A stretch of DNA of 60,468 bases, from contig NZ_QGDU01000022.1 of the NCBI RefSeq assembly GCF_003149045.1, positions 1-60,468 on the forward strand, read 5' to 3'. Positions 1-60,468 of this stretch are shown here, in pieces. How positions within the stretch are numbered: the first letter of the stretch is position 1; each line of letters starts with the position of its first letter. The translations under genes and the position numbers were made by a program. Source of the stretch: Fibrobacter sp. UWR4. Lineage in GTDB: Bacteria > Fibrobacterota > Fibrobacteria > Fibrobacterales > Fibrobacteraceae. A model generated the notes under the pieces. It had not been told where the DNA came from and did no database searches. It saw only the letters and a program-made list of their open reading frames with translations.

Positions 1-36
1 ATTAAATTTTAGAAAATAGCCCATTTTTTGTTTAAT

Positions 37-1638
37 TTAGGCGAAAGTCAACAAAAAAGGGTGGCGAAGCCACCCACACATGTTGATGAAGAGCCAATTT
101 TTTTCTTCTTTAATCTCCTTGTCATTCATTTCGTTAACAAAAAGATCAACCTTTGAAAGATTGGCTAGGGATAATTTTTTTGCGTACAATGAGGTTTTGT
201 GTTCTTTTGTAGTTGTATAACCTTTAATCACTCTGCGCACGCGTTCTGCGGTAATGGAATCCGCGTAATCTTCCATTTCTACAAGAATAAACTTACGATT
301 TCCGCCATCTTGTTTATTAAGGTTTAAAACTGCGTGAGCCGTTGTTCCTGATCCAGCAAAACTGTCAAGGATAATTGAAGATTTGTCGCAAAGAAAATTC
401 AATATATATTCTACCAATGACGGAGATTTTGGATAATTAAAGACCTTGTCTTTACCGAAAATTTGGTCAAGTTGCTTTCCGGCTTCTTCTGTTGTGTCAA
501 CTCCGACAGAGGCGTCTATTAGATTTGGAGGAACCTCTGGAGCATAATCTTGTTTTTTATAAGAAATAACGAGTTGCTTTGAACAACTAACCCTAGTTCC
601 TGCACGAAGTTCTTCTTCTAGTTTTTCTTGCAGCCAAGTAAATCTATTTTCAAATGATATTTCATTTTTATTGACACCGTTTTCTACTATAGCATCGTTT
701 AGGAGTTTATTTGGATATTTTTCTGTTCCATAAATGCCTGCAGAAATAATACCGTCAGGAGTGTCTTTGAAATAGATGGTTCCTGGTGCGAAGGTAAGAA
801 TCTTCATTGAGTTCTGTGGCTTTATTATCGGATCGTCGCTTTTACTTTCTTTTTTTATGCCGCGGTAAATAACATTGTTCTTTCTTTTTTCATAGGCAAG
901 AATGTATTCAAGGTTCTTTTTTATCTTATGAGATAAGTTTGGAGGCGTTGCCGATTTAAACCAATGCCATTCACCAACAAAATTCCCTGCACCAAAGATT
1001 TCGTCACATATCAGTTTTAGATTAGCAACTTCATTGTCATCTATGCTGATGAATATTGCACCATCCTCGCAAAGTAGTTTACGTAGTAGCTTTAGACGTG
1101 GGTACATCATACAAAGCCATTTATCATGACGCGAAAAATCCTCAAATTCTTTTCCAACAACTTTGCCGAACCATTTTCGTATTTTTGGACTATTGACATC
1201 GTCATAATAAATCCAACCACCTTTTTCGGGGGATTCTCCGGTGTTATAGGGTGGATCGATGTAGATGCATTTTATCTTGCCTTCGTATTCCGGCATCAAG
1301 GCTTTGAGGGCTTCAAGGTTGTCGCCATGAATGATCTTGTTTTCAGAAGAGCCTTTTTCGCAGTTGAAGGAATCCTTCAGTTCCAGGGTCTTGTATGGAA
1401 CATCCAGGTGATGATTCAGAACAGCATCTTTTCCGAGCCAGTGTAAGGAGGGCAAGGGAACCTCGGGGCAAAAGTGAAACTTGGGGCTTTGCTCCGAAAT
1501 TGAAAGACTTTGAATCCGCTTTTTCGCAGAAAAGAAAAAGGTGTGGAATCGCGAGCCTTCTGCAGTTGAGGTTCTGGTAAACCCTTGCGCAAAAAGACGA
1601 AACGACCCACACCCGATGGGGTGTGAGTGTCCGTCCAT
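37..1638 (-). CDS. Type III restriction-modification Mod-like adenine DNA methyltransferase, probably damaged at both ends
   Basis: This is a DNA adenine methyltransferase of the beta class, the modification subunit type of type III systems. The catalytic motif DPPYNTG lies at about residues 128-134 of the full frame and the SAM-binding motif FAGSGTT at about 427-433, so the order (DPPY before FxGxG) fits Mod. Recognisable homology starts only near PLPSLHWLGKD (about residue 61). The 61 codons before it look like noise, so a TTG at 1453-1455 preceded by GAGG is a better start than the ATG at 1638. At the other end the protein stops soon after the ERVRRVIKGY region, and its last residues are encoded by a hairpin (GGGTGGC-GAA-GCCACCC, about 59-75). 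Mod proteins are usually longer, so a 3' truncation is likely. The res partner would lie to the left, outside the window. The family is secure; activity is doubtful. Confidence 0.8.
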   Translation of the reverse strand: MDGHSHPIGCGSFRLFAQGFTRTSTAEGSRFHTFFFSAKKRIQSLSISEQSPKFHFCPEVPLPSLHWLGKDAVLNHHLDVPYKTLELKDSFNCEKGSSENKIIHGDNLEALKALMPEYEGKIKCIYIDPPYNTGESPEKGGWIYYDDVNSPKIRKWFGKVVGKEFEDFSRHDKWLCMMYPRLKLLRKLLCEDGAIFISIDDNEVANLKLICDEIFGAGNFVGEWHWFKSATPPNLSHKIKKNLEYILAYEKRKNNVIYRGIKKESKSDDPIIKPQNSMKILTFAPGTIYFKDTPDGIISAGIYGTEKYPNKLLNDAIVENGVNKNEISFENRFTWLQEKLEEELRAGTRVSCSKQLVISYKKQDYAPEVPPNLIDASVGVDTTEEAGKQLDQIFGKDKVFNYPKSPSLVEYILNFLCDKSSIILDSFAGSGTTAHAVLNLNKQDGGNRKFILVEMEDYADSITAERVRRVIKGYTTTKEHKTSLYAKKLSLANLSKVDLFVNEMNDKEIKEEKNWLFINMCGWLRHPFLLTFA

Positions 1639-1768
1639 AATTCTTGCGCAATAAAAATTTACCAGATTTCAACTGCAAGATTAAGGACAAATACCCTAAA
1701 ATCAAACGCCCGGCATTTCTGCCAAGCTATGTCAAGGAGAATATAGTTAAACGTTTTTCTTTCCTTTG

Positions 1769-1797
1769 TTGCCATTGTCGAATAATGTTATTATATT
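1769..1797 (+). promoter_or_regulatory. Sigma-70-type promoter of the toxin-antitoxin pair
   Basis: The -35 box TTGCCA (1769-1774) and -10 box TATATT (1792-1797) are separated by exactly 17 bases. They sit 30 bases before the antitoxin ATG, with an AAGGGAAG ribosome site between. AbrB-type antitoxins usually repress their own promoter. Confidence 0.6.
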
Positions 1798-1828
1798 TAG
1801 GTAAAGAAAGTAAGGGAAGTAAAGAATT

Positions 1829-2071
1829 ATGGAAACAGCAAAAGTATCTTCAAAAGGACAAGTAACCATTCCCATCGAAATCCGCAAAAAACTGGGTCTT
1901 CAAGAAGGCTCCCATGTGGCTTTTGTTGAGCAAGGCAACCTGATTGTTCTTGTGAATTCATCAATGCTGGCTCTGCGTCAAGCCCAGTCTGAATTTTCCG
2001 GCATGGCAATGGCCGCCGACATAAAGTGCGAATACGATGTCACAAAGATGATCAAGGAAGAACGGGGTTAG
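1829..2071 (+). CDS. AbrB/SpoVT-family antitoxin
   Basis: This 80-residue protein opens with the swapped-hairpin DNA-binding signature of the AbrB/MazE family: KVSSKGQVTIPIEIRKKLGL followed by EGSHVAFVEQGNLIVL. The C-terminal half (about 50-80) is probably the segment that binds and blocks the toxin. It overlaps or nearly touches the PIN toxin gene that follows: its TAG at 2069-2071 is two bases before the toxin's likely TTG start. That spacing implies coupled translation, as is normal for toxin-antitoxin pairs. It probably represses its own promoter at 1769-1797. The family call is firm; the partner assignment rests on context. Confidence 0.88.
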   Translation: METAKVSSKGQVTIPIEIRKKLGLQEGSHVAFVEQGNLIVLVNSSMLALRQAQSEFSGMAMAADIKCEYDVTKMIKEERG

Positions 2072-2073
2072 TA

Positions 2074-2475
2074 TTGCGAGTAATGCTCGATACCAACGTC
2101 TTGCTTTCCGCGCTTTTATTCCCCGGGCAGAAATTTGACTCGCTTCTTGAAAATGTTTTCTCTTTTCATGAACTTGTGATTTCAAATTTTCTGCTTGATG
2201 AATTGCGTAAAATCGTCAAGAAAAAGTTTCCAACAAAGATCGAAGCCTTAGAAAGATTCATCTCGGCCATATCTTTTGAATTTGTGATCATTCCGGAAAA
2301 ATACGAACAAGTTGTATCAATCCGAGATCCAAATGACTATCCGGTGCTTCTGAGCGCGTTTACAGGAAATGTTGATGTTCTTGTCACGGGCGACAAGGAT
2401 TTTATGGACCTGAATCTTCCAAGGCCCGAGATTCTGACACCGGCGGCGTACATAGAAAAATATGTAGCAAAATAA
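2074..2475 (+). CDS. PIN-domain toxin (putative endoribonuclease) of a toxin-antitoxin pair
   Basis: This is a PIN-family protein of about 133 residues, of the type called putative toxin-antitoxin system toxin component (COG1569-like). The N-terminal MRVMLDTNVLLSALL carries the first catalytic Asp (LDTN). DPNDYPVLLSA and VTGDKDF near residues 90-110 supply further metal-binding acidic residues. Family members cleave RNA with a bound divalent metal. I chose the TTG at 2074-2076 because it gives the family's usual Met-x-x-x-LDTN beginning and follows GGAAGAACGGGG. An ATG at 2083 is the alternative. It is the downstream partner of the AbrB-type antitoxin. The reading frame is intact. Confidence 0.85.
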   Translation: MRVMLDTNVLLSALLFPGQKFDSLLENVFSFHELVISNFLLDELRKIVKKKFPTKIEALERFISAISFEFVIIPEKYEQVVSIRDPNDYPVLLSAFTGNVDVLVTGDKDFMDLNLPRPEILTPAAYIEKYVAK

Positions 2476-2700
2476 GGTGAGCTGGCTGACGATTTAGACT
2501 TCTCTGAATTTCTGTCACTGAGCTTCACCCACCACATGGAAATTCTTCTAAAAACATCCACGCTAGAAGAACGTGCATTTTACATCCATCAGGGGCAAAT
2601 GCCCGAGAAATTAAAAGCAATTTTGCCTGATGAAAAAATGCTTTTGAGGCAATGCGAAAACAATCTTAATGTCACTCTATACGCAGAATCAGCTTTTCTT
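2476..2700 (+). pseudogene. Fragment of a DUF1016/YhcG-like PDDEXK nuclease gene (tentative)
   Basis: An open frame starts immediately after the PIN toxin stop with no start codon of its own. It encodes DLDFSEFLSLSFTHHMEILL, then LEERAFYIHQ, then a short unrelated-looking tail that runs into the antisense 3' end of the flippase gene. The SLSFTHHMEIL...ERAFYI pattern resembles the N-terminal helical region of YhcG/DUF1016 proteins. The rest of such a protein (about 300 residues, including the nuclease core) is absent. An ATG at 2536 could start a short peptide but has no clear ribosome site. I treat it as a decayed remnant. The family assignment is from memory of the motif and is weak. Confidence 0.35.
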
Positions 2701-4230
2701 CTTGCGCTTAGGGAGCTTGGCCTTTTGACCCGCCAGGCCCTGGAAATAGAAAGTGGCGACGATGACAAGAATTGCCGCACTGTAAATTCCAGCCTTCATA
2801 AGGATGCTAGGGGCAAAGGCAAAGGTCTGGTGATTCAAAAGAACGTATAGACCAACAAGGCACAAAATCCACAGTCCCTGAATGGAAAGGGACAACCTGT
2901 AAGGGAAGAAACCAATCATGCGACGGACATAAATGTTCATCCAGACGCACTGCAGAATCTGGTAGCTCATGCTGGAAAGGGCGGCACCTGCAATACCGAG
3001 TCTTGGAATCAGCAGGTTGTTCATCCCTATGGCAAAAACCAGGGAGACGGCGTTCATCAGGAGCATGAACTTGCTCTTGCCCAAACCGTTAATCACGGGA
3101 CCTGCCAACCCGAACATGCCATTGATCAAGTTCCCAATCATGAGGATACCAAGAACCGCCACCGGATTTTCCTTGGTAATAAAGGACTTGCCCGCAATCA
3201 TCATGGTCTGTTCCGGGAACAGCACGATGAAAAATCCAATGGCCAGCTGGATAAGCGTCACCATGGAAACGCAATAGCTAAAGACAGGCTTCAGGTCCGT
3301 CTTGATGCGGTCAGCGCTCATGCCCGCTACCACGGGAGTGAGAATGGGGTTGTAGCTCTGGCGAATGGTCTTAAGGCCGTTGGAAATGGTTACCATCACG
3401 GCGTAAATGCCGGCGGCCTCGGGGCCAATCAGAGCCAGCACCATCCACAAGTCCATTCGCAACAGGAAGGAGGTGACCACTTCGGAAAAACCCAGCGGGA
3501 GAGAGTAGGAAAGTAATCCCGGAGGAAGTTTTTCCTTAGTGCGCCAGGGCATTTCGGGGAACTGTTTCCTGATGATGAAATAGTAGGCAACAACCCCCAG
3601 GCAGTTTGCAATCAATAGGCCGATGGGAAGCGCTAGTTTATCTGTAGCCCCCGCAAAATAAATCACCAGGGCGATCATAGGCGCCAGGGCGGACACCGCA
3701 AAATCGTTGATGAACATCTTGTATTGCGGGTGGCGATTTCCCTCGCTGGCTCCTGCAAAAATATGAAGCAGTGACCAGGGAACTAGAGACAAGATGAACA
3801 GGGAAATCTCGGCAGTCCCCAACATGGAAAGGCCGGAGCTTAGCCGTTGCAGCCCGAACTGAGCCGCAATGAGAATCACCACCGTAATGATGGCAGCAAA
3901 GAGCACCGTTCGCTTGGCGGAAGCCATGACGCCCTCGTAACGAGGGCGGCCCTGCACCAGGTTCTGGGGCAGGTAACGGTGCAAGCCCTTGTCCAGCCCG
4001 AGAACAGAAACGCGACTCATGGTCAGCACCCAAAGCTGGGTACTGACGAACACACCAAACAGGGCCTTGTCAAAAACGCGGGCCACCACAATCATAAGGA
4101 CAGGCGCCAGGACTTTCAGCACCGTTCCCGCCAAATTGTAGAAAGCGCTCTTTACCAGATATTTCTGGTCCTGCTGGACAGAAGTCTGGGTACTGTTCTG
4201 AACATTTTCCTGTGAGCCGTTTTCTGCCAT
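2689..4230 (-). CDS. Wzx/MATE-like polysaccharide flippase (MVF superfamily)
   Basis: This 513-residue polytopic inner-membrane protein has about 12-14 hydrophobic segments. They begin around residue 30 (AFYNLAGTVLKVLAPVLMIV) and end near residue 500, followed by a basic tail KAKLPKRKKKS. The composition and the N-terminal half match lipopolysaccharide/polysaccharide biosynthesis flippases, which move lipid-linked glycans across the inner membrane. It is the last gene of a minus-strand run: GT4 glycosyltransferase (38 bases upstream), ATP-grasp enzyme and a secreted protein. That context supports export of a surface glycan. The first 25 residues are Gln/Ser-rich and cytoplasmic. The family is secure; the substrate is unknown. 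Confidence 0.85.
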   Translation of the reverse strand: MAENGSQENVQNSTQTSVQQDQKYLVKSAFYNLAGTVLKVLAPVLMIVVARVFDKALFGVFVSTQLWVLTMSRVSVLGLDKGLHRYLPQNLVQGRPRYEGVMASAKRTVLFAAIITVVILIAAQFGLQRLSSGLSMLGTAEISLFILSLVPWSLLHIFAGASEGNRHPQYKMFINDFAVSALAPMIALVIYFAGATDKLALPIGLLIANCLGVVAYYFIIRKQFPEMPWRTKEKLPPGLLSYSLPLGFSEVVTSFLLRMDLWMVLALIGPEAAGIYAVMVTISNGLKTIRQSYNPILTPVVAGMSADRIKTDLKPVFSYCVSMVTLIQLAIGFFIVLFPEQTMMIAGKSFITKENPVAVLGILMIGNLINGMFGLAGPVINGLGKSKFMLLMNAVSLVFAIGMNNLLIPRLGIAGAALSSMSYQILQCVWMNIYVRRMIGFFPYRLSLSIQGLWILCLVGLYVLLNHQTFAFAPSILMKAGIYSAAILVIVATFYFQGLAGQKAKLPKRKKKS

Positions 4231-4268
4231 ACCAAGGTCCTTGAGTCCGCCGAAGGGACGAACAGCAA

Positions 4269-5591
4269 TTAGCGCGACTTTCCTGCGGAAAGAATTTCCG
4301 CAAACTTGTTCAGCTGGATTTCGATATTCTTGTGGACGTCAAAATGTCCGTACACAAATTCCTGGGCGTTCTTACCCCGACGAATCAAGCCTTCCCGATC
4401 GGAAAGCAAACGCTTCATGGCTTCGGCAAGGCCATCCACATCGGCACAGTCCACCAGGGCGCCCGTATTGTCGTTCACCACTTCGGGAATACCGGAAAGT
4501 CTGGTGCCAATGACAGGGCGGGCAAGAGCCATGGCTTCCAAGGTCACATTGGGAATGCCGTCGATGTTTCCGTCCTTATCCTGGATGGAGGGAGCGGCAA
4601 GCAAGTGTGCCTTGTTGACGCAGTTCAAGGTCGACCTATTATTGAGGGAACCTGTAAAGGTGACCCGTTCCTCCAGGTTCAAGTCTTCCACCTGATTCTT
4701 GAGGGCAGATTCCAGAGGGCCATCCCCAACGATGGTCAGATGCACCGGGAATTTTTCCCGGGCAAGTTTAGCTACTGCATCAATGAGGAAATTAAAACCC
4801 TTCTTGGGAACAAGACGCCCAATGGCAATCACCTCGGGCAACACACCGGCGGCGCCATCGCAAGGCAGGGGCGCAAATTCGGCGGGCACGGGCAAGCGGG
4901 AAAAATCCAGACCATGATAAGAAAGCCGAACCTTGTCCGCCACGTCGCCGGCAACATCCACCAGGTGGTCCGCATTGTACTTGGTGCAGGTAAACACCAC
5001 TTCGGAATGACGGATCTTGTCCGGGAGAATGTTCGCATCCTTCCAGATATCAACAGCGTGCCAGGTTCCACCGTAAGTACACTTGATCATCCAGGCCAGA
5101 GCCATGGCAAGCTCCGTCTGGTAACTGCCGAAATGGGCCTGCAAGTGGCGGGTGCCGGAAGCCTTTACCTTGTGGGCAACGCTTGCCGCCGCAACCGTCA
5201 TGGCCATGGCGCGCAGCTTGTGGCTAAAGTCCTTATGCTTGAACTTCATCATGCGGCAGAGTACTCGCCAGAAAGGAAGACCGCTAAAGGTTCCAACCAG
5301 CAGCCCCTTCAGGAACCACACTACGGGATTACCCAGATAGATGGTATCGTTCTTCACGATTTCCTGAATGTCCTCAGGCTGGACGCTCATGTCTCGCTTG
5401 GCACCCGCAAGTATCTGGACCCGAAGGCCCTGCCTGACCATTTCCTGAAATTCACGATGGATGAAGGTCTGGGTAGGTTCCGGAAAACCCCACATGACAA
5501 AGCGGACCCCTTCGAGACGATTCAGGGTCTGTACGCCTTCGCCCTTTTCCAACTTCTCGGAACTAGCAGAACCTGCACAAGCTTCGCACAT
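4269..5591 (-). CDS. Family GT4 glycosyltransferase
   Basis: This 440-residue GT-B-fold glycosyltransferase is expected to use a nucleotide sugar at the cytoplasmic face of the membrane. The C-terminal half carries the group 1 signatures: AIGRLVPKKGFNFLIDA, LTIVGDGPLE, then GIPNVTLEAMALARPVIGT with the phosphate/nucleotide-binding Glu residues. The N-terminal domain includes HFGSYQTELAMALAWM and GGTWHAVDIW. Its ATG overlaps the stop codon of the upstream ATP-grasp gene (TAATG), so the two are translationally coupled. The first 17 residues before the fold (MCEACAGSASSEK...) are atypical but no better start is visible. It acts with the flippase downstream in one glycan pathway; donor and acceptor are unknown. 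Confidence 0.9.
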   Translation of the reverse strand: MCEACAGSASSEKLEKGEGVQTLNRLEGVRFVMWGFPEPTQTFIHREFQEMVRQGLRVQILAGAKRDMSVQPEDIQEIVKNDTIYLGNPVVWFLKGLLVGTFSGLPFWRVLCRMMKFKHKDFSHKLRAMAMTVAAASVAHKVKASGTRHLQAHFGSYQTELAMALAWMIKCTYGGTWHAVDIWKDANILPDKIRHSEVVFTCTKYNADHLVDVAGDVADKVRLSYHGLDFSRLPVPAEFAPLPCDGAAGVLPEVIAIGRLVPKKGFNFLIDAVAKLAREKFPVHLTIVGDGPLESALKNQVEDLNLEERVTFTGSLNNRSTLNCVNKAHLLAAPSIQDKDGNIDGIPNVTLEAMALARPVIGTRLSGIPEVVNDNTGALVDCADVDGLAEAMKRLLSDREGLIRRGKNAQEFVYGHFDVHKNIEIQLNKFAEILSAGKSR

Positions 5592-6592
5592 TACTGGACG
5601 CCCTTGGCCTTCAACACGTTCACGAAATCCATCACGCGAAGTTCGTAGCAGCGCTTCACGTTATAGTAGCCTTCCTCGAACTTGTATTCGCCATTTTCAT
5701 AGCGGTAGCAACCGTCCTTGCCATCAATATTCAGCAAGGAACGCTCCACACTTCCGAACAGAGCCTGCATTTCGTTGATCAGGTACTGACCATCACCCGT
5801 TTCAAAAATATCAATGGCGATGGAGCGGAAACCAAACTTGTCGGTAATGTTACGAACCATTTCAAGAACTTCGTGAGGAGGCTCGCCCCAGGCGGCAAGT
5901 CCGGAGCCGCTGGCAAATCCATGCTTACCAACCACCTTCTTATAACCCAGGAAAGTATCGCCAATGCGAATGATACGATGTTCCCAACGAACGTCGCAGA
6001 AATCCTGGCAGATCATGTAATGCTTCTGTTCTGTACCGAGAATGGGCAGCAGGTATTTTTTCTTGACCCAGCTCCAGTAAGTCTTGCCGGTAGTAAAGCC
6101 GGAAACAAACCAGCCAAAGAACTGGTTTACCAGCAGACGGGCCTGAAGCTTGTTCTTCACGATAATCACGCCACTGGAAGCAGAGCCAATGGCTCGTTTG
6201 GAAACGAAGGGATACTTGGCGGTCTTGATAAAGTCCATGGCTTCCTGACGGCTAGCCAACACCACCGTCTTGGGATGGGGAAGCTTGTAATAATCCAGCC
6301 AGTTTACCAGGGAACGCTTATTTTCGTAGAACAGGCATTCGTCAACACCAGGGTAGACAGGCTTACCCATCTGACGATTCAGGAACATGAGACGTTCGTC
6401 ATACATGGCCTTGCGTTCCAGATAGTCGCAAGGGGGACGTGCCATAAAGCCATCGCAGCCACTTTCTTCACAGGCCTTCATCCAGTCCTTGCCCGTAAAA
6501 TCCACAACCTCGTAATTGACGCCCAGCTTTTCACAAGCTTCTGCATAAAGCTTGTAATCCTTGTTGAAGCTCTTTAAAATACCAATCTTCAT
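5591..6592 (-). CDS. ATP-grasp domain ligase
   Basis: This protein of about 333 residues has an ATP-grasp fold. An N-terminal pre-grasp domain (MKIGILKSFNKDYKLYAEA) is followed by the ATP-lid region (PKTVVLASRQEAM...YPFVSKRAIGSASSGV). The C-terminal metal/ATP-binding part has SIAIDIFETGDGQYLINEMQ, where the Asp/Glu/Asn set is expected to bind magnesium. Such enzymes join a carboxylate to an amine or thiol through an acyl phosphate. Coupling to a GT4 gene by TAATG suggests it decorates a glycan or makes a precursor for it. I chose the ATG at 6592. An in-frame TTG at 6601 exists but the sequence fits better from MKIGIL. The exact substrate is unknown. Confidence 0.8.
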   Translation of the reverse strand: MKIGILKSFNKDYKLYAEACEKLGVNYEVVDFTGKDWMKACEESGCDGFMARPPCDYLERKAMYDERLMFLNRQMGKPVYPGVDECLFYENKRSLVNWLDYYKLPHPKTVVLASRQEAMDFIKTAKYPFVSKRAIGSASSGVIIVKNKLQARLLVNQFFGWFVSGFTTGKTYWSWVKKKYLLPILGTEQKHYMICQDFCDVRWEHRIIRIGDTFLGYKKVVGKHGFASGSGLAAWGEPPHEVLEMVRNITDKFGFRSIAIDIFETGDGQYLINEMQALFGSVERSLLNIDGKDGCYRYENGEYKFEEGYYNVKRCYELRVMDFVNVLKAKGVQ

Positions 6593-6617
6593 AATACCCA
6601 ATATAGAAAGTAAACTA

Positions 6618-7652
6618 TCACTCGTTTAAACGGTAACGGACAATCTTCGCCTCGTCGGTCTTTCCATTGCGAAGCTGGAGGTGCAACAGGTACTCCTGAC
6701 CATTTTCCTCTATAATGTCCAGGTCTTCCATTTCCCAGAAACGGTCTCCCGGCTGGTTCCCACGATATTTGATGGAAATAAACGGAGTCTTTTCGCCTCT
6801 ATTATTCAAACCGGAAACATCCAGTTCATCGGCACCATCGTCATGAATGAAAAAGGCGTGAACTCCGGTAAAAGGGTTCATGTCTGCATCCTTGACATCC
6901 AGCACATAGAAGAGCAGGCCCGACTTGGTAAAGACACCGCCCTGGTTAGGGACATTAGCCCATTGTTCTTCTTTCAAGCCACCATGTCTGTACAAGATAT
7001 CATAGGAACGAACCAGCTTCAGTTCCTCCCCATTCTCAAAATCCAACGTATACTCGAGCAGTTTACGGTGAGGGCTGGAAGAATAAAGATGACCGTTTAC
7101 AGGATTGATCGCAAGCCATCCTGCACCGGGCTGAATCTTTCTCGGAAACTTTCCATACTTTACAAAATTCAGTTTTTCATCAAAAACGGCCACGATGGAG
7201 CCCGACCGTTCCGAAGAGAACGGATGGGTACGCCCTGTCACGGCCACGTAAATGTACCCGTCATAATAGGACATCCCACCAAAATGTTTGTAAAATCCAT
7301 CCTTCAGCAAATGCTGAATTTTCATCAAGTGATTTTCTGCGAGAATTTCCGGTGGATTGGATTTTGACAACTTATAGATTTTCCACTGAGTCGTATAGTA
7401 CCAGCTATTCTCATCGTGGGTAATCCCTTGAGCCTCATCCTGGTCAACATTTCCCCATTCCCCCTCCCCAAGCTGCACTCCGGCATAGGTAAAGCTTGCC
7501 GGTATACGGATGGCCGGGAAACGTTGTTCCATTTCCTCGTGCAGTTCATGCTTCGTCGGAAGTTCATAATAGGAGCCGTCGTACAGCAATCCGTCTTCTG
7601 CGGCAGATACAGAAAGCGCAAGAAAAAGAATCGCTGCAAACAAGAATCTCAT
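6618..7652 (-). CDS. Secreted protein of unknown function, beta-propeller-like
   Basis: It has a clear signal peptide, MRFLFAAILFLALSVSAA, with cleavage expected before EDG, so it is exported. The mature part of about 325 residues is rich in Trp/Tyr/Gly strands such as GITHDENSWYYTTQWKIYKL, FGGMSYYDGYIYVAVTG, AGWLAINPVNGHLYSSSPH and NVPNQGGVFTKSGLLFYVLD. These recur in the manner of beta-propeller blades. I see no catalytic motif and cannot name a family. An upstream ATG at 7670 is in frame but would put six residues before the signal peptide, so I prefer 7652. It lies 25 bases upstream of the ATP-grasp gene and is probably its operon partner. Confidence 0.7.
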   Translation of the reverse strand: MRFLFAAILFLALSVSAAEDGLLYDGSYYELPTKHELHEEMEQRFPAIRIPASFTYAGVQLGEGEWGNVDQDEAQGITHDENSWYYTTQWKIYKLSKSNPPEILAENHLMKIQHLLKDGFYKHFGGMSYYDGYIYVAVTGRTHPFSSERSGSIVAVFDEKLNFVKYGKFPRKIQPGAGWLAINPVNGHLYSSSPHRKLLEYTLDFENGEELKLVRSYDILYRHGGLKEEQWANVPNQGGVFTKSGLLFYVLDVKDADMNPFTGVHAFFIHDDGADELDVSGLNNRGEKTPFISIKYRGNQPGDRFWEMEDLDIIEENGQEYLLHLQLRNGKTDEAKIVRYRLNE

Positions 7653-7757
7653 AGGGACAAAGATAGCCATCCCACAGGCTCTTTACCCTAAAAAGTCCTT
7701 TTTTTAAGACGAAGCCCCAAATTCAAATGACAAAAGGGCTATTGCTATGACAAAGCA

Positions 7758-9764
7758 TCAGTTCGAGGGCATTACTTTATTCTGATTAACCACATATTCC
7801 CAGGCGAAAGCGGCGGCCCGAGCCTTCCTGACGGACTCTTCCGCGATGGCGGGGACGCTTGGGAGCTTGCGGTGAGATGCGAAACCTTCTACGGGACGGG
7901 AAACGTCCCAATCCGGATTCGTCATGGTGCCGAACACCGTCCAGCTGGCTTCATCTTCCATATTGACGTAGAAGGTGTAATCCTTATTGCTCATGGCCAC
8001 GTCATCCATACGGAAGCCGAACACGTTGCGGAATTCCCGAGGCGCCGTAAAGCGATAGGCAGGCGCTGCGGTCTTGACGGAATCGACAGCGGCTGAATCG
8101 ACGGAATCGGCCTTAGGTTCTTCATTCATTACGAGTGGTTCGAGGAGCGGCGCTCCAACAAAATGATTGGAAAGTTCAAGGCCCAAATACTTTAGAACCG
8201 TGGGTCCGATATTTACGTGAGAAACGGGTTCCGTAACCACCTGGGGCCTGATTCCTTCTCCCGCTACAATGAGGGGAACCCAAGTGTAACCATCCTGTGC
8301 GCCGCCGGTAAATTCCGTTACCCCGTGCTGAGCCTTGTTGGCAAAGGCATGGTCGCCAGTAAGCACGATCAAGGTGTTGTTTCCGCGAGGGCTCTTGGAA
8401 ATTTCATCCAGCACAATGCCCAGGGCACTATCCAGGTAAACCATGGTACGGAGGTAAGCCTCTTCAGGATCCTTGGGCGTGGGGCCGTATTCGCTGGGCA
8501 GCGTAAAGGGAACGTGGGTGGAAGTGCTCATCCAGTCAAAGAACAGGGGCTTATCCTTGGGGCGTTCGTTATAGAGATCGCGGAAACGGTCGGCGATAGG
8601 AACGTCGTGCTGATTTTCCGGCTTGTATTCGGAGTAGTCGAACCAGCGTTCAAACCAGGGATTCAGATTGTCAAAGCTGGGCTCCGTTGCCGTAAGCACC
8701 ATGCGATGGTAGCCCGCATCCTTCAGCATGTCCGGAAGGGCACGCATCTGGGTGTTGGGCACATCGGACAGGAAGGTGAATCGGGGGTGGCTCCACAAGC
8801 CGGTAAGGGTCCCCAGGAAACCTTCGATAGAGGGATACCCCACGCTGTGGGCGTTAGGAAAGTAAAGTCCGGATTTCGCCAGCTTGCACAAGTTGGGCAG
8901 ACGCCTGCAGGTTTCAGGAACGCGGATGTCCGCAGTCCAACCGCGGAATGTTTCCACCGTAAAGAAAATCACGTCGGGCCTTTCATCCAGCGGTCGCTTC
9001 CTGAAGGATTCCAGATTCTGGGCGTCCTCGGGAACTTCATGCCAAAACGGGTATTCCCCATTAGGATTTCCGCCCAACGCCACGACGCCTTCGGCGTAAT
9101 CGTCCCGCTTATCCCCGGAGGAAAACTTGTAGGCCAGTTCCTCCCCTACGTGCCATGCGAAGGGGGCTATTCTTTTCCAGCGCATCTTGCTGGGAGCAAA
9201 CCAGTAACGGCTTGTAAGACCAGTGGCCGCAAGCAGTGCCAGGACCACGGCAGAAACAATCGCCTTCCTGGACCTGTCAGGAGAAGAACCCCTGAAAATC
9301 CTTACGTACAGGAAAACAACCGCGACAGAGGTAAGCAGCGCCCAGAAAAAATCCAGCGCGAAACGCCCGAGGCCCCCCACCACAATGCGTCCTACAAGAC
9401 CTAAGTCAGAAGCGGCGTTGGAATACGTATCCAGGAAGCTGAGGGATAAATGCTGACCCATCCAGCGCATGGTTTCGTCATCGCAGCAGCCTGTCCAGAT
9501 ATAGAGGGAACCAAGAACCACAAACAGCACGCCCCAAATCTTACGGAGGCTAGCCTTCTGGATCAGGAGGGCGCCCACAAAGCCTATCAGGGCAAGGGCC
9601 ATGGCAACGCCAAGTTCCGCCACCAAGCTGTGAGGGAAGAAACGGTACCAGCGATCCACAATGGGGCCGCCCGTAGGCAAATCCATAAAGTAAAGGAAAC
9701 TGAGCTGGGCAAGTCTTGCAAGCCACAGCAAAAGTCCATAAACCACCCAGTAGAAACTCTTCAT
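7758..9764 (-). CDS. LTA synthase-like sulfatase-fold membrane enzyme
   Basis: It has about 668 residues. The first about 200 hold five transmembrane segments (for example VVYGLLLWLARLAQLSFLYF and LALIGFVGALLI). A periplasmic alkaline phosphatase/sulfatase-fold domain follows. FFTVETFRGW supplies the catalytic Thr after Glu, STSTHVPF a conserved His, and LTGDHAFANK the metal-binding Asp-His pair. Relatives are phosphoglycerol or phosphoethanolamine transferases (LtaS, OpgB, MdoB). In a Gram-negative, decoration of a periplasmic or surface glycan is more likely than lipoteichoic acid synthesis. The start is the ATG at 9764; a TTG three codons earlier is unlikely. A gap of 105 bases separates it from the next minus-strand gene. 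Confidence 0.85.
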   Translation of the reverse strand: MKSFYWVVYGLLLWLARLAQLSFLYFMDLPTGGPIVDRWYRFFPHSLVAELGVAMALALIGFVGALLIQKASLRKIWGVLFVVLGSLYIWTGCCDDETMRWMGQHLSLSFLDTYSNAASDLGLVGRIVVGGLGRFALDFFWALLTSVAVVFLYVRIFRGSSPDRSRKAIVSAVVLALLAATGLTSRYWFAPSKMRWKRIAPFAWHVGEELAYKFSSGDKRDDYAEGVVALGGNPNGEYPFWHEVPEDAQNLESFRKRPLDERPDVIFFTVETFRGWTADIRVPETCRRLPNLCKLAKSGLYFPNAHSVGYPSIEGFLGTLTGLWSHPRFTFLSDVPNTQMRALPDMLKDAGYHRMVLTATEPSFDNLNPWFERWFDYSEYKPENQHDVPIADRFRDLYNERPKDKPLFFDWMSTSTHVPFTLPSEYGPTPKDPEEAYLRTMVYLDSALGIVLDEISKSPRGNNTLIVLTGDHAFANKAQHGVTEFTGGAQDGYTWVPLIVAGEGIRPQVVTEPVSHVNIGPTVLKYLGLELSNHFVGAPLLEPLVMNEEPKADSVDSAAVDSVKTAAPAYRFTAPREFRNVFGFRMDDVAMSNKDYTFYVNMEDEASWTVFGTMTNPDWDVSRPVEGFASHRKLPSVPAIAEESVRKARAAAFAWEYVVNQNKVMPSN

Positions 9765-9796
9765 GAAAAGCAAATTTAGCTTTTATGGATAAAAAA

Positions 9797-9824
9797 ATCC
9801 GGAATCCTAGGGAGGACTCCGGAT
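9797..9824 (-). terminator. Rho-independent terminator after the small coiled-coil membrane protein gene
   Basis: Read on the minus strand, an 11-bp stem (ATCCGGAGTCC with its complement, one G-T pair) is followed by seven T residues. It lies 30 bases downstream of the gene ending at 9854. Confidence 0.75.
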
Positions 9825-9853
9825 AAAAGCGCGATTTTTAAGGATAAGTTGAA

Positions 9854-10165
9854 TTAGCCCTGGAGCTTACGTTCCTGTGCAGCGCACAGATCCTTCAGCT
9901 TTGCAATTTCTGCATCCTGTGCGGAAACCTTGGCGTTCAGTTCTTCGCAGCGTGCGGCGTAAGTCTGTTCGGATTCAATGCGTTCACCAAGCTGCTTGCT
10001 GAAGCAGTCCACGGAGCTACGGAGGGAATCAATGGTTGCGTTTGCCTGGGCAAGATTTTCGTCGGCGTTAGCTGCCTTGCAACGGCTGCTGCAGACCTTC
10101 TTGCAGATCAGGGCGGAAGCGACTGCACCCACTGCCATACCAACTACAAAATTGGAAATCTTCAT
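9854..10165 (-). CDS. Small YtxH-like membrane protein with coiled coil
   Basis: This 103-residue protein starts MKISNFVVGMAVGAVASALI, a single glycine/alanine-rich membrane segment. A Cys/Lys patch (CKKVCSSRCK) follows, then a long heptad-patterned helix (about residues 35-103, with AQANATIDSLRSSVDCFSKQ and ELNAKVSAQDAEIAKLKD). The layout fits YtxH-like proteins of unknown function. A strong AAAGGAG site precedes the ATG. The first 25 residues nearly match those of the neighbour at 10183-10353, so the two are paralogues. They probably form one transcript, because only 17 bases separate them. Confidence 0.75.
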   Translation of the reverse strand: MKISNFVVGMAVGAVASALICKKVCSSRCKAANADENLAQANATIDSLRSSVDCFSKQLGERIESEQTYAARCEELNAKVSAQDAEIAKLKDLCAAQERKLQG

Positions 10166-10182
10166 AGATGCTCCTTTAAAAA

Positions 10183-10353
10183 TTAGATGTTTTCAGGAAC
10201 GGATTCGTCTTCGGAAGACTTTTCTTCGGAGGATTCGTCCTGGGAATCAATGTCGCAATCATCGTCGCAGTCGCATTCATTCAGCTTCTTGGAAACAAAC
10301 AAAGCAGCAACAGCGCCAACAGCCAAACCGGTGATAAAACTAGACAATTTCAT
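10183..10353 (-). CDS. Small YtxH-like membrane protein with acidic tail
   Basis: This 56-residue protein begins MKLSSFITGLAVGAVAALFV, parallel to its neighbour's MKISNFVVGMAVGAVASALI. It ends in a very acidic tail (DCDDDCDIDSQDESSEEKSS) in place of the neighbour's coiled coil. I chose the ATG at 10353 because GAGGAG stands just upstream. The frame stays open further up (to 10416), but that extension reads as noise and lacks a ribosome site. Cys residues alternate with Asp near positions 28-34, which could bind metal, though that is speculation. Function unknown. Confidence 0.7.
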   Translation of the reverse strand: MKLSSFITGLAVGAVAALFVSKKLNECDCDDDCDIDSQDESSEEKSSEDESVPENI

Positions 10354-10660
10354 GGAAAACTCCTCTAAAATGAAACATTTCCCGTATAATATCACAATAA
10401 AAGTCCCAAAAGTCAAGCAAAAATATGGGAAACGTCCCTAAAAGTGCCTTTTTTCAAGGAAACTAGTGCAAATTTTCACAAAACACAAAATTCATACTAC
10501 GATTCAGGCTATTTTCAGCACGAATGAGACCCAATGCTAGTACGAATCGACATATTTCATTTTTTCCGTACTACAAGTACCCCATAAAAAGCCAAAAACA
10601 TAGTACAAATACACCATTTCTCGAACATTCGTACCAGAAAACCCCCAAAAAACCCCTCCC
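10354..10660. other. AT-rich intergenic region with recurring GTAC-centred motifs
   Basis: No gene is seen here. The stretch from 10495 to 10635 repeats short related words: TACTACGATTC (10495), CAGCACGAATG (10516), TAGTACGAATC (10538), CCGTACTAC (10566), AAGTACCCC (10575), TAGTACAAAT (10601) and TTCGTACCAG (10628). Several are about 21-28 bases apart. They may be protein-binding sites or remnants of a decayed tandem repeat; I cannot tell which. Confidence 0.35.
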
Positions 10661-10731
10661 CCTTGCAGTTCAAACGCCACCCTAGCCGATTACGAAACTT
10701 CCAGACGAAGTATTCTGCAGGCTAGCATGGG

Positions 10732-10839
10732 GGACTGGTGCGTAGGGCGAGAGTCGCGGCAAAGTTCACTTTGCCATGACCGAGCCCAGCATCCTGGCGC
10801 TTGCGCCGTCCAGAGGAGAACTGAGGCAACATCCCCATA
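10732..10839. repeat. Long repeat module, copy 1
   Basis: This module of about 108 bases starts GGACTGGTGCGTAGGGCGAG. It contains the perfect hairpin GGCAAAG-TTCA-CTTTGCC and a second one around GGCGC-TT-GCGCC. It differs from copy 2 (11009-11118) at only about four positions. Confidence 0.8.
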
Positions 10840-11008
10840 AACCACTTGCAAGGGGGAAGTCCTGACGTATCGCTAGCCGACACGTTCTCTTCTAACGAAA
10901 TCATCCACAGGCTAGCTGGGGCGGGAGTCCTAAATGCAAACCTGAAATGAACATCCCGAGCAACCAAGTGGCGGAGTCCTTACCCGCATACGTAGCCACT
11001 TGCAAGGA

Positions 11009-11118
11009 GGACTGGTGCGTAGGGCGAGAGTCGCGGCAAAGTTCACTTTGCCATGACCGAGCCCAGCATCCTGACGCTTGCGCCGTCCAGAGGGGGAACT
11101 GAGGCAACATCCCGATAA
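11009..11118. repeat. Long repeat module, copy 2
   Basis: This is the second copy of the module at 10732-10839, in the same orientation. Differences by eye are one substitution inside the second hairpin (GGCGC to GACGC, which weakens the pair), a one-base length change in the AGAGGGGGAAC word and one substitution near the end. Confidence 0.8.
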
Positions 11119-11307
11119 ATCTCTAGCCGAGAACGTTCCAATCGGGATGAATACACCAGCAGGCTAGCATGGGGGAGTCCAGAGATGGACCTGAGTTCTT
11201 CCCCTTGCTACACCCTAGCCGAACACGAAACTTCCAGACGGAGTATTCAGCAGGCTAGCATGGGGGAGTCCAGAGGGGGAACAGAGTTCCCCCTCTGCAT
11301 CTTTAAC

Positions 11308-11340
11308 AAAAAACCCCAGATCTTTCGATCTGGGGCTTTT
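11308..11340 (-). terminator. Terminator of tRNA-Ser
   Basis: A perfect 9-bp stem, CCCCAGATC with loop GAAA on the minus strand, is followed by six T residues. It begins four bases beyond the tRNA 3' end. Confidence 0.85.
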
Positions 11341-11343
11341 CAG

Positions 11344-11432
11344 CGGGAAGAGCGAGATTCGAACTCGCGATAGGATTAAGTCCTATACGTCCTTAGCAGG
11401 GACGCGCCTTCGGCCAGCTCGGCCATCTTCCC
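11344..11432 (-). tRNA. tRNA-Ser (anticodon GCU)
   Basis: The minus strand gives an 89-base serine-type tRNA. The acceptor stem GGGAAGA pairs with TCTTCCC. The anticodon loop CTGCTAA sits in the GTCC/GGAC stem and carries anticodon GCU. A long variable arm characteristic of tRNA-Ser (GTATAGGACTTAATCCTAT) is present, as is the T loop GTTCGAATC. CCA is not encoded. It reads AGC and AGU codons. Confidence 0.95.
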
Positions 11433-11447
11433 ATCTTTGGGGCTCTA

Positions 11448-11476
11448 ATTTTAGATATTTATCTTGATTTTTTCAA
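11448..11476 (-). promoter_or_regulatory. Promoter of tRNA-Ser
   Basis: On the minus strand, TTGAAA (11476-11471), 17 bases, then TAAAAT (11453-11448). The -10 box lies 15 bases before the tRNA 5' end. Confidence 0.65.
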
Positions 11477-11527
11477 GGGGTAATCCGAAAATACCTAAAT
11501 TTTACCATATATATACGGATATTTCCC

Positions 11528-14500
11528 ATGGCCGACCATAAAAAGAAGAAAAAAGTGGCTGCAAAGACCAAGTTCTTCAGCTTTGCCACCCTCAGAAAGT
11601 TTTTCAAGATCATTGCCGCATTCGCCCTGGTAGGGCTGATTTGCTGTATCCCAGCCTATATCGTGGTATTCAAGATTCTGCCCGCCCAGGATCCTGACAA
11701 CCAGTTCAATCGCGAGACCATCATGCAGGTGCTCTCCGGCGAAACCCGAGTTTTCTATAACGACGGAGACTCCCTCCTGGGTGCCTTCTTCGATGCGAAC
11801 CACCGCCTGTACCTGCCCTATGGCGACATCCCCTCCGGTGTGGTAAATGCGTTGATCGCCGCCGAAGACGCCAACTACTGGAGTCATGTGGGCTTCGACT
11901 TCTCCGGCTTTACCCGCGCCATGGTCAGCAACCTTAAAAACGGCAAGATGCGTCAAGGCGGTTCTACCCTGACTCAGCAGACCGTGAAGAATATTTTCGG
12001 ACGTGAAGAACGTTCCATCAAGGAAAAGTGGAAGGAACTCATCAATGCCTTGCGCATGGAGACCCACTTCTCCAAGGAAGAAATTCTGGAATTCTATCTG
12101 AACCAGTTCCATGTCTCCGGTACGGGTAAGGGTGTGGCCATCGCCGCCCAGTACTTCTTCGACAAGGATCTGTTCAACCAGAAGGATCCCAAGAACAAGT
12201 TGACTCTTGGGGAATGCGCCTTTATTGCAGGCTCCGTGAAAGGTCCTTTCAACTACGATCCCTTCATCCAGAAAAATGAAGAACGTAGACAGCGCGCTTT
12301 AAAGCGTGGCCAGGAACGTCTGCGCTATGTGCTGGGACGAATGGTGGAACAGAAGTACATCTCCCAGGAAGAAATGGATCACGAACTGAGCAAGCCCCTG
12401 GAATTCAAGCACGGCGACTTCCGCTTTACCATGAGCACCATCCTGGAACGCGTGGAAGAACGGCTGAACAGTGATTACTTTACCGAATTTTTCAAGAGCA
12501 AGGATATCGATGACTGGCACAAGGCCCAGCTCACCATCGTAACCACCGTGGACCAGAAGGCCCAGGACGCAGCCAAGCGCGCCCTGCAGGCAAACATCAG
12601 CAACCTGCAGCTCCAGCTGGGTGGCTACGTGTTCCCCAAGGCCCAGTACATGACCAAGGCCAGCAAGGCTCGCAAGGGCGATTACCTCTACGGTGCCGTG
12701 GAAAAGATTACGACCAACGCCAAGGGAAAGATCAGCTCCATCACCGTCAGCTTCGGACAGCTGAAGGGCGAAATCAACGAGGCCGCGCTGAAGAGTTTCA
12801 GCACCCAGACAGGTAGCGATGCGGACAAGGTTTTTGCAGGAAACATTTCCACCGGTACCGTTATCCTGGTAAGCATCCTGGATGAAAAGCCGGTCAACGG
12901 AGCTGTGCCCTGTAAGATTGAAACGGAGCCTGTGCTCCAGGGCGGCCTCCTGGCCATCAAGGACGGCCAGGTCATTGCAAGCCAGGGCGGTTTCCATAAC
13001 ACCGGTTACGACCGTAGCTTCAAGGCTCTCCGTCAGTTGGGTTCCAGCTGGAAGCCTCTGCTCTACGCCCTGGCCCTTAAGTACAACTGGAACTATCAGG
13101 ACGTCCTGGAAAATGACTTCAATGTATTCCAGTTCACCAACCAGTTCTACTATCCCCGTCCGGACCACAAGAACAAGGGCGACGTCGTCAGCATCGCGTG
13201 GGCGGCCACCCGCTCCGAAAACATCGCCAGCATCTGGCTACTGGAACATTTGCTGGACAAGATTTCTCCAGAAGAATTCCTGGCTGTGGCAGAAGAGAAC
13301 GGTTACGCCCAGAAACCGGATGAAGACCAGAAGGCATTCTTCATTCGACTCCGCGACAAGTTCGGCCTGACCATGAACGACAACGTCCGTCAGGAAATTG
13401 AATTCTCCAAGGCCAAGGAAAAGCTGGTTGACCAGTACAAGTCTGAAGGCAAGGATGAAGCCGCACGTACGCTCCAGAACCTCCGTTTCGGAACTTATAA
13501 CGACCTGGCCCTGAAGCAGGCAAAGAAGGATCCTGAAAGGACTCGTTACATCAACCACAACTTCAAGCGTTACAGTGAAATTCTCCGTGCCCGCGAAATC
13601 AAGGAACTGGACCCGGATGTAGCGGACACCCTGCAGCCCATCAATTCCGTAATCTTGTTCAACAACTTCACTCTGGCAGACTTCAAGCGTCTGAGCATTA
13701 CCATGGAGCAGGTGGACAAGGAAAAGAATTATCTGGACCCGGACAACATTCGCTACTGGCCAGACTACAGACGCTCTCTCGCAATGGCTGAGTTCGCACG
13801 TTTTGCAAAGGAAATCGGCATCCAGCAAAAACTGCAGAAAGTGTTCAGCATGCCTCTGGGCGTAAACGACATTCCGCTGTCCGATATTACCACCGCCTAC
13901 CAGACTATCCTTACCGGAAAGATTTACAAGTGCAAGAGCGGTGGGGACGTCTGGACCGAGCCCTGCCTGATCAAGGAAATCAAGGACCGCAACGGCAACG
14001 TACTCTTCACCGACGAAGTTGAAAGCAAGATTGTCCTGGATGAAAATGTTACCACCCAGATGGCCGCCATGCTTCATTCCGTATTCGTGAACGGTACCGC
14101 ACGCAGCCAGTACAATAGCATCGTGGTGACCGCTCCGGACAATGGCACCACCTGGCGTTATCCTGCCCTGGGAAAGACTGGTACCACCAACGATTACAAG
14201 AACGTGGCCTTCCTAGGCGCCATCCCCACTTACAACAAGGACTTGGGCGGCGCCACTACGGAATCCGTCGTCGCAATCGGTAGCTATGTGGGCTTCGACA
14301 ACAACAAGCCTATGAAGGTGGGACGCACCCGCATTTCCGGCGCTTACGGCGGTCTCCCCCAGTGGGCTGCATTCGCCACCGAAGAAATCAAGGTACTGGA
14401 CGCCCCCTATCAAGTGGACTTCCTGGATCTTCCGTCCCAGCTGGCAAAGGAAGTCCCGCTGATTCTGAAAAAGCAGCGCGGCGAACTGATGGTGGACCCC

Positions 14501-14926
14501 ATGACAGGCATTGCAATCGCTGACGCAAACAGCGCAGAAAGACGCCCCATGCCCTGGCTGGATGTACCCGGATTTATTCCTCCCCAGGTTCACGAATTTG
14601 CCGCAGAAAGCGCTGCAGAAATCGGCATCATGACCAGCATGGAAATGATGGCCCCGGCAGCACCTGAACCGGTCGCCGCACCTGCAGCTGAAGAAGTCGC
14701 TCCCGCTACAGAACAGCAGCCCGCAACGGAAGCAGGCGTTCCTGCAAATGACGCCACAGCACCTGCAGCGTCCGCTACCCAGCCTGCTGAAGCAGCGCCC
14801 GTCGCAGCACAGCCTGCACCTGCCGCTCCGGCGCCTGCACCGAAGAAGGTCTCCAGCGATGACGAATGGGATCTGCCTGCGGACTTTGACGGCAAGAAGA
14901 TGTTCGTTCCCATCGAAGCGGAATAA
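11528..14926 (+). CDS. Class A penicillin-binding protein (bifunctional transglycosylase/transpeptidase)
   Basis: This 1132-residue peptidoglycan polymerase and cross-linker has one membrane anchor near residues 24-50 (FFKIIAAFALVGLICCIPAY). The GT51 transglycosylase domain contains AAEDANYWSHVGFDFSG (catalytic Glu, about residue 113), RQGGSTLTQQTVKN and EILEFYLNQ. The transpeptidase domain has the active-site serine in GSSWKPL (SxxK, about 505), SEN as the likely second motif (about 560) and KTGTTNDYKN (about 883). The inserts between motifs are long and the C-terminus (about 1035-1110) is Ala/Pro-rich, probably a flexible periplasmic tail. It is longer than most PBP1A proteins (about 850 residues). 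A lipoprotein gene follows after 36 bases and may be co-transcribed. Confidence 0.92.
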   Translation: MADHKKKKKVAAKTKFFSFATLRKFFKIIAAFALVGLICCIPAYIVVFKILPAQDPDNQFNRETIMQVLSGETRVFYNDGDSLLGAFFDANHRLYLPYGDIPSGVVNALIAAEDANYWSHVGFDFSGFTRAMVSNLKNGKMRQGGSTLTQQTVKNIFGREERSIKEKWKELINALRMETHFSKEEILEFYLNQFHVSGTGKGVAIAAQYFFDKDLFNQKDPKNKLTLGECAFIAGSVKGPFNYDPFIQKNEERRQRALKRGQERLRYVLGRMVEQKYISQEEMDHELSKPLEFKHGDFRFTMSTILERVEERLNSDYFTEFFKSKDIDDWHKAQLTIVTTVDQKAQDAAKRALQANISNLQLQLGGYVFPKAQYMTKASKARKGDYLYGAVEKITTNAKGKISSITVSFGQLKGEINEAALKSFSTQTGSDADKVFAGNISTGTVILVSILDEKPVNGAVPCKIETEPVLQGGLLAIKDGQVIASQGGFHNTGYDRSFKALRQLGSSWKPLLYALALKYNWNYQDVLENDFNVFQFTNQFYYPRPDHKNKGDVVSIAWAATRSENIASIWLLEHLLDKISPEEFLAVAEENGYAQKPDEDQKAFFIRLRDKFGLTMNDNVRQEIEFSKAKEKLVDQYKSEGKDEAARTLQNLRFGTYNDLALKQAKKDPERTRYINHNFKRYSEILRAREIKELDPDVADTLQPINSVILFNNFTLADFKRLSITMEQVDKEKNYLDPDNIRYWPDYRRSLAMAEFARFAKEIGIQQKLQKVFSMPLGVNDIPLSDITTAYQTILTGKIYKCKSGGDVWTEPCLIKEIKDRNGNVLFTDEVESKIVLDENVTTQMAAMLHSVFVNGTARSQYNSIVVTAPDNGTTWRYPALGKTGTTNDYKNVAFLGAIPTYNKDLGGATTESVVAIGSYVGFDNNKPMKVGRTRISGAYGGLPQWAAFATEEIKVLDAPYQVDFLDLPSQLAKEVPLILKKQRGELMVDPMTGIAIADANSAERRPMPWLDVPGFIPPQVHEFAAESAAEIGIMTSMEMMAPAAPEPVAAPAAEEVAPATEQQPATEAGVPANDATAPAASATQPAEAAPVAAQPAPAAPAPAPKKVSSDDEWDLPADFDGKKMFVPIEAE

Positions 14927-14962
14927 AGTTTGAAGTTAAACGGATTAGGAAACGTTAAACCG

Positions 14963-16252
14963 ATGAACAAGATTGCAAAGAACGTGAAGAAATTTCAGGG
15001 CGCAGCAGCCCTCGCTGCGGCCACCCTGCTTAGCGCTTGCGCCGGCGGCACACCCGCTGTAAGTACCGAAGTTCCAGCACAGAACTATCCCGAGAATAAC
15101 CGGACGGAAATTTCCGAAGGGACAAGCAACCCGCAGGAAATTCCCGTAGCACAGCAGAACGCCCCCGAGGCAAGCCAGGTTGCCGCTCCCGCTACAAAGC
15201 CTGCGGAAAACCAGCAGGCTACTTCCAGGAAGGAAGTTGCACAGCCGGAAACCCAACCCGTTGCAAAGACCGTCGAGACAGTTCCTTGCGAATCCAGGAA
15301 TAACGAGCAGGCCGCACCCGCGGCACTAGAAGAACAGACTGCCCCGCCGGATCCTTATCAGGCCTTCCCCGCCCTTGCAAACCAGATTTTCCTTCACGCA
15401 GATACCTTGTACAAGCAAGGTAAGGTGGATGATGCCGTCGCCTACCTGCAGCGTTTCCGCATTATCAAGCCCTTGTGGAACCAGTGGGAAATGACCGCCG
15501 ATTCCCTGCTCCAGGAATTTGGAAAGACCAACGCGGAACTGGCCAAGCAGTTCGAGCCGCTGGTCATGCAGATCATCAACATGAACCGCGTGCAGACCGC
15601 CTACAGCATGGTGGCGGAAACGGCCGACAGCCTGATTTCCCTGGCACCCGGCGATTCCCTGGTGCAGTTCGCCAAGGACCAGAAACGTGTCGCCTACGAG
15701 AACACCCTGAAGCGTGCCCAGAAGGAAATGACAACCATCAAGACGATGGCCGAACAGCGCGCCCAGTTTGCAGAAGCGGAACAACGCGCTCTCGATTTCC
15801 AGCTGCGTCATCGCGATTTCGAGGAACAGCTGAAGATCCAGGCCATGATCGACTACATCAGGAGTCTTGCGCAGGCAACCGATTCCGAGGCGGCCAAGTA
15901 CTGGGAAAAGAACGATCCAGCCGAAGCCATGAAGAAGGCAGACGAACTGATCGCCGCCAAGAAGTACGACCAGGCAAAGGAACTTCTGAACAAGCTGAAG
16001 GCAAGCAACCTCCGCAAGGAAGCCATGGACAAGTACATCGTCCTGGCCGACGCCTACTGTAACGCCCAGCGTAAGGAAACGTCCCAGCTGTTCGCCAAGG
16101 CCCAGAAGCAAAAGGATGCCGCTAAAAAGAAGGACCTGATGAAGTCCGCCATCGCCCCGCTGGACAAGTGCCTGGGTGAATATCCCGAAAGCACCTTGAA
16201 CCAGAAGGTTCTGGACAACAAGAACTTCCTGGAAAAGGAAATGGCAAAATGA
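14963..16252 (+). CDS. Lipoprotein with TPR-like helical repeats
   Basis: This protein of about 429 residues carries the lipobox LLSAC with Cys26, so it should be lipidated and held at a membrane. Residues 27-130 are low-complexity (Ala/Pro/Gln/Glu), a likely linker. The remainder is helical: HADTLYKQGKVDDAVAYLQR and AMKKADELIAAKKYDQAKEL resemble tetratricopeptide helices, and the middle (about 240-310) has coiled-coil character. The ATG at 14963 gives a normal signal peptide and has AGGA upstream; a TTG at 14930 does not. It sits between a penicillin-binding protein and a permease, so a role in envelope assembly is possible but not shown. Its stop overlaps the next start (ATGA). Confidence 0.78.
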   Translation: MNKIAKNVKKFQGAAALAAATLLSACAGGTPAVSTEVPAQNYPENNRTEISEGTSNPQEIPVAQQNAPEASQVAAPATKPAENQQATSRKEVAQPETQPVAKTVETVPCESRNNEQAAPAALEEQTAPPDPYQAFPALANQIFLHADTLYKQGKVDDAVAYLQRFRIIKPLWNQWEMTADSLLQEFGKTNAELAKQFEPLVMQIINMNRVQTAYSMVAETADSLISLAPGDSLVQFAKDQKRVAYENTLKRAQKEMTTIKTMAEQRAQFAEAEQRALDFQLRHRDFEEQLKIQAMIDYIRSLAQATDSEAAKYWEKNDPAEAMKKADELIAAKKYDQAKELLNKLKASNLRKEAMDKYIVLADAYCNAQRKETSQLFAKAQKQKDAAKKKDLMKSAIAPLDKCLGEYPESTLNQKVLDNKNFLEKEMAK

Positions 16253-17025
16253 TCGATGCCGGCTGGTGGGAATACGGCCAGTACGCCGTATTCTTTATCC
16301 TGGGGGCCGTCGTAAGCCTCATCAACAGCATCGCAGGCGGAGGCAGTTCCTTGAGCCTCCCCATCATGATCTTTCTGGGAATGCCCCCTACAGTGGCCAA
16401 CGGCACGAACCGAATCGGCCTCATTATCGGAAACATCAGCAGCGTCTATAACCTGGCTAAGCACGGCTACCTGAACAGGAAACTTTTCTGGCAGCTGTTC
16501 CTCCCCTCCCTGGTGGGCGCCCTCATTGGCGTCTTCTTTCTGGTGAGCATCGGGGACAAGGCGTTCCAGGCAGTCATCGCGGCGGCCATCTGCCTGGTGG
16601 TCATCATGAGCAGACTCCGCAAGGACATTTTCGGCAAGCCCCCTGTAACCCCTCCGGAAAAATTGACCCTAGGCGGCGCCGTCGGTTTCGCCCTGGTATC
16701 CATCTACGGATGTATCGTGCAGATTGGCGTGGGATTCGTCCAGATTTTTAGTCTCACCCGATACACAGGCCTGGACCCCATTCACGTAAACGCCCTGAAG
16801 AATTGCCTCACCACCGTCTTCCTGGTGGTAAGCACTGCGGCCCTGGCCTTCGCAGGAAAGGTGAACTGGCCCATCGCCATCGTCATGTCCGCAGGGGCCT
16901 GGTGTGGCGGATACTTCGGCAGCGCCCTCCAGCGAAAGAAAGGCAACAAGTTCATCGAGAACTTCGTCAGCGTCAGCAGTCTTGCGCTGGCAGCATACCT
17001 GATCGTCGATCTGGTGATGCAGTAA
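16249..17025 (+). CDS. TauE/SafE (TSUP) family membrane permease
   Basis: This 258-residue inner-membrane protein has about eight hydrophobic segments. The two-repeat TSUP signature is visible: the N-terminal GAVVSLINSIAGGGSSLSLP and GMPPTVANGTNRIGLIIGN, and the C-terminal TRYTGLDPIHVNALKNCLTT. Family members move sulfite, sulfonates or other small organosulfur anions. Its ATG overlaps the lipoprotein stop by four bases (ATGA), so it is translationally coupled to it. That is curious because no functional link is obvious. The substrate is unknown. Confidence 0.88.
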   Translation: MIDAGWWEYGQYAVFFILGAVVSLINSIAGGGSSLSLPIMIFLGMPPTVANGTNRIGLIIGNISSVYNLAKHGYLNRKLFWQLFLPSLVGALIGVFFLVSIGDKAFQAVIAAAICLVVIMSRLRKDIFGKPPVTPPEKLTLGGAVGFALVSIYGCIVQIGVGFVQIFSLTRYTGLDPIHVNALKNCLTTVFLVVSTAALAFAGKVNWPIAIVMSAGAWCGGYFGSALQRKKGNKFIENFVSVSSLALAAYLIVDLVMQ

Positions 17026-17059
17026 TCAACCTTATGGACGAACCTTATGGACGCAGGAA

Positions 17060-17362
17060 TCAGGCGCCCGATTTTTTCTTGCGCCTCGGCTTGAGAACTT
17101 CCGACAGACTTTCCATAAGAGATGCTTCCAACGTCTCGTCCCCAGCGGCGAGGCGTTCCTTTTCAGCACGCTTCAGCTTCTTGATTCGGGCTTCCAGGCG
17201 CAACGCCTTTTCCTTGGATTCCAGCTCGAAAGATTTCAGGATTCCCTCCGGAGGGAACGCCTTGGTAAAGCGGGCTCCCTTGCCTTCCTGATGATGTTTA
17301 AAACGGGCCAACACATCCACTGCGTAGCCCGTATAAATGCGGTTGCCTTTGCACCGCAACAT
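17060..17362 (-). CDS. GIY-YIG nuclease family protein (YhbQ-like)
   Basis: This protein of about 100 residues shows the GIY-YIG pattern of small UPF0213/YhbQ-like proteins: MLRCKGNRIYTGYAVDVLAR, then HHQEGKGARFTKAFP. The catalytic Arg and the Tyr of the family are present. The C-terminus is Lys/Arg-rich. The codons just before the first ATG read F-V-Y, which continues the family's usual (W/F)xVYxLRC start. No ATG, GTG or TTG lies between them and an in-frame stop eight to ten codons upstream. Either the protein is slightly short at its N-terminus or a rare start codon is used. The gene begins 17 bases after nhaA ends, on the same strand, so it probably rides on that transcript. Confidence 0.75.
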   Translation of the reverse strand: MLRCKGNRIYTGYAVDVLARFKHHQEGKGARFTKAFPPEGILKSFELESKEKALRLEARIKKLKRAEKERLAAGDETLEASLMESLSEVLKPRRKKKSGA

Positions 17363-17379
17363 GTAGACAAAATGAGGCG

Positions 17380-18723
17380 TTACTCTTCCTTAGCCGGCTT
17401 GGAAACCAGGCTCATGTAGATGGTGCCAAGGATTGCGGCACTGAAGCTACCCAGCAGGATACCCAGCTTTGCGGAGTCCTGACGGTCGCCCACATCGAAT
17501 GCCAGGGAAGCGACGAACAAGGCCATGGTAAAGCCGATACCAGCCAGCATGCCACCGCCCCACAGAACTTTCCAGCTGTAGCTGGGCTGCTTGGAAATGC
17601 CAATCTTTACAGCCAGGAAGCTGAAAATGAAAATACCGATAGGCTTACCGAAAATCAGAGCCAGGGCCACAGCGCCCATGACCGGAACTTCCACGCCACC
17701 CAGCTTGATTTCTACACCGGCGTTAGACAGGGCGAACAGGGGCATGATGAAGAAGTTGACCCAGGGAGCCAAGGTCTTGTAAAGGCGTTCCTGCATGGAA
17801 ATACTTTCGCTGGAAGCCTTCTTCAGGAGACTGAAAACGCGATACTTTTCGTTTTCGTCCTTGGTTTCTCCAGAAAGGACATGGTCCACACCGTTTACGA
17901 AACCGCGGATCTTACCGCTAGTCACCACAGCCTTGGCGGGAACGGAAAGACCCAGCAGCACGCCAGCAATAGTGGGATGGACGCCGGACTTCACGAAGAA
18001 CGCCCAGACAGCCACACCAATGAGGCAGTGGAGCAGAAGGTTACGGACACCAATACGGAACAGGACATTGATCAGGACCAGAAGGGCAACGCCAGTACCG
18101 AGGGCCGCAAAGTTCAGGCCATCGCCACTGGGATAGCCAATAGCAATCACCAGGATGGCGCCAATATCGTCAGCAATAGCAAGAGTAAGGATCATGACGC
18201 GGAGAGCATGGGGAACCTTCTTGCCGAGAATGGCCATGCAGCCTACAACGAAGGCGATATCCGTTGCAGTAGGAATACCCCAACCGCGGGCGGCGTCAGT
18301 ACCCGTAGCAGCGTTTACAGCAAGGAAAATCAGAGCAGGGAAAAGCATACCGCCGGCAGCAGCAAGAATAGGAAGGCTAGCAGCCTTAGGATCCCTCAGT
18401 TCGCCGTAGGTCATTTCCCCCTTCACTTCAAGACCGATGTTGAAGAAGAAGATGGTCATGAGGGCATCGTTAATGAGCCAGTGAAGATCGCCTACGCCCA
18501 TCCAGTTACCGATGGTCACCGCAAAAGGCAAGTGCCAGACATGATGGTAGGTTTCCGGGGAGATATTCGCCCAGAGCAGGGCCGCTACCGTCATGATAAT
18601 CAAAACGATACCGCCGGTGGTTTCCACCTGCATCAAACGTTCGATCGGGGTGAGAATCTTGCGGACCGGAGTTTCCGGGATCAAATCTTCAATCTTGTCG
18701 CTACTGGTCACTTTTGCGGACAT
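17380..18723 (-). CDS. nhaA: Na+/H+ antiporter NhaA
   Basis: This 447-residue inner-membrane antiporter exports sodium in exchange for protons. NhaA hallmarks are visible. DLHWLINDALMTIFFFNIGLE and EVKGEMTYGELRD stand in the N-terminal half. WGIPTATDIAFVVGCMAILG is followed by LTLAIADDIGAILVIAIGYP, whose Asp pair is the ion-binding site. An insert of about 40 charged residues near 285-310 (SGETKDENEKYRVFSLLKK) lies in a cytoplasmic loop. AGGT precedes the ATG. The GIY-YIG gene follows on the same strand. Confidence 0.95.
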   Translation of the reverse strand: MSAKVTSSDKIEDLIPETPVRKILTPIERLMQVETTGGIVLIIMTVAALLWANISPETYHHVWHLPFAVTIGNWMGVGDLHWLINDALMTIFFFNIGLEVKGEMTYGELRDPKAASLPILAAAGGMLFPALIFLAVNAATGTDAARGWGIPTATDIAFVVGCMAILGKKVPHALRVMILTLAIADDIGAILVIAIGYPSGDGLNFAALGTGVALLVLINVLFRIGVRNLLLHCLIGVAVWAFFVKSGVHPTIAGVLLGLSVPAKAVVTSGKIRGFVNGVDHVLSGETKDENEKYRVFSLLKKASSESISMQERLYKTLAPWVNFFIMPLFALSNAGVEIKLGGVEVPVMGAVALALIFGKPIGIFIFSFLAVKIGISKQPSYSWKVLWGGGMLAGIGFTMALFVASLAFDVGDRQDSAKLGILLGSFSAAILGTIYMSLVSKPAKEE

Positions 18724-18861
18724 AATTACCTATGGTTGGAGGTTTACTTCAGCCTTGTGCATTTAAAGATAATCTTTTTTCTAAAAAACGTTGAATGCTT
18801 TCACGTAGATTTTGACGAAACCGCAATATCCTAGAACAAGTGATTTTCACAAAACGAAAAA

Positions 18862-18883
18862 CCCCGGACTCTTTCATCCGGGG
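18862..18883 (-). terminator. Terminator after the PRPP synthetase gene
   Basis: The stem CCCCGGA/TCCGGGG with an eight-base loop is followed on the minus strand by TTTTTCG. It lies 40 bases past the gene's stop codon. The plus strand also has a short T run, so it may work in both directions. Confidence 0.75.
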
Positions 18884-18923
18884 CTTTTCAATCTTTGTAT
18901 CGCCGCTTTCGCCGCGCAGTCCA

Positions 18924-20090
18924 TTAGAACTGCTGAGGCGGCCAACGAGGATTCTTGGAGCTCATGTCCACCTTGTAGAAGTCGCGTTCGAAGCGGCCAT
19001 CGTCCAGACCGTACATCTGCATGATGTGGCGGGCAATCCACTTGCCAAGCTTCAGGATGGTGAGCTTCTTGCGGAGACGGCCCTGACAGTCGCGATTCAT
19101 GATGTCCGGGAGAGTGGAGGTCGTGAGGATTTCGTCGATGGCGGGGCTGTTCAGCTTTTCACGGGCTTCTGCACTGGTGTGGAAGTGGGTGACGCCGAAG
19201 CACACGCGGTTGGGATTACCCTTCTTGATGTGTTCGCAGCACTGCACGATGGTGGTACCGGTACGGACCATGTCATCAAAAACAATCACGTCCTTGCCTT
19301 CAATTTCGTCGATGCTAATGTCAGAAAGTTCCGGATTGAAGGTCATGGAGATTTCACGTTCGCCAGTACGAACCTTGTCCATCACCACACGCTTACATTC
19401 GGGCAACTGCAGGGCGTCGAACACAGCGTTCATGAAGGGGCGAGCACCCTTGTCCGGAGAAACAATCACCAGGTTGTTGCCATCCTTACCGCACTGTACA
19501 AAGTTGCTGTTCTTGATGTAGTGAGCATAAACGTCAGTGGGAATCAGATTGTGGAAATGGCCTTCAAAAATGTCGGCAAACAGGTTCTGAACCTTAATGG
19601 AGTGGTTGTGGCAGGTGACCACAGCGTCAACGCCGGACTTCTTCAACAATTCGGCATAAAGAAGGCTTGTGAAAGCCTGACCGTCGAACTTCTTCAGGTC
19701 GATATCCGGGCGATCCTTTTCCAGTTCGCCAATGCGATGGGGACCGCGGTCCTGTGCGGAGTAGAACAAGTCCGGTTCAACGAGAACCACACGTTCTGCA
19801 CCGTTGTCCTTAGCAGCGCGAGCCAGAATCATGTTGCGCATAGCATAGTCGTTACGGCTGCGTTCGTGGTTAGACACAGAGCAAATCAGGACAATCTTGC
19901 CTTCCAGACGGCGACCAACGTGTTCAATGTCGTCGGCATCCAGCATGTAGCGGGGGCAGAATTCAGAGTTGGCGAAAGTCTTCAGGGAGACCACGTCGGA
20001 AATATCTTCACGAAGACCGATGTACTGGGCCATGTCGATGGCGAACGGATCATCGGTGAAGTTACCGGTCACGATAAAACGATCTGACAT
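18924..20090 (-). CDS. prs: Ribose-phosphate pyrophosphokinase (PRPP synthetase), long divergent form
   Basis: The enzyme makes phosphoribosyl pyrophosphate from ribose 5-phosphate and ATP, feeding nucleotide, His and Trp synthesis. The PRPP-binding loop DVIVFDDMVRTGTTIVQC is clear (about residues 260-277), as is NHERSRNDYAMRNMILARAA near 75-95. It has about 388 residues against about 315 for the usual bacterial enzyme and diverges in the N-terminal half, so it belongs to a less common subfamily. The start is the ATG at 20090 with AAGG upstream; an in-frame start at 20132 would add an unlikely tail. A good promoter stands at 20133-20161. Confidence 0.85.
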   Translation of the reverse strand: MSDRFIVTGNFTDDPFAIDMAQYIGLREDISDVVSLKTFANSEFCPRYMLDADDIEHVGRRLEGKIVLICSVSNHERSRNDYAMRNMILARAAKDNGAERVVLVEPDLFYSAQDRGPHRIGELEKDRPDIDLKKFDGQAFTSLLYAELLKKSGVDAVVTCHNHSIKVQNLFADIFEGHFHNLIPTDVYAHYIKNSNFVQCGKDGNNLVIVSPDKGARPFMNAVFDALQLPECKRVVMDKVRTGEREISMTFNPELSDISIDEIEGKDVIVFDDMVRTGTTIVQCCEHIKKGNPNRVCFGVTHFHTSAEAREKLNSPAIDEILTTSTLPDIMNRDCQGRLRKKLTILKLGKWIARHIMQMYGLDDGRFERDFYKVDMSSKNPRWPPQQF

Positions 20091-20132
20091 AAGATTGCCT
20101 TGTTTTAAGGTTTTTTGTTGTTTGTGGCCCAA

Positions 20133-20161
20133 AATATAGAATGAATTGCCCCAGGTTTCAA
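20133..20161 (-). promoter_or_regulatory. Promoter of the PRPP synthetase gene
   Basis: On the minus strand, TTGAAA (20161-20156), 17 bases, TATATT (20138-20133). This is the same form and spacing as the rpsL promoter at 48117-48145. Confidence 0.65.
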
Positions 20162-20218
20162 CTTACAAATACCTTTATATTCATAATCCTATAGGGTTCA
20201 TTTTTGTAACTTTATGAT

Positions 20219-20686
20219 ATGGTTAGGGTTACGAAAATATTATGCATCTTGATATGCTGTTCTGTATTATTAGGCACGGCAGGCTGCGCCTATAATTCCA
20301 CTAATCCCGTCGCACGATATGCCTCCTACGGCGGCACCTATGGAGCGCTTCCAGGGCTAGCATGCTTCCTGATTGGCGGAGCCGCTGCGGGAGCCGATGA
20401 CGACGATGATGACGATGGTGCCGGCGAACTCGCAATCCTAGGGTTGGCCCTCATGGGCGTAGGCTACGTAGGCGGAGTTGCCATCGGCGGAACAGTCGGA
20501 CTTTTCCGATGGATGATACTGGGCGACCTAGAACCTGACAACCAGGAGGAATACGGAATCACCTCCGACCTTTACGAAGGAACCGAAGAAGTTTCAACGA
20601 ACAACAAGGATTCTGAACCCGATCCCGCCAGAAAACCGCATCCCCCAGAAGACGATCCCTGGCAAAAATCGCCCTTAGCAGAATAA
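20219..20686 (+). CDS. Small lipoprotein with glycine-rich membrane segments
   Basis: This 155-residue protein has a lipoprotein signal (MVRVTKILCILICCSVLLGT followed by AGC, Cys23). Two glycine-rich hydrophobic stretches (about 42-58 and 70-100: ALMGVGYVGGVAIGGTVGLF) follow, separated by a run of seven Asp. The last 50 residues are hydrophilic and Pro/Glu-rich. No known domain is recognised. The glycine-zipper look of the hydrophobic parts recalls small outer-membrane lipoproteins, but that is only a resemblance. It is divergent from the PRPP synthetase gene. Confidence 0.6.
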   Translation: MVRVTKILCILICCSVLLGTAGCAYNSTNPVARYASYGGTYGALPGLACFLIGGAAAGADDDDDDDGAGELAILGLALMGVGYVGGVAIGGTVGLFRWMILGDLEPDNQEEYGITSDLYEGTEEVSTNNKDSEPDPARKPHPPEDDPWQKSPLAE

Positions 20687-20697
20687 GAAATTATAGT

Positions 20698-20802
20698 ATG
20701 GTTAGGATTTCAAAGATCATTTCAATTCTTCTGTGCGCCACCGTAGGCTTCTTTGAATGGCTTGAATTCAACAAGAACTACGATCCCAATAAGCACCCTT
20801 AA
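20698..20802 (+). CDS. Possible 34-residue secreted or membrane peptide
   Basis: A short frame begins 11 bases after the preceding lipoprotein stop. It encodes MVRISKIISILLCATVGFFE, then WLEFNKNYDPNKHP. The start mirrors that of its neighbour (MVRVTKILCILICC), including the TATGGTTAGG nucleotide context. It could therefore be the remains of a duplicated gene, or a tiny membrane peptide. A good ribosome site is lacking in both genes. Evidence for expression is absent. Confidence 0.4.
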   Translation: MVRISKIISILLCATVGFFEWLEFNKNYDPNKHP

Positions 20803-20830
20803 AAATTTGAAAACAGATTGCACGAAAAAA

Positions 20831-20884
20831 GCCGACGAGTAAATCGCCGGCCCTTTTAATGTCATGCTGAACTTGATTCAGCAT
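20831..20884. terminator. Paired hairpins between convergent genes
   Basis: Two hairpins lie in tandem. GCCGACGA-GTAAA-TCGCCGGC (20831-20851) is followed by CCTTTT on the plus strand and flanked by AAAAAA, so it can end transcripts both ways. ATGCTGAA-CTTGA-TTCAGCAT (20864-20884) belongs to a hairpin family seen again near 43721-43790. Confidence 0.65.
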
Positions 20885-20896
20885 CAGCAGTCTTAA

Positions 20897-22159
20897 CTAC
20901 AGTTCGATAATGCGATCGTTCTGGAGCATCTGTTCGAAGGATTGTCTTTCTCGGACAACCTTCATTTCGCCGTTGGTGTACATCACTTCGGCAGCGTAAC
21001 GACGGCTGTTGTAGTTGCTGGACATTGCAGCACCGTAAGCGCCAGCATCGTGGAGAACCAGGAGGTCGCCCACCTTGGCCTTGGGGAGCTTGCGAGTCAC
21101 GACGAAGCCTCCTTCTTCCTGAGTGAACACGTCACCGGATTCGCAGAGGGGGCCGCCAACCACAGCGTCCACAGTTTCGTTCAGTTCGCGGCCATCGCGG
21201 GCGATGACAGAAATCTGATGGTAGGAACCGTAGAAGCTGGGGCGAACGAGATCCGTAAAGCCAGCGTCAACGATGTAGAACAGGTTGTCGCCCTGCTTCT
21301 TCACAGCGCGGATTTCAGCCATGAGGTAGCCGCTTTCTGCAACCAGGTAGCGACCCGGTTCCACTTCCAGGTGAACGTCGTGACCGATGCTCTGCTGGAT
21401 GTTCTTACGAGCCTTGTCCCAGATGCCGAAGTAGGCAGCCATGTCGATGTGGGAACCCTTGTTTTCTTCGTGGTATTCGATGGGCAGGCCACCGCCGGCG
21501 CTGATGGTGCGGAGGTGGGAACCGAGACGACGGCTGGCGTCGCACATGGCGTCGGCAACAGATGCCAAATGTTCAAAGTCAGAACCGGAACCGATATGCA
21601 TGTGAAGACCAGTGATCCACATGCCGTTTTCCTGGGCAAGCTTCACGCAGTCCTTGATCTGTTCGTGCCAAATGCCGTGCTTGGAAAGATCGCCGCCGGT
21701 GTTGGTCTTGCGGGAATGACCGTGACCAAAGCCCGGGTTCACGCGGATGGTCAGCTCGGACTTCACACCGGCATCAGCCAGCTGCTGGATCATGTCCGGG
21801 GAACCCACGTTCACAGCGATGTTGTGTTCCTTTACCAGTTCCAGAGCATCCTTGTCGAAAATGTCGGCGGTGTAAACGATTTCAGGAACCTTACCCTTTT
21901 CGCAGCCACCCTTGTAGCCAGCCTTGAGAGCACGGACAATTTCACCGGCGCTCACAGCGTCCACCACGCAACCCTGCTTGCGGACCAGGGAGATCACGCT
22001 CAGGTTCGGGCATGCCTTCTGGGCGAAACGTACGTTATCAAAAACCTTCACTTCCTTGCAACGCTGTTCGATTGTTGCGCGGTCGTAAATCCAAAGCGGG
22101 GTGCCGAACTGAGCGGCAGCCTTCACAAACTGTTCTTCGGGGATGTTAGTATTCTTCAT
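20897..22159 (-). CDS. lysA: Diaminopimelate decarboxylase
   Basis: This 420-residue PLP enzyme converts meso-diaminopimelate to lysine and CO2, the last step of lysine synthesis. Fold type III features are present. The PLP lysine sits in VRFAQKACPNLSVISLVRK. Further motifs are DAVSAGEIVRALKAGY, the HIGSGSDF and GGGLPIEY phosphate-binding segments, EPGRYLVAESG and the C-terminal GPLCESGDVF with its catalytic Cys. AAGGGAAAAC precedes the ATG. It is a single-gene unit here. The start and length are normal. Confidence 0.93.
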   Translation of the reverse strand: MKNTNIPEEQFVKAAAQFGTPLWIYDRATIEQRCKEVKVFDNVRFAQKACPNLSVISLVRKQGCVVDAVSAGEIVRALKAGYKGGCEKGKVPEIVYTADIFDKDALELVKEHNIAVNVGSPDMIQQLADAGVKSELTIRVNPGFGHGHSRKTNTGGDLSKHGIWHEQIKDCVKLAQENGMWITGLHMHIGSGSDFEHLASVADAMCDASRRLGSHLRTISAGGGLPIEYHEENKGSHIDMAAYFGIWDKARKNIQQSIGHDVHLEVEPGRYLVAESGYLMAEIRAVKKQGDNLFYIVDAGFTDLVRPSFYGSYHQISVIARDGRELNETVDAVVGGPLCESGDVFTQEEGGFVVTRKLPKAKVGDLLVLHDAGAYGAAMSSNYNSRRYAAEVMYTNGEMKVVRERQSFEQMLQNDRIIEL

Positions 22160-22262
22160 GTTTTCCCTTTTCTGGCGCGGCGCGCCTCATTAAATTACAG
22201 CGCGAAATTTAGAATATTTTTTTGGCTGTTGCTGGCTCGCGCCAGCCGGGCCCTTGCGCTAT

Positions 22263-22342
22263 AAACGCCTCCGGCGTTTTTCGTTCAACCGGGTTTACGG
22301 AACATCATCCCCGCGAAAGCGGGGGTCTTACAAAAAACGTAA
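22263..22342. repeat. Nested hairpin repeat between lysA and the VWA gene
   Basis: AAACGCC-TCC-GGCGTTTTT (22263-22281) is a compact terminator-like hairpin. Next, CCGGGTTTACG and its near complement CGTAAACCCG enclose CCCCGC-GAAA-GCGGGG, so one hairpin nests in another. The inner word looks like a dispersed intergenic repeat. Confidence 0.6.
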
Positions 22343-22382
22343 ACCCGTTCGAATGGCTCCGCCACTTCGGTCCCTAACATTA

Positions 22383-23030
22383 TCAGCAGCGGGTACGTTT
22401 TTTTACATCCGCCTCGACACCATCCTTCCAGGAACGATCCCTCCTTCCCTTTCGGAAATTCGTCATCATTGCGTCCTGAGCCTCGTAGCACAAGGCAATG
22501 CCTTGCTCGTCGCACATAAAGTTTGCCGCGCACTCTTCCGAAATTCCAAAGCCTCGAGCTGTTTCTACGGCGTCAATATTTGCACCTAGAAAAATGAATT
22601 CCCATCCGTACTTGGACTTTTGACGCTCCACCATTTCCTTTACCTGTTTGGCGGTGTAAATGTGACTTGCATTTTCGTAGCCGTCGGTGGTAATCACGAA
22701 GATGGTCTTTTCGGGACGATCTTCGTCGCGGGCATACTTGTGCACGTTTCCGATGTGATGAATGGCGCCACCGATGGCGTCCAGCAAAGCAGTACTTCCA
22801 CGGGCATAATATTCCTTTTCAGTCATGGTAGGCACATTGGCAATAGAAATGCGGTCGTGAAGGACTTCCGTTTGATTATCGAATAGAACCGTAGAAACGA
22901 AGGCTTCGCCAGGTTCCTGCTTCTGCTTTTCGATAGTGGAGTTGAAACCGCCGATAGTATCCTTTTCCAATCCTCTCATGGAACCGCTGCGGTCCATGAT
23001 GAAAACCATTTCTGTCAAACCCTGCTTCAT
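22383..23030 (-). CDS. Von Willebrand factor type A domain protein
   Basis: This 215-residue soluble protein is almost entirely a VWA domain. The metal-ion-dependent adhesion site is MDRSGSM (Asp13), with the other elements in GSTALLDAIGGA and ITTDGYENAS. There is no signal peptide, so it should be cytoplasmic. GAGGTGAAAT precedes the ATG. The last 25 residues are Arg/Lys-rich and run up to the repeat at 22263-22342, so the natural C-terminus may have been altered there. No partner (such as a MoxR ATPase) is adjacent. Similar stand-alone proteins occur in stress and defence islands, but nothing here shows that role. Confidence 0.8.
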   Translation of the reverse strand: MKQGLTEMVFIMDRSGSMRGLEKDTIGGFNSTIEKQKQEPGEAFVSTVLFDNQTEVLHDRISIANVPTMTEKEYYARGSTALLDAIGGAIHHIGNVHKYARDEDRPEKTIFVITTDGYENASHIYTAKQVKEMVERQKSKYGWEFIFLGANIDAVETARGFGISEECAANFMCDEQGIALCYEAQDAMMTNFRKGRRDRSWKDGVEADVKKRTRC

Positions 23031-23136
23031 ATTTCACCTCGTTTTGTCTGGGCCGGCGGGATTGCCGTTCCCTCTTCACAAAACAAAGATACTCGTTCGC
23101 AAGGTCCACGAGGTCGCCTAGCAAGCGACAAAAAAA

Positions 23137-23152
23137 TGCCGGTTTCCCGGCA
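23137..23152 (-). terminator. Terminator of the macro-domain gene
   Basis: TGCCGG-GAAA-CCGGCA on the minus strand is followed by seven T residues, just past the stop at 23159. Confidence 0.8.
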
Positions 23153-23158
23153 CTTTTG

Positions 23159-24283
23159 TTAACCTAACTGAGGTTGATGATTGTCGAACAAGGCAATATT
23201 TATTCGCGTGAGGTCATAAACATTTTTCTCAATGAACGCAGCAACAATCACGTCAGTCAGGTTAATATCCGGAGTAAATGAATAACCTGCGTGAGAAAGT
23301 AAATCCCTTGTTTCAACAACATTCAGTTTCATGCCTACGGCAAGAGCCAAAATAGTTTCGCGTTTTGGCGTCTTGATTTTATCGCTAAGGATTTTTGAAA
23401 AATGCTTACGGTCCATAAACGCAGCATTATAAACTGTAGCGGAATCAAGTCCCTTTTGTGTAATGTAATAAACGAGACGCTGACTAAAAGACTGGATCTC
23501 GAGACCTTCAATTTTTTTACTCAGGTCTTCTTCCAACTTACCCTTAAAGGAAGTGAATACTGCCTTTGTCTTTTGGGCACTCTCATCCGAAGTTTCTCTC
23601 TTACGAGGAGCTTCACAAGTCGGAGCCAGTATGTTGCAAAGCGGCTCCTCATCGGGAATTCTCAAGTTGCGATTTCTGCGCCACCGCCAGCGTTCCTCAT
23701 CCGGAGAATTCATGGCAGCATATCTTTTCAGCCTGTCATCGATAGTCGCGCCTACATAGTGTTCGTCAATGTAAGCCTCCACGAAATCCGACAAGTCGGA
23801 AGTCAGTTCAAAAGACTCATTGTCGTACACGACAAGGATCACGTCCAGTTTATGCTCGCTGGTAAATTCCCTGGCAATTTCTGTAACGATATCCAGAGCC
23901 AAATCCTTGGGGAACCTGAATGCGCCTGTTGAAATCAGCGGGAAGGCAATGGACTTTGCCCTTAGGGAAACGGCCTTTGAAAGGCATTCGCGATAGCAAC
24001 TGCGCAAGGCCTCGGGCTCGCCGGAATTACCATCGATCCACTTGGGACCCACCGTGTGGATCACATACTTGGCAGGAAGCCTGAATGCCGGCGTAACTTC
24101 GGCATGGCCCACCTCGATATCGCCAATCTTTTGACGGACGGCAAGCATTTCTTCGAAACCAGCAGCCTCGTAAATGGCAGCATCGGTCCTATAGCCTGCG
24201 CAAATAGGTTTAGCATTAGCCGAATTCACCAGAACATCGGCCTTGACCTTAATAATATCGTTTCGAATAATTTTAAAAGCCAT
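23159..24283 (-). CDS. Macro domain (ADP-ribose-binding) protein with C-terminal HTH-like domain
   Basis: The protein has about 374 residues. Residues 1-170 form a macro domain: MAFKIIRNDIIKVKADVLVN, then SANAKPICAGYRTDAAIYEA, YVIHTVGPKW and AFPLISTGAFRFP, the ADP-ribose-binding loops. A charged linker follows (about 190-255). The C-terminal 110 residues read as a helical DNA- or RNA-binding-like domain (YNAAFMDRKHFSKILSDKIK, then ILALAVGMKLNVVETRDLLS) and end in ALFDNHQPQLG. This pairing is known from many Firmicutes proteins, where the role is unclear. Macro domains bind or remove ADP-ribose. I start at the ATG 24283 because the macro fold begins there; an in-frame ATG at 24313 lacks support. 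It is a single-gene unit with its own terminator. Confidence 0.85.
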   Translation of the reverse strand: MAFKIIRNDIIKVKADVLVNSANAKPICAGYRTDAAIYEAAGFEEMLAVRQKIGDIEVGHAEVTPAFRLPAKYVIHTVGPKWIDGNSGEPEALRSCYRECLSKAVSLRAKSIAFPLISTGAFRFPKDLALDIVTEIAREFTSEHKLDVILVVYDNESFELTSDLSDFVEAYIDEHYVGATIDDRLKRYAAMNSPDEERWRWRRNRNLRIPDEEPLCNILAPTCEAPRKRETSDESAQKTKAVFTSFKGKLEEDLSKKIEGLEIQSFSQRLVYYITQKGLDSATVYNAAFMDRKHFSKILSDKIKTPKRETILALAVGMKLNVVETRDLLSHAGYSFTPDINLTDVIVAAFIEKNVYDLTRINIALFDNHQPQLG

Positions 24284-24346
24284 ACGGCTAATATAAATCA
24301 AAAAATACGACAAAAGATGACAAGAGCTCGTTTTTCAAAAAAAGAA

Positions 24347-24370
24347 AAGGCCCCTCCTCAGAGGAACCTT
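24347..24370 (-). terminator. Terminator of the CBM48-like protein gene
   Basis: On the minus strand AAGGTTCCTC pairs with GAGGGGCCTT (two G-T pairs), followed by TTTTCTTTTTTT. Because it needs G-T pairs it should work mainly in this direction. Confidence 0.75.
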
Positions 24371-24401
24371 CTCAAACACGATCTGTAAAATCTACCGTGA
24401 A

Positions 24402-25019
24402 TTATGCCTTGATGACCTTGTTGGCACCTTCGTCCCAGTACTGGCCATCGCAAACGAACTTGTATTCGTATTCGCCAGGAACGAGTTCCAGCTTGATCTT
24501 CCACATGCCGGACTTCTTGTCCTTCTTCAGCATGTCAACATCAACCATCCAGTTGTTGAAGGAACCAGCAACGGAAACGGTAGTTGCCAGCGGGCAATCA
24601 GCTTCGAGATTGACGGCAACCTTCTTGGGAGCCTTAGCAGGAGCAGCCTTCTTAGCAGCGGCCTTGGCAGGAGCCTTCTTTTCGGCAGCCGGCTTTGCAA
24701 CGGTCTTCTTTTCTTCAGCCTTAGCAGCAACCTTCTTTTCAGCGGGCTTTGCAGGAGCCTTCTTTTCGGTAGCCTTGGCAGCGGGCTTTGCTGCCTTAGG
24801 AGCAGCAGCCTTCTTAGCAGCGGCCTTGGCAGGAGCCTTCTTTTCGGCAGCCGGCTTTGCAACGGTCTTCTTTTCTTCAGCCTTAGCAGCAACCTTCTTT
24901 TCAGCGGGCTTTGCAGGAGCCTTCTTTTCGGTAGCCTTGGCAGCGGGCTTTGCTGCCTTAGGAGCAGCAGCCTTCTTAGCAGCGGCCTTTGCTACAACAG
25001 TCTTAGTACCTTTGGACAT
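24402..25019 (-). CDS. Lys/Ala/Pro-rich histone-H1-like protein with C-terminal glycogen-binding (CBM48/AMPK-beta-like) domain
   Basis: The protein has 205 residues. Residues 1-133 are almost only Lys, Ala, Pro and Glu ([20 protein letters not shown] and similar), like the tails of histone H1 or bacterial nucleoid proteins. The segment from about 14 to 121 contains a 54-residue unit repeated twice exactly. Residues 134-205 form an E-set carbohydrate-binding domain: TTVSVAGSFNNW, MWKIKLELVPGEYEYKFVCD and GQYWDEG match the AMPK-beta/CBM48 pattern with its sugar-stacking Trp residues. Such domains bind glycogen or starch. The basic tail could bind nucleic acid or another polyanion. AAGGAG precedes the ATG. 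It is a single-gene unit. The domain call is good; the joint function is inference. Confidence 0.75.
   Translation of the reverse strand: MSKGTKTVVAKAAAKKAAAPKAAKPAAKATEKKAPAKPAEKKVAAKAEEKKTVAKPAAEKKAPAKAAAKKAAAPKAAKPAAKATEKKAPAKPAEKKVAAKAEEKKTVAKPAAEKKAPAKAAAKKAAPAKAPKKVAVNLEADCPLATTVSVAGSFNNWMVDVDMLKKDKKSGMWKIKLELVPGEYEYKFVCDGQYWDEGANKVIKA
24643..24989. repeat. Perfect 162-bp tandem repeat inside the Lys/Ala-rich coding region
   Basis: The unit starting GCAGCCTTCTTAGCAGCGGC occurs at 24643 and 24805 without a visible difference across 162 bases. A third partial copy starts at 24967 and diverges after about 23 bases. The period is a multiple of three, so copy-number change keeps the frame. 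Confidence 0.85.
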
Positions 25020-25150
25020 GATTTTCTCCTTGTTTTAATTTGCGGACAAATCTAGTAAATAATTGTTTATCTGTCTAATCTTTTGCAAATATTATGCCAA
25101 GGCTGTATACAGACTTGCGAGTGAGCATCAAAATTTCTAACTTGCAGGTC

Positions 25151-25798
25151 ATGAAGCAGATTATCGCACCTAGCGTATTGAACGCAAATTTCTTGGAACT
25201 GGGTAACGGCCTCAAGGCCATCGAAAACGGCGGCGCAGGCCTCGTTCACTTGGACATCATGGACGGACACTTTGTTCCGAACATCAGCTTTGGCTCGGGC
25301 ATCTCCGCCTGCGTCAAGAAGGGCACCAGCCTTCCGCTGGATTGCCACTTGATGATTGCCAATCCCGAAAATTACGTAGGTGAATTTGCAAAGGCTGGCG
25401 CTCACCTCATCAGCGTCCATGCCGAAACCACCAACCATCTGGACCGTCTGCTGCACCAGATTGCAGAACTTGGCGTAAAGCCCGCCGTTGCCATCAACCC
25501 GGCAACCCCGCTCACAACCATCAAGCATGTGCTAGACATCGTGGACATGGTCCTCGTCATGTCCGTGAATCCGGGTTTCGGCGGTCAGAGCCTCATTCCT
25601 TACTGTCTGGACAAGATTCGCGAACTTCGCCAGATGAAGCCGGAACTGGATATCCAGATCGATGGCGGCGTCAAACTGGACAACATCCTCGCTTGCAAGG
25701 AAGCTGGCGCAAACGTATTCGTGGTGGGTTCCGCAATCTTCGGCAAGCCCAATCCCGAAGAAGTCTGCCGCGAATTCGTCAAGCTCGTTAACGGCTAA
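25151..25798 (+). CDS. rpe: Ribulose-phosphate 3-epimerase
   Basis: This 215-residue TIM-barrel enzyme interconverts ribulose 5-phosphate and xylulose 5-phosphate in the pentose phosphate pathway. The signatures are clear: IIAPSVLNANFLELG, HLDIMDGHFVPNISFG with metal-binding His and catalytic Asp, CHLMI, VMSVNPGFGGQ, and DGGVKLDNI for the second Asp. The start is the ATG at 25151, which gives the standard MKQIIAPS beginning; an in-frame upstream ATG (25094) is not needed. Parts of its 3' end reappear at 27281 and 28511. The last about ten codons differ between this copy and the other two. Confidence 0.95.
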   Translation: MKQIIAPSVLNANFLELGNGLKAIENGGAGLVHLDIMDGHFVPNISFGSGISACVKKGTSLPLDCHLMIANPENYVGEFAKAGAHLISVHAETTNHLDRLLHQIAELGVKPAVAINPATPLTTIKHVLDIVDMVLVMSVNPGFGGQSLIPYCLDKIRELRQMKPELDIQIDGGVKLDNILACKEAGANVFVVGSAIFGKPNPEEVCREFVKLVNG

Positions 25799-25856
25799 TA
25801 GCCCACACGTCCGATCATCCCCGCCAAGCGAGAACAGACATCGGACGCGGCAATCA

Positions 25857-25932
25857 CGTCATCCTGAGGGAACGTAGTGATCGAAGGATCCAAAAAGCAT
25901 TAAACCCCGACACTTTTGTGCCGGGGCTTTTT
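25857..25932 (+). terminator. Dispersed repeat and terminator of rpe
   Basis: The intergenic word CGTCATCCTGAGGGAACGTA followed by GAAGGATCC (25857-25891) precedes the hairpin CCCCGACAC-TTTT-GTGCCGGGG (25905-25926) and CTTTTTCT. Both elements recur after the two partial rpe copies. Confidence 0.8.
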
Positions 25933-25988
25933 CTATTAAAGCAATCGCCGTGCAGTGGCTTTATCCCAAAACGGCACAGAGCCGTATC

Positions 25989-26453
25989 TTATTCACAAAG
26001 ATTAGCTCTACTGATTAAATCTTTTGTTATTACATATGTGTATAATTGCTTTTCCGCATTACCCACCTTTATGGGATTACCAGCTTTATCATAGGAGTTC
26101 AAAACCCGGACGTCAATCAATTCATCCTGCACGTCCCCCGAAAAAATCAAGCATTTTTGCGGATTAGATTTAAACAATATTTTCACATCAATAAGAGGTG
26201 AGTCACATCCTGCCATACGGAGGCCACAACTATACCCCGGAATACTGACCGCTCTATTTTCATCAAGATAAACAAACTCTTGTCCATCATTCAATTCAAT
26301 TGATAAAGCAGAATCTAAATCAAATGTCAGCTCGACTTCAACACCAGAAAGATTCTTTACGCTATAAGGTTCATCGATTGTATAAGAATTGCAATCCTCA
26401 CAATCATAACACCCCCAAAATGCAGCTGCTATTAGAATCAATATTTTTTTCAT
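25989..26453 (-). CDS. Small secreted protein, possibly a lipoprotein
   Basis: This 154-residue protein starts MKKILILIAAAFWGCYDCED. It has a short hydrophobic signal followed by Cys at position 15, a weak lipobox. Several further Cys residues (YDCEDCNSY, YSCGLRMAGCD, KCLIF) could form disulfides. No domain is recognised. AAGGATCAAA precedes the ATG. It lies 45 bases downstream of the broken metalloprotease-like gene and likely belonged to the same unit. Both sit between two copies of the rpe 3' end and are more AT-rich than their surroundings, which suggests an acquired segment. Confidence 0.6.
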   Translation of the reverse strand: MKKILILIAAAFWGCYDCEDCNSYTIDEPYSVKNLSGVEVELTFDLDSALSIELNDGQEFVYLDENRAVSIPGYSCGLRMAGCDSPLIDVKILFKSNPQKCLIFSGDVQDELIDVRVLNSYDKAGNPIKVGNAEKQLYTYVITKDLISRANLCE

Positions 26454-26498
26454 TTTGATCCTTATAAATTTATCCAGTAGTTAAACAGTTTGTCCAAA

Positions 26499-27234
26499 TC
26501 AGAAGGAGAAACCCATCAATGATTTCGTCTTGAAAACAGCATTTTCAACATCAACTAAAGAAAATCCAGAAACATAATCTAACACACTTTTTCCATCTGC
26601 CGATTTACCATTATCCTCATTAGGGGAATCTATCAGATTTTGAATCAACCCAGTATAATCATGAAAATAGTCAACATATGATTTACCATAACGATTCTTT
26701 TGAAAAAACCATTCTACACCTCGCGTATACGTATTCCGAAAACCATATGGCAGCGTAAAGAAATCTGAAAGAGATTTTGATGTATTCCAATAGTGTGAAG
26801 TATGAGCTATTTCATGAATGGTTCCAGCGTAAACGCCCGCAAAAGAACGGCCATATGCTAAAACACATATTTGTTCATGACCAAGGGATGCTTGAAAAAT
26901 ACGAGCGAAGTATCGTATTGCTTCAACGCCCTTTCGCCCTGCTTGCCCTTGGCAAGGAATCTAACGTACAAATAGTTCGGTTCAAGAGAAAGAGCCTCTA
27001 CACCTGCAGAATCCTCTAGGGACTTGCTTTTTGCAAGCACAGTCTTTTTTAAGGCTATATTCATGTTCTCTACAGAATATGGATCGTAGGCAAGATCACT
27101 GACCACAGCAGATGTCATCACTGTAGTTTTTTGTGCTGACCATCTGAATCATCCGATAAGGCTTGAGTTGAATTTTCCGCGCAGCCTAAAAAAATTGCCA
27201 CTACGGCACAAACGTAAATTATTTTTTTATCCAT
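26499..27234 (-). pseudogene. Lipoprotein with HExxH motif, broken by two frameshifts
   Basis: The first frame starts at 27234 with MDKKIIYVCAVVAIFLGCAE, a lipoprotein signal (LGC), and ends at a TGA after 38 codons. The sequence continues one frame over from a run of six A on the minus strand (27132-27127): SAVVSDLAYDPYSVENMNIA to VRFLAKGKQG. It continues in a third frame from about 26945: VEAIRYFARIFQASLGHEQI, then GTIHEIAHTSHYW and on to a TGA at 26499. Both breaks look like loss of one base. HEIAH matches the HExxH zinc-protease pattern. The intact protein would have about 245 residues. Sequencing error at homopolymers cannot be excluded. Confidence 0.65.
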
Positions 27235-27280
27235 CCTCCTTTAACAAAATAACCCACACAAATTAAATATAATATCTTTT

Positions 27281-27347
27281 CGCAATCTTCGGCAAGCCCA
27301 ATCCCGAAGAAGTCTGCCGCCAGTTCGTCGAACTGGTCAACGGCTAA
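27281..27347 (+). repeat. Partial copy of the rpe 3' end (copy 2)
   Basis: It matches the last about 22 codons of rpe plus its stop. The first part (CGCAATCTTCGGCAAGCCC) is like the intact gene at 25151-25798. The last part (CAGTTCGTCGAACTGGTCAA) is like copy 3 at 28511. It therefore reads as a mosaic. It has no start and cannot be functional. Dispersed repeats and a terminator hairpin follow (27398-27489). Confidence 0.9.
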
Positions 27348-27397
27348 TTGGCCACACGTCACGCTGCACGTCATGCTGACGAAAGTAGTGACAGCCG

Positions 27398-27489
27398 CGT
27401 CATCCTGAGGAAACTCACTTGCGTCATCCTGAGCGAAGCGAAGGATCCAAAAAACTTAAAACCCCGACACTTTTGTGCCGGAGATTTTT
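27398..27489. terminator. Dispersed repeats and terminator after rpe copy 2
   Basis: Two tandem TCATCCTGAG words (one followed by CGAAGCGAAGGATCC) precede the hairpin CCCCGACAC-TTTT-GTGCCGG (27462-27481) and a T run. The T run touches the stop codon of the convergent gene at 27490. Confidence 0.75.
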
Positions 27490-28242
27490 TTACTTCACCA
27501 TTTCCCCGTTCACACGGAATAGTTTGTTGTTGGGTGAACCGTCCACACCGCGATCATTTTGCAAACCGCCACGACCATCGCGGACCTGAATTTTCCGGCC
27601 AGCACGCTCCACACGAACTCCGCGGAATCCATTATTACGTAAAACAGGTGAAAAAATCGCTAGAGTATTTCCGTTGCGCATATTCACGACACTGTCCACA
27701 TAGTCTGATTGAGGAACAGGAAGTTCACCTACATTAGTAAATGCTGGCTGAGAAGAACCATCCAACGACCGTCTATAAGAATACATGAAGAAATAACCAA
27801 TGTCAAATGTAACGCTATCCAAAGCGGGCTGCAAATCCCTTTTCAAAATGAATTCAATGGAATCCATGCCCGTTTCCGTCGCAACGATTAAACCACAATC
27901 ATGGTAATGTCTAAATTCATCCATAATCACGTCAAGGATCGAATGCGTGGCATCAGAGAGATGGTAGAAATATCCATTGGCTTCAGAAGTCCAAGCTTGG
28001 CTCCAATAAAAAAACACACTGGAGTCCAACAAACTTTGGCACACGACGTTCTCTCTATTGAAGCATCCTAGACTGTCATCTGCATTTTCCAAACGCAGAT
28101 AGGTTTGACAATCTTCAGTACGGCTATATTCTTCAAAATTCCATAATTCACGAGGAAAAACAGCATCCACCCCTCGATCAATCTTGACCTGGGCAAATAG
28201 GCTTGCAGCGATGACTAAAATTACAAGTAAGATTTTTTTCAT
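27490..28242 (-). CDS. Secreted protein with Fibrobacter basic C-terminal domain
   Basis: This 250-residue protein has a signal peptide MKKILLVILVIAASLFAQVK. The central part (about 30-190) has no recognised domain; it is acidic with several Cys and aromatic residues (SSVFFYWSQAWTSEANGYFY). The end, RKIQVRDGRGG followed by NNKLFRVNGEMVK, matches the ends of the two hydrolase-type genes at 28841 and 30696. This is the basic terminal domain described for F. succinogenes secreted proteins, presumably used for secretion or attachment. Its ATG is three bases after the stop of a truncated surface-protein gene, so they were an operon. It lies between rpe copies 2 and 3. Confidence 0.7.
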   Translation of the reverse strand: MKKILLVILVIAASLFAQVKIDRGVDAVFPRELWNFEEYSRTEDCQTYLRLENADDSLGCFNRENVVCQSLLDSSVFFYWSQAWTSEANGYFYHLSDATHSILDVIMDEFRHYHDCGLIVATETGMDSIEFILKRDLQPALDSVTFDIGYFFMYSYRRSLDGSSQPAFTNVGELPVPQSDYVDSVVNMRNGNTLAIFSPVLRNNGFRGVRVERAGRKIQVRDGRGGLQNDRGVDGSPNNKLFRVNGEMVK

Positions 28243-28245
28243 AAA

Positions 28246-28510
28246 TCAATCCCTATAAGCGATAGCACTACTACTCAACGGATTAAAAACAACGTTTATC
28301 ACACGAGAATACTGATGAACAGACAAACCATTTCCCAAAAACTGACCATACAAAGATTTATATTGCGTCTGTCCAAGAATCAACTTCGCATTTGGAGCAA
28401 TAATCGTACCTCCCCAAGAACCTTCAACAAAGAAACGCTCCGTTCCATAATAATATAATTTGAAACCCCTTGCTATAGAAACAATATTTGCTTTTGGGTC
28501 AAATTTTCCA
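28246..28510 (-). pseudogene. C-terminal fragment of a surface or secreted protein
   Basis: About 87 codons remain, ending at a TGA at 28246-28248. The frame reads IVSIARGFKLYYYGTERFFV, then EGSWGGTIIAPNAKLILGQT and YGQFLGNGLSVHQYSRVINV. This looks like the beta-rich end domain of a large surface protein. The coding sequence stops abruptly at 28510, where the antisense strand becomes the rpe 3' end (copy 3). The 5' part was therefore lost at that junction. The open frame nominally continues into antisense rpe, which is not meaningful. The family cannot be named with confidence. Confidence 0.6.
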
Positions 28511-28815
28511 CGCCAGATGAAACCGGAACTTGATATCCAAATCGATGGCGGTGTCAAGCTGGACAACATCCTCGCTTGCAAGGAAGCCGGCGCCAACGTA
28601 TTCGTGGTGGGTTCCGCCATCTTTGGCAAGCCCAATCCCGAAGAAGTCTGCCGCCAGTTCGTCGAACTGGTCAACGGCTAATAGCCCACACGTCCGATCA
28701 TCCCCGCCAAGCGAGAACAGACATCGGACACAACAATCACGTCATCCTGAGGGAACGTAGTGACCGAAGGATCCAAAAAGCATTAAACCCCGACACTTTT
28801 GTGCCGGGGTATTTA
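28511..28815 (+). repeat. Partial copy of the rpe 3' end with flank and terminator (copy 3)
   Basis: It covers the last 56 codons of rpe plus stop (28511-28681), the flanking intergenic sequence with CGTCATCCTGAGGGAACGTA and the terminator hairpin (28788-28809). Most differences from the intact gene in the coding part are silent third-base changes. This implies it came from a diverged but once functional allele, not from decay of a fresh duplicate. Confidence 0.9.
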
Positions 28816-28840
28816 TTATTAAATCCATCGTTGACTTTTT

Positions 28841-30661
28841 TTACTTCACCACTTTTCCATTCACACGGAAAATTTTATTGTCGAAGTGTTCACCGCCACG
28901 AACCTTGATTTGGTAATCATCGCGGAAAATCATAGGCTGGTTATTGTGGCGACGATCGTTCCGCACAATAGGTTTTGCAATAGCCTCAATCACTTCGCCC
29001 GGATCAGCTGTCAAGCGCACCGCCACAATGGACTTTGCAGGCACTTCGAGAGCCACCGTACCAGCAGCAACATCAACAGTTGCAGCGCCCTTCTTCAATG
29101 CATTGCTTTCGTGAGAAACGAAAGTTTCACCGCTGATTTCTGTCAATGTCAAAGTTTCTGCAGAGGCTCCAACATTCTTCAAGCCCTTCACATTTAAGGT
29201 CACGCTTTGTGCATCCTTTTCTGCGCGGTTCACAAGAATCACCGTCATGGAATCTCTTGCGTTGCTTACAGAGGAATAGGCGGAAAGCAAGGAATCGTTG
29301 CTGGATTCAGACTGCACTCGGAATTCCCCGTTATAGCGACTAAAGAGGTGCAGCACTTCGTACATGCCATCGCCCCATGTCCAGGGAGTGAAAATTTCCA
29401 CACCGTGATCCATAAAGGTTCCAAGCCAGGATGCATAGGAAATCGCCGTGGTCATGGGATCTTTCTCGTCAATAATGGAAGTTTCGGTAAGGCCCAAGGT
29501 AATGCCGTGACCTTTACCGAAGTACTGATCCAGCCAACCATTCACACGTTCGAAAATATATTCCTTGGTCTGGTTGTTATCCCACTTGCCGCTGACCAAC
29601 TTAATACCATTAGCACCAGAATAATTGTAGGTGGTATCAAAGAAAACTCGGTGCCAGTTTACACGTTCTGCGTAAGTCTTTTCCGAGGGATACCAATGCA
29701 TGTCAAACACATCAAGCATGCGTACGCCAGACTTTTTCTGTTCTTCGGCAAGGCGCTTGATAAAGTATTCAAGCCAGCAATAATTACGGTCTTCGCCCTT
29801 GCCCAGACCGGACTTTCCTTCGGACGCACCCGTAGTACACCACTGCCATTCGTTTGCAACCACAGGACCAGTCAACTTGATTTCGGGCCATACGGCACGG
29901 GCCTTCTTGGCCACATCAACATAACGTTCCACCAAGAAATCCGGATCCATATCCAAGGGCAAGTCGCCGTGGGTGCCGTTCCAGATTTCCATTTCATTGT
30001 CCATGCTCCAATACTGGAGTCTGGACATGTCGTACTTCAATTCTTTTGCCCAGTGGTCAATAATTCCAACAGTGGAATCGGCGGGCCAAGGCTCGCAATA
30101 CAAGCTGTAATCACCAGCCTTGATGAGAGTCTCTCCATCGTCGGCAACTTCGCCACCGCCAGCCAAGTCAAGGGTTGCCTTGGCCCAGGTATCGTTATGA
30201 GCCTTGTAGAAAGTCCAATCTGCAAAGTTGTATTCGTTGGTGGCGGCCGCATAACCTGTCAGCTGGAAAGCATACATGGCATCTGTTCGAGGCATGTTGT
30301 CCAGGATTTTCTTGGCTGTAATATCCCAGTCTACGGCGTGAACATTGTTATACCAGTCCGGATGAACAGTCAACTTTTTTCGCCAGTTGTAGCGGGTAGA
30401 ATTGTTGCCGTAGTTTGCACGGATAAAACGGATGCCGGCCTCGTTCATCGTATTGATGGAAGTCTTGTCCTCATCACTAAGGCGGGCGCTATCGGCACTG
30501 ACCTTATCAATGTTTCGGCCATAGAGGTAAGGTGAAATTTTCTTGACGCCGGCAGATGCATCCACCGTTACAGAAATTTCCGCCTGGGCAGAAGTTCCGA
30601 GGAACGCCACCAGAGAAAGCGCAGGAACCAAACTTCCCGCAAACCCAAACAACTTTTTCAT
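28841..30661 (-). CDS. Secreted glycoside hydrolase, GH44-like, with basic C-terminal domain
   Basis: This protein of about 606 residues has a signal peptide (MKKLFGFAGSLVPALSLVAF...SAQA, cleavage near 27). The TIM-barrel part starts ISPYLYGRNIDKV and has the likely acid/base Glu in YWSMDNEMEIWNGTHGD (about 215). A second conserved Glu is in GLTETSII (about 385), and a beta-sandwich domain follows (about 440-550). The NE-x-x-LW-type STH/GTH signature suggests GH44, whose members cut xyloglucan and beta-1,4-glucans. The last 25 residues (YQIKVRGGEHFDNKIFRVNG...) are the Fibrobacter basic terminal domain. AAGGTGG precedes the ATG at 30661. Its context is a plant cell-wall hydrolase cluster. Hydrolase is firm; GH44 is likely. 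Confidence 0.78.
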   Translation of the reverse strand: MKKLFGFAGSLVPALSLVAFLGTSAQAEISVTVDASAGVKKISPYLYGRNIDKVSADSARLSDEDKTSINTMNEAGIRFIRANYGNNSTRYNWRKKLTVHPDWYNNVHAVDWDITAKKILDNMPRTDAMYAFQLTGYAAATNEYNFADWTFYKAHNDTWAKATLDLAGGGEVADDGETLIKAGDYSLYCEPWPADSTVGIIDHWAKELKYDMSRLQYWSMDNEMEIWNGTHGDLPLDMDPDFLVERYVDVAKKARAVWPEIKLTGPVVANEWQWCTTGASEGKSGLGKGEDRNYCWLEYFIKRLAEEQKKSGVRMLDVFDMHWYPSEKTYAERVNWHRVFFDTTYNYSGANGIKLVSGKWDNNQTKEYIFERVNGWLDQYFGKGHGITLGLTETSIIDEKDPMTTAISYASWLGTFMDHGVEIFTPWTWGDGMYEVLHLFSRYNGEFRVQSESSNDSLLSAYSSVSNARDSMTVILVNRAEKDAQSVTLNVKGLKNVGASAETLTLTEISGETFVSHESNALKKGAATVDVAAGTVALEVPAKSIVAVRLTADPGEVIEAIAKPIVRNDRRHNNQPMIFRDDYQIKVRGGEHFDNKIFRVNGKVVK

Positions 30662-30695
30662 AACACCACCTTTTTTTGTCGGCGCCACCCGACTT

Positions 30696-31562
30696 TTATT
30701 TCACGGCTTTTCCATTCGCACGGAACAGCTTATCGCCCGACCCGTCGCGATTTTTGCCAAGTGCGTTTGAACGACTGCGACCATCGCGGACCTGGATTTT
30801 CTGGTCGGCGCGTTCCACGCGGGTTTGCAACTTCGCTTCGCCGCGAGTTCTGAACTTAACGTCAATGCTCTCGGTCTTACGGCTGTCGTACACAAAGGAT
30901 CCAAGGTATAAAGGCGCAAGGTTCGGATAAGATCCAAAGGGAGTCTTGCTTCCATTGTTGGCAAAGGTCACTCCCTCAACAGCAAGATAGAGATCGTTCT
31001 TTCCATGAACCATGGGGAGCGTTTCTTCCAAATCAATTTCGTTGATTCCATCAAAGGTCATGGTAGTATCACCATTGGAAACTTCAATTTTTCGGCTGTG
31101 AACATTTCTGAAATCTAGAGATGTCAACCGAATAGTATCGATTGCTGGTTCCACAGCAAGTCCGCCAAAATCCCTTTCGCTCTCTTCGACAATCAAATAC
31201 ACCTTCGCATCTTTTGTCAGGTTACCAAAGCCAACGTTCTGGATTTTCAATTTTGCACGCAAAGTCTTGCCGGTCCCAACAGTATCCGGCAACCAGGATT
31301 CTCGCAGCACAAAGCGATAACCCAGATGGTCGTCAATGTACTTGAAGCCAGTCAGCGTATCAATCTTGGAGCCGTCATATTCGTAGTCCTTGCCTGCAAA
31401 GTGGGCGGCCTTCCAGCGAGCAATGACTTTATCGTTCCAATGAAGATTCAGGTAGCTGGTGTGAGTACGGAAGCCTTCGTGGGCCAAGAACTCCGGCGTG
31501 TTAATGACCTGATAGCCGCTGGCGGTTTCAACAGCCTCGCCACCGTAGGGCGTATTGATGCT
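30696..31562 (-). pseudogene. C-terminal part of a DUF4832-type secreted protein, cut off by an in-frame stop
   Basis: This stretch continues the frame of 31563-32471 without a shift. The codon after the TAA begins SINTPYGGEAVETASGYQVI, then HTSYLNLHWNDKVIARWK, characteristic of the DUF4832 region. A beta-sandwich (LKIQNVGFGNLTKDAKVYLI) follows, and the basic C-terminal domain ends the protein (QKIQVRDG...DKLFRANGKAVK). About 288 codons are involved. An ATG at 31487 could restart translation but would give a protein without a signal peptide, so export is lost. If the stop is read through or absent in the living strain, the full protein would have about 591 residues. Confidence 0.75.
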
Positions 31563-32471
31563 TTACTTTTCCAGCCAGGCAACGCCTTCCTCGCGGCAGA
31601 TGGAAGTCTTGCAATCCGCACCCCAGGTGCCGTAATCGTATTGCGTTCCCAGGTAGCCATCGTTGAACATTCCCACGCGGTACATGGTGTCGCCCTTGGC
31701 CTCGGCAATCTTCTTGAACACATCGCTATCAATGTTGAAATCAACGCCCCAGTTTTCAAAGCCAAGAACCGCGGCAGAGTAATTTCCCGTGCGGGTAAGA
31801 ATCTTAAGTTCCGGAGGAGTCAGGCGCAGCATCTTGTTCACGGCCTCCGCAACTCGCGGGTAAGTAATCGCCGTATCGGAATGCATTTCACCGAAGGCAC
31901 CATGCATGCCCATTTCAAGAGCCACGATGATGTCTACGTTCTTTGTCAGAAGCGGGGCCAGCTGTTCAATGTGGCGCAGCACCCACTCGTGTTCCGCGGT
32001 AGTGTTGGAGTGCCCATCAAACCACGGGTCGTAACAGAATCGCACAATAACCTTGCTACCATACTTGCGAATGTTATCGAAAGACGTCTGCAAGACATTC
32101 AATGCATCTTCCGTCAAATCCTGGGACTTGCCCCAAGTGGTATCGCGCCGTCCCCCGGTAGTATCAATCTTCAGCCATGCGCGGCTGCTGAATTCCGCAA
32201 GGTCTGCACGAAGGTGAACCAGCTTACCGTATGGCTTTTCAATAGGCTTGGAACCTTCCACCTTAACGTGGAGGGCCTGGGAATAATAAAAGCCACGATC
32301 GTAATTGGGCAAAGTCTGCAGATGGTCCGTGTAATCCAAATCCTGAAGCACCAGACCCGCATTAACCGACGACGGATCCGGCGACGCTGCCGGCGAAGCA
32401 GCCTGCGAAGGAGTCTGCGCAAAAACGCAACCTACTAAAAAAGCAAAACCTAAAACACTCTTCCTGAACAT
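31563..32471 (-). pseudogene. N-terminal part of a DUF4874/DUF4832-type secreted protein, ended by a premature TAA
   Basis: It begins MFRKSVLGFAFLVGCVFAQT (signal peptide) with GGAGG upstream. It then has the DUF4874-like PNYDRGFYYSQALHV (an aromatic GFY motif), a likely TIM-barrel, and RVGMFNDGYLGTQYDYGTWG leading into DUF4832. It stops after 302 residues at ...GVAWLEK-TAA, while the same frame continues for 288 more codons. A single change of CAA or CAG/GAA to TAA explains this. The family is found beside polysaccharide hydrolases, with catalytic roles still unclear. The fragment is probably non-functional in this strain. Confidence 0.75.
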
Positions 32472-32512
32472 GTTTTCCTCCACCCCATAATATAATCTCA
32501 AAAAAATGAAAA

Positions 32513-32536
32513 GGCACCCAGCTTGCGCCAGGTGCC
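32513..32536 (-). terminator. Terminator of the GH127 gene
   Basis: On the minus strand GGCACC and GGTGCC enclose a 12-base loop, followed by TTTTCATTTTTTT. It lies 25 bases past the stop at 32562. Confidence 0.75.
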
Positions 32537-32561
32537 CTCCCATAACCAAATTTTTAGTCCG

Positions 32562-35285
32562 CTAGATTCCGCCCTTCTTGCTGAAAATGGTATTGGCGTA
32601 AACCGCACCATTCTGCATCAGGCGCAAAATGTAGGTTCCGTTCTCCACAGCGCTAATATCCACGTTGAAGGAGGATTCGCCGGCCTTCAGCACATGAGCC
32701 TGCACCACTCGGCCATCCATAGAGTAAATCTTCAGCGAAACGTTGCCCTGCAGGGGGGCGCCTGCTTCCAGTTGCAAGATGTTCTGGCTGGCGCGGGCAC
32801 GGAACTTGGCTACAGCGGCAGCGACACCCGCAGCGGGGCGAACAGCCAAAGTAGAATCCGTCTTGGTCGTATCTTCTACGACAGGTTCTGGCTTCGGCTT
32901 GTTACGAAGTAGACGTACTCCGAAGATACCGCCCACCATTCCGGTGCTTGCCTGGAACTTCACGGTAATCACCTTCTTGCCCTTCACCATGTTGTCGGGA
33001 ATAGGATACTTCACGTTGACGAATTCATCCTTCTTCCACTTGTTGGAAATATTTTCGCTGGCAAGTTTCTTATCATCGATCATGATGTCGAATGCGCGGT
33101 TGCAGCCTTCGTTACCCCAGTAACGCACCATCAGGTCCAAGGAATCTTCGCTGTTGGTTTCCAGCTCGTAGCTAATGAATCCGCCGCTGCCGCCGGAACA
33201 CTGGCCCGCATCGCGGTAGAATTCACCCTGATGATTTCCGGTAGAAGAATTTTCCTTCTGCATGCGGTGATCCGCTTCAGGCTGCTGTTCACCCGGCGAC
33301 ACCTTGTCCACTGTCTTTTCGTCAAGAGCCAACGCCTCGGCCTGTTCCTTCTTCAGCTTTTCAAGAATTGCAGGATCCGTCAGCACCATCCAATACATCA
33401 TGTAGCGGGCGTCGTGTACTTCGTAGAACGGTTCCAACAACAGGTTCGCATCCTTCTGGGCGGCAAACAAGTAGGGAGCCTTGAAGTGGAGCGGTTCGCC
33501 CTTCACCGGAGTCACCTTGGAAGGAATGTCCTTCTTTTCGCTAGCCAGCATGGGAGCACCATCCAGAGACTGCAAGGCGCCACCTGCAATATGGCTCCAG
33601 CGGCCATCATCAGCCACCAGGCCGGAGAGGCCTTCGGTACCTGTCTTTGCGCTGAGCACAATGGGTCCGTGGAGCAGCGCCACGTAATCGCTCATGCCAC
33701 GCAGCTCCTCGATATGAGTGTGCATGGGGTAAAGAACTTCCACCACGTCGCCAGCCTTCACGGTGCCAGCAGAAACGTAGCTGGATACATCAGACTTGCT
33801 CACAACCGTATCGCCATTGACCACAACCTTGAACTCGTCGGCTGCAACCCAGTAGGGGTGACGCAACATCATCTTGAAGGAGCCAGCACCGCTCACCGTG
33901 AACTTGGAAGATTCACCCTTGGGGAACGACGTCTCCTGCTTGATCTTAATGCCCTTTTCAGACCAGTTCAATTCGGTGGCGGCATACAAATTCACATACA
34001 GTGCGCCATTTTCCTTGGTATAGATGAACTGGGCGTACTTACCCGGATTTTCCATGCCGGAGCCAACGCAGCACCACATACCTGCATTCACCTTGGAATA
34101 CACGCGGTAATGACGGGGACGTGCCGGAGTAAAGTAGCAGTAGCCGCCGTGCTTCGGGTGGATTGTAGACAAGATATGGTTGAACAAGGCACGTTCATAG
34201 AAATCCGCATACTTGGCGCTGGGCGTCATGTGGAACAAGCGTTCCGTCAGCTTCAGCATGTTGTATGTATTGCAGGATTCAGGTCCTTCACGTTCCTCGA
34301 TGTACTTGTTGTACTTGTCGTAATCCGGGAAGTGTTCCGAAATGCTGTTGCCGCCAATGGCAATACTACGCTTGTTCACCACGATGTCCCAGAAGGTTTC
34401 GGCGCCGGCCTTGTAAGTCTTGTCACCACTCAGTTCCGCCACGCGGGCAAAGCCCACCACTTTCGGCACCTGGGTATTGGCATGACGATTGCTCAAGTTG
34501 TCATTACCCGAAGCCATGGCGTTCAAGAGCCACTTGTGGCTCCACTTCTTTGCCGCATCCAGGTACTTGGAATTCTTGGTGATTTCGTAAGCGTCGGCGT
34601 ACACTTCGTTCATGCCGCCATATTCCGTACCCATCATGGATTCCATCTTGGAATCGTTAAGGCCGTTGGTAATGGTAATGCCCCAGTCGCAAAGGGCAAG
34701 GAACATATCCTTGGCGCGGGTCACACCGCCGTACATCCAGGCGTCACGCAAGCCTGCGTAAGTCTTGTGAATGTTGTACCAGGGCACCCAATAGCCGTTC
34801 TGTGCGCCGGCATCGCCGTTCTTGAACTTGAGCCACATGGCCTTGCCATTAGGCACGCCGCTGATGTAGCCCACAAAGTTTGCATCCTTGGAATTCTGCT
34901 TCTGGATGATTTCCAGCTCGTCCACCACATATTCCATGCGGGCCTTGATCTGAGCGTCACCCGTTGCAGCATAATGCATGGCCAAGGCACTCAGGTAGTG
35001 GCCAAGAACGTGGCCATCCAAACCAGCCCAGTTGCTGAACTTGGTTGCCTTGGGGCGCATGCCCGCCTCTTCGTAGAAAGGCGCAATCAACTTATCCGTA
35101 TCATAAGCAAGCAGCGTCTCGCCATTTAGCTCCTGGCGATCCTGCAGGGGGCCAGCCAAAAGCTTCACCGCAGACAGCGGAAACATTTCAGGATACAACT
35201 GATCCTGAGCAAAACCAACGCCCGCCGCAATTCCAAGCGACAAGGCAACAACGCGAATCGTACCGCGAAAACCAACTCCGAACAT
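32562..35285 (-). CDS. Secreted GH127 (DUF1680) beta-L-arabinofuranosidase-like enzyme with C-terminal sorting-like domain
   Basis: The protein has 907 residues with a signal peptide (IRVVALSLGIAAGVGFAQ, about 10-26). The alpha-barrel has the GH127 zinc/cysteine site: EGPESCNTYNMLKL (Glu and Cys, about 333-338) and GMWCCVGSGMEN (Cys pair, about 404), which carries the nucleophilic Cys. The family removes beta-L-arabinofuranose from plant glycans. The middle has a beta domain (about 450-640). A sandwich like DUF6805 follows (GGFISYELETNSEDSLDLMV). The last 80 residues (VSLKIYSMDGRVVQAHVLKA, then NGTYILRLMQNG) resemble type IX-secretion-type sorting domains. It lacks the basic terminal domain of its neighbours. 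This is a typical hemicellulase-cluster gene. Confidence 0.88.
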   Translation of the reverse strand: MFGVGFRGTIRVVALSLGIAAGVGFAQDQLYPEMFPLSAVKLLAGPLQDRQELNGETLLAYDTDKLIAPFYEEAGMRPKATKFSNWAGLDGHVLGHYLSALAMHYAATGDAQIKARMEYVVDELEIIQKQNSKDANFVGYISGVPNGKAMWLKFKNGDAGAQNGYWVPWYNIHKTYAGLRDAWMYGGVTRAKDMFLALCDWGITITNGLNDSKMESMMGTEYGGMNEVYADAYEITKNSKYLDAAKKWSHKWLLNAMASGNDNLSNRHANTQVPKVVGFARVAELSGDKTYKAGAETFWDIVVNKRSIAIGGNSISEHFPDYDKYNKYIEEREGPESCNTYNMLKLTERLFHMTPSAKYADFYERALFNHILSTIHPKHGGYCYFTPARPRHYRVYSKVNAGMWCCVGSGMENPGKYAQFIYTKENGALYVNLYAATELNWSEKGIKIKQETSFPKGESSKFTVSGAGSFKMMLRHPYWVAADEFKVVVNGDTVVSKSDVSSYVSAGTVKAGDVVEVLYPMHTHIEELRGMSDYVALLHGPIVLSAKTGTEGLSGLVADDGRWSHIAGGALQSLDGAPMLASEKKDIPSKVTPVKGEPLHFKAPYLFAAQKDANLLLEPFYEVHDARYMMYWMVLTDPAILEKLKKEQAEALALDEKTVDKVSPGEQQPEADHRMQKENSSTGNHQGEFYRDAGQCSGGSGGFISYELETNSEDSLDLMVRYWGNEGCNRAFDIMIDDKKLASENISNKWKKDEFVNVKYPIPDNMVKGKKVITVKFQASTGMVGGIFGVRLLRNKPKPEPVVEDTTKTDSTLAVRPAAGVAAAVAKFRARASQNILQLEAGAPLQGNVSLKIYSMDGRVVQAHVLKAGESSFNVDISAVENGTYILRLMQNGAVYANTIFSKKGGI

Positions 35286-35432
35286 AATTTGTCCCTCATG
35301 TTATTCTACGTACACACACCAAGGGTACTTCCCTATCCTAAAAATTACGTCCGAAAAAAGCCAATATTCCCCCCCCTACAGCAAACAGTTTTGCAATTAT
35401 TGCAATAGCAAAAACCAGGACCCCAACACAAA

Positions 35433-35496
35433 AAAGGCCCCGCAAAAAGCGAGACCTTTTCAACACTTCAATCCTATCGGTTCCTTTAAAGGAACC
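35433..35496 (-). terminator. Terminator of the GH9 gene
   Basis: On the minus strand AAAGGTCTCGC pairs with GCGGGGCCTTT around a TTTTT loop (35433-35459), then a T run. Just before it, nearer the gene, is the perfect palindrome GGTTCCTTTAAAGGAACC (35479-35496). Confidence 0.75.
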
Positions 35497-35511
35497 TCCA
35501 TGATAAACTAA

Positions 35512-37317
35512 CTACTTCACAGAAGCAGCCTTCTGTCCCAGGTAAATAGCCTGCATGCAGCCAGCCACATAAGCCAGGGGAGCGTTCCAGTTAATGGCCA
35601 CTTCGTTGGTTGCGTAGCTGCAACGGTTGTCGATGTAGGCAAGAGCCGGCTTGTCTGCAGAAGCGTAGTTGGGGCACTTCCACATTTCCTTGCCGTCCAG
35701 GTTAATGTCCTGCTTGCCCAGGTGGGGGCCACCTACCAGCATGCCAGGCACCGGATCGTCAACCCAGTCGCCTTCACTGGGGCGATGATGGGGATTGCGG
35801 GCGCTACGGTAACCAAAGCCAGTGACGTAGGAAATTTCCATGGGGTTCTTACCCAGGAGATAGTCAAGCACCTGCTGGGCGCCGTCCACATAGCTCTTGT
35901 CGCCAGTCAAATAATAGGCGTGGAGCAATACCATGGCGTTGTTTGCCATCGCACTATTGGAACCCCAGTTCCAGCTCCAGGGGAAGGCAGGCAGGTGATA
36001 GCCGCTAGTATCGCCAACAGCACGGAGGTTGTTTGCTTCGTCCATCACCACCTTCTTTGCAGCCTTGTTCAGGTCGGCCCCGAAAGTCTTTGCGTCCTTG
36101 GCCACGCGGAATGCAGCAAGCATGTTCACGTTGCCCCACCAGGCGCCATCGGGAGTAAACGGGTTCTTCTTCAGGTCAGCGAGATAGCCGTTTGCAGCCT
36201 TGTCCTTCTGGCCGGCCACCACCTTGGCGCGGTAAAGTTCGGTTGCTGCCCAGCGGAATTCGTCCTTGCCGTTTTCGTCGCCAGGAGCGTAGCTACCGGT
36301 CTGCACATCTTCCGGCTGCTTGTAGAACTGCTTGGGGAACTTCTTTGCCCAGGCGTAGGCCTTTTCGGCAGCCTTCAGGCACTGTTCCGCAAATGCAGGA
36401 TCCACCTTCTTGTAGACTACGGAAGCCTGGGCCATGACAGCGGCAAAGTCAAGAGTAGCAATGGTATTCTTGATAATGGCATAGCGGGGAGCGCCATCCA
36501 GTTCCGGCATGACGGAACCGCCAAACATCAGGGTTGTCACCTTATGATAGACGCCGCCGTCGGCATCCTGCATGGTAAGCATCCAGTCCAGGTTATACTT
36601 TACTTCTTCCAGAATCAGCGGGTAGTTCTTCAACTCGCGGGGAATGTTCCAGGAGAGGGTATCCATGTAGGAGGGGAAATCTTCGTACATTTCCAGCAAG
36701 GTGAACACGGTAATGCCGGAATTCACAATATACTTGCCGTAGTCACCAGCGTCATACCAACCCTTGGAAGAATTGATGATCACGTTCTGGCCGGCCTTGG
36801 GATGTTTCTTGCCAACGGACTTCTGATAGCCCGCTGCAGTACGTTCGTCGGTACCGTAAACAATCACCTTGTCATCCGGATGACCCGCGGCACGGACCCA
36901 CTTGCCACCGTACTGGGCCTCGATGGGCATGCTGGCACGCTGGTAGTAGAACCACTTGATGGCAGCCTTTGCCAGGTCTTCGTAAACGTTGTTACCGATA
37001 ACCACAGGATTGCCCAAATATTCGCCACCGCGATAAAGGCGGTAAGTGCCGGGAGTCTTTACTGCAGAAAAGTCATAAGTCTGGACTTCCTCTCCACTAT
37101 AGTCCCAGTCGTAGACCATGGGAGCATCCAGCTTCAACACAGTCTTGCCATTCAAATCGCGAACTTCAAATTCGTTAGCGTCGCTACCAGGAATGACAGC
37201 CAACTTTTCGGATTCGGGGGTAAAGCCAAGCTGATTGATCAGGAGGGGGCCAGCAAAGGTGCTTGCAAGGGCACCTGCAGAAAGAACAGTAGTAAGTACA
37301 GTATTAAACTTCGTCAT
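35512..37317 (-). CDS. Secreted GH9 endoglucanase
   Basis: This protein of about 601 residues has a signal peptide (MTKFNTVLTTVLSAGALAST...AG). An N-terminal Ig-like domain typical of many GH9 enzymes spans about residues 25-105 (LLINQLGFTPESEKLAVIPG). The catalytic barrel carries GWYDAGDYGKYIVNSG (catalytic Asp pair, about 188-197), GFGYRSARNPHHRPS (about 500-514) and SYATNEVAINWNAPL (acid Glu, about 570). It cuts internal beta-1,4 bonds in cellulose. It has neither a cellulose-binding module nor the basic terminal domain, so it may be periplasmic or released. The start is the ATG at 37317 with AGGGT upstream. It lies next to an oligosaccharide- or peptide-type importer on the same strand. 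Confidence 0.93.
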   Translation of the reverse strand: MTKFNTVLTTVLSAGALASTFAGPLLINQLGFTPESEKLAVIPGSDANEFEVRDLNGKTVLKLDAPMVYDWDYSGEEVQTYDFSAVKTPGTYRLYRGGEYLGNPVVIGNNVYEDLAKAAIKWFYYQRASMPIEAQYGGKWVRAAGHPDDKVIVYGTDERTAAGYQKSVGKKHPKAGQNVIINSSKGWYDAGDYGKYIVNSGITVFTLLEMYEDFPSYMDTLSWNIPRELKNYPLILEEVKYNLDWMLTMQDADGGVYHKVTTLMFGGSVMPELDGAPRYAIIKNTIATLDFAAVMAQASVVYKKVDPAFAEQCLKAAEKAYAWAKKFPKQFYKQPEDVQTGSYAPGDENGKDEFRWAATELYRAKVVAGQKDKAANGYLADLKKNPFTPDGAWWGNVNMLAAFRVAKDAKTFGADLNKAAKKVVMDEANNLRAVGDTSGYHLPAFPWSWNWGSNSAMANNAMVLLHAYYLTGDKSYVDGAQQVLDYLLGKNPMEISYVTGFGYRSARNPHHRPSEGDWVDDPVPGMLVGGPHLGKQDINLDGKEMWKCPNYASADKPALAYIDNRCSYATNEVAINWNAPLAYVAGCMQAIYLGQKAASVK

Positions 37318-37443
37318 ACCCTGAATATACTTATAAATGCGCAACTTGTACTAAAAGCTTGTATTTTTTGTGTTTTCAAAAAGAACCAACGCACCACAGG
37401 GCTTTCCATCATGACTGAGCTGCAGGGATTTGGCTTGAAAAGC

Positions 37444-37481
37444 AAAATCCCCGGCGCCACTTGCGTGGAACCGGGGATTTT
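37444..37481. terminator. Strong bidirectional hairpin after the ABC transporter operon
   Basis: AAAATCCCCGG (37444-37454) pairs perfectly with CCGGGGATTTT (37471-37481). A and T runs on both sides allow termination in either direction. It separates the transporter operon from the GH9 gene. Confidence 0.8.
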
Positions 37482-37560
37482 CAATGCCTAAGCACTAGTT
37501 TCGTCGGTAGACCTCAGAATCAAAAAATCAATCTTCCTACTGTCTACCGTCTACTTCCTA

Positions 37561-38370
37561 CTACTTCTTGGAACGACGGCTGTTCTTGATCCATTCAGTC
37601 TTGTGGACTTCCGGAATATCGTCCAGCAGCTTCAGGGTGTGCGGTTCGTTGGTGTTATCCAACACTTCTGCAGGGGTACCCTGGTTCACGATCTTACCAT
37701 CGTGCATGATGAAGATACGGTCAGAAACGTAGTTTGCAAGACCGATATCATGGGTCACGAACACCACGGTCATCTTCAGTTCGTCTTTCAACTTACGAAG
37801 ATAGTCAAGGATGTTTGCACGAACGCAGGCGTCCACCATGGAGGTAGCTTCGTCAGCGATCAGAACCTTCGGACGGAGAGCGAAGATACGGGCAAGGAGC
37901 ATACGCTGCATCTGACCACCGGACAGTTCGAACGGATACTTACCTTCGATGTCTTCGGGCTTGACGTTCACAGCCATGAGGCCTTCGTCCACGCGGCGGC
38001 GGATTTCGTCCTTGGAGGGCTTGTCCTTCAGGATGTTCAGGGCGTCTTCCAGCTGGCTACGGATGGTAAAGAACTGGTTGAAGCAGCCGAACGGATCCTG
38101 GAACACGGACTGGACTTCGTTCCAGTGGTCCTTCAGGTTCTTGATGGGCTTGTCGCGATAGAGGAACTGACCGCGAGTGGGTTCGTACAGGCCAAGCATG
38201 ATCTTGGCGAGAACGGACTTACCGCAACCAGAACCACCCACGATGGAGATGAATTCTTCGTCGTAAATGTCGAAGGAAACATCCTTCACAGCAGACTTCA
38301 GATTCTTACCGGCACCGAAGTCCTTGCTGATGCGCTTAGCGGAAAATACAACGGGCTTATTAGACAGCAT
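37561..38370 (-). CDS. Opp/Dpp-type ABC transporter ATP-binding protein (second subunit)
   Basis: This 269-residue cytoplasmic ATPase powers import. It has Walker A GGSGCGKSVLAK (about 46-57), the Q loop in EVQSVFQDPFGC, the ABC signature LSGGQMQRMLLARI, Walker B KVLIADEATS and the switch His in VFVTHDIG. It is the DppF/OppF-like partner of the upstream ATPase, with which it overlaps by 11 bases. The C-terminus (KNSRRSKK) is basic. It closes the five-gene operon. Confidence 0.92.
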   Translation of the reverse strand: MLSNKPVVFSAKRISKDFGAGKNLKSAVKDVSFDIYDEEFISIVGGSGCGKSVLAKIMLGLYEPTRGQFLYRDKPIKNLKDHWNEVQSVFQDPFGCFNQFFTIRSQLEDALNILKDKPSKDEIRRRVDEGLMAVNVKPEDIEGKYPFELSGGQMQRMLLARIFALRPKVLIADEATSMVDACVRANILDYLRKLKDELKMTVVFVTHDIGLANYVSDRIFIMHDGKIVNQGTPAEVLDNTNEPHTLKLLDDIPEVHKTEWIKNSRRSKK

Positions 38371-39358
38371 AATCGCACCTCACTTGACGACCGCCAACAA
38401 TGCGGATGTTCTGGGTATTCTTCTTGCAATCCGGGCATGCCTTCTTGCAGCGCGGGGCGAAGCGGCAACCCACGATCTTGTTCTTGAGGCTGGGAGGAGC
38501 ACCTTCGATAGCTTCCGGATGGCGAGTACGCTGGGAAGCTTCGGTAGAGAGCATTGCGCCCATAAGAGCCTGGGTGTAGGGATGACGAGGATCCTTAACC
38601 ACCTGTTCTGCAGTACCCATTTCAACGATTTCGCCGGCGTACATGATGGCGATGTTGTCAGCCACATGGTACAGGAGCGGAAGTTCGTGGGTAATGAAGA
38701 TCATGGTGCTGAAGATGCCCTTGTCCAGAAGATCGAAGATCATGGAGATCACTTCCTTCTGGGTGGAAACGTCCAGAGCGGAAGTCGGTTCGTCAGCAAT
38801 CACCATCTGCGGGTTGAGCAAGGTGGAGATACCGATCACGGAACGCTGGCGTTCGCCTGCGGTCAGCTGGATCGGATAGGAGTTCAGAACGCGCTGGGTG
38901 TCCATGCCGAACAGGTCGAAACGGTCACAGAGGCGCTTGTAGATTTCAGCAGCGTCCATCTTCTTGCCGGGCTGCTGGTGAGCAGCGATCACGTCAGCAG
39001 CGATGTCCTTGATCTTACGAACCGGATTCAGAGCGTTGAATGCACCCTGAGGAATCATGGAGACCTTCTGAGCCAGAACGTTGGCACGAACGTCTTCGAT
39101 GGAACGGTTCATGAGGGATTCCATCTTGTCGCCGGACTTCACACGGACATCACCCTTTTCAGGATAGAGAGGGGGAATGCACATGCCCATAAGGCCGGAC
39201 ACGAGAGTGGACTTACCGCAACCAGATTCACCAGCGATACCGAGGATTTCGCCCTGCTTCATGGAGAAGGACACATCGGTAACTGCGTGAGTCTTGTCGC
39301 CGAAACGACCCAAGTAATAGAGGCCGAGGTTTTCTACTTCAAATACATTTTCAGACAT
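38360..39358 (-). CDS. Opp/Dpp-type ABC transporter ATP-binding protein (first subunit)
   Basis: This 332-residue ATPase is of the DppD/OppD type. It has Walker A GESGCGKSTLVSG, signature LTAGERQRSVIG (a variant LTAGE in place of the usual LSGGQ), Walker B MVIADEPTSALD and switch His IFITHELP. The C-terminal Cys-rich segment CRFAPRCKKACPDCKK (about 293-308) is the usual DppD oligopeptide-type domain, often tied to an iron-sulfur cluster. It pairs with the downstream ATPase. The permease gene lies 11 bases upstream. Confidence 0.92.
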   Translation of the reverse strand: MSENVFEVENLGLYYLGRFGDKTHAVTDVSFSMKQGEILGIAGESGCGKSTLVSGLMGMCIPPLYPEKGDVRVKSGDKMESLMNRSIEDVRANVLAQKVSMIPQGAFNALNPVRKIKDIAADVIAAHQQPGKKMDAAEIYKRLCDRFDLFGMDTQRVLNSYPIQLTAGERQRSVIGISTLLNPQMVIADEPTSALDVSTQKEVISMIFDLLDKGIFSTMIFITHELPLLYHVADNIAIMYAGEIVEMGTAEQVVKDPRHPYTQALMGAMLSTEASQRTRHPEAIEGAPPSLKNKIVGCRFAPRCKKACPDCKKNTQNIRIVGGRQVRCDYAV

Positions 39359-39369
39359 TTCGTTACCTC

Positions 39370-40215
39370 TTACTTACGCAGACGCGGGTTGAAGACGCCT
39401 TCCATAGAAGTATTGATCAGGTACAGGGAGAACACGGTCAGGGTGACGACCAGAGTTGCCGGCAGGAATGCGATCCAGATGGAGTCGGCAAGAGCGCCGT
39501 TGTCCTTAGCCTGGTTCAGGATGATACCCAGAGAAGTGGTATCCACAGGGCCAAGACCGATCATGGAAATGGAAGCTTCGGAAAGAATACCGGAACCCAC
39601 CTGCATGATGAACACCATGAACACGTAGGAGAGCAAGTACGGGAGCACATGCTTGATCACGATGGTCAGGGTGCTTGCACCGTTAATGCGGGCAAGGGAG
39701 ATGTGGTCGCGGCTACGCAGAGAAGAAGCCTGTGCACGGACTGCACGAGCAGACCAGCTCCAAGCGGTAAGACCAATCACCACACCGATCAGGGTCAGGG
39801 AACGGCCATCCTTGAAAGCAGAGCTGATGAGCACGAGGATCACGAACTGCGGGATAACGATGAACAGGTTGGTGAACATGTTCAGGACTTCGTCAATCCA
39901 GCCGCCGCGGAAACCGCCGAACAGACCAATAAGAACACCGAGTGTAGTAGCGATGATACCGGCGAGGAAACCCACATAGAGGGAGTTGCCCAGGCCTTCG
40001 ATCAGCAGGGAGACATAGTCACGACCCAGGTGGTCGGTGCCAAGCAGGTGAGCAGAGCTGGAGCCAGCATAAGGACCAGCAAGGATGTCACGAGCATGAG
40101 TGTCCACGCTGTAGAAGATCGGTCCGAAGACAGCGATCAACAGGGTGAGCACGAAAATAGAGATACCGACGACGAACATCGGAGACTTGAGAAGGTTTCT
40201 AAAGAGCTTTCCCAT
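39370..40215 (-). CDS. Opp/Dpp-type ABC transporter permease (DppC-like)
   Basis: This 281-residue inner-membrane protein has six hydrophobic segments. It shows the family's N-terminal pattern (LLKSPMFVVGISIFVLTLLI, then HLLGTDHLGRDYVSLLIEG). The coupling-helix region SLRSRDHISLARINGASTLT, which docks on the ATPases, is present. Two bases separate it from the upstream permease gene, so translation is coupled. Its length is normal for the family. Confidence 0.92.
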   Translation of the reverse strand: MGKLFRNLLKSPMFVVGISIFVLTLLIAVFGPIFYSVDTHARDILAGPYAGSSSAHLLGTDHLGRDYVSLLIEGLGNSLYVGFLAGIIATTLGVLIGLFGGFRGGWIDEVLNMFTNLFIVIPQFVILVLISSAFKDGRSLTLIGVVIGLTAWSWSARAVRAQASSLRSRDHISLARINGASTLTIVIKHVLPYLLSYVFMVFIMQVGSGILSEASISMIGLGPVDTTSLGIILNQAKDNGALADSIWIAFLPATLVVTLTVFSLYLINTSMEGVFNPRLRK

Positions 40216-40217
40216 GA

Positions 40218-41612
40218 TTACTTACCTCCCATCTGGAGACCGGCCTTAACGCGCGGGTCAAAGACTGCGATCAGGACGTCAACAGCGAAGTTTGCAACGA
40301 GAACGCAGGTAGAGATCATCAAGGTACAACCCTGGATGGTAGCGTAGTCCTGCTTGTTAATGGCGTCGAGCATAGCCATGCCGAGGCCCGGGTAAGAGAA
40401 GATCATTTCGGTAATGAGTGCACCACCCACCATTGCACCGAGAGACTGGGCAAGACCGGTGAGCTGCGGGAGCATAGCATTACGGAACACATAGCTAATG
40501 ATCTTGCCTTCACGGAGACCAAGCCACTTAGCATACTTCATGTAGTCGGTACCAAGTTCATAGATGGACATGGAACGCATACCAGTAGCCTGACCGGAAA
40601 GAAGAATCGGGAAGCAGGAGAAGAACGGAAGGATGTAGTACCAGCCCACGCTCTTCAAGCAAGTCCAGGAGAAGGTGAACTCGGAAATATCCGGGCTCAT
40701 GTTACCCACAGCCGGGAACCAGCCGAGAGTGATGGAGAACAATGCCACCAGGAGCATACCGAACACGAAGTACGGCACACCGTTGAGGAACATTGCAACC
40801 GGGAAGAACACCTTGTCGAAGATGCCGCGCTTGTAAGCAGCGAAGGCACCCAGGAGGTTACCGATGATCCAGCCAAGGAGAATGGTCGGAGCCTGGATGA
40901 GGAGGGTCCAGGGAAGAGCATTCTTGATGATGGTGGTAACTTCAGTGTTGTTGGTGTAGGACTTGCCAAGGTCGCCCTTGAACACGTTGCCAATGTAAGC
41001 AAAGAACTGAGAAATAGCAGATGCGCGCTTGGGTTCGGTCTTCATCACGACTTCGTCCACCATGATGGTGTCGATCTGTTCGTGTTCAGACTGAACCTTT
41101 TCCATGACGGCGATCTTTTCGACCTGAGCGACCTTCTTCTTGGTCTTCTTGTCCTTGATCATGACCGGCTTGCCCTTCTTGTTCAGGACAGGCTTTTCTT
41201 CAAAAACGGCTTCGCCATTTTCGTCCAGCTTCTGGCGTTCAACCATCACCGGATTGCCTTCGGCGTCAACGTCCTTGACGATAGACTTCTTTACGACGGG
41301 CTGACCGTTTTCGTCCATCTTGGCAACCTTCTTGGTAACCATCTGGCCGTTAGCGTCCAGTTCCGGTTCGTAAACAGCGTTACCCTGTTCGTCCAGTTCG
41401 GCCATGCCGAAGGACACCAGGAGTTCAGCCTTCTTCAACTGAGCTTCAGTGGGAGAAAGGCCCTTACCGGCCTGACCCATAATGATGTCGACCGGGTCGC
41501 TACCGCCCACGCGGGGCAGAGCAAAGTTCAATGCCACTGCAAAGACGAAGGTCAGGAGATACCAGAACCCCTTCTGCAGGACATAGCGTAGCATAGGATA
41601 TTGTTTAAGCAT
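40218..41612 (-). CDS. Opp/Dpp-type ABC transporter permease (DppB-like) with a large repeat-containing periplasmic insertion
   Basis: This 464-residue permease is about 130 residues longer than usual DppB. After the first membrane helix (LTFVFAVALNFALPRVGG) comes an insertion at about residues 70-195. It holds six imperfect repeats of the form (L/M/V)(D/N)xxGxxV: LDEQGNAV, LDANGQMV, MDENGQPV, VDAEGNPV, LDENGEAV and LNKKGKPV. The normal family sequence resumes at FFAYIGNVFKGDLGKSY, and the remaining five helices and coupling loop (YELGTDYMKYAKWLGLREGK) are intact. The insertion faces the periplasm, where the binding protein docks. AAGGAATACAA precedes the ATG. Confidence 0.9.
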   Translation of the reverse strand: MLKQYPMLRYVLQKGFWYLLTFVFAVALNFALPRVGGSDPVDIIMGQAGKGLSPTEAQLKKAELLVSFGMAELDEQGNAVYEPELDANGQMVTKKVAKMDENGQPVVKKSIVKDVDAEGNPVMVERQKLDENGEAVFEEKPVLNKKGKPVMIKDKKTKKKVAQVEKIAVMEKVQSEHEQIDTIMVDEVVMKTEPKRASAISQFFAYIGNVFKGDLGKSYTNNTEVTTIIKNALPWTLLIQAPTILLGWIIGNLLGAFAAYKRGIFDKVFFPVAMFLNGVPYFVFGMLLVALFSITLGWFPAVGNMSPDISEFTFSWTCLKSVGWYYILPFFSCFPILLSGQATGMRSMSIYELGTDYMKYAKWLGLREGKIISYVFRNAMLPQLTGLAQSLGAMVGGALITEMIFSYPGLGMAMLDAINKQDYATIQGCTLMISTCVLVANFAVDVLIAVFDPRVKAGLQMGGK

Positions 41613-41630
41613 TTGTATTCCTTTTAACCT

Positions 41631-43460
41631 TTATTTTGCAAGCTTCAAGTTCCAGAGAATCTTGGTACCGGATGCAACCCAGGGGAGCTGGGCGGGAGCA
41701 TACGGATTTTCAGCGGTGGGCCAGTTGGTCCATACACGGTCGCTGAATTCGTAGAACTGTTCCGGCAGGTAAACCAGCGGAATGGACGGCTGATCTTCCA
41801 TAAAGATCTTATTCAGTTCGCGGTAAGCCTTTGCGATTTCGGTGGAGTCAGTCATCAGAGGAATTGCAGACAAAAGCTGGTCCACTTCCGGACGGTATTC
41901 AGGAGAACCCGGCTTGTTGTAACGGCCGATGTTCACGCCTGCCCAGCCACCAAGCGGCTGCCAGTCACGAGAAGACATGATTTCGTTGAAGCGGCTCCAG
42001 GGCAGAGACGGAGTAACATCAGCCACCGGCTTGTGCATCACCAGGTCGAAGTTGCCAAGACCCATAGCCGGCCAGTAAGCACCGCCATCTACGAAGCCTT
42101 CGCGAATATCGATACCGGCCTTACGCATACCATCGACAGCGATGGTGACCATAGCTTCCCAGTCGGTCCAACCAGCAGGGGAAGTAATGGACAGAGTCGG
42201 CAGGCGTTCGCCCTTGTTGTTTTCCATGTGGTCCAGAGAACCATCGGCATTGAATACGGACTTGAAGCCAGCTTCGGAGAGCATCTGCTTCACAGTTTCA
42301 AGACGCTTAGCGTCGTCTGCGATTTCCAGATCCACGCCGTACTTCGGCAGGTCTTCGTCAACAATGTACTTGCCTTCCAGGTCGGTGGGCATGATGAGGC
42401 CAGCCTTCAGGGTGGAAGTATAGTTGGACACAGCGAACTGGCGGAGAGCGTTGTAGTCGATAGCTGCAGCAAGTGCACGACGGAAACGCTTGTCATTCAG
42501 AGGTTCCTTAGTGGTGTTGATCACGAGCATGGGCATTGCACCCGGACGGAAGTAAGGCGGTTCGTTCCACCAGGTGTGGACGCCTGCGGAAGCCTTACGA
42601 TTGATACGCGGGATGAAGCTCTGGGAAGCATCCAGGTTGCCTTCACGCATTGCAATGGTGTTATGTTCGTTGTTCTTGTAAATCGGGTGAACGATGTACT
42701 TCGGAGCAGGCAGCTGGCCATTGTGAAGGGCAGCGTTGCCCCAGTAGTCGTCACGACGAACCAGGATAATCTTGGATTCGTTAGCAGACTGCAGACCATA
42801 CGGACCGGAAACGATGGGGCTCTGGTCCATGGGCATCTTCTTCACTTCGTCCAGACCCTTTTCCTTGATCATAGGTTCGAAAACGTGAGACGGTGCGATA
42901 CGGGTAGCCTGGAGCATGTCACGAACGGTAAGCGGGTTGTTACGAGCCTGCTTGTTCACCATGAAGGAGAGACGTTCGGTAACCTGACCTTCCGGTCCAT
43001 TCTTCAGGGTGTCTACGTGAATAGCGGAAATCTGTTCAGCAGTGTTCAGGGAACCACGGAGGAACATGAAGGTCACGTCGGTAGAGGTCACCGGCTTGCC
43101 ATCGCTCCACTTTGCGGCGGGGTTCAAGTCAACAACGATGCTGTCGTTATTGGAGAGTTCTTCAACCAGATGGCCCAGAAGGTCTTCAATCTGACCATTC
43201 AGGGAGTTGTACGTAATCAGCGGTTCGTACATCAGGTTGAAGCGGCCACCTACCGGCCAGGATGCTGCCCAGCTTTCAGCCAGGGGGTTGAAGGAACCCG
43301 GAGCAGAAGTCTGCTGACCAGACAGGTAAAGTGTTTCCTGACGGGGCAGAGCGCCGCCAGCCAGTCCGCCTTCCGAAGATGCGTCGCCGCAACCGGAAAG
43401 GAGCGCACCAGTTGCCGTAAGCGCAAGCGCCGTCTTGGCAATCGATTTCAATCCAATCAT
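41631..43460 (-). CDS. ABC transporter substrate-binding lipoprotein, family 5
   Basis: This 609-residue periplasmic lipoprotein has the lipobox LLSGC with Cys24. The family 5 (peptide/nickel/oligosaccharide) signature appears in NLNPAAKWSDGKPVTSTDVTF-like sequence near 110 and RRALAAAIDYNALRQ near 320. The C-terminal WTNWPTAENPYAPAQLPW resembles binding proteins of this family that carry oligosaccharides in some bacteria. Because cellulase genes lie downstream, cello- or hemicellulose oligosaccharides are plausible ligands. Peptides remain possible. It is the first gene of the operon, with GAGGACACA before the ATG. Confidence 0.9.
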   Translation of the reverse strand: MIGLKSIAKTALALTATGALLSGCGDASSEGGLAGGALPRQETLYLSGQQTSAPGSFNPLAESWAASWPVGGRFNLMYEPLITYNSLNGQIEDLLGHLVEELSNNDSIVVDLNPAAKWSDGKPVTSTDVTFMFLRGSLNTAEQISAIHVDTLKNGPEGQVTERLSFMVNKQARNNPLTVRDMLQATRIAPSHVFEPMIKEKGLDEVKKMPMDQSPIVSGPYGLQSANESKIILVRRDDYWGNAALHNGQLPAPKYIVHPIYKNNEHNTIAMREGNLDASQSFIPRINRKASAGVHTWWNEPPYFRPGAMPMLVINTTKEPLNDKRFRRALAAAIDYNALRQFAVSNYTSTLKAGLIMPTDLEGKYIVDEDLPKYGVDLEIADDAKRLETVKQMLSEAGFKSVFNADGSLDHMENNKGERLPTLSITSPAGWTDWEAMVTIAVDGMRKAGIDIREGFVDGGAYWPAMGLGNFDLVMHKPVADVTPSLPWSRFNEIMSSRDWQPLGGWAGVNIGRYNKPGSPEYRPEVDQLLSAIPLMTDSTEIAKAYRELNKIFMEDQPSIPLVYLPEQFYEFSDRVWTNWPTAENPYAPAQLPWVASGTKILWNLKLAK

Positions 43461-43904
43461 TGTGTCCTCTTTAAGTAAGCTATATCAAGCTTGTGTGAAA
43501 AAATTCTTTCGTAATATAGTTTATGAAGTCAATATTGTTTTCACGACAATGAGAAAATGCGTTTACAAAGGCAACAACCCCCCAAAGCCCTCCACATAAG
43601 CCTTACAGCCCGGTCTTAGGTTTACTAAAGTTTACAAATACGTCGTAGAATGGTTCATCCCGAGTTTAAAGGCACTAGGGACAGACATTTAGTCATACCG
43701 AACAACATCCCCTGAACCCAGTCATGCTGATGAATATCAGCATCGGCAGTACATCACCATCACGTCATGCTGACGAAGGTCAGCATCGGCTTTTATAAAA
43801 TTAACTTGTATACAAAATTCAAGACAAGCTAATCTAATTCGTATAAAAAAAAAGAAAGCCCCGACCTAAGTCGGAGCTCTCTTTAAGTTTTTCTCTAAGA
43901 GAGA
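43461..43904. other. Intergenic region with dispersed hairpin repeats
   Basis: No gene is seen in these 444 bases. Two 27-base hairpin repeats, GTCATGCTGATGAATATCAG...CGGC (43721-43747) and GTCATGCTGACGAAGGTCAG...CGGC (43764-43790), share the ATGCTGA/TCAGCAT stem. The AT-rich part near 43500-43550 must hold the transporter operon's promoter, but I find no clear -35/-10 pair. Confidence 0.6.
43857..43878 (-). terminator. Terminator of enolase
   Basis: AGCTCCGAC-TTAG-GTCGGGGCT on the minus strand (9 bp, one G-T) is followed by TTTCTTTTTTTT, 27 bases after the stop codon. Confidence 0.85.
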
Positions 43905-45332
43905 TTACTTAGCCTTGCAAGCCTTCTTGGCGCAAGCCTTCTTAGCAGCCGGCTTTGCAGCCTTGACAGCCTTGCGAGGATCGCCAGCGTACTTTGCAGC
44001 CTTGCCAAGTTCTTCTTCGATGCGGAGGAGGCGGTTGTACTTGCAGACGCGGTCGGTACGAGAGAGAGAACCGGTCTTGATCTGGCCAGCAGCGGTACCA
44101 ACAGCGAGGTCAGCAATGAAGGTGTCTTCGGTTTCGCCGGAACGGTGAGAAACGATCGGAGCATAACCAACTTCCTGAGCACGCTTGATAGCAGCGATGG
44201 TTTCAGAAACGGAACCAACCTGGTTCACCTTGATAAGGATAGCGTTGGCAATGCCAGCTTCGATACCCTGGTTGAAGATGGTCGGGTTGGTAACGAACAG
44301 GTCGTCACCCACGAGGTTGAGCTTGGAACCGAGCTTGTCGGTCATAACCTTCCAACCTGCCCAGTCAGCTTCATCCAGACCGTCTTCGATGGAGAAGATG
44401 GAATACTTGTCGATGAGCTTTTCATAGAGCTTCACCATGTCAGCAGACTTGAGGGTCTTCTTGGTGGACTTCTTGAAGGTGTAGGTTTCCGGCTTGCCAG
44501 CCTTGGTGTTCTTGTCGCAGAATTCAGAAGAAGCAACGTCAAGAGCGATCTTGATGTCGGTGCCGAACTTGTAACCAGCATTGGTGGTTGCAGTCTTCAG
44601 AGCGTCGAGAGCCTTTTCGAGGGTCATCACGCCAGTGATTTCGTAACCGAACTTGTTCTTAGCCGGCTTGATGCTTACGCCAGGAGCGAAGCCACCTTCG
44701 TCACCAACGGTGGTGTCGAAGCCACCCTTCTTAAGGACAGCCTTAAGAGCGTGGAAGATTTCGGTCACCATCTGGAGACCCTTGGAGAAAGTCTTAGCGC
44801 CAACCGGAGCGATCATGAATTCCTGGAAGTCGATCGGAGCGGAAGAGTGAGCACCACCGTTGATCACGTTGCACATCGGGCAAGGAAGGGTCATGTCAGC
44901 TTCCTTAGTGCCGGAGATCTTAGCGATGTACTTGTAAAGAGGCATCTTAGCGTCCTTAGCAGCAGCAACGCAAACAGCCATGGAAACGCCGAGGATAGCG
45001 TTTGCACCCAGCTTGTTCTTGAGCATACGGTCGCCATCGAGAGCGATCATAGCGTCATCAACTTCAACCTGCTTGGAAGGATCCATACCGATGATCTTCT
45101 TAGCGATCTTGGTGTTGACATTCTTAACAGCGGTAAGGGTGCCCTTGCCGAGGTAGGTCTTCTTGTCACCGTCGCGGAGTTCGCAAGCTTCGCGTTCACC
45201 GGTGGAAGCACCGCTCGGAACTGCAGCGTGACCGGTCACACCGTTTTCGAGGGTAACATCAACTTCGAGGGAGGGATTGCCGCGAGAGTCGAGAATCTGG
45301 CGGGCAACAACGGACTTAATTTTAGAAGCCAT
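43905..45332 (-). CDS. eno: Enolase with a Lys/Ala/Cys-rich C-terminal tail
   Basis: This 475-residue enzyme converts 2-phosphoglycerate to phosphoenolpyruvate. Motifs are complete: [33 protein letters not shown], the catalytic [10 protein letters not shown], magnesium ligands in [20 protein letters not shown] and [10 protein letters not shown], and the active-site KVNQVGS and [17 protein letters not shown]. Enolases usually end near residue 430 after the RTDR...[12 protein letters not shown] region. This one continues with [20 protein letters not shown], a basic tail of about 25 residues resembling the Lys/Ala region of the protein at 24402-25019. A weak TATATT stands upstream, but no matching -35. 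Confidence 0.95.
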
Positions 45333-45430
45333 TTTATTTGACCTTTGGTTAGAGTGAAAAAATTAGCTGCGAGAAATATAGGAATAAGTAGGAAGTAGGA
45401 AGTAGACAGTAGACAGAAAATGTGGGGAAA

Positions 45431-46093
45431 TCACTTACCCATTTGAGTCCCTCCCCAACGAACAAACAAACCTACAGCCCAATCTTTATTCGTATAGCGG
45501 AGGGATGTTCCCAAATCAATGTATGATGTAGATCTTCTTTCATTTTTTTTATAAACATAACGCAAACCGACATTCTCTACATAGCCCCACTCATCACTCC
45601 AAAACCAGCTCACCACATGGTGATAGTCAAACAAACCAAACTGACCATTATCAGTAAGGCTCCAATAGTTATTCCCCGTAATAATTTCAAGCAGGACTAC
45701 AAAAGGGATTGCCGCATTTTCATGGATGGCTCCAGCGATTGCGGACAATAATCCAACGGGCGCCACGAAGAAAAGGAACTCGTCAGAAATTACCTGATCT
45801 GTTTTAAAATTCAATTCAAAGCGAATGGGACTGCCTCCTATTCCCACCCATCTCTTATCTAAGAAGTTCCCGTACAGATTACTATCAAATCCACTTATGA
45901 CTCCAAGCAAATCGATATCAAGTATTGCAACATTATCTATGGTAGCAATGTAGCTAAACCCGTAATGAAATCCTCCAGGCCACCAAGAATCACTAGCAGT
46001 TTTCATTCCGCTGGAAATATGCGGTTCCTCTTCCTGGGCTATTGCAGCCTGCGTACATGCAACAAGCAACATTATCGTAAAAAATCGGGTCAT
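45431..46093 (-). CDS. Secreted protein, possibly outer-membrane beta-barrel
   Basis: This 220-residue protein has a signal peptide MTRFFTIMLLVACTQAAIAQ, cleaved before EEE. The mature part alternates hydrophobic and polar residues in strands (FHYGFSYIATIDNVAILDID, VGLRYVYKKNERRSTSYIDL) and ends WAVGLFVRWGGTQMGK, which suggests a small beta-barrel. One long hydrophobic stretch (FFVAPVGLLSAIAGAIHENA) is less typical of a barrel. No family is recognised and no ribosome site is obvious. It is 41 bases downstream of the next lipoprotein gene on the same strand and may share its transcript. Confidence 0.6.
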   Translation of the reverse strand: MTRFFTIMLLVACTQAAIAQEEEPHISSGMKTASDSWWPGGFHYGFSYIATIDNVAILDIDLLGVISGFDSNLYGNFLDKRWVGIGGSPIRFELNFKTDQVISDEFLFFVAPVGLLSAIAGAIHENAAIPFVVLLEIITGNNYWSLTDNGQFGLFDYHHVVSWFWSDEWGYVENVGLRYVYKKNERRSTSYIDLGTSLRYTNKDWAVGLFVRWGGTQMGK

Positions 46094-46134
46094 ACAAATT
46101 AGAATGTAGATAAATTAAAACGTACCACACATAC

Positions 46135-47022
46135 CTAGAACCATCCAATGATTTCATTTTTTACTACGCACCAGGATCCGTTCTCTTTTCGTAGGTAAAA
46201 TCTATCCATCGTAATAGAATAGCCCTCAACAAGAGCCAAGTCTCTATTTTCATTCACATATATTCCAGTCACCTTAAGTAGTCCCTCATTTCCATACATC
46301 GGAACGCCATTAGGAGTCAGGTCGCTAACAGGCATAATGTTGCCTAGAAACTTCTTTTTCAGGAGATTGCTTTCGTAACTCCAGGGAGACTCAAGCTCCA
46401 TAAATACATCCAAAGCATACTTATCGGTCTCGGTCATCAAGAGTCTATTCAGATTCAAGGAATCTGCTACAACACACAGATTGCTCGCCACTGGACATTT
46501 TTCATAATGACAATCAATCTTTTTAACGTAAGCCTCTAATTCCTCAAAACCTCCAGCAGGAATTACTTTGTACACAACATCTACTTGTTCTGCAAAGTAC
46601 AAAGAGAATTGCGCGTTTTGGTCAGAACACTCACCTGGTTTATACAGAGCCAAGTAAATAGCCCTTAACTCGTCTGCAACGGGCCCCTGGGCAGCAGATG
46701 CAGCGCAGGTCAAATCAGAGCGCTGTTTCCATTTTTCAAAGAAAGGACGAGCAAGCAATTCCACGCTATCGTTAAAAGCCAGATCTTCATCTTCAGGCAA
46801 GTTGAACCTGTAGAGTTCGTAGGCCTTATTCAGCAAGGCGTAGGTGGAGTCAGCATCCAGTCCATCCTTCGTCTGTTGGAACAAGGCTCGCTTGTGTAGG
46901 CGATCTTTCTCCACAGACTTTTCATGAGCCTCGTAGGCACGCCTTTCGGGCGACTTGCAGCATCCCGAAAAAAGCATGGATAACAGTAAAAATAGAATGG
47001 AGCTCGTTAAAATTTTCATCAT
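46135..47022 (-). CDS. Lipoprotein of unknown function
   Basis: This 295-residue protein has the lipobox MLFSGC followed by a second Cys (about residues 21-22). The N-terminal third is charged and helical (SPERRAYEAHEKSVEKDRLH). The middle carries paired Cys residues (IDCHYEKCPVASNLC) that could form disulfides. The C-terminus is strand-like (VTGIYVNENRDLALVEGYSI, then FYLRKENGSWCVVKNEIIGW), resembling small secreted NTF2- or SH3-like folds, though this is not certain. ATG occurs twice in tandem at the start; either can serve. Likely in one unit with the barrel-like protein downstream. Confidence 0.65.
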   Translation of the reverse strand: MMKILTSSILFLLLSMLFSGCCKSPERRAYEAHEKSVEKDRLHKRALFQQTKDGLDADSTYALLNKAYELYRFNLPEDEDLAFNDSVELLARPFFEKWKQRSDLTCAASAAQGPVADELRAIYLALYKPGECSDQNAQFSLYFAEQVDVVYKVIPAGGFEELEAYVKKIDCHYEKCPVASNLCVVADSLNLNRLLMTETDKYALDVFMELESPWSYESNLLKKKFLGNIMPVSDLTPNGVPMYGNEGLLKVTGIYVNENRDLALVEGYSITMDRFYLRKENGSWCVVKNEIIGWF

Positions 47023-47140
47023 CTTTTTTTAGCCTGAAGCAATCACCAATATACGAAAAACCTAAACAAAACAATTCCGATATCAGATACCAGCAACATG
47101 CGACACTTACCTTACGTGCTACTCTAGGATACTACAAAAG

Positions 47141-47170
47141 AAAAGGTTCCACTTTTCAGTGGAACCTTTT
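47141..47170. terminator. Strong terminator after rpsG
   Basis: AAAAGGTTCCACT-TTTC-AGTGGAACCTTTT is a perfect 13-bp stem with A/T flanks that allow action in both directions. It marks the end of the rpsL-rpsG unit, so no fusA or tuf is co-transcribed. Confidence 0.88.
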
Positions 47171-47200
47171 CTTCTAGGATATTCTTTACTATCGCAAGAA

Positions 47201-47677
47201 TTAGAAACGGAAGTGAGCGAAAGCCTTGTTGGCTTCGGCCATCTTGTGGGTATCGTTCTTCTTACGAACAGCGTTACCTTCACCGTTCTTAGCAGCAACG
47301 AGTTCTGCAGAGAGACGCTGAGCCATGTTCGGTTCGTTGCGCTTGCGAGCTGCGTCCAGCAACCAGCGGAGAGCGAGAGCCTTGGCGCGGTCCGGTGCGA
47401 CTTCCATCGGAACCTGGTAGTTTGCACCACCGATACGGCGGGACTTGACTTCCAGCTTCGGCTTGATGTTGTCGAGGCACATTTCGAACTTTTCGAGAGC
47501 GGATTCAGAACCTTCGATCTTCTTGTCCAGAGTTTCGAGGGTGGTGTAAACGATCTGTTCAGCGATGGTCTTCTTGCCCTGCTTCAGGACGACACCGACC
47601 AGTTCGGTAACGAGAGTGGACTTGTAACGCGGATCCGGGAGGATAGAGCGATGGAGAGCCTTTCTTCTTCTAGACAT
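47201..47677 (-). CDS. rpsG: 30S ribosomal protein S7
   Basis: This 158-residue protein organises the 3' domain of 16S rRNA in the small subunit. It begins MSRRRKALHRSILPDPRYKS and has the conserved GVVLKQGKKTIAEQIVYTTL, KPKLEVKSRRIGGANYQVPM and ALRWLLDAARKRNE. The length is normal. AAGGTAAAAC precedes the ATG. It follows rpsL by 20 bases. Confidence 0.97.
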   Translation of the reverse strand: MSRRRKALHRSILPDPRYKSTLVTELVGVVLKQGKKTIAEQIVYTTLETLDKKIEGSESALEKFEMCLDNIKPKLEVKSRRIGGANYQVPMEVAPDRAKALALRWLLDAARKRNEPNMAQRLSAELVAAKNGEGNAVRKKNDTHKMAEANKAFAHFRF

Positions 47678-47697
47678 GTTTTACCTTCCTTTCCTTA

Positions 47698-48087
47698 TTA
47701 CTTCTTTGCAGGAGCGGCGCCCTTCTTCTTGACACCGTACTTGGAGCGACCGTTCTGACGACCGTTAACAGCCTGGGTATCCAGGGTGCCACGGATGATG
47801 TGGTAACGAACACCCGGAACGTCCTTCACACGACCACCGCGGATGAGCACGATGGAGTGTTCCTGGAGGTTGTGGCCTTCGCCGGGGATGTAAGCGGTAA
47901 CTTCCATCTTGTTGGAAAGGCGTACACGAGCGATCTTACGAAGAGCGGAGTTCGGCTTCTTCGGGGTGCTGGTATAAACACGGGTGCAAACGCCGCGCTT
48001 CTGGGGGCAGGACTTCAAGGCCACGGAAGCGGTCTTGTTGCTGATCTGTTCACGTCCGTTGCGGACGAGCTGTTGAATAGTAGGCAC
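47698..48087 (-). CDS. rpsL: 30S ribosomal protein S12
   Basis: This 129-residue small-subunit protein at the decoding centre shows the key [19 protein letters not shown] and the [21 protein letters not shown] region, the usual sites of streptomycin-resistance changes, in wild-type form. The start codon is GTG with AGGAGATT upstream. The C-terminus [12 protein letters not shown] is slightly extended. It has its own promoter after rpoC. Confidence 0.97.
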
Positions 48088-48116
48088 TTTTTAATCTCCT
48101 AGATTTTTGGAGTGCA

Positions 48117-48145
48117 AATATAGTTCATATTTCCAATTATTTCAA
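48117..48145 (-). promoter_or_regulatory. Promoter of rpsL-rpsG
   Basis: On the minus strand TTGAAA (48145-48140), 17 bases, TATATT (48122-48117), lying between the rpoC stop and the rpsL GTG. Confidence 0.65.
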
Positions 48146-48159
48146 GTACTTAGCGCAAA

Positions 48160-51100
48160 TTACTCGGAATCATCCTCGTCGGAGGAGCCAACTTCGTTAT
48201 CCAGCATCTGGATATCGCCGGCGTTATAATCCTCGAAAGTTGCGGAAGCACTTGTCGGCCGAGCAGCTGCTTCTGCTTCAGCATCGGCATCAACCACCTG
48301 GACGTTCCTCAGATGGCGGGCACCGGTACCACACGGAATCAGACGACCCATAATCACGTTTTCCTTAAGGCCCATGAGCGGGTCTACGCTACCTTCGATG
48401 GAAGCGCGGGTAAGGATCTTAGTGGTTTCCTGGAAGGAGCAGGCAGAGATGAAGCTGTCTGTTGCCAAGGAAGCCTTCGTGATACCAAGGAGCATCGGCG
48501 TGAAGGTCGCCGGAGTCTTACCGACTGCAACCAGCTGATCGTTGATTGCGCGGAGACGGGCCTTGGAAATTTCTTCGCCCGGGAGCAGTTCGGAATCACC
48601 GGAAGTCTCGATTCGGACCTTACGCATCATCTGGCGAACGATACATTCGATGTGCTTATCTGCGATAGCCACACCCTGCAGGCGGTACACTGCCTGGATT
48701 TCGTTAACCAAGTGGCGCTGGACTTCTTCAGGACCGATATCCTTGAGAGCAAGAATATCGCGGGGATCCACGCTACCTTCGCTGATCTTCTGACCAGCAC
48801 GGACACGGTCACCTTCGTTGACCGCCAGATGAATACCGCGAGGAACCAGCACTTTCTCTTCGGTTTCACCCATAGTAATACGTACAACCTGGTTGTTGCG
48901 GACATCTTCGATGGGGCCAACCAAGCCGTCAATGGGGGCAATGTATGCCCTGTTCTTCGGAGTACGAGCTTCGAAAAGTTCTGCGACGCGGGGAAGACCA
49001 CCGGTAATGTCTCGGGTCTTACCAGCTGCACGCGGGAGCTTAGCAACGGTCTGACCGACAGTCACCATGTCACCGGACTTCACAGTCAGGATGGCGCCAT
49101 CAGGCAGCATGTAGTTACCCAGCTTGGTGTTGGAACCATCCACAACCGTCACTGCCGGATGGAGGTCCTTCTTACCGTGCTGCTTGTCGCTAATAACGAT
49201 CCAGGTTTCGTTGCCAGTGACTTCGTCGGTTTCCACACGGTAGGTGCGGTTTTCGACCATGTCAGTAAGAACAACCTTACCGGAAACGTTAGAGATAATC
49301 GGGCTGTTATACGGATCCCATTCGAACATGACGTCACCCTTCTTGACGGTTGCGCCATTTTCGACGTAGACGATTGCGCCGTACGGGATCTGGTAACGAC
49401 CCTTGTTAATACCTGTGGTATCGTAGATAACGAGTTCTGCCATGCGGCTGGTAACAACCTTCTGGCCTTCGTGAACAACGGTTTCCAGCTGTTCGAGTTC
49501 TACGTGGCCGTCCACAGAGGCCTTCTTGTTGTTTTCAACGGTCAAACGGGAAGATGCACCACCGATATGGAAGGTACGGAGGGTCAGCTGAGTACCCGGT
49601 TCACCGATGGACTGTGCAGCGAGCACGCCAACAGCTTCGCCGAGGTCAACCGGACGACCGGAAGCCAGCATACGGCCGTAGCACTTGGAGCAGACGCCAG
49701 TGCGAGAGTCGCAAGTAAGCACGGAACGCATCTTGATGTGTTCAAGACCAGTTGCGCTAATCTTAGCAAGGTCACGTTCCTGAACCAGGTCACCAGCCTT
49801 GACGATCACTTCGCCAGTCACCGGATGAACGATGTCGTTCACAGGTGCGCGACCCAGGAGACGTTCTTCCAGAGCGATGATGGTGTCATCACCGTCCTTA
49901 AAGGCAGACATGTCAATACCGTTGGTGGTACCGCAGTCTTCTTCGGTAATCACCAGGTCCTGACCAACGTCAACCAGACGACGGGTAAGGTAACCAGCGT
50001 CAGCAGTCTTCAGAGCGGTATCAGCAAGACCCTTACGAGCACCGTGAGAGGAAATGAAGTATTCCATCACGTTCAGGCCTTCACGGAAGCAGGACTTAAT
50101 CGGGTTTTCAATAACTTCCTGACCACCCAGCTGCTTGATAGGCTTCTGCATCAGACCACGCATACCGGACAGCTGCTTAATCTGTTCGCGGCTACCACGA
50201 GCGCCGGAGTCGGCCATCATGTAGACGGGGTTGAAACCGTCACGGTCGTTGGAGAGAAGTTCCCACTGCTTAGCAGCCACTTCGGATGTAGTCTTGGACC
50301 ACACGTCAATGGTCTGGTTATAACGTTCACCGTCAGTAATCACACCGTCTTCATAGAGGCTACGAATGTTGGAAACAGCTTCTGCAGCCTTGTCCAGCAT
50401 TTCCTGCTTTTCCTTGGGGATCACCATTTCGGCGATAGCCACAGAGGAACCAGCGCGAGTAGCCCACTTATAACCATTGGCCTTCAGGTCATCCAGGTAG
50501 TCAACCGTTACGCGGTTGCCGGTACGACGGTACAGGTCATCGATAGACTTTGCAATTACCTTCTTGCCGAAGGTTTCGTTTGCGTAACCCAGGGCATTCG
50601 GTACAAATTCGTTGAAGATGATACGGCCGACGGTAGTCTTGATCACGTTCTCTTCCTTGAGGGTGAGGAACTTGATCTTTTCACCGGCCTTCACTTCGAC
50701 TTCGAGAACGCCATTGTCATCAGCTTCTTCGCGGACCATGGTGCAAGCCTTTTCGACGGCACCCATGTAAATCTTGCGGCCCTTGGGGAGCTTCAGGTAA
50801 ACGTAAGCGTTCAGGTCGACCACACCGTTTTCGTAAGCGCGGATTGCTTCGGCGGGGTCAAAGAAGTGCATGCCTTCGCCCTTGCGACCCGGACGGGGCT
50901 TGGTCAGGTAGTACAGACCCAGCACGATGTCCTGGCCCGGCACAGCGATCGGCTGACCGGAAGCGGGGTGAAGAATGTTGTTGGAAGACAGCATGAGCAC
51001 GCGGCATTCCAACTGAGTTTCGAAAGACAGCGGGAGGTGGCAAGCCATCTGGTCACCGTCGAAGTCTGCGTTAAATGCGGTACAGACGAGGGGGTGCAGG

Positions 51101-52614
51101 CGGATTGCATTACCTTCGATGAGCTTCGGATAGAAGGCCTGGATACCGAGGCGGTGCAGAGTAGGAGCACGGTTCAGCATCACCGGATGGTCTTCGATAA
51201 TCTGTTCGAGAATGTCCCAAACTTCAGGACGTTCTGCGTCCACATACTTCTTAGCGGACTTCAGGGTGTAAACGATGCCTTCTTCTTCCAAGCGCTGGAT
51301 AATGAACGGCTTGTAAAGTTCCAAGGCCATACGCTTCGGGAGACCGCACTGGTGCATACGGAGTTCCGGACCGACCACAATAACGGAACGGCCAGAGTAG
51401 TCCACACGCTTACCGAGGAGGTTCATACGGAAGCGACCCTGCTTACCCTTCAGGAGTTCTGCAAGGCTCTTCATCGGGCGAGCAGAACCTGCACGGGCGG
51501 TACGGCGCGGGCTGTCGAACAGCTGGTCCACAGCTTCCTGCAGCATACGCTTTTCGTTGCAGAGAATGACGTTAGGGGCACGGATATCAACCAGCTTCTT
51601 CAAGCGGTTGTTACGGTTGATCACGCGACGATAGAGTTCGTTCAGGTCGGAAGTTGCAAAACGGCCACCTTCCAGGGGAACGAGAGGACGCAGATCGGGG
51701 GGGATCACCGGAAGGACGTCGAGAATCATCCAGGACGGCTGGTTAGCCAGCAGGCGGGATTCGGACGGATAGCGGTGACGGAAAGCTTCGTAGGCTTCGG
51801 CCAGGACGAACTTTTCAACCTTGCCATCGTAGTCAGCCTTGAATTCAGCGACGGCTTCAGCGAGGCCCTTGAGCCAGGGCTGCTTGGCATCCTGTTCGCG
51901 AGCTGCTTCCGGATTTTCGTAGTAGGACTTGAAGCTGTCCATCTGAGACTTGCGGAAGGAGTCCACAATCTTCAGACGCTTCAGGGCTTCGTCCTTCTTG
52001 GTCTTGGAAGTAGAGGTAGCCTGGATGCGGAGATCATTGGAAAGAGCAGTCAGGTCAACACGGTCAAGCAGCTGCTTGATAGCGGATGCACCCATCTTGG
52101 CGTCAAACTGACGGCCTTCGTTGGTGAGGTCCTGATACTGAGCTTCGTCGATCAGGGTGTTGGGTTCCAGATCGGTGGTACCCGGGTCGATCACTACGTA
52201 CTTTTCGTAGTAGATGATGTTGTCCAGGTCCTTAGTGGAAAGGTTAAGGAGGGCACCGATGACGCAGGGCTGGTTACGGACGAACCAGGTGTGAGTCAGA
52301 GGAATAGCCAGTTCGATGTGGCCCATGTACTTACGGCGTACGTTGGAGTGGGTAACTTCCACACCGCAACGGTCACAAACGACACCCTTGTAACGGATAC
52401 GCTTGAACTTACCGCAGTTACATTCCCAGTTCTTCACAGGTCCGAAAATCTTTTCGCAGAAAAGACCATCCTTTTCGGGCTTGAAGGAACGGTAGTTAAT
52501 GGTTTCCGGCTTGGTCACTTCACCATGAGACCAGCTGCGGATCATGTCCGGTGCAGCCAGGTGAATCGAAATGTCACCAGAATTTTCAAACTGTTCTGTC
52601 ATTTCTTCAGCCAT
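48160..52614 (-). CDS. rpoC: DNA-directed RNA polymerase subunit beta-prime
   Basis: This protein of about 1484 residues forms one jaw of the catalytic centre. Visible landmarks are the zinc-binding [20 protein letters not shown] near the N-terminus and the catalytic [16 protein letters not shown] with its three Asp. Also present are the bridge-helix/trigger-loop region ([20 protein letters not shown]) and the second zinc site [13 protein letters not shown]. The C-terminal about 50 residues are acidic. The start is the ATG at 52614 ([11 protein letters not shown]), just after the rpoB stop, with GGAGAGAAG upstream. Confidence 0.97.
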
Positions 52615-52615
52615 A

Positions 52616-55600
52616 TTACTTCTCTCCATTGGTCTGAATATTGAGACCCAAAGAACGAACTTCGCGAATCATAACGTTAAAGGATTCAGGTACACCCGGG
52701 CGAGGAGTGTTCTGACCACGGACGATGGCGTCATAGACCTTGGAACGGCCCTGGACATCGTCAGACTTGACGGTGAGGAGTTCCTGCAGGGTGTATGCTG
52801 CACCGTAAGCTTCCATAGCCCACACTTCCATTTCACCGAAGCGCTGACCACCGAACTGGCTCTTACCGCCAAGAGGCTGCTGAGTAACCAGTGCGTAGGA
52901 ACCGATAGAACGAGCATGGATCTTGTCGTCTACCAAGTGGCCCAGCTTCAGGTAGTACATGTAACCGATGGTAACCGGGTTCAGGAATGCTTCACCGGTC
53001 TTGCCGTCATAAAGCTTTGCCTTACCAATGATCTTGCCATTGTCCGGATCCATTTCGTAGTTAACGATGGGGTTCTTTTCGTAAGCCTTCTTCAGTTCTT
53101 CACAAATGTCTTCGAACTTGGCACCGTCGAACACGGGGGTAGTCACCTTGAAGCCGAGAGTCTTGGCAGCCCAGCCCAAGTGCACTTCGAGCACCTGACC
53201 GATGTTCATACGAGAAGGCACGCCCAGGGGGTTCAGAAGGATCTGCAGCGGACGACCGTCTTCAGTGAATGGCATGTCTTCCACCGGCACGATCTTGGAG
53301 ACCACACCCTTGTTACCATGGCGACCTGCCATCTTGTCACCGATGGAGAGGCAACGCTTCTTGGCAATGTAGACCTTGACGCACTTGAGAACGCCGGGCT
53401 TCAGTTCGTCGCCCTTGGTCACCTTGTCAATTTCCTTTTCCATGGTACGGGTCAGGGTATCCAGGTTGTCGCGTGCAACCAGCACGAGAGTGAGAACTCT
53501 TTCCTGAAGTTCGTCGTCGCCGACAACGAAGGTAGAAGCCGGAGAAACCTTGGTCACGTCGATGGCGCGGAGGTTCTGTTCGGTGTAGGTCTGGCCTTCG
53601 CGAATCAGGAGTTCATGAGTTTCGTTGTCCATCACCTTGCCAGCAGCCTTACCGCCCAGCAATTCGAACAGGTGTTCAGAGCAGGATTCCTTGATCTTAT
53701 CAATCTGAACCTGGAAGTTTGCACGAATTTCGGCAATAGTTTCCTGGTCCTTTTCCTTGCTATTCTTGTCAGCCTTGTCCTTCTTGCTGAAGACGCGGGT
53801 TTCGAGCACAATGCCCTTCATTCCCGGAGGAGCCTTCAGGGAGGTGTCACGTACATCACCGGCCTTTTCGCCGAAGATTGCACGGAGCAAACGTTCTTCC
53901 GGAGACAGTTCAGTTTCGCCCTTCGGAGTAACCTTACCGACGAGGATATCGTCAGCGGTAACTTCAGCACCGACGCGAACCACACCATTTTCGTCCAGGT
54001 TGCGAAGAGCATCTTCGCCGACGTTGGGGATTTCGCGAGTCAGTTCTTCCGGACCGCGCTTGGTGTCGCGGACTTCCATTTCGTATTCTTCGATATGGAT
54101 GGAAGTGAAGGTGTCCTTGATTGCCAGTTCTTCGGAAATGATAACGGCGTCTTCGTAGTTATAACCATTCCACGGGAGGAAGCCGATCAAAATGTTCTTA
54201 CCGAGAGCCAGTTCACCGTGGTCGGTGGACACGCCGTCAGCCAGCACGTCGCCAGCCTTGACGAAGTCACCCACGTTAACGATGGGCTTCTGGTTAATGC
54301 AGGAATCCTGGTTACTACGTTCGAACTTACGCAGAACATATTCGTCAATAGGATCCTTGCCGAGGAATTCGTAGTTTTCGCCGAGACCGGTGAGAGGCAC
54401 GAAGTTGCCGTCAACCATGTCGCCGCGTTCAACAACAACGTTACGAGCGTCAACGAACTTCACGCGACCGTCGTGCTTTGCACGAACAACGGTACCGGAG
54501 TCGAGAGCGGCGCGACGTTCCAGGCCAGTGCCAACCACGGGGGCTTCTGCACGGAGCAGAGGCACAGCCTGACGCTGCATGTTGGAACCCATCAATGCAC
54601 GGTTAGCATCGTCATGTTCGAGGAACGGGATAAGACCAGCTGCCACGGACACGATCTGCATGGGAGCAACGTCCATGAGGTCGATACGTTCGGTTTCGAA
54701 GTCATCCAGGGCAATGGAATCCTGACGCATGACGTGGGGATATTCGCTCTTGTCGCGGACGATGACGTAGCCGTCCATGTCGCCCTTGAAGCGGTTGTCG
54801 TCGGTGAGTTCGGTAGAAGCCGGAGCCACCTTGAACTCATCTTCTTCGTCAGCGGTGAGGAAGATGATGTAGTCGGAAACGATCTGTTCAACGGTGTTGC
54901 CAACCTGTTCGTAGTCGGGCTTGCCGCTGAAGTCTTCAACAGTGAGACCGTTACGGTAGTAGGTCACTTCGCCATCAGCGTCCTTGAATGCGAATACTTT
55001 GTTCACAAAGCCTTCGAAGAGGTCACGCTGCTTGTTGTCCAGGTTCATACGAACAGAATCGATCTGCTTCTTGGTCAGTTCCAGTTCCAGGAACAGGTGC
55101 GGATCGTGGACGAAAGCCTTGAAGATACCGTAGTGCCACTTGGACACAGGAGCCTTCACGATGTTGCCCTGGGCGTCCTTGAAGTCTACGAGACCCACGA
55201 TACGGTACGGGGTTTCGATGAAGCCGTACTGGTTAACGACTGCAAAGGAAGCGAGGGAGTTGATAAGACCGATGTTCGGGCCTTCCGGAGTTTCGATCGG
55301 GCAGAGACGGCCGTAGTGAGTGTAGTGCACGTCACGGACTTCGAAGCCTGCACGTTCGCGGGAAAGACCACCAGGACCGAGAGCGGAGAGACGACGCTTA
55401 TGAGTAAGTTCGGAAAGCGGGTTCATCTGGTCCATGAACTGGGACAGCTGGCTGGAGCCGAAGAAGGCCTGCACAACGGTGGACACCATACGAGTGTTGA
55501 CCAGTTCACGAGGAGTAGTCTGTTCGTCTTCGCCGTGGAGAGTGAGGTTTTCACGGATCACACGGGACATACGGGAAAGGCCTACAGAGATCTGGTTAGC

Positions 55601-56887
55601 GAGAAGTTCGCCAACGGACCTGGTACGGCGGTTGCCCAAGTGGTCGATATCATCGAGGGAGTAACCATCGGTACCATTGTAGAGACCAACCATGTATTCG
55701 ATCATGGCAAGGAAGTCTGCCTTGCTCATGGTCATGGTCTGGTTGGACGGAATCTTGAATTCAGGACCGAGTTCAGCGAGGACTTCGCGGATTTCAGCCT
55801 TGTTGTAAATCTTTGCGTTCAGACGGTTACGACCCACTTCGCCAAGATCATACTTGTGGGGGTCGGTCAAGAACTGGCTGTCGAAGTAAAGTTCGGCAGT
55901 GCGCATGTCAGGAGCTTCATCCTGCTGCTGGTGGGTCACGGAGTAGATAGCCTTGAGAGCTTCTTCGCGGGACTTGGTCTTGTCTGCAGCCAGGGTGTAG
56001 TGCATGAGAAGATTGTCTTCATCCTTGGAGAGAAGAACAATTTCTTCGACATCGCTCTGGTCGAGAGCAGCGAGCTTCTTGTCGTCAAGAACAGTGTTGG
56101 CATAGACGATCACTTCACCGGTGCTGGTGTCGACCACGTCTTCAAATACGATACGGTCAGTCAGGACGCTCACGCCGTTATCATCGAGCTGAGCGAACAT
56201 TTCCTTGAAGTTGACCTTGTCAGTCTTCTTGTAGAAGAGCTTCAGGATTTCCTGAGTAGTTTCGAAACCGATGCAACGAAGCATTGCGGTTGCGGCAAGC
56301 TTCTTCTTACGGTCGATGATGAGGTAAAGGACGTCGCCTTCGGTGTTGAATTCCACCCAAGCACCGCGGTGCGGGATAATGCGGCTCTTGTAGTCAGTAC
56401 GGCCGGTGGGCTGGAGTTCGTCAGAGAAGCTAACGCCATAAGAACGGTGCAACTGGGAAACGACAACGCGTTCAGCGCCATTGACGATGAACGTTCCGTT
56501 TTCAGTCATAATCGGGAGTTCGCAAACGAGAACGTCATTCTTGACTTCTTCCTTGAGCTTGCGATCTTCGCCATCTTCTTCGAAAATCTGGAGAGACAGA
56601 GTTGCGAAGAGTTCCATGGAATACGTGAGGCCGCGTTCACGGCACTCGGGGATGCTGTATTTCGGGATACCGAAATAATATCCTTCGTAGTTCAGGGAGA
56701 AAAGACCCTTAACATCAGTAATCGGGAAGATATCCTTAAACACGCGCTGCAGACCAACGGTCAGGCGCTTTTCTTGGGGGATATCCTTCTGAAGGAATTG
56801 CTCGTACGAAGCCTTCTGGACTTCGATCAGGTACGGGAGTTCCAGCTGGAACTTGTTGGAGGAATAGCTTTTTCGCTCCGTCGTCAT
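52616..56887 (-). CDS. rpoB: DNA-directed RNA polymerase subunit beta
   Basis: The protein has about 1423 residues. The rifampicin-binding region reads FFGSSQLSQFMDQMNPLSEL followed by THKRRLSALGPGGL, the sensitive form by sequence. Further conserved parts are VRDVHYTHYGRLCPIETPEG and the C-terminal GDKMAGRHGNKGVVSKIVPV and GGKSQFGGQRFGEMEVWAME. The ATG at 56887 (MTTERKSYSSNKFQ) with GAGG upstream is the natural start. A longer frame to 56929 has no support. It is followed one base later by rpoC. Confidence 0.97.
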   Translation of the reverse strand: MTTERKSYSSNKFQLELPYLIEVQKASYEQFLQKDIPQEKRLTVGLQRVFKDIFPITDVKGLFSLNYEGYYFGIPKYSIPECRERGLTYSMELFATLSLQIFEEDGEDRKLKEEVKNDVLVCELPIMTENGTFIVNGAERVVVSQLHRSYGVSFSDELQPTGRTDYKSRIIPHRGAWVEFNTEGDVLYLIIDRKKKLAATAMLRCIGFETTQEILKLFYKKTDKVNFKEMFAQLDDNGVSVLTDRIVFEDVVDTSTGEVIVYANTVLDDKKLAALDQSDVEEIVLLSKDEDNLLMHYTLAADKTKSREEALKAIYSVTHQQQDEAPDMRTAELYFDSQFLTDPHKYDLGEVGRNRLNAKIYNKAEIREVLAELGPEFKIPSNQTMTMSKADFLAMIEYMVGLYNGTDGYSLDDIDHLGNRRTRSVGELLANQISVGLSRMSRVIRENLTLHGEDEQTTPRELVNTRMVSTVVQAFFGSSQLSQFMDQMNPLSELTHKRRLSALGPGGLSRERAGFEVRDVHYTHYGRLCPIETPEGPNIGLINSLASFAVVNQYGFIETPYRIVGLVDFKDAQGNIVKAPVSKWHYGIFKAFVHDPHLFLELELTKKQIDSVRMNLDNKQRDLFEGFVNKVFAFKDADGEVTYYRNGLTVEDFSGKPDYEQVGNTVEQIVSDYIIFLTADEEDEFKVAPASTELTDDNRFKGDMDGYVIVRDKSEYPHVMRQDSIALDDFETERIDLMDVAPMQIVSVAAGLIPFLEHDDANRALMGSNMQRQAVPLLRAEAPVVGTGLERRAALDSGTVVRAKHDGRVKFVDARNVVVERGDMVDGNFVPLTGLGENYEFLGKDPIDEYVLRKFERSNQDSCINQKPIVNVGDFVKAGDVLADGVSTDHGELALGKNILIGFLPWNGYNYEDAVIISEELAIKDTFTSIHIEEYEMEVRDTKRGPEELTREIPNVGEDALRNLDENGVVRVGAEVTADDILVGKVTPKGETELSPEERLLRAIFGEKAGDVRDTSLKAPPGMKGIVLETRVFSKKDKADKNSKEKDQETIAEIRANFQVQIDKIKESCSEHLFELLGGKAAGKVMDNETHELLIREGQTYTEQNLRAIDVTKVSPASTFVVGDDELQERVLTLVLVARDNLDTLTRTMEKEIDKVTKGDELKPGVLKCVKVYIAKKRCLSIGDKMAGRHGNKGVVSKIVPVEDMPFTEDGRPLQILLNPLGVPSRMNIGQVLEVHLGWAAKTLGFKVTTPVFDGAKFEDICEELKKAYEKNPIVNYEMDPDNGKIIGKAKLYDGKTGEAFLNPVTIGYMYYLKLGHLVDDKIHARSIGSYALVTQQPLGGKSQFGGQRFGEMEVWAMEAYGAAYTLQELLTVKSDDVQGRSKVYDAIVRGQNTPRPGVPESFNVMIREVRSLGLNIQTNGEK

Positions 56888-57017
56888 TTGAAATACCTCA
56901 TCCGGTAGAGAGCTTAATGTTGGCACCAAAGGTAGAAAAATATTAAGAATGACTATCTTCTTGACCTTGTTGCCTGGGCTTTTTTCGGTAGAAAAAGCAG
57001 AAAATCTTTATACACCA

Positions 57018-57044
57018 AAAGCCCACACATTAAGTGCAGGCGTT
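57018..57044 (-). terminator. Likely attenuator between rplL and rpoB
   Basis: On the minus strand GCCTGCAC-TTAAT-GTGTGGGC (8 bp with two G-T pairs) is followed by TTTTGG. It lies between rplL and rpoB, where partial terminators that set the ribosomal-protein to polymerase ratio are known in other bacteria. Confidence 0.5.
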
Positions 57045-57077
57045 TGGCGTATTAAAGATTTTAATGAAGTGAAAGCA

Positions 57078-57449
57078 TTACTTCAGAGCGACCTTTGCTC
57101 CGAGATCTTCCAGTTCCTTCTTGAGCTTTTCAGCGTCAGCCTTCGGCATTGCTTCCTTAACGACGCTGTTGGCCTTTTCGACGAGGTCCTTAGCTTCCTT
57201 GAGGCCGAGACCGGTGATAGCGCGGACAGCCTTGAGGACGTCCATCTTCTTAGCACCGCATTCGACGAGGATAACGTCGAATTCAGACTTAGCTTCTTCA
57301 GCAGGAGCTGCAGCAGCAGCCATAACTACAGCACCACCAGCAGCAGCTTCGATGCCATGAGTTTCCTTGAGGTAGTCAGCGAGAGCCTTAGCTTCGAGAA
57401 GAGTGAGAGCAACAATCTGATCGCCCAATGCCTTAATATCAGTTGCCAT
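57078..57449 (-). CDS. rplL: 50S ribosomal protein L7/L12
   Basis: This protein of about 123 residues forms the mobile stalk that recruits translation factors. The N-terminal dimer domain ([20 protein letters not shown]), Ala-rich hinge ([20 protein letters not shown]) and C-terminal factor-binding domain ([20 protein letters not shown]) are complete. The ATG at 57449 follows GGAGATACACATT. rplJ lies 52 bases upstream. Confidence 0.96.
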
Positions 57450-57501
57450 AATGTGTATCTCCAATTATTCCGTTTAAATGTTTGGATTTGTGGTTTGTTA
57501 A

Positions 57502-58038
57502 TTAAGCTTCCGGAGCGGCTTCTGCAGCCGGAGCTTCGGAGGAACCCTCTTCCAGCTTTTCCTGGAGAGTCTTGATCTGACCGGCGATCGTGGAACCCGG
57601 GCCCAGAGCCATGGAGACGATCATTGCGATCATGCCCTTGCGATCCGGAATCTTTGCCAGGTTGACGACTTCGGTACCAGGCATCGGCTTACCATCGAGG
57701 TAGATGCTCTTGGAGACCAAGATATCGGGGTTTGCTTTATGGAATGCTTCGATTTCGCGAGCAGGCAGAAGCGGGTCTTCTTCGAAACCAACCATCACAG
57801 AAGTTGCGCCAGTCAGTTGATCGTCGAGACCTTCGACCTTAAGAGCTTCGAGAACGCGCTTGAGAAGAGTGTTCTTCACTGCACGATACTTGACACCCTT
57901 AGAAGCCAGTGCCTTACGGAGGGCATTGTCCTTATCAACGGTCATACCCTGATAGTTGAGCAGATAGACAGCGGTAGCACCCTGGAAGGATTCTACGATA
58001 GCGTCCACGGTCTGTTGTTTCTTAACTACAGCTTTCAT
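57502..58038 (-). CDS. rplJ: 50S ribosomal protein L10
   Basis: This 178-residue base of the L7/L12 stalk begins MKAVVKKQQTVDAIVESFQG and contains YLLNYQGMTVDKDNALRKAL and KYRAVKNTLLKRVLEAL. The C-terminal helix that holds L7/L12 dimers (IAGQIKTLQEKLEE) is followed by an Ala/Glu tail. It starts 10 bases after rplA, so the long leader used for autoregulation in E. coli is absent here. Confidence 0.96.
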   Translation of the reverse strand: MKAVVKKQQTVDAIVESFQGATAVYLLNYQGMTVDKDNALRKALASKGVKYRAVKNTLLKRVLEALKVEGLDDQLTGATSVMVGFEEDPLLPAREIEAFHKANPDILVSKSIYLDGKPMPGTEVVNLAKIPDRKGMIAMIVSMALGPGSTIAGQIKTLQEKLEEGSSEAPAAEAAPEA

Positions 58039-58048
58039 GGTGTATCTC

Positions 58049-58735
58049 CTAGCGTGTCATTGCCAAATCAAGTTTGATGCCCGGAGCCATCGTTGCGGAC
58101 AACGTAAGGCTCTTAATGTAAGTGCCCTTGGAAGTCTGGGGCTTAGCCTTCACGACGGAGTCGATAACAGCCTTGGTGTTTTCAACCAGCTGATCGAGAG
58201 TGAAGGAGAGCTTGCCAACGGGAGCGTGTACGTTTGCACCCTTGTCAACGCGGTACTGAATCTTACCGGCCTTGAGTTCCTTAACAGTCTGTGCTACGTT
58301 GATAGTCACAGTGCCTGCCTTGGGGGACGGCATCAAACCACGAGGACCGAGAACCTTGGCAACCTTGCTGATCACCGGCATCATGTCGGGAGTAGCAACG
58401 ACTGCGTCAAAGTCCAGCCAGCCTTCCATAATCTTCTGAACCAAGTCAGCGCCACCTGCGTAGTCAGCACCAGCAGCCTTAGCAACTTCAAGGTTATTGT
58501 CCTTGCAGAATACCAAAACGCGGACCTGACGACCGGTACCGTGAGGCAGCACGACAGTGCCACGAACCACTTGGTCGGAATGTTTAGGATCCACACCGAG
58601 GTTGAAATGAATTTCGACGGTCTGGTCGAACTTCACCTCGGACTTTTTAAGAATTTCGAGAGCGGAAGTCAGATCGTATGCCTTGTTGCGTTCGATAGCT
58701 TCAGCAATCTTCTTGTATTTTTTTCCTCTGAACAT
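58049..58735 (-). CDS. rplA: 50S ribosomal protein L1
   Basis: This 228-residue protein of the L1 stalk binds 23S rRNA and in many bacteria its own mRNA. It has the conserved GTVVLPHGTGRQVRVLVFCK, the LGPRGLMPSPKAGTVT signature and the C-terminal KGTYIKSLTLSATMAPGIKL. Start and length are normal. It is part of the rplK-rplA-rplJ-rplL run. Confidence 0.97.
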   Translation of the reverse strand: MFRGKKYKKIAEAIERNKAYDLTSALEILKKSEVKFDQTVEIHFNLGVDPKHSDQVVRGTVVLPHGTGRQVRVLVFCKDNNLEVAKAAGADYAGGADLVQKIMEGWLDFDAVVATPDMMPVISKVAKVLGPRGLMPSPKAGTVTINVAQTVKELKAGKIQYRVDKGANVHAPVGKLSFTLDQLVENTKAVIDSVVKAKPQTSKGTYIKSLTLSATMAPGIKLDLAMTR

Positions 58736-58775
58736 GAAGTTTTCCTGTCAGATACGTAACGGTGAATTACCTGCC

Positions 58776-59201
58776 TCAGTCAACCACTTCAACACCCATG
58801 GAGCGGGCAGTACCAGCAACCATGCGCATAGCGGCTTCGAGGTCGATTGTGTTAAGATCCGGCATCTTCTTCTGAGCGATTTCCTGGATCTGGGCCTTAG
58901 TGATCTTACCGACCTTCTTACGGTTGGGTTCACCAGAGCCACTTTCAATGCCGACAGCCTTCTTGATGAGGGCCGGAACCGGCGAAACCTTCGTGATGAA
59001 GGTGAAGCTCTTATCTGCGTAGACGGTGATGACTACGGGAATGATCATTCCCTTAGCGTCCTGGGTCTTTGCATTGAACTGCTTACAGAATTCCATGATG
59101 TTGACACCCTTCTGACCAAGGGCCGGACCTACGGGAGGAGCCGGATTAGCTGCACCACCGGGAATCTGGAGCTTAATATAACCTGTGATTTTCTTTGCCA
59201 C
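58776..59201 (-). CDS. rplK: 50S ribosomal protein L11
   Basis: This 141-residue protein sits at the factor-binding centre of the large subunit. It begins [20 protein letters not shown] and contains [20 protein letters not shown] and the C-terminal [17 protein letters not shown]. The start codon is GTG preceded by GGAGATAATACA. It follows nusG by 30 bases. Confidence 0.97.
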
Positions 59202-59231
59202 TGTATTATCTCCGTGTCAAAAACCGTAACA

Positions 59232-59768
59232 TTAAACGTTGTCGGACTCAACCTGATTAAAGGCAAGTTCAACAGGCGTAGAGCGGCCGAATACGGTAAC
59301 CATGACCTTGATCTTGGAGTCCATAATCTCGTCTACGACGCCCACAAAGTCCTTAAACGGACCTTCCTTGATGCGGACATTTTCGCCAATTGTGTACGGA
59401 ATTTGGATCTCACCTTCTGCGGAATTACTAGGATCAACTCCAAGAAGGCGATCGACCTCGCTCTGTGTTAAAGGAATGGCCACACGCTTAGTCGGGGTCA
59501 TTCCAAGGAAATGGGTGACGCCATTAATGTTCATCACCAAATGCTGGGTGAGCTCGTCCAGCACCATTTCAATGATTACGTACGTCGGCATGGTGTTCAG
59601 TGTAGAAACGCGACGACGACCGCGAACGGTAGAAACCACTTCGCGAGTCGGCACGATAATCTGACCGAACCTGTCTTGAACGCCTTCGCGTTCAATCATC
59701 TGCTCGATACGTTTTTTAATGTTGTTTTCTTGACCGGAAAAGGTGTGGATTGCATACCAACGCATCAT
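59232..59768 (-). CDS. nusG: Transcription elongation/termination factor NusG
   Basis: This 178-residue protein has the N-terminal NGN domain (MRWYAIHTFSGQENNIKKRI, VPTREVV and PTYVIIEM) that clamps RNA polymerase. The C-terminal KOW domain (NVRIKEGPFKDFVGVVDEI) contacts ribosome or Rho. Two ATGs in tandem open the gene. Five bases separate it from secE. Confidence 0.96.
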   Translation of the reverse strand: MMRWYAIHTFSGQENNIKKRIEQMIEREGVQDRFGQIIVPTREVVSTVRGRRRVSTLNTMPTYVIIEMVLDELTQHLVMNINGVTHFLGMTPTKRVAIPLTQSEVDRLLGVDPSNSAEGEIQIPYTIGENVRIKEGPFKDFVGVVDEIMDSKIKVMVTVFGRSTPVELAFNQVESDNV

Positions 59769-59773
59769 AACGA

Positions 59774-59962
59774 TTAACCTCTTCCCATAATCTTTTCAAC
59801 AACCCAAGAGAGACCAACGTCTAATCCTGCAATATAGCATCCCATGATAACGCTGAAAAGAATTACCACGAGAGTAGAACCCTTGAGTTCTTCCCAAGTA
59901 GGCCAAGTAACCTGTTTTAATTCTTGGATGGATTCCTTGACATATTGCTTGATCTTACGCAT
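59774..59962 (-). CDS. secE: Protein translocase subunit SecE
   Basis: This 62-residue one-span form clamps SecY. It has the amphipathic KESIQELKQVTWPTWEELKG motif before the membrane helix (TLVVILFSVIMGCYIAGLDV). It is placed between tRNA-Trp and nusG as in many bacteria. Confidence 0.93.
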   Translation of the reverse strand: MRKIKQYVKESIQELKQVTWPTWEELKGSTLVVILFSVIMGCYIAGLDVGLSWVVEKIMGRG

Positions 59963-59981
59963 GTTGACTCCGGGAAGTGAG

Positions 59982-60054
59982 CAGGTCGGGAGGGACTCGA
60001 ACCCCCAACCAACGGTTTTGGAGACCGTGACTCTACCAATTGAGCTACCGACCT
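59982..60054 (-). tRNA. tRNA-Trp (anticodon CCA)
   Basis: This 73-base tRNA has acceptor stem AGGTCGG/CCGACCT and anticodon loop CTCCAAA within ACGGT/ACCGT, giving anticodon CCA. The T loop is GTTCGAGTC. CCA is not encoded. It lies between rpmG and secE, the position seen in many genomes. Confidence 0.96.
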
Positions 60055-60066
60055 ATTCGGACTTCC

Positions 60067-60219
60067 TTACTTGGATTCCTTGTGAGTAGTATGCTTGCGG
60101 CAGAAACGGCAGTACTTCTTGTATTCTACACGAGAAGGATGAAGACGCTTGTTCTTGTCGCAATCATAGTTGCGCTGATTGCATTCTGTGCATTCGAGCA
60201 CGATGAGTTCTCTAGGCAT
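60067..60219 (-). CDS. rpmG: 50S ribosomal protein L33
   Basis: This 50-residue large-subunit protein begins [20 protein letters not shown] and ends [17 protein letters not shown]. Two CxxC pairs mark it as the zinc-binding form. It lies between tuf and tRNA-Trp, 12 bases after tuf on the minus strand. Confidence 0.95.
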
Positions 60220-60231
60220 TGTTTATCCCGA

Positions 60232-60468
60232 TTACTTGATGATTTCGGTTACGGAACCAGCACCAACGGTACGGCCACCTTCGCGGATAGCAAAGCGGAG
60301 CTGCTTTTCCATAGCGATCGGAGCAATGAGAGTGGTGTGGATGGTCACGGTGTCACCCGGGGTCACCATTTCAACACCTTCCGGCAGCTGGATGGTACCA
60401 GTAACGTCGGTGGTGCGGAAGTAGAACTGGGGACGATAGCCGTTCATGAACGGAGTATGGCGGCCACC
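60232..60468 (-). CDS. tuf: Elongation factor Tu, C-terminal part (gene runs off the window)
   Basis: The last 78 residues of EF-Tu are visible: [20 protein letters not shown], then [19 protein letters not shown] and [20 protein letters not shown], the third beta-barrel domain that binds aminoacyl-tRNA. The N-terminal GTPase domain lies to the right of the window. It heads the rpmG-tRNA-secE-nusG run. Confidence 0.96.

Follow-up and report, generated by a model that had tools for sequence, protein, structure and literature searches.

The window analysed here, a 60,468-nucleotide stretch of the Fibrobacter sp. UWR4 genome (contig NZ_QGDU01000022.1, positions 1 to 60,468), contains a 650-bp intergenic array at 10657–11306, between the gene for tRNA-Ser(GCT) and a small minus-strand gene. 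With the tRNA gene on the minus strand (11343–11432), the array is located 3´ of this gene, past its terminator, as a preliminary description of the region had placed it; the extent of 10681–11296 given there is slightly short on the left, where the array reaches to 10657. Three kinds of unit make up the array, namely B (CTAGCCG...AGGCTAG), C (a G-rich hairpin), and A (a double-hairpin module), arranged as follows.

10646–10656, plus strand: left copy of the flanking direct repeat CAAAAAACCCC, of which the window has only two copies (0.04 expected)
10657–11306, no strand: array body, enclosed by two 11-bp direct repeats
10682–10725, plus strand: B unit 1, CTAGCC...GGCTAG, 44 nt
10722–10849, plus strand: segmental duplication, copy 1 (families D1 and D5; spacing 277–278 bp)
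10735–10807, plus strand: 73-bp insertion 1 (module A and second hairpin), which divides a B-C unit at GGGGGA^GTCC
10739–10792, plus strand: module A core copy 1, a 54-nt covarying imperfect hairpin (model R1, 79.7 bits, E 4e-21, own genome)
10796–10807, plus strand: second hairpin of the A element, copy 1 (GGCGCTTGCGCC), from the fold
10873–10915, plus strand: B unit 2, 43 nt
10999–11127, plus strand: segmental duplication, copy 2 (families D1 and D5)
11012–11084, plus strand: 73-bp A insertion 2, placed within its unit as insertion 1 is, from sequence comparison
11016–11069, plus strand: module A core copy 2 (model R1)
11123–11167, plus strand: B unit 3, 45 nt
11215–11258, plus strand: B unit 4, 44 nt
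11271–11297, plus strand: C hairpin closing the array (inverted repeat I3), with perfect 12-bp arms at 11271–11282 and 11286–11297
11307–11317, plus strand: right copy of the flanking direct repeat, corresponding to the distal arm and T-run of the tRNA-Ser terminator
11309–11340, minus strand: terminator-like hairpin of tRNA-Ser (inverted repeat I2), conserved in congeners
11343–11432, minus strand: tRNA-Ser(GCT), with the array in its 3´ flank (ARAGORN and Rfam)

Several features of this layout had been recognized before and are borne out here. No credible gene lies inside the array, where only mechanically called ORFs of 62–81 aa were found, and a perfect hairpin closes it. The two-hairpin module is indeed duplicated, with 96% identity over 95 nt between 10722–10816 and 10999–11093, and the duplication runs on to 10849 and 11127. 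The distances between successive B starts are approximately 190, 250, and 92 bp, and other modules intervene, so the array is not a regular repeat/spacer array of the CRISPR kind. Most array units fold better than their shuffles (z −2.9 to −3.8), the exception being the B3 stretch (z −0.3), as folded with its outer stem cut. An 11-bp match such as the one enclosing the array was attained in 14 of 5000 shuffles of the array flanks. At gathering score, Rfam 15 reports only tRNA and LSU rRNA, both in the window and at seven loci from other phyla. A decayed insertion sequence or rRNA fragment as the source of the array is unsupported.

The motif CTAGCCG-N-AGGCTAG occurs exactly four times in the window (0.00 expected by chance). 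The four units had been described as 44–45 bases long, each with an inner hairpin; their number stands, the second is a base shorter at 43 nt, and the inner hairpin is not a constant feature, being only about 3 bp in B2 and absent from the related units L016 and L022. The A to G change noted between B1 and B4 does keep the pair, turning A-U into G-U. The outer stem is identical in all eight aligned units, and an invariant CTAGCC/GGCTAG stem shows no covariation and thus provides no evidence of structure. A structured RNA, one of the readings initially offered, was dropped for the B units on both counts and matches nothing in Rfam. The B unit model has seven matches in the own genome, one in G036, three in G011, and none in other genomes; a mobility of B units, for which the seven copies within one genome are the argument, would concern a lineage-limited element. 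Hairpins resembling C are dispersed in the own genome, e.g. at L003, L009, and L013. At L009, L013, and L014 there are tandem arrays of hairpin units of about 150–165 bp, each ending in GGGGGAGTCCAGAGGGGG or similar, which seem to be akin to the window's B-C units.

The relation between A and its surroundings can be read from the array itself. The uninterrupted form of the split unit, GGGGGAGTCC, is present at 11171 and 11262. B4 runs directly into GGGGGAGTCCAGAGG, whereas in B1 GGGGGA is followed by 73 additional bases, comprising A and the second hairpin, and then by GTCCAGAGG; the A element thus sits within a B-C unit and splits it. The A core and the second small hairpin together span 10739–10807 and 11016–11084. 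Since the second copy has an identical join and the 128 bp of surrounding sequence recur 277–278 bp away, a single insertion was later duplicated with its surroundings.

For a comparison between relatives, proposed earlier as a check, the tRNA-Ser locus was located in 58 of the 61 genomes of the genus, and an array is present at three of the 30 loci read, those of the own genome (G000), G036, and G011, with differing lengths and compositions. At the other loci read, the terminator is followed by unrelated intergenic sequence or directly by the next gene. The locus being empty in most of the congeners read, the array is a recent, lineage-limited accretion. The earlier suggestion of recombination sites collected beside a tRNA is in part right: it agrees with these empty loci, with the 11-bp flanking repeat, and with related elements that lie behind tRNAs elsewhere with a duplicated 3´ end. 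On the minus strand at 9854–10165 and 10183–10416, the window also encodes two adjacent small proteins with similar N-termini (MKxSxFxxGxAVGAVA...KK), and similar small proteins follow tRNA-Ser in several congeners (L157, L163, L166, L170, L171).

Module A is a different matter from B. An ungapped alignment of 24 copies has 91% standard pairs, with compensatory changes on both sides in 14 of the 19 pairs and a covariation of 0.328, compared to 0.089 for shuffled and at most 0.076 for slid alignments. The tip of the hairpin is almost wholly different among copies with pairing retained, and CGAGAGTCGCG and CATGACCGAG around it are nearly invariant. Stems kept in register in this way could also stem from palindrome correction during replication. 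A kink-turn in the internal loop, considered for its tandem GA bases, was dropped because the neighboring loop base varies. The covariance search, for which the absence of copies and of covariation had been named as evidence against the array, thus returned both copies and covariation for A, and for B only copies.

With the covariance model R1, copies were found in all 61 genomes of the genus, 4–89 in each (E 0.01) and 45 in the own genome; these genome-wide figures rest on searches of genomes some of which are incomplete. In a phylum-wide draw of 151 genomes, R1 was found in 67 of 67 members of the genus and in 10 other members of the family, and in none of the 57 Fibrobacterota genomes from outside the family. 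A scan of genome contigs for the exact core, with about one chance match estimated for the collection, lists matches under at least Oscillospiraceae, Clostridiales, Treponema, Spirochaetes, Peregrinibacteria, and Paceibacterota titles, where host range is as good as the titles and some contigs, e.g. Aeriscardovia (L369), are possibly mis-binned. The other-phylum matches have palindromic middles and unrelated flanks; one in Gammaproteobacteria is non-palindromic, apparently lies inside a gene, and looks like a chance match. Phage, plasmid, and IMG/VR collections contained no match, Rfam gave nothing relevant at curated or permissive thresholds, and a literature search with the core sequence returned unrelated papers only, mostly on eukaryotic genes. 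We read module A as part of a family of probably mobile hairpin elements that had no name so far and that extends from rumen bacteria to distant phyla.

The copies have a preferred position. A same-strand ORF end (at least 90 codons, called mechanically) is found within 150 nt upstream of 105 of 162 distinct A copies and at −12 to +20 relative to the hairpin start in 54; on the opposite side of the same 162 copies the corresponding numbers are 54 and 11. In some genes the TAA or TAG of TGCGTAA/TGCGTAG is the host stop codon itself. Exact direct repeats of at least 16 bp flank 24 of 118 copies from genome contigs versus 2 of 353 mismatched control pairs drawn from the same set of loci; about 80% of A copies are without a clear flanking duplication. 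The right repeat copy typically begins 22–38 nt past the core, just after the second hairpin, and no terminal inverted repeats were seen by eye in the duplication-bounded copies. Exact duplications vary from 12 to 87 bp in length and reach 37 codons when diverged, and one and the same element is found at three sites with three different duplications (78 bp at L302, 24 bp at L342, and 20 bp at L306). Duplications are also seen beside 23S rRNA (23 bp at L364) and of tRNA 3´ ends (18 bp at L317 and 21 bp at L385, the latter tRNA being read from the sequence rather than by a tRNA search). Neither A copy of the window has an individual duplication; the only one there flanks the array as a whole and is 11 bp long, in a C/A-rich flank.

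Of the 105 copies at gene ends, 21 have a second copy of the host gene's end immediately behind the second hairpin. Four genes, which from reading the proteins we take to be valS, a radical-SAM gene, prmA, and putP, possess two copies of their 3´ end, one continuous with the gene body and the other a remnant directly following the element. In G020, about 30% of the bases differ between the two valS tails, yet only 2 of 37 amino acids do, one of them at the junction. A nearly identical inserted 14-codon valS tail is common to four species, in which the preceding codons differ. The inserted tail matches the inserted alleles of other species, and the remnant and its flank match uninterrupted alleles; in G005, the remnant with its 3´ flank is 85% identical over 261 nt to the uninterrupted valS end of G010, from which it follows that the remnant represents the resident end and that it is the upstream tail which has arrived. 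In G080 the foreign recoded valS tail is present without an element (L103), which would be the outcome if the element had been lost through recombination between the two tails. For prmA, a perfect 40-bp duplication is found in G013 (L061, L295), and the prmA end of the own genome is uninterrupted; valS of the own genome has an A copy, after which 16 bp of the valS end are repeated. The 3´ end of valS is also a hot spot where larger inserts are found, carrying partial valS ends in repeated copies. At L130–L144 (G020, G028, G011, G062, G012, G033, G084, G016, G001, G066), the cargo between such ends includes zinc-ribbon proteins, A hairpins, and toxin-antitoxin-like pairs (RelB/YafQ-like, PIN-domain-like).

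Non-autonomous mobile hairpins had been among the first suggestions for the region, and for module A this is well supported by dispersed copies, covarying stems, flanking duplications, and empty sites. The array as a whole is probably a mosaic of such hairpins, accreted behind the tRNA-Ser terminator in a small lineage and grown by tandem duplication, the growth perhaps proceeding by unequal recombination. In the reading we prefer, an A element would insert by some activity of its host or surroundings or by replication-linked template switching, duplicating 12 to about 110 bp of its target, after which homologous recombination in the duplicated gene tails may carry inserted copies from one species to another. 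Such a spread would explain both the recoded tails common to several species and the recoded-tail alleles that have no element. The array is most likely a passenger that forms at most a strong hairpin barrier from tRNA-Ser to the next gene, and we would expect no role for it beyond that of a hairpin-rich spacer.

The exchange of gene tails has a known counterpart. Mobile ORFs that swap C-termini have been described from fungal mitochondria, in atp6 of Allomyces and in atp6, atp9, cox2, and nad3 of Glomus (PMC3630166). There, as here, a synonymously recoded foreign 3´ end is joined to the gene body and the resident end is left as a remnant (PMC3630166), and tail displacement of this kind was found at valS, the radical-SAM gene, prmA, and putP. 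The mitochondrial elements carry a homing-endonuclease gene, whereas A elements are about 85 nt, non-coding, and bacterial, and no homing endonuclease ORF was found in A inserts of about 85–160 nt. Mitochondria also harbor double-hairpin or repetitive hairpin-forming elements that consist of two adjacent hairpins and are short, non-coding, and mobile in distribution; they show some resemblance to A in these respects and differ from it in sequence and in the genomes they inhabit. Finally, the element in Peregrinibacteria follows a tRNA and is itself followed by a second copy of the last 18 nt of that tRNA; together with the similar case of 21 nt at L385, it recalls integrative elements at tRNA 3´ ends, from which the A-type element differs by having no integrase, a size of only about 155 nt, and an inconstant duplication length. 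One tentative possibility is that A represents a new mobile class, a non-coding double hairpin with a cross-phylum core that integrates at the 3´ ends of genes and tRNAs by some mechanism that duplicates tens of bp, and that spreads by swapping in recoded host tails in the manner of the fungal-mitochondrial homing elements.

Alternatively, module A could be a functional RNA of mRNA and tRNA 3´ ends, such as a terminator, a 3´ stabilizer, or a protein-binding site, with the array serving to process or insulate the tRNA-Ser transcript. The strong covariation, the conserved internal-loop bases, the G-U pairs, and an exact core common to several phyla are what such an RNA would look like, and A is very often located at a stop codon or directly behind one, with the TAA or TAG in some cases being part of it. 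Nevertheless, we consider this unlikely, since module A in the window is antisense to both neighbors, the array has no orthologous conservation at the tRNA locus, the family has no match in Rfam, and the long flanking duplications and gene-tail remnants indicate insertion.

It has also to be considered that homologous recombination, together with slippage of replication at hairpins (circles, template switching), alone accounts for the tail and flank duplications, the repeats not being transposed but hitch-hiking on gene-end conversion. The left tail copies are common to species, the remnants keep the resident 3´ flank, a recoded-tail allele without element exists (G080, L103), tandem duplication has occurred within the array, and no dedicated enzyme was found. 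This explanation seems to us decidedly improbable, however, given that the same element sits at three unrelated sites with unrelated duplications (L302, L342, L306) and that the occupation of tRNA, gene, and rRNA-spacer positions across different phyla requires a route to new sites.

Short bacterial intergenic repeats are mostly explained by transposases of the IS200/RAYT type, and the genomes carrying A copies were searched for mobilizing enzymes. Among 31 such genomes, some of them incomplete, Y1_Tnp (PF01797, IS200-type) is absent in 22 and reverse transcriptase (PF00078) in 23. The Y1 transposases present are IS200-type with their own ends, and an A hairpin lies beside one of the eight loci read, as a chance neighbor. 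A RAYT/IS200 mobilizer was rejected because Y1_Tnp is missing from most carrier genomes and is not bounded by A; a retroelement, or target-primed reverse transcription, was rejected because most carriers have no reverse transcriptase. Apart from host loci, no recurrent ORF family that could be an autonomous partner was found near A copies. The variable length of the duplications fits no single transposase and makes both a DDE transposase and an integrase less likely; nor does it fit a MITE of a DDE transposon, for which a target duplication of constant length would be expected.

REP palindromes have a terminal unpaired GTAG or CGTC tag (PMC3733652). The A elements are similar to REPs and BIMEs in being short intergenic palindromes, often behind genes, in mosaics or tandem clusters, with compensatory stem changes and no autonomy (PMC2817692, PMC3733652), and the extragenic mosaic is found here as well. 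They differ in being a 54-nt interrupted hairpin with a second hairpin, in far fewer copies, in long and variable flanking duplications, and in the absence of a RAYT from most host genomes. That the array is a BIME, made of REP palindromes mobilized by a REP-associated tyrosine transposase, is very improbable: its mosaic of short palindromes lies mostly behind genes, its stems vary with pairing kept as in REPs (PMC2817692, PMC3733652), and some A copies start with GTAG, but the GTA common at the base of A is followed by an A or G that pairs, and covaries, with column 49 in many copies rather than forming a fixed unpaired tag, other subfamilies begin with ATCG, CCCG, or TTAA, flanking duplications of up to 87 bp are unexpected, and the distribution of Y1 transposases does not fit. 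With the habit of REP/BIME elements yet neither terminal tag nor RAYT, and with a tail swap that involves no endonuclease gene, A is classed as a non-autonomous palindromic mobile repeat.

The A family stands out for an unusually wide host range, the lack of an evident enzyme, and long, variable target duplications, and it has repeatedly captured the 3´ ends of genes, including essential ones such as valS. If this is confirmed, tiny non-coding elements would exchange the tails of host genes between species, and a search for the mobilizing activity would become possible. Near-identical A elements are found at L317, L385, and L413, one of them in a Ca. Peregrinibacteria contig, and those at L305 and L364 are located just upstream of 23S rRNA. 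At L329, on a marine contig, the element apparently lies inside an open adenylation-domain-like gene, perhaps in frame. L311 and L314/L350, from termite-gut Oscillospiraceae and Treponema, have a longer element in common, in which the A core precedes several G+C-rich hairpins, with linker words that are similar as well.
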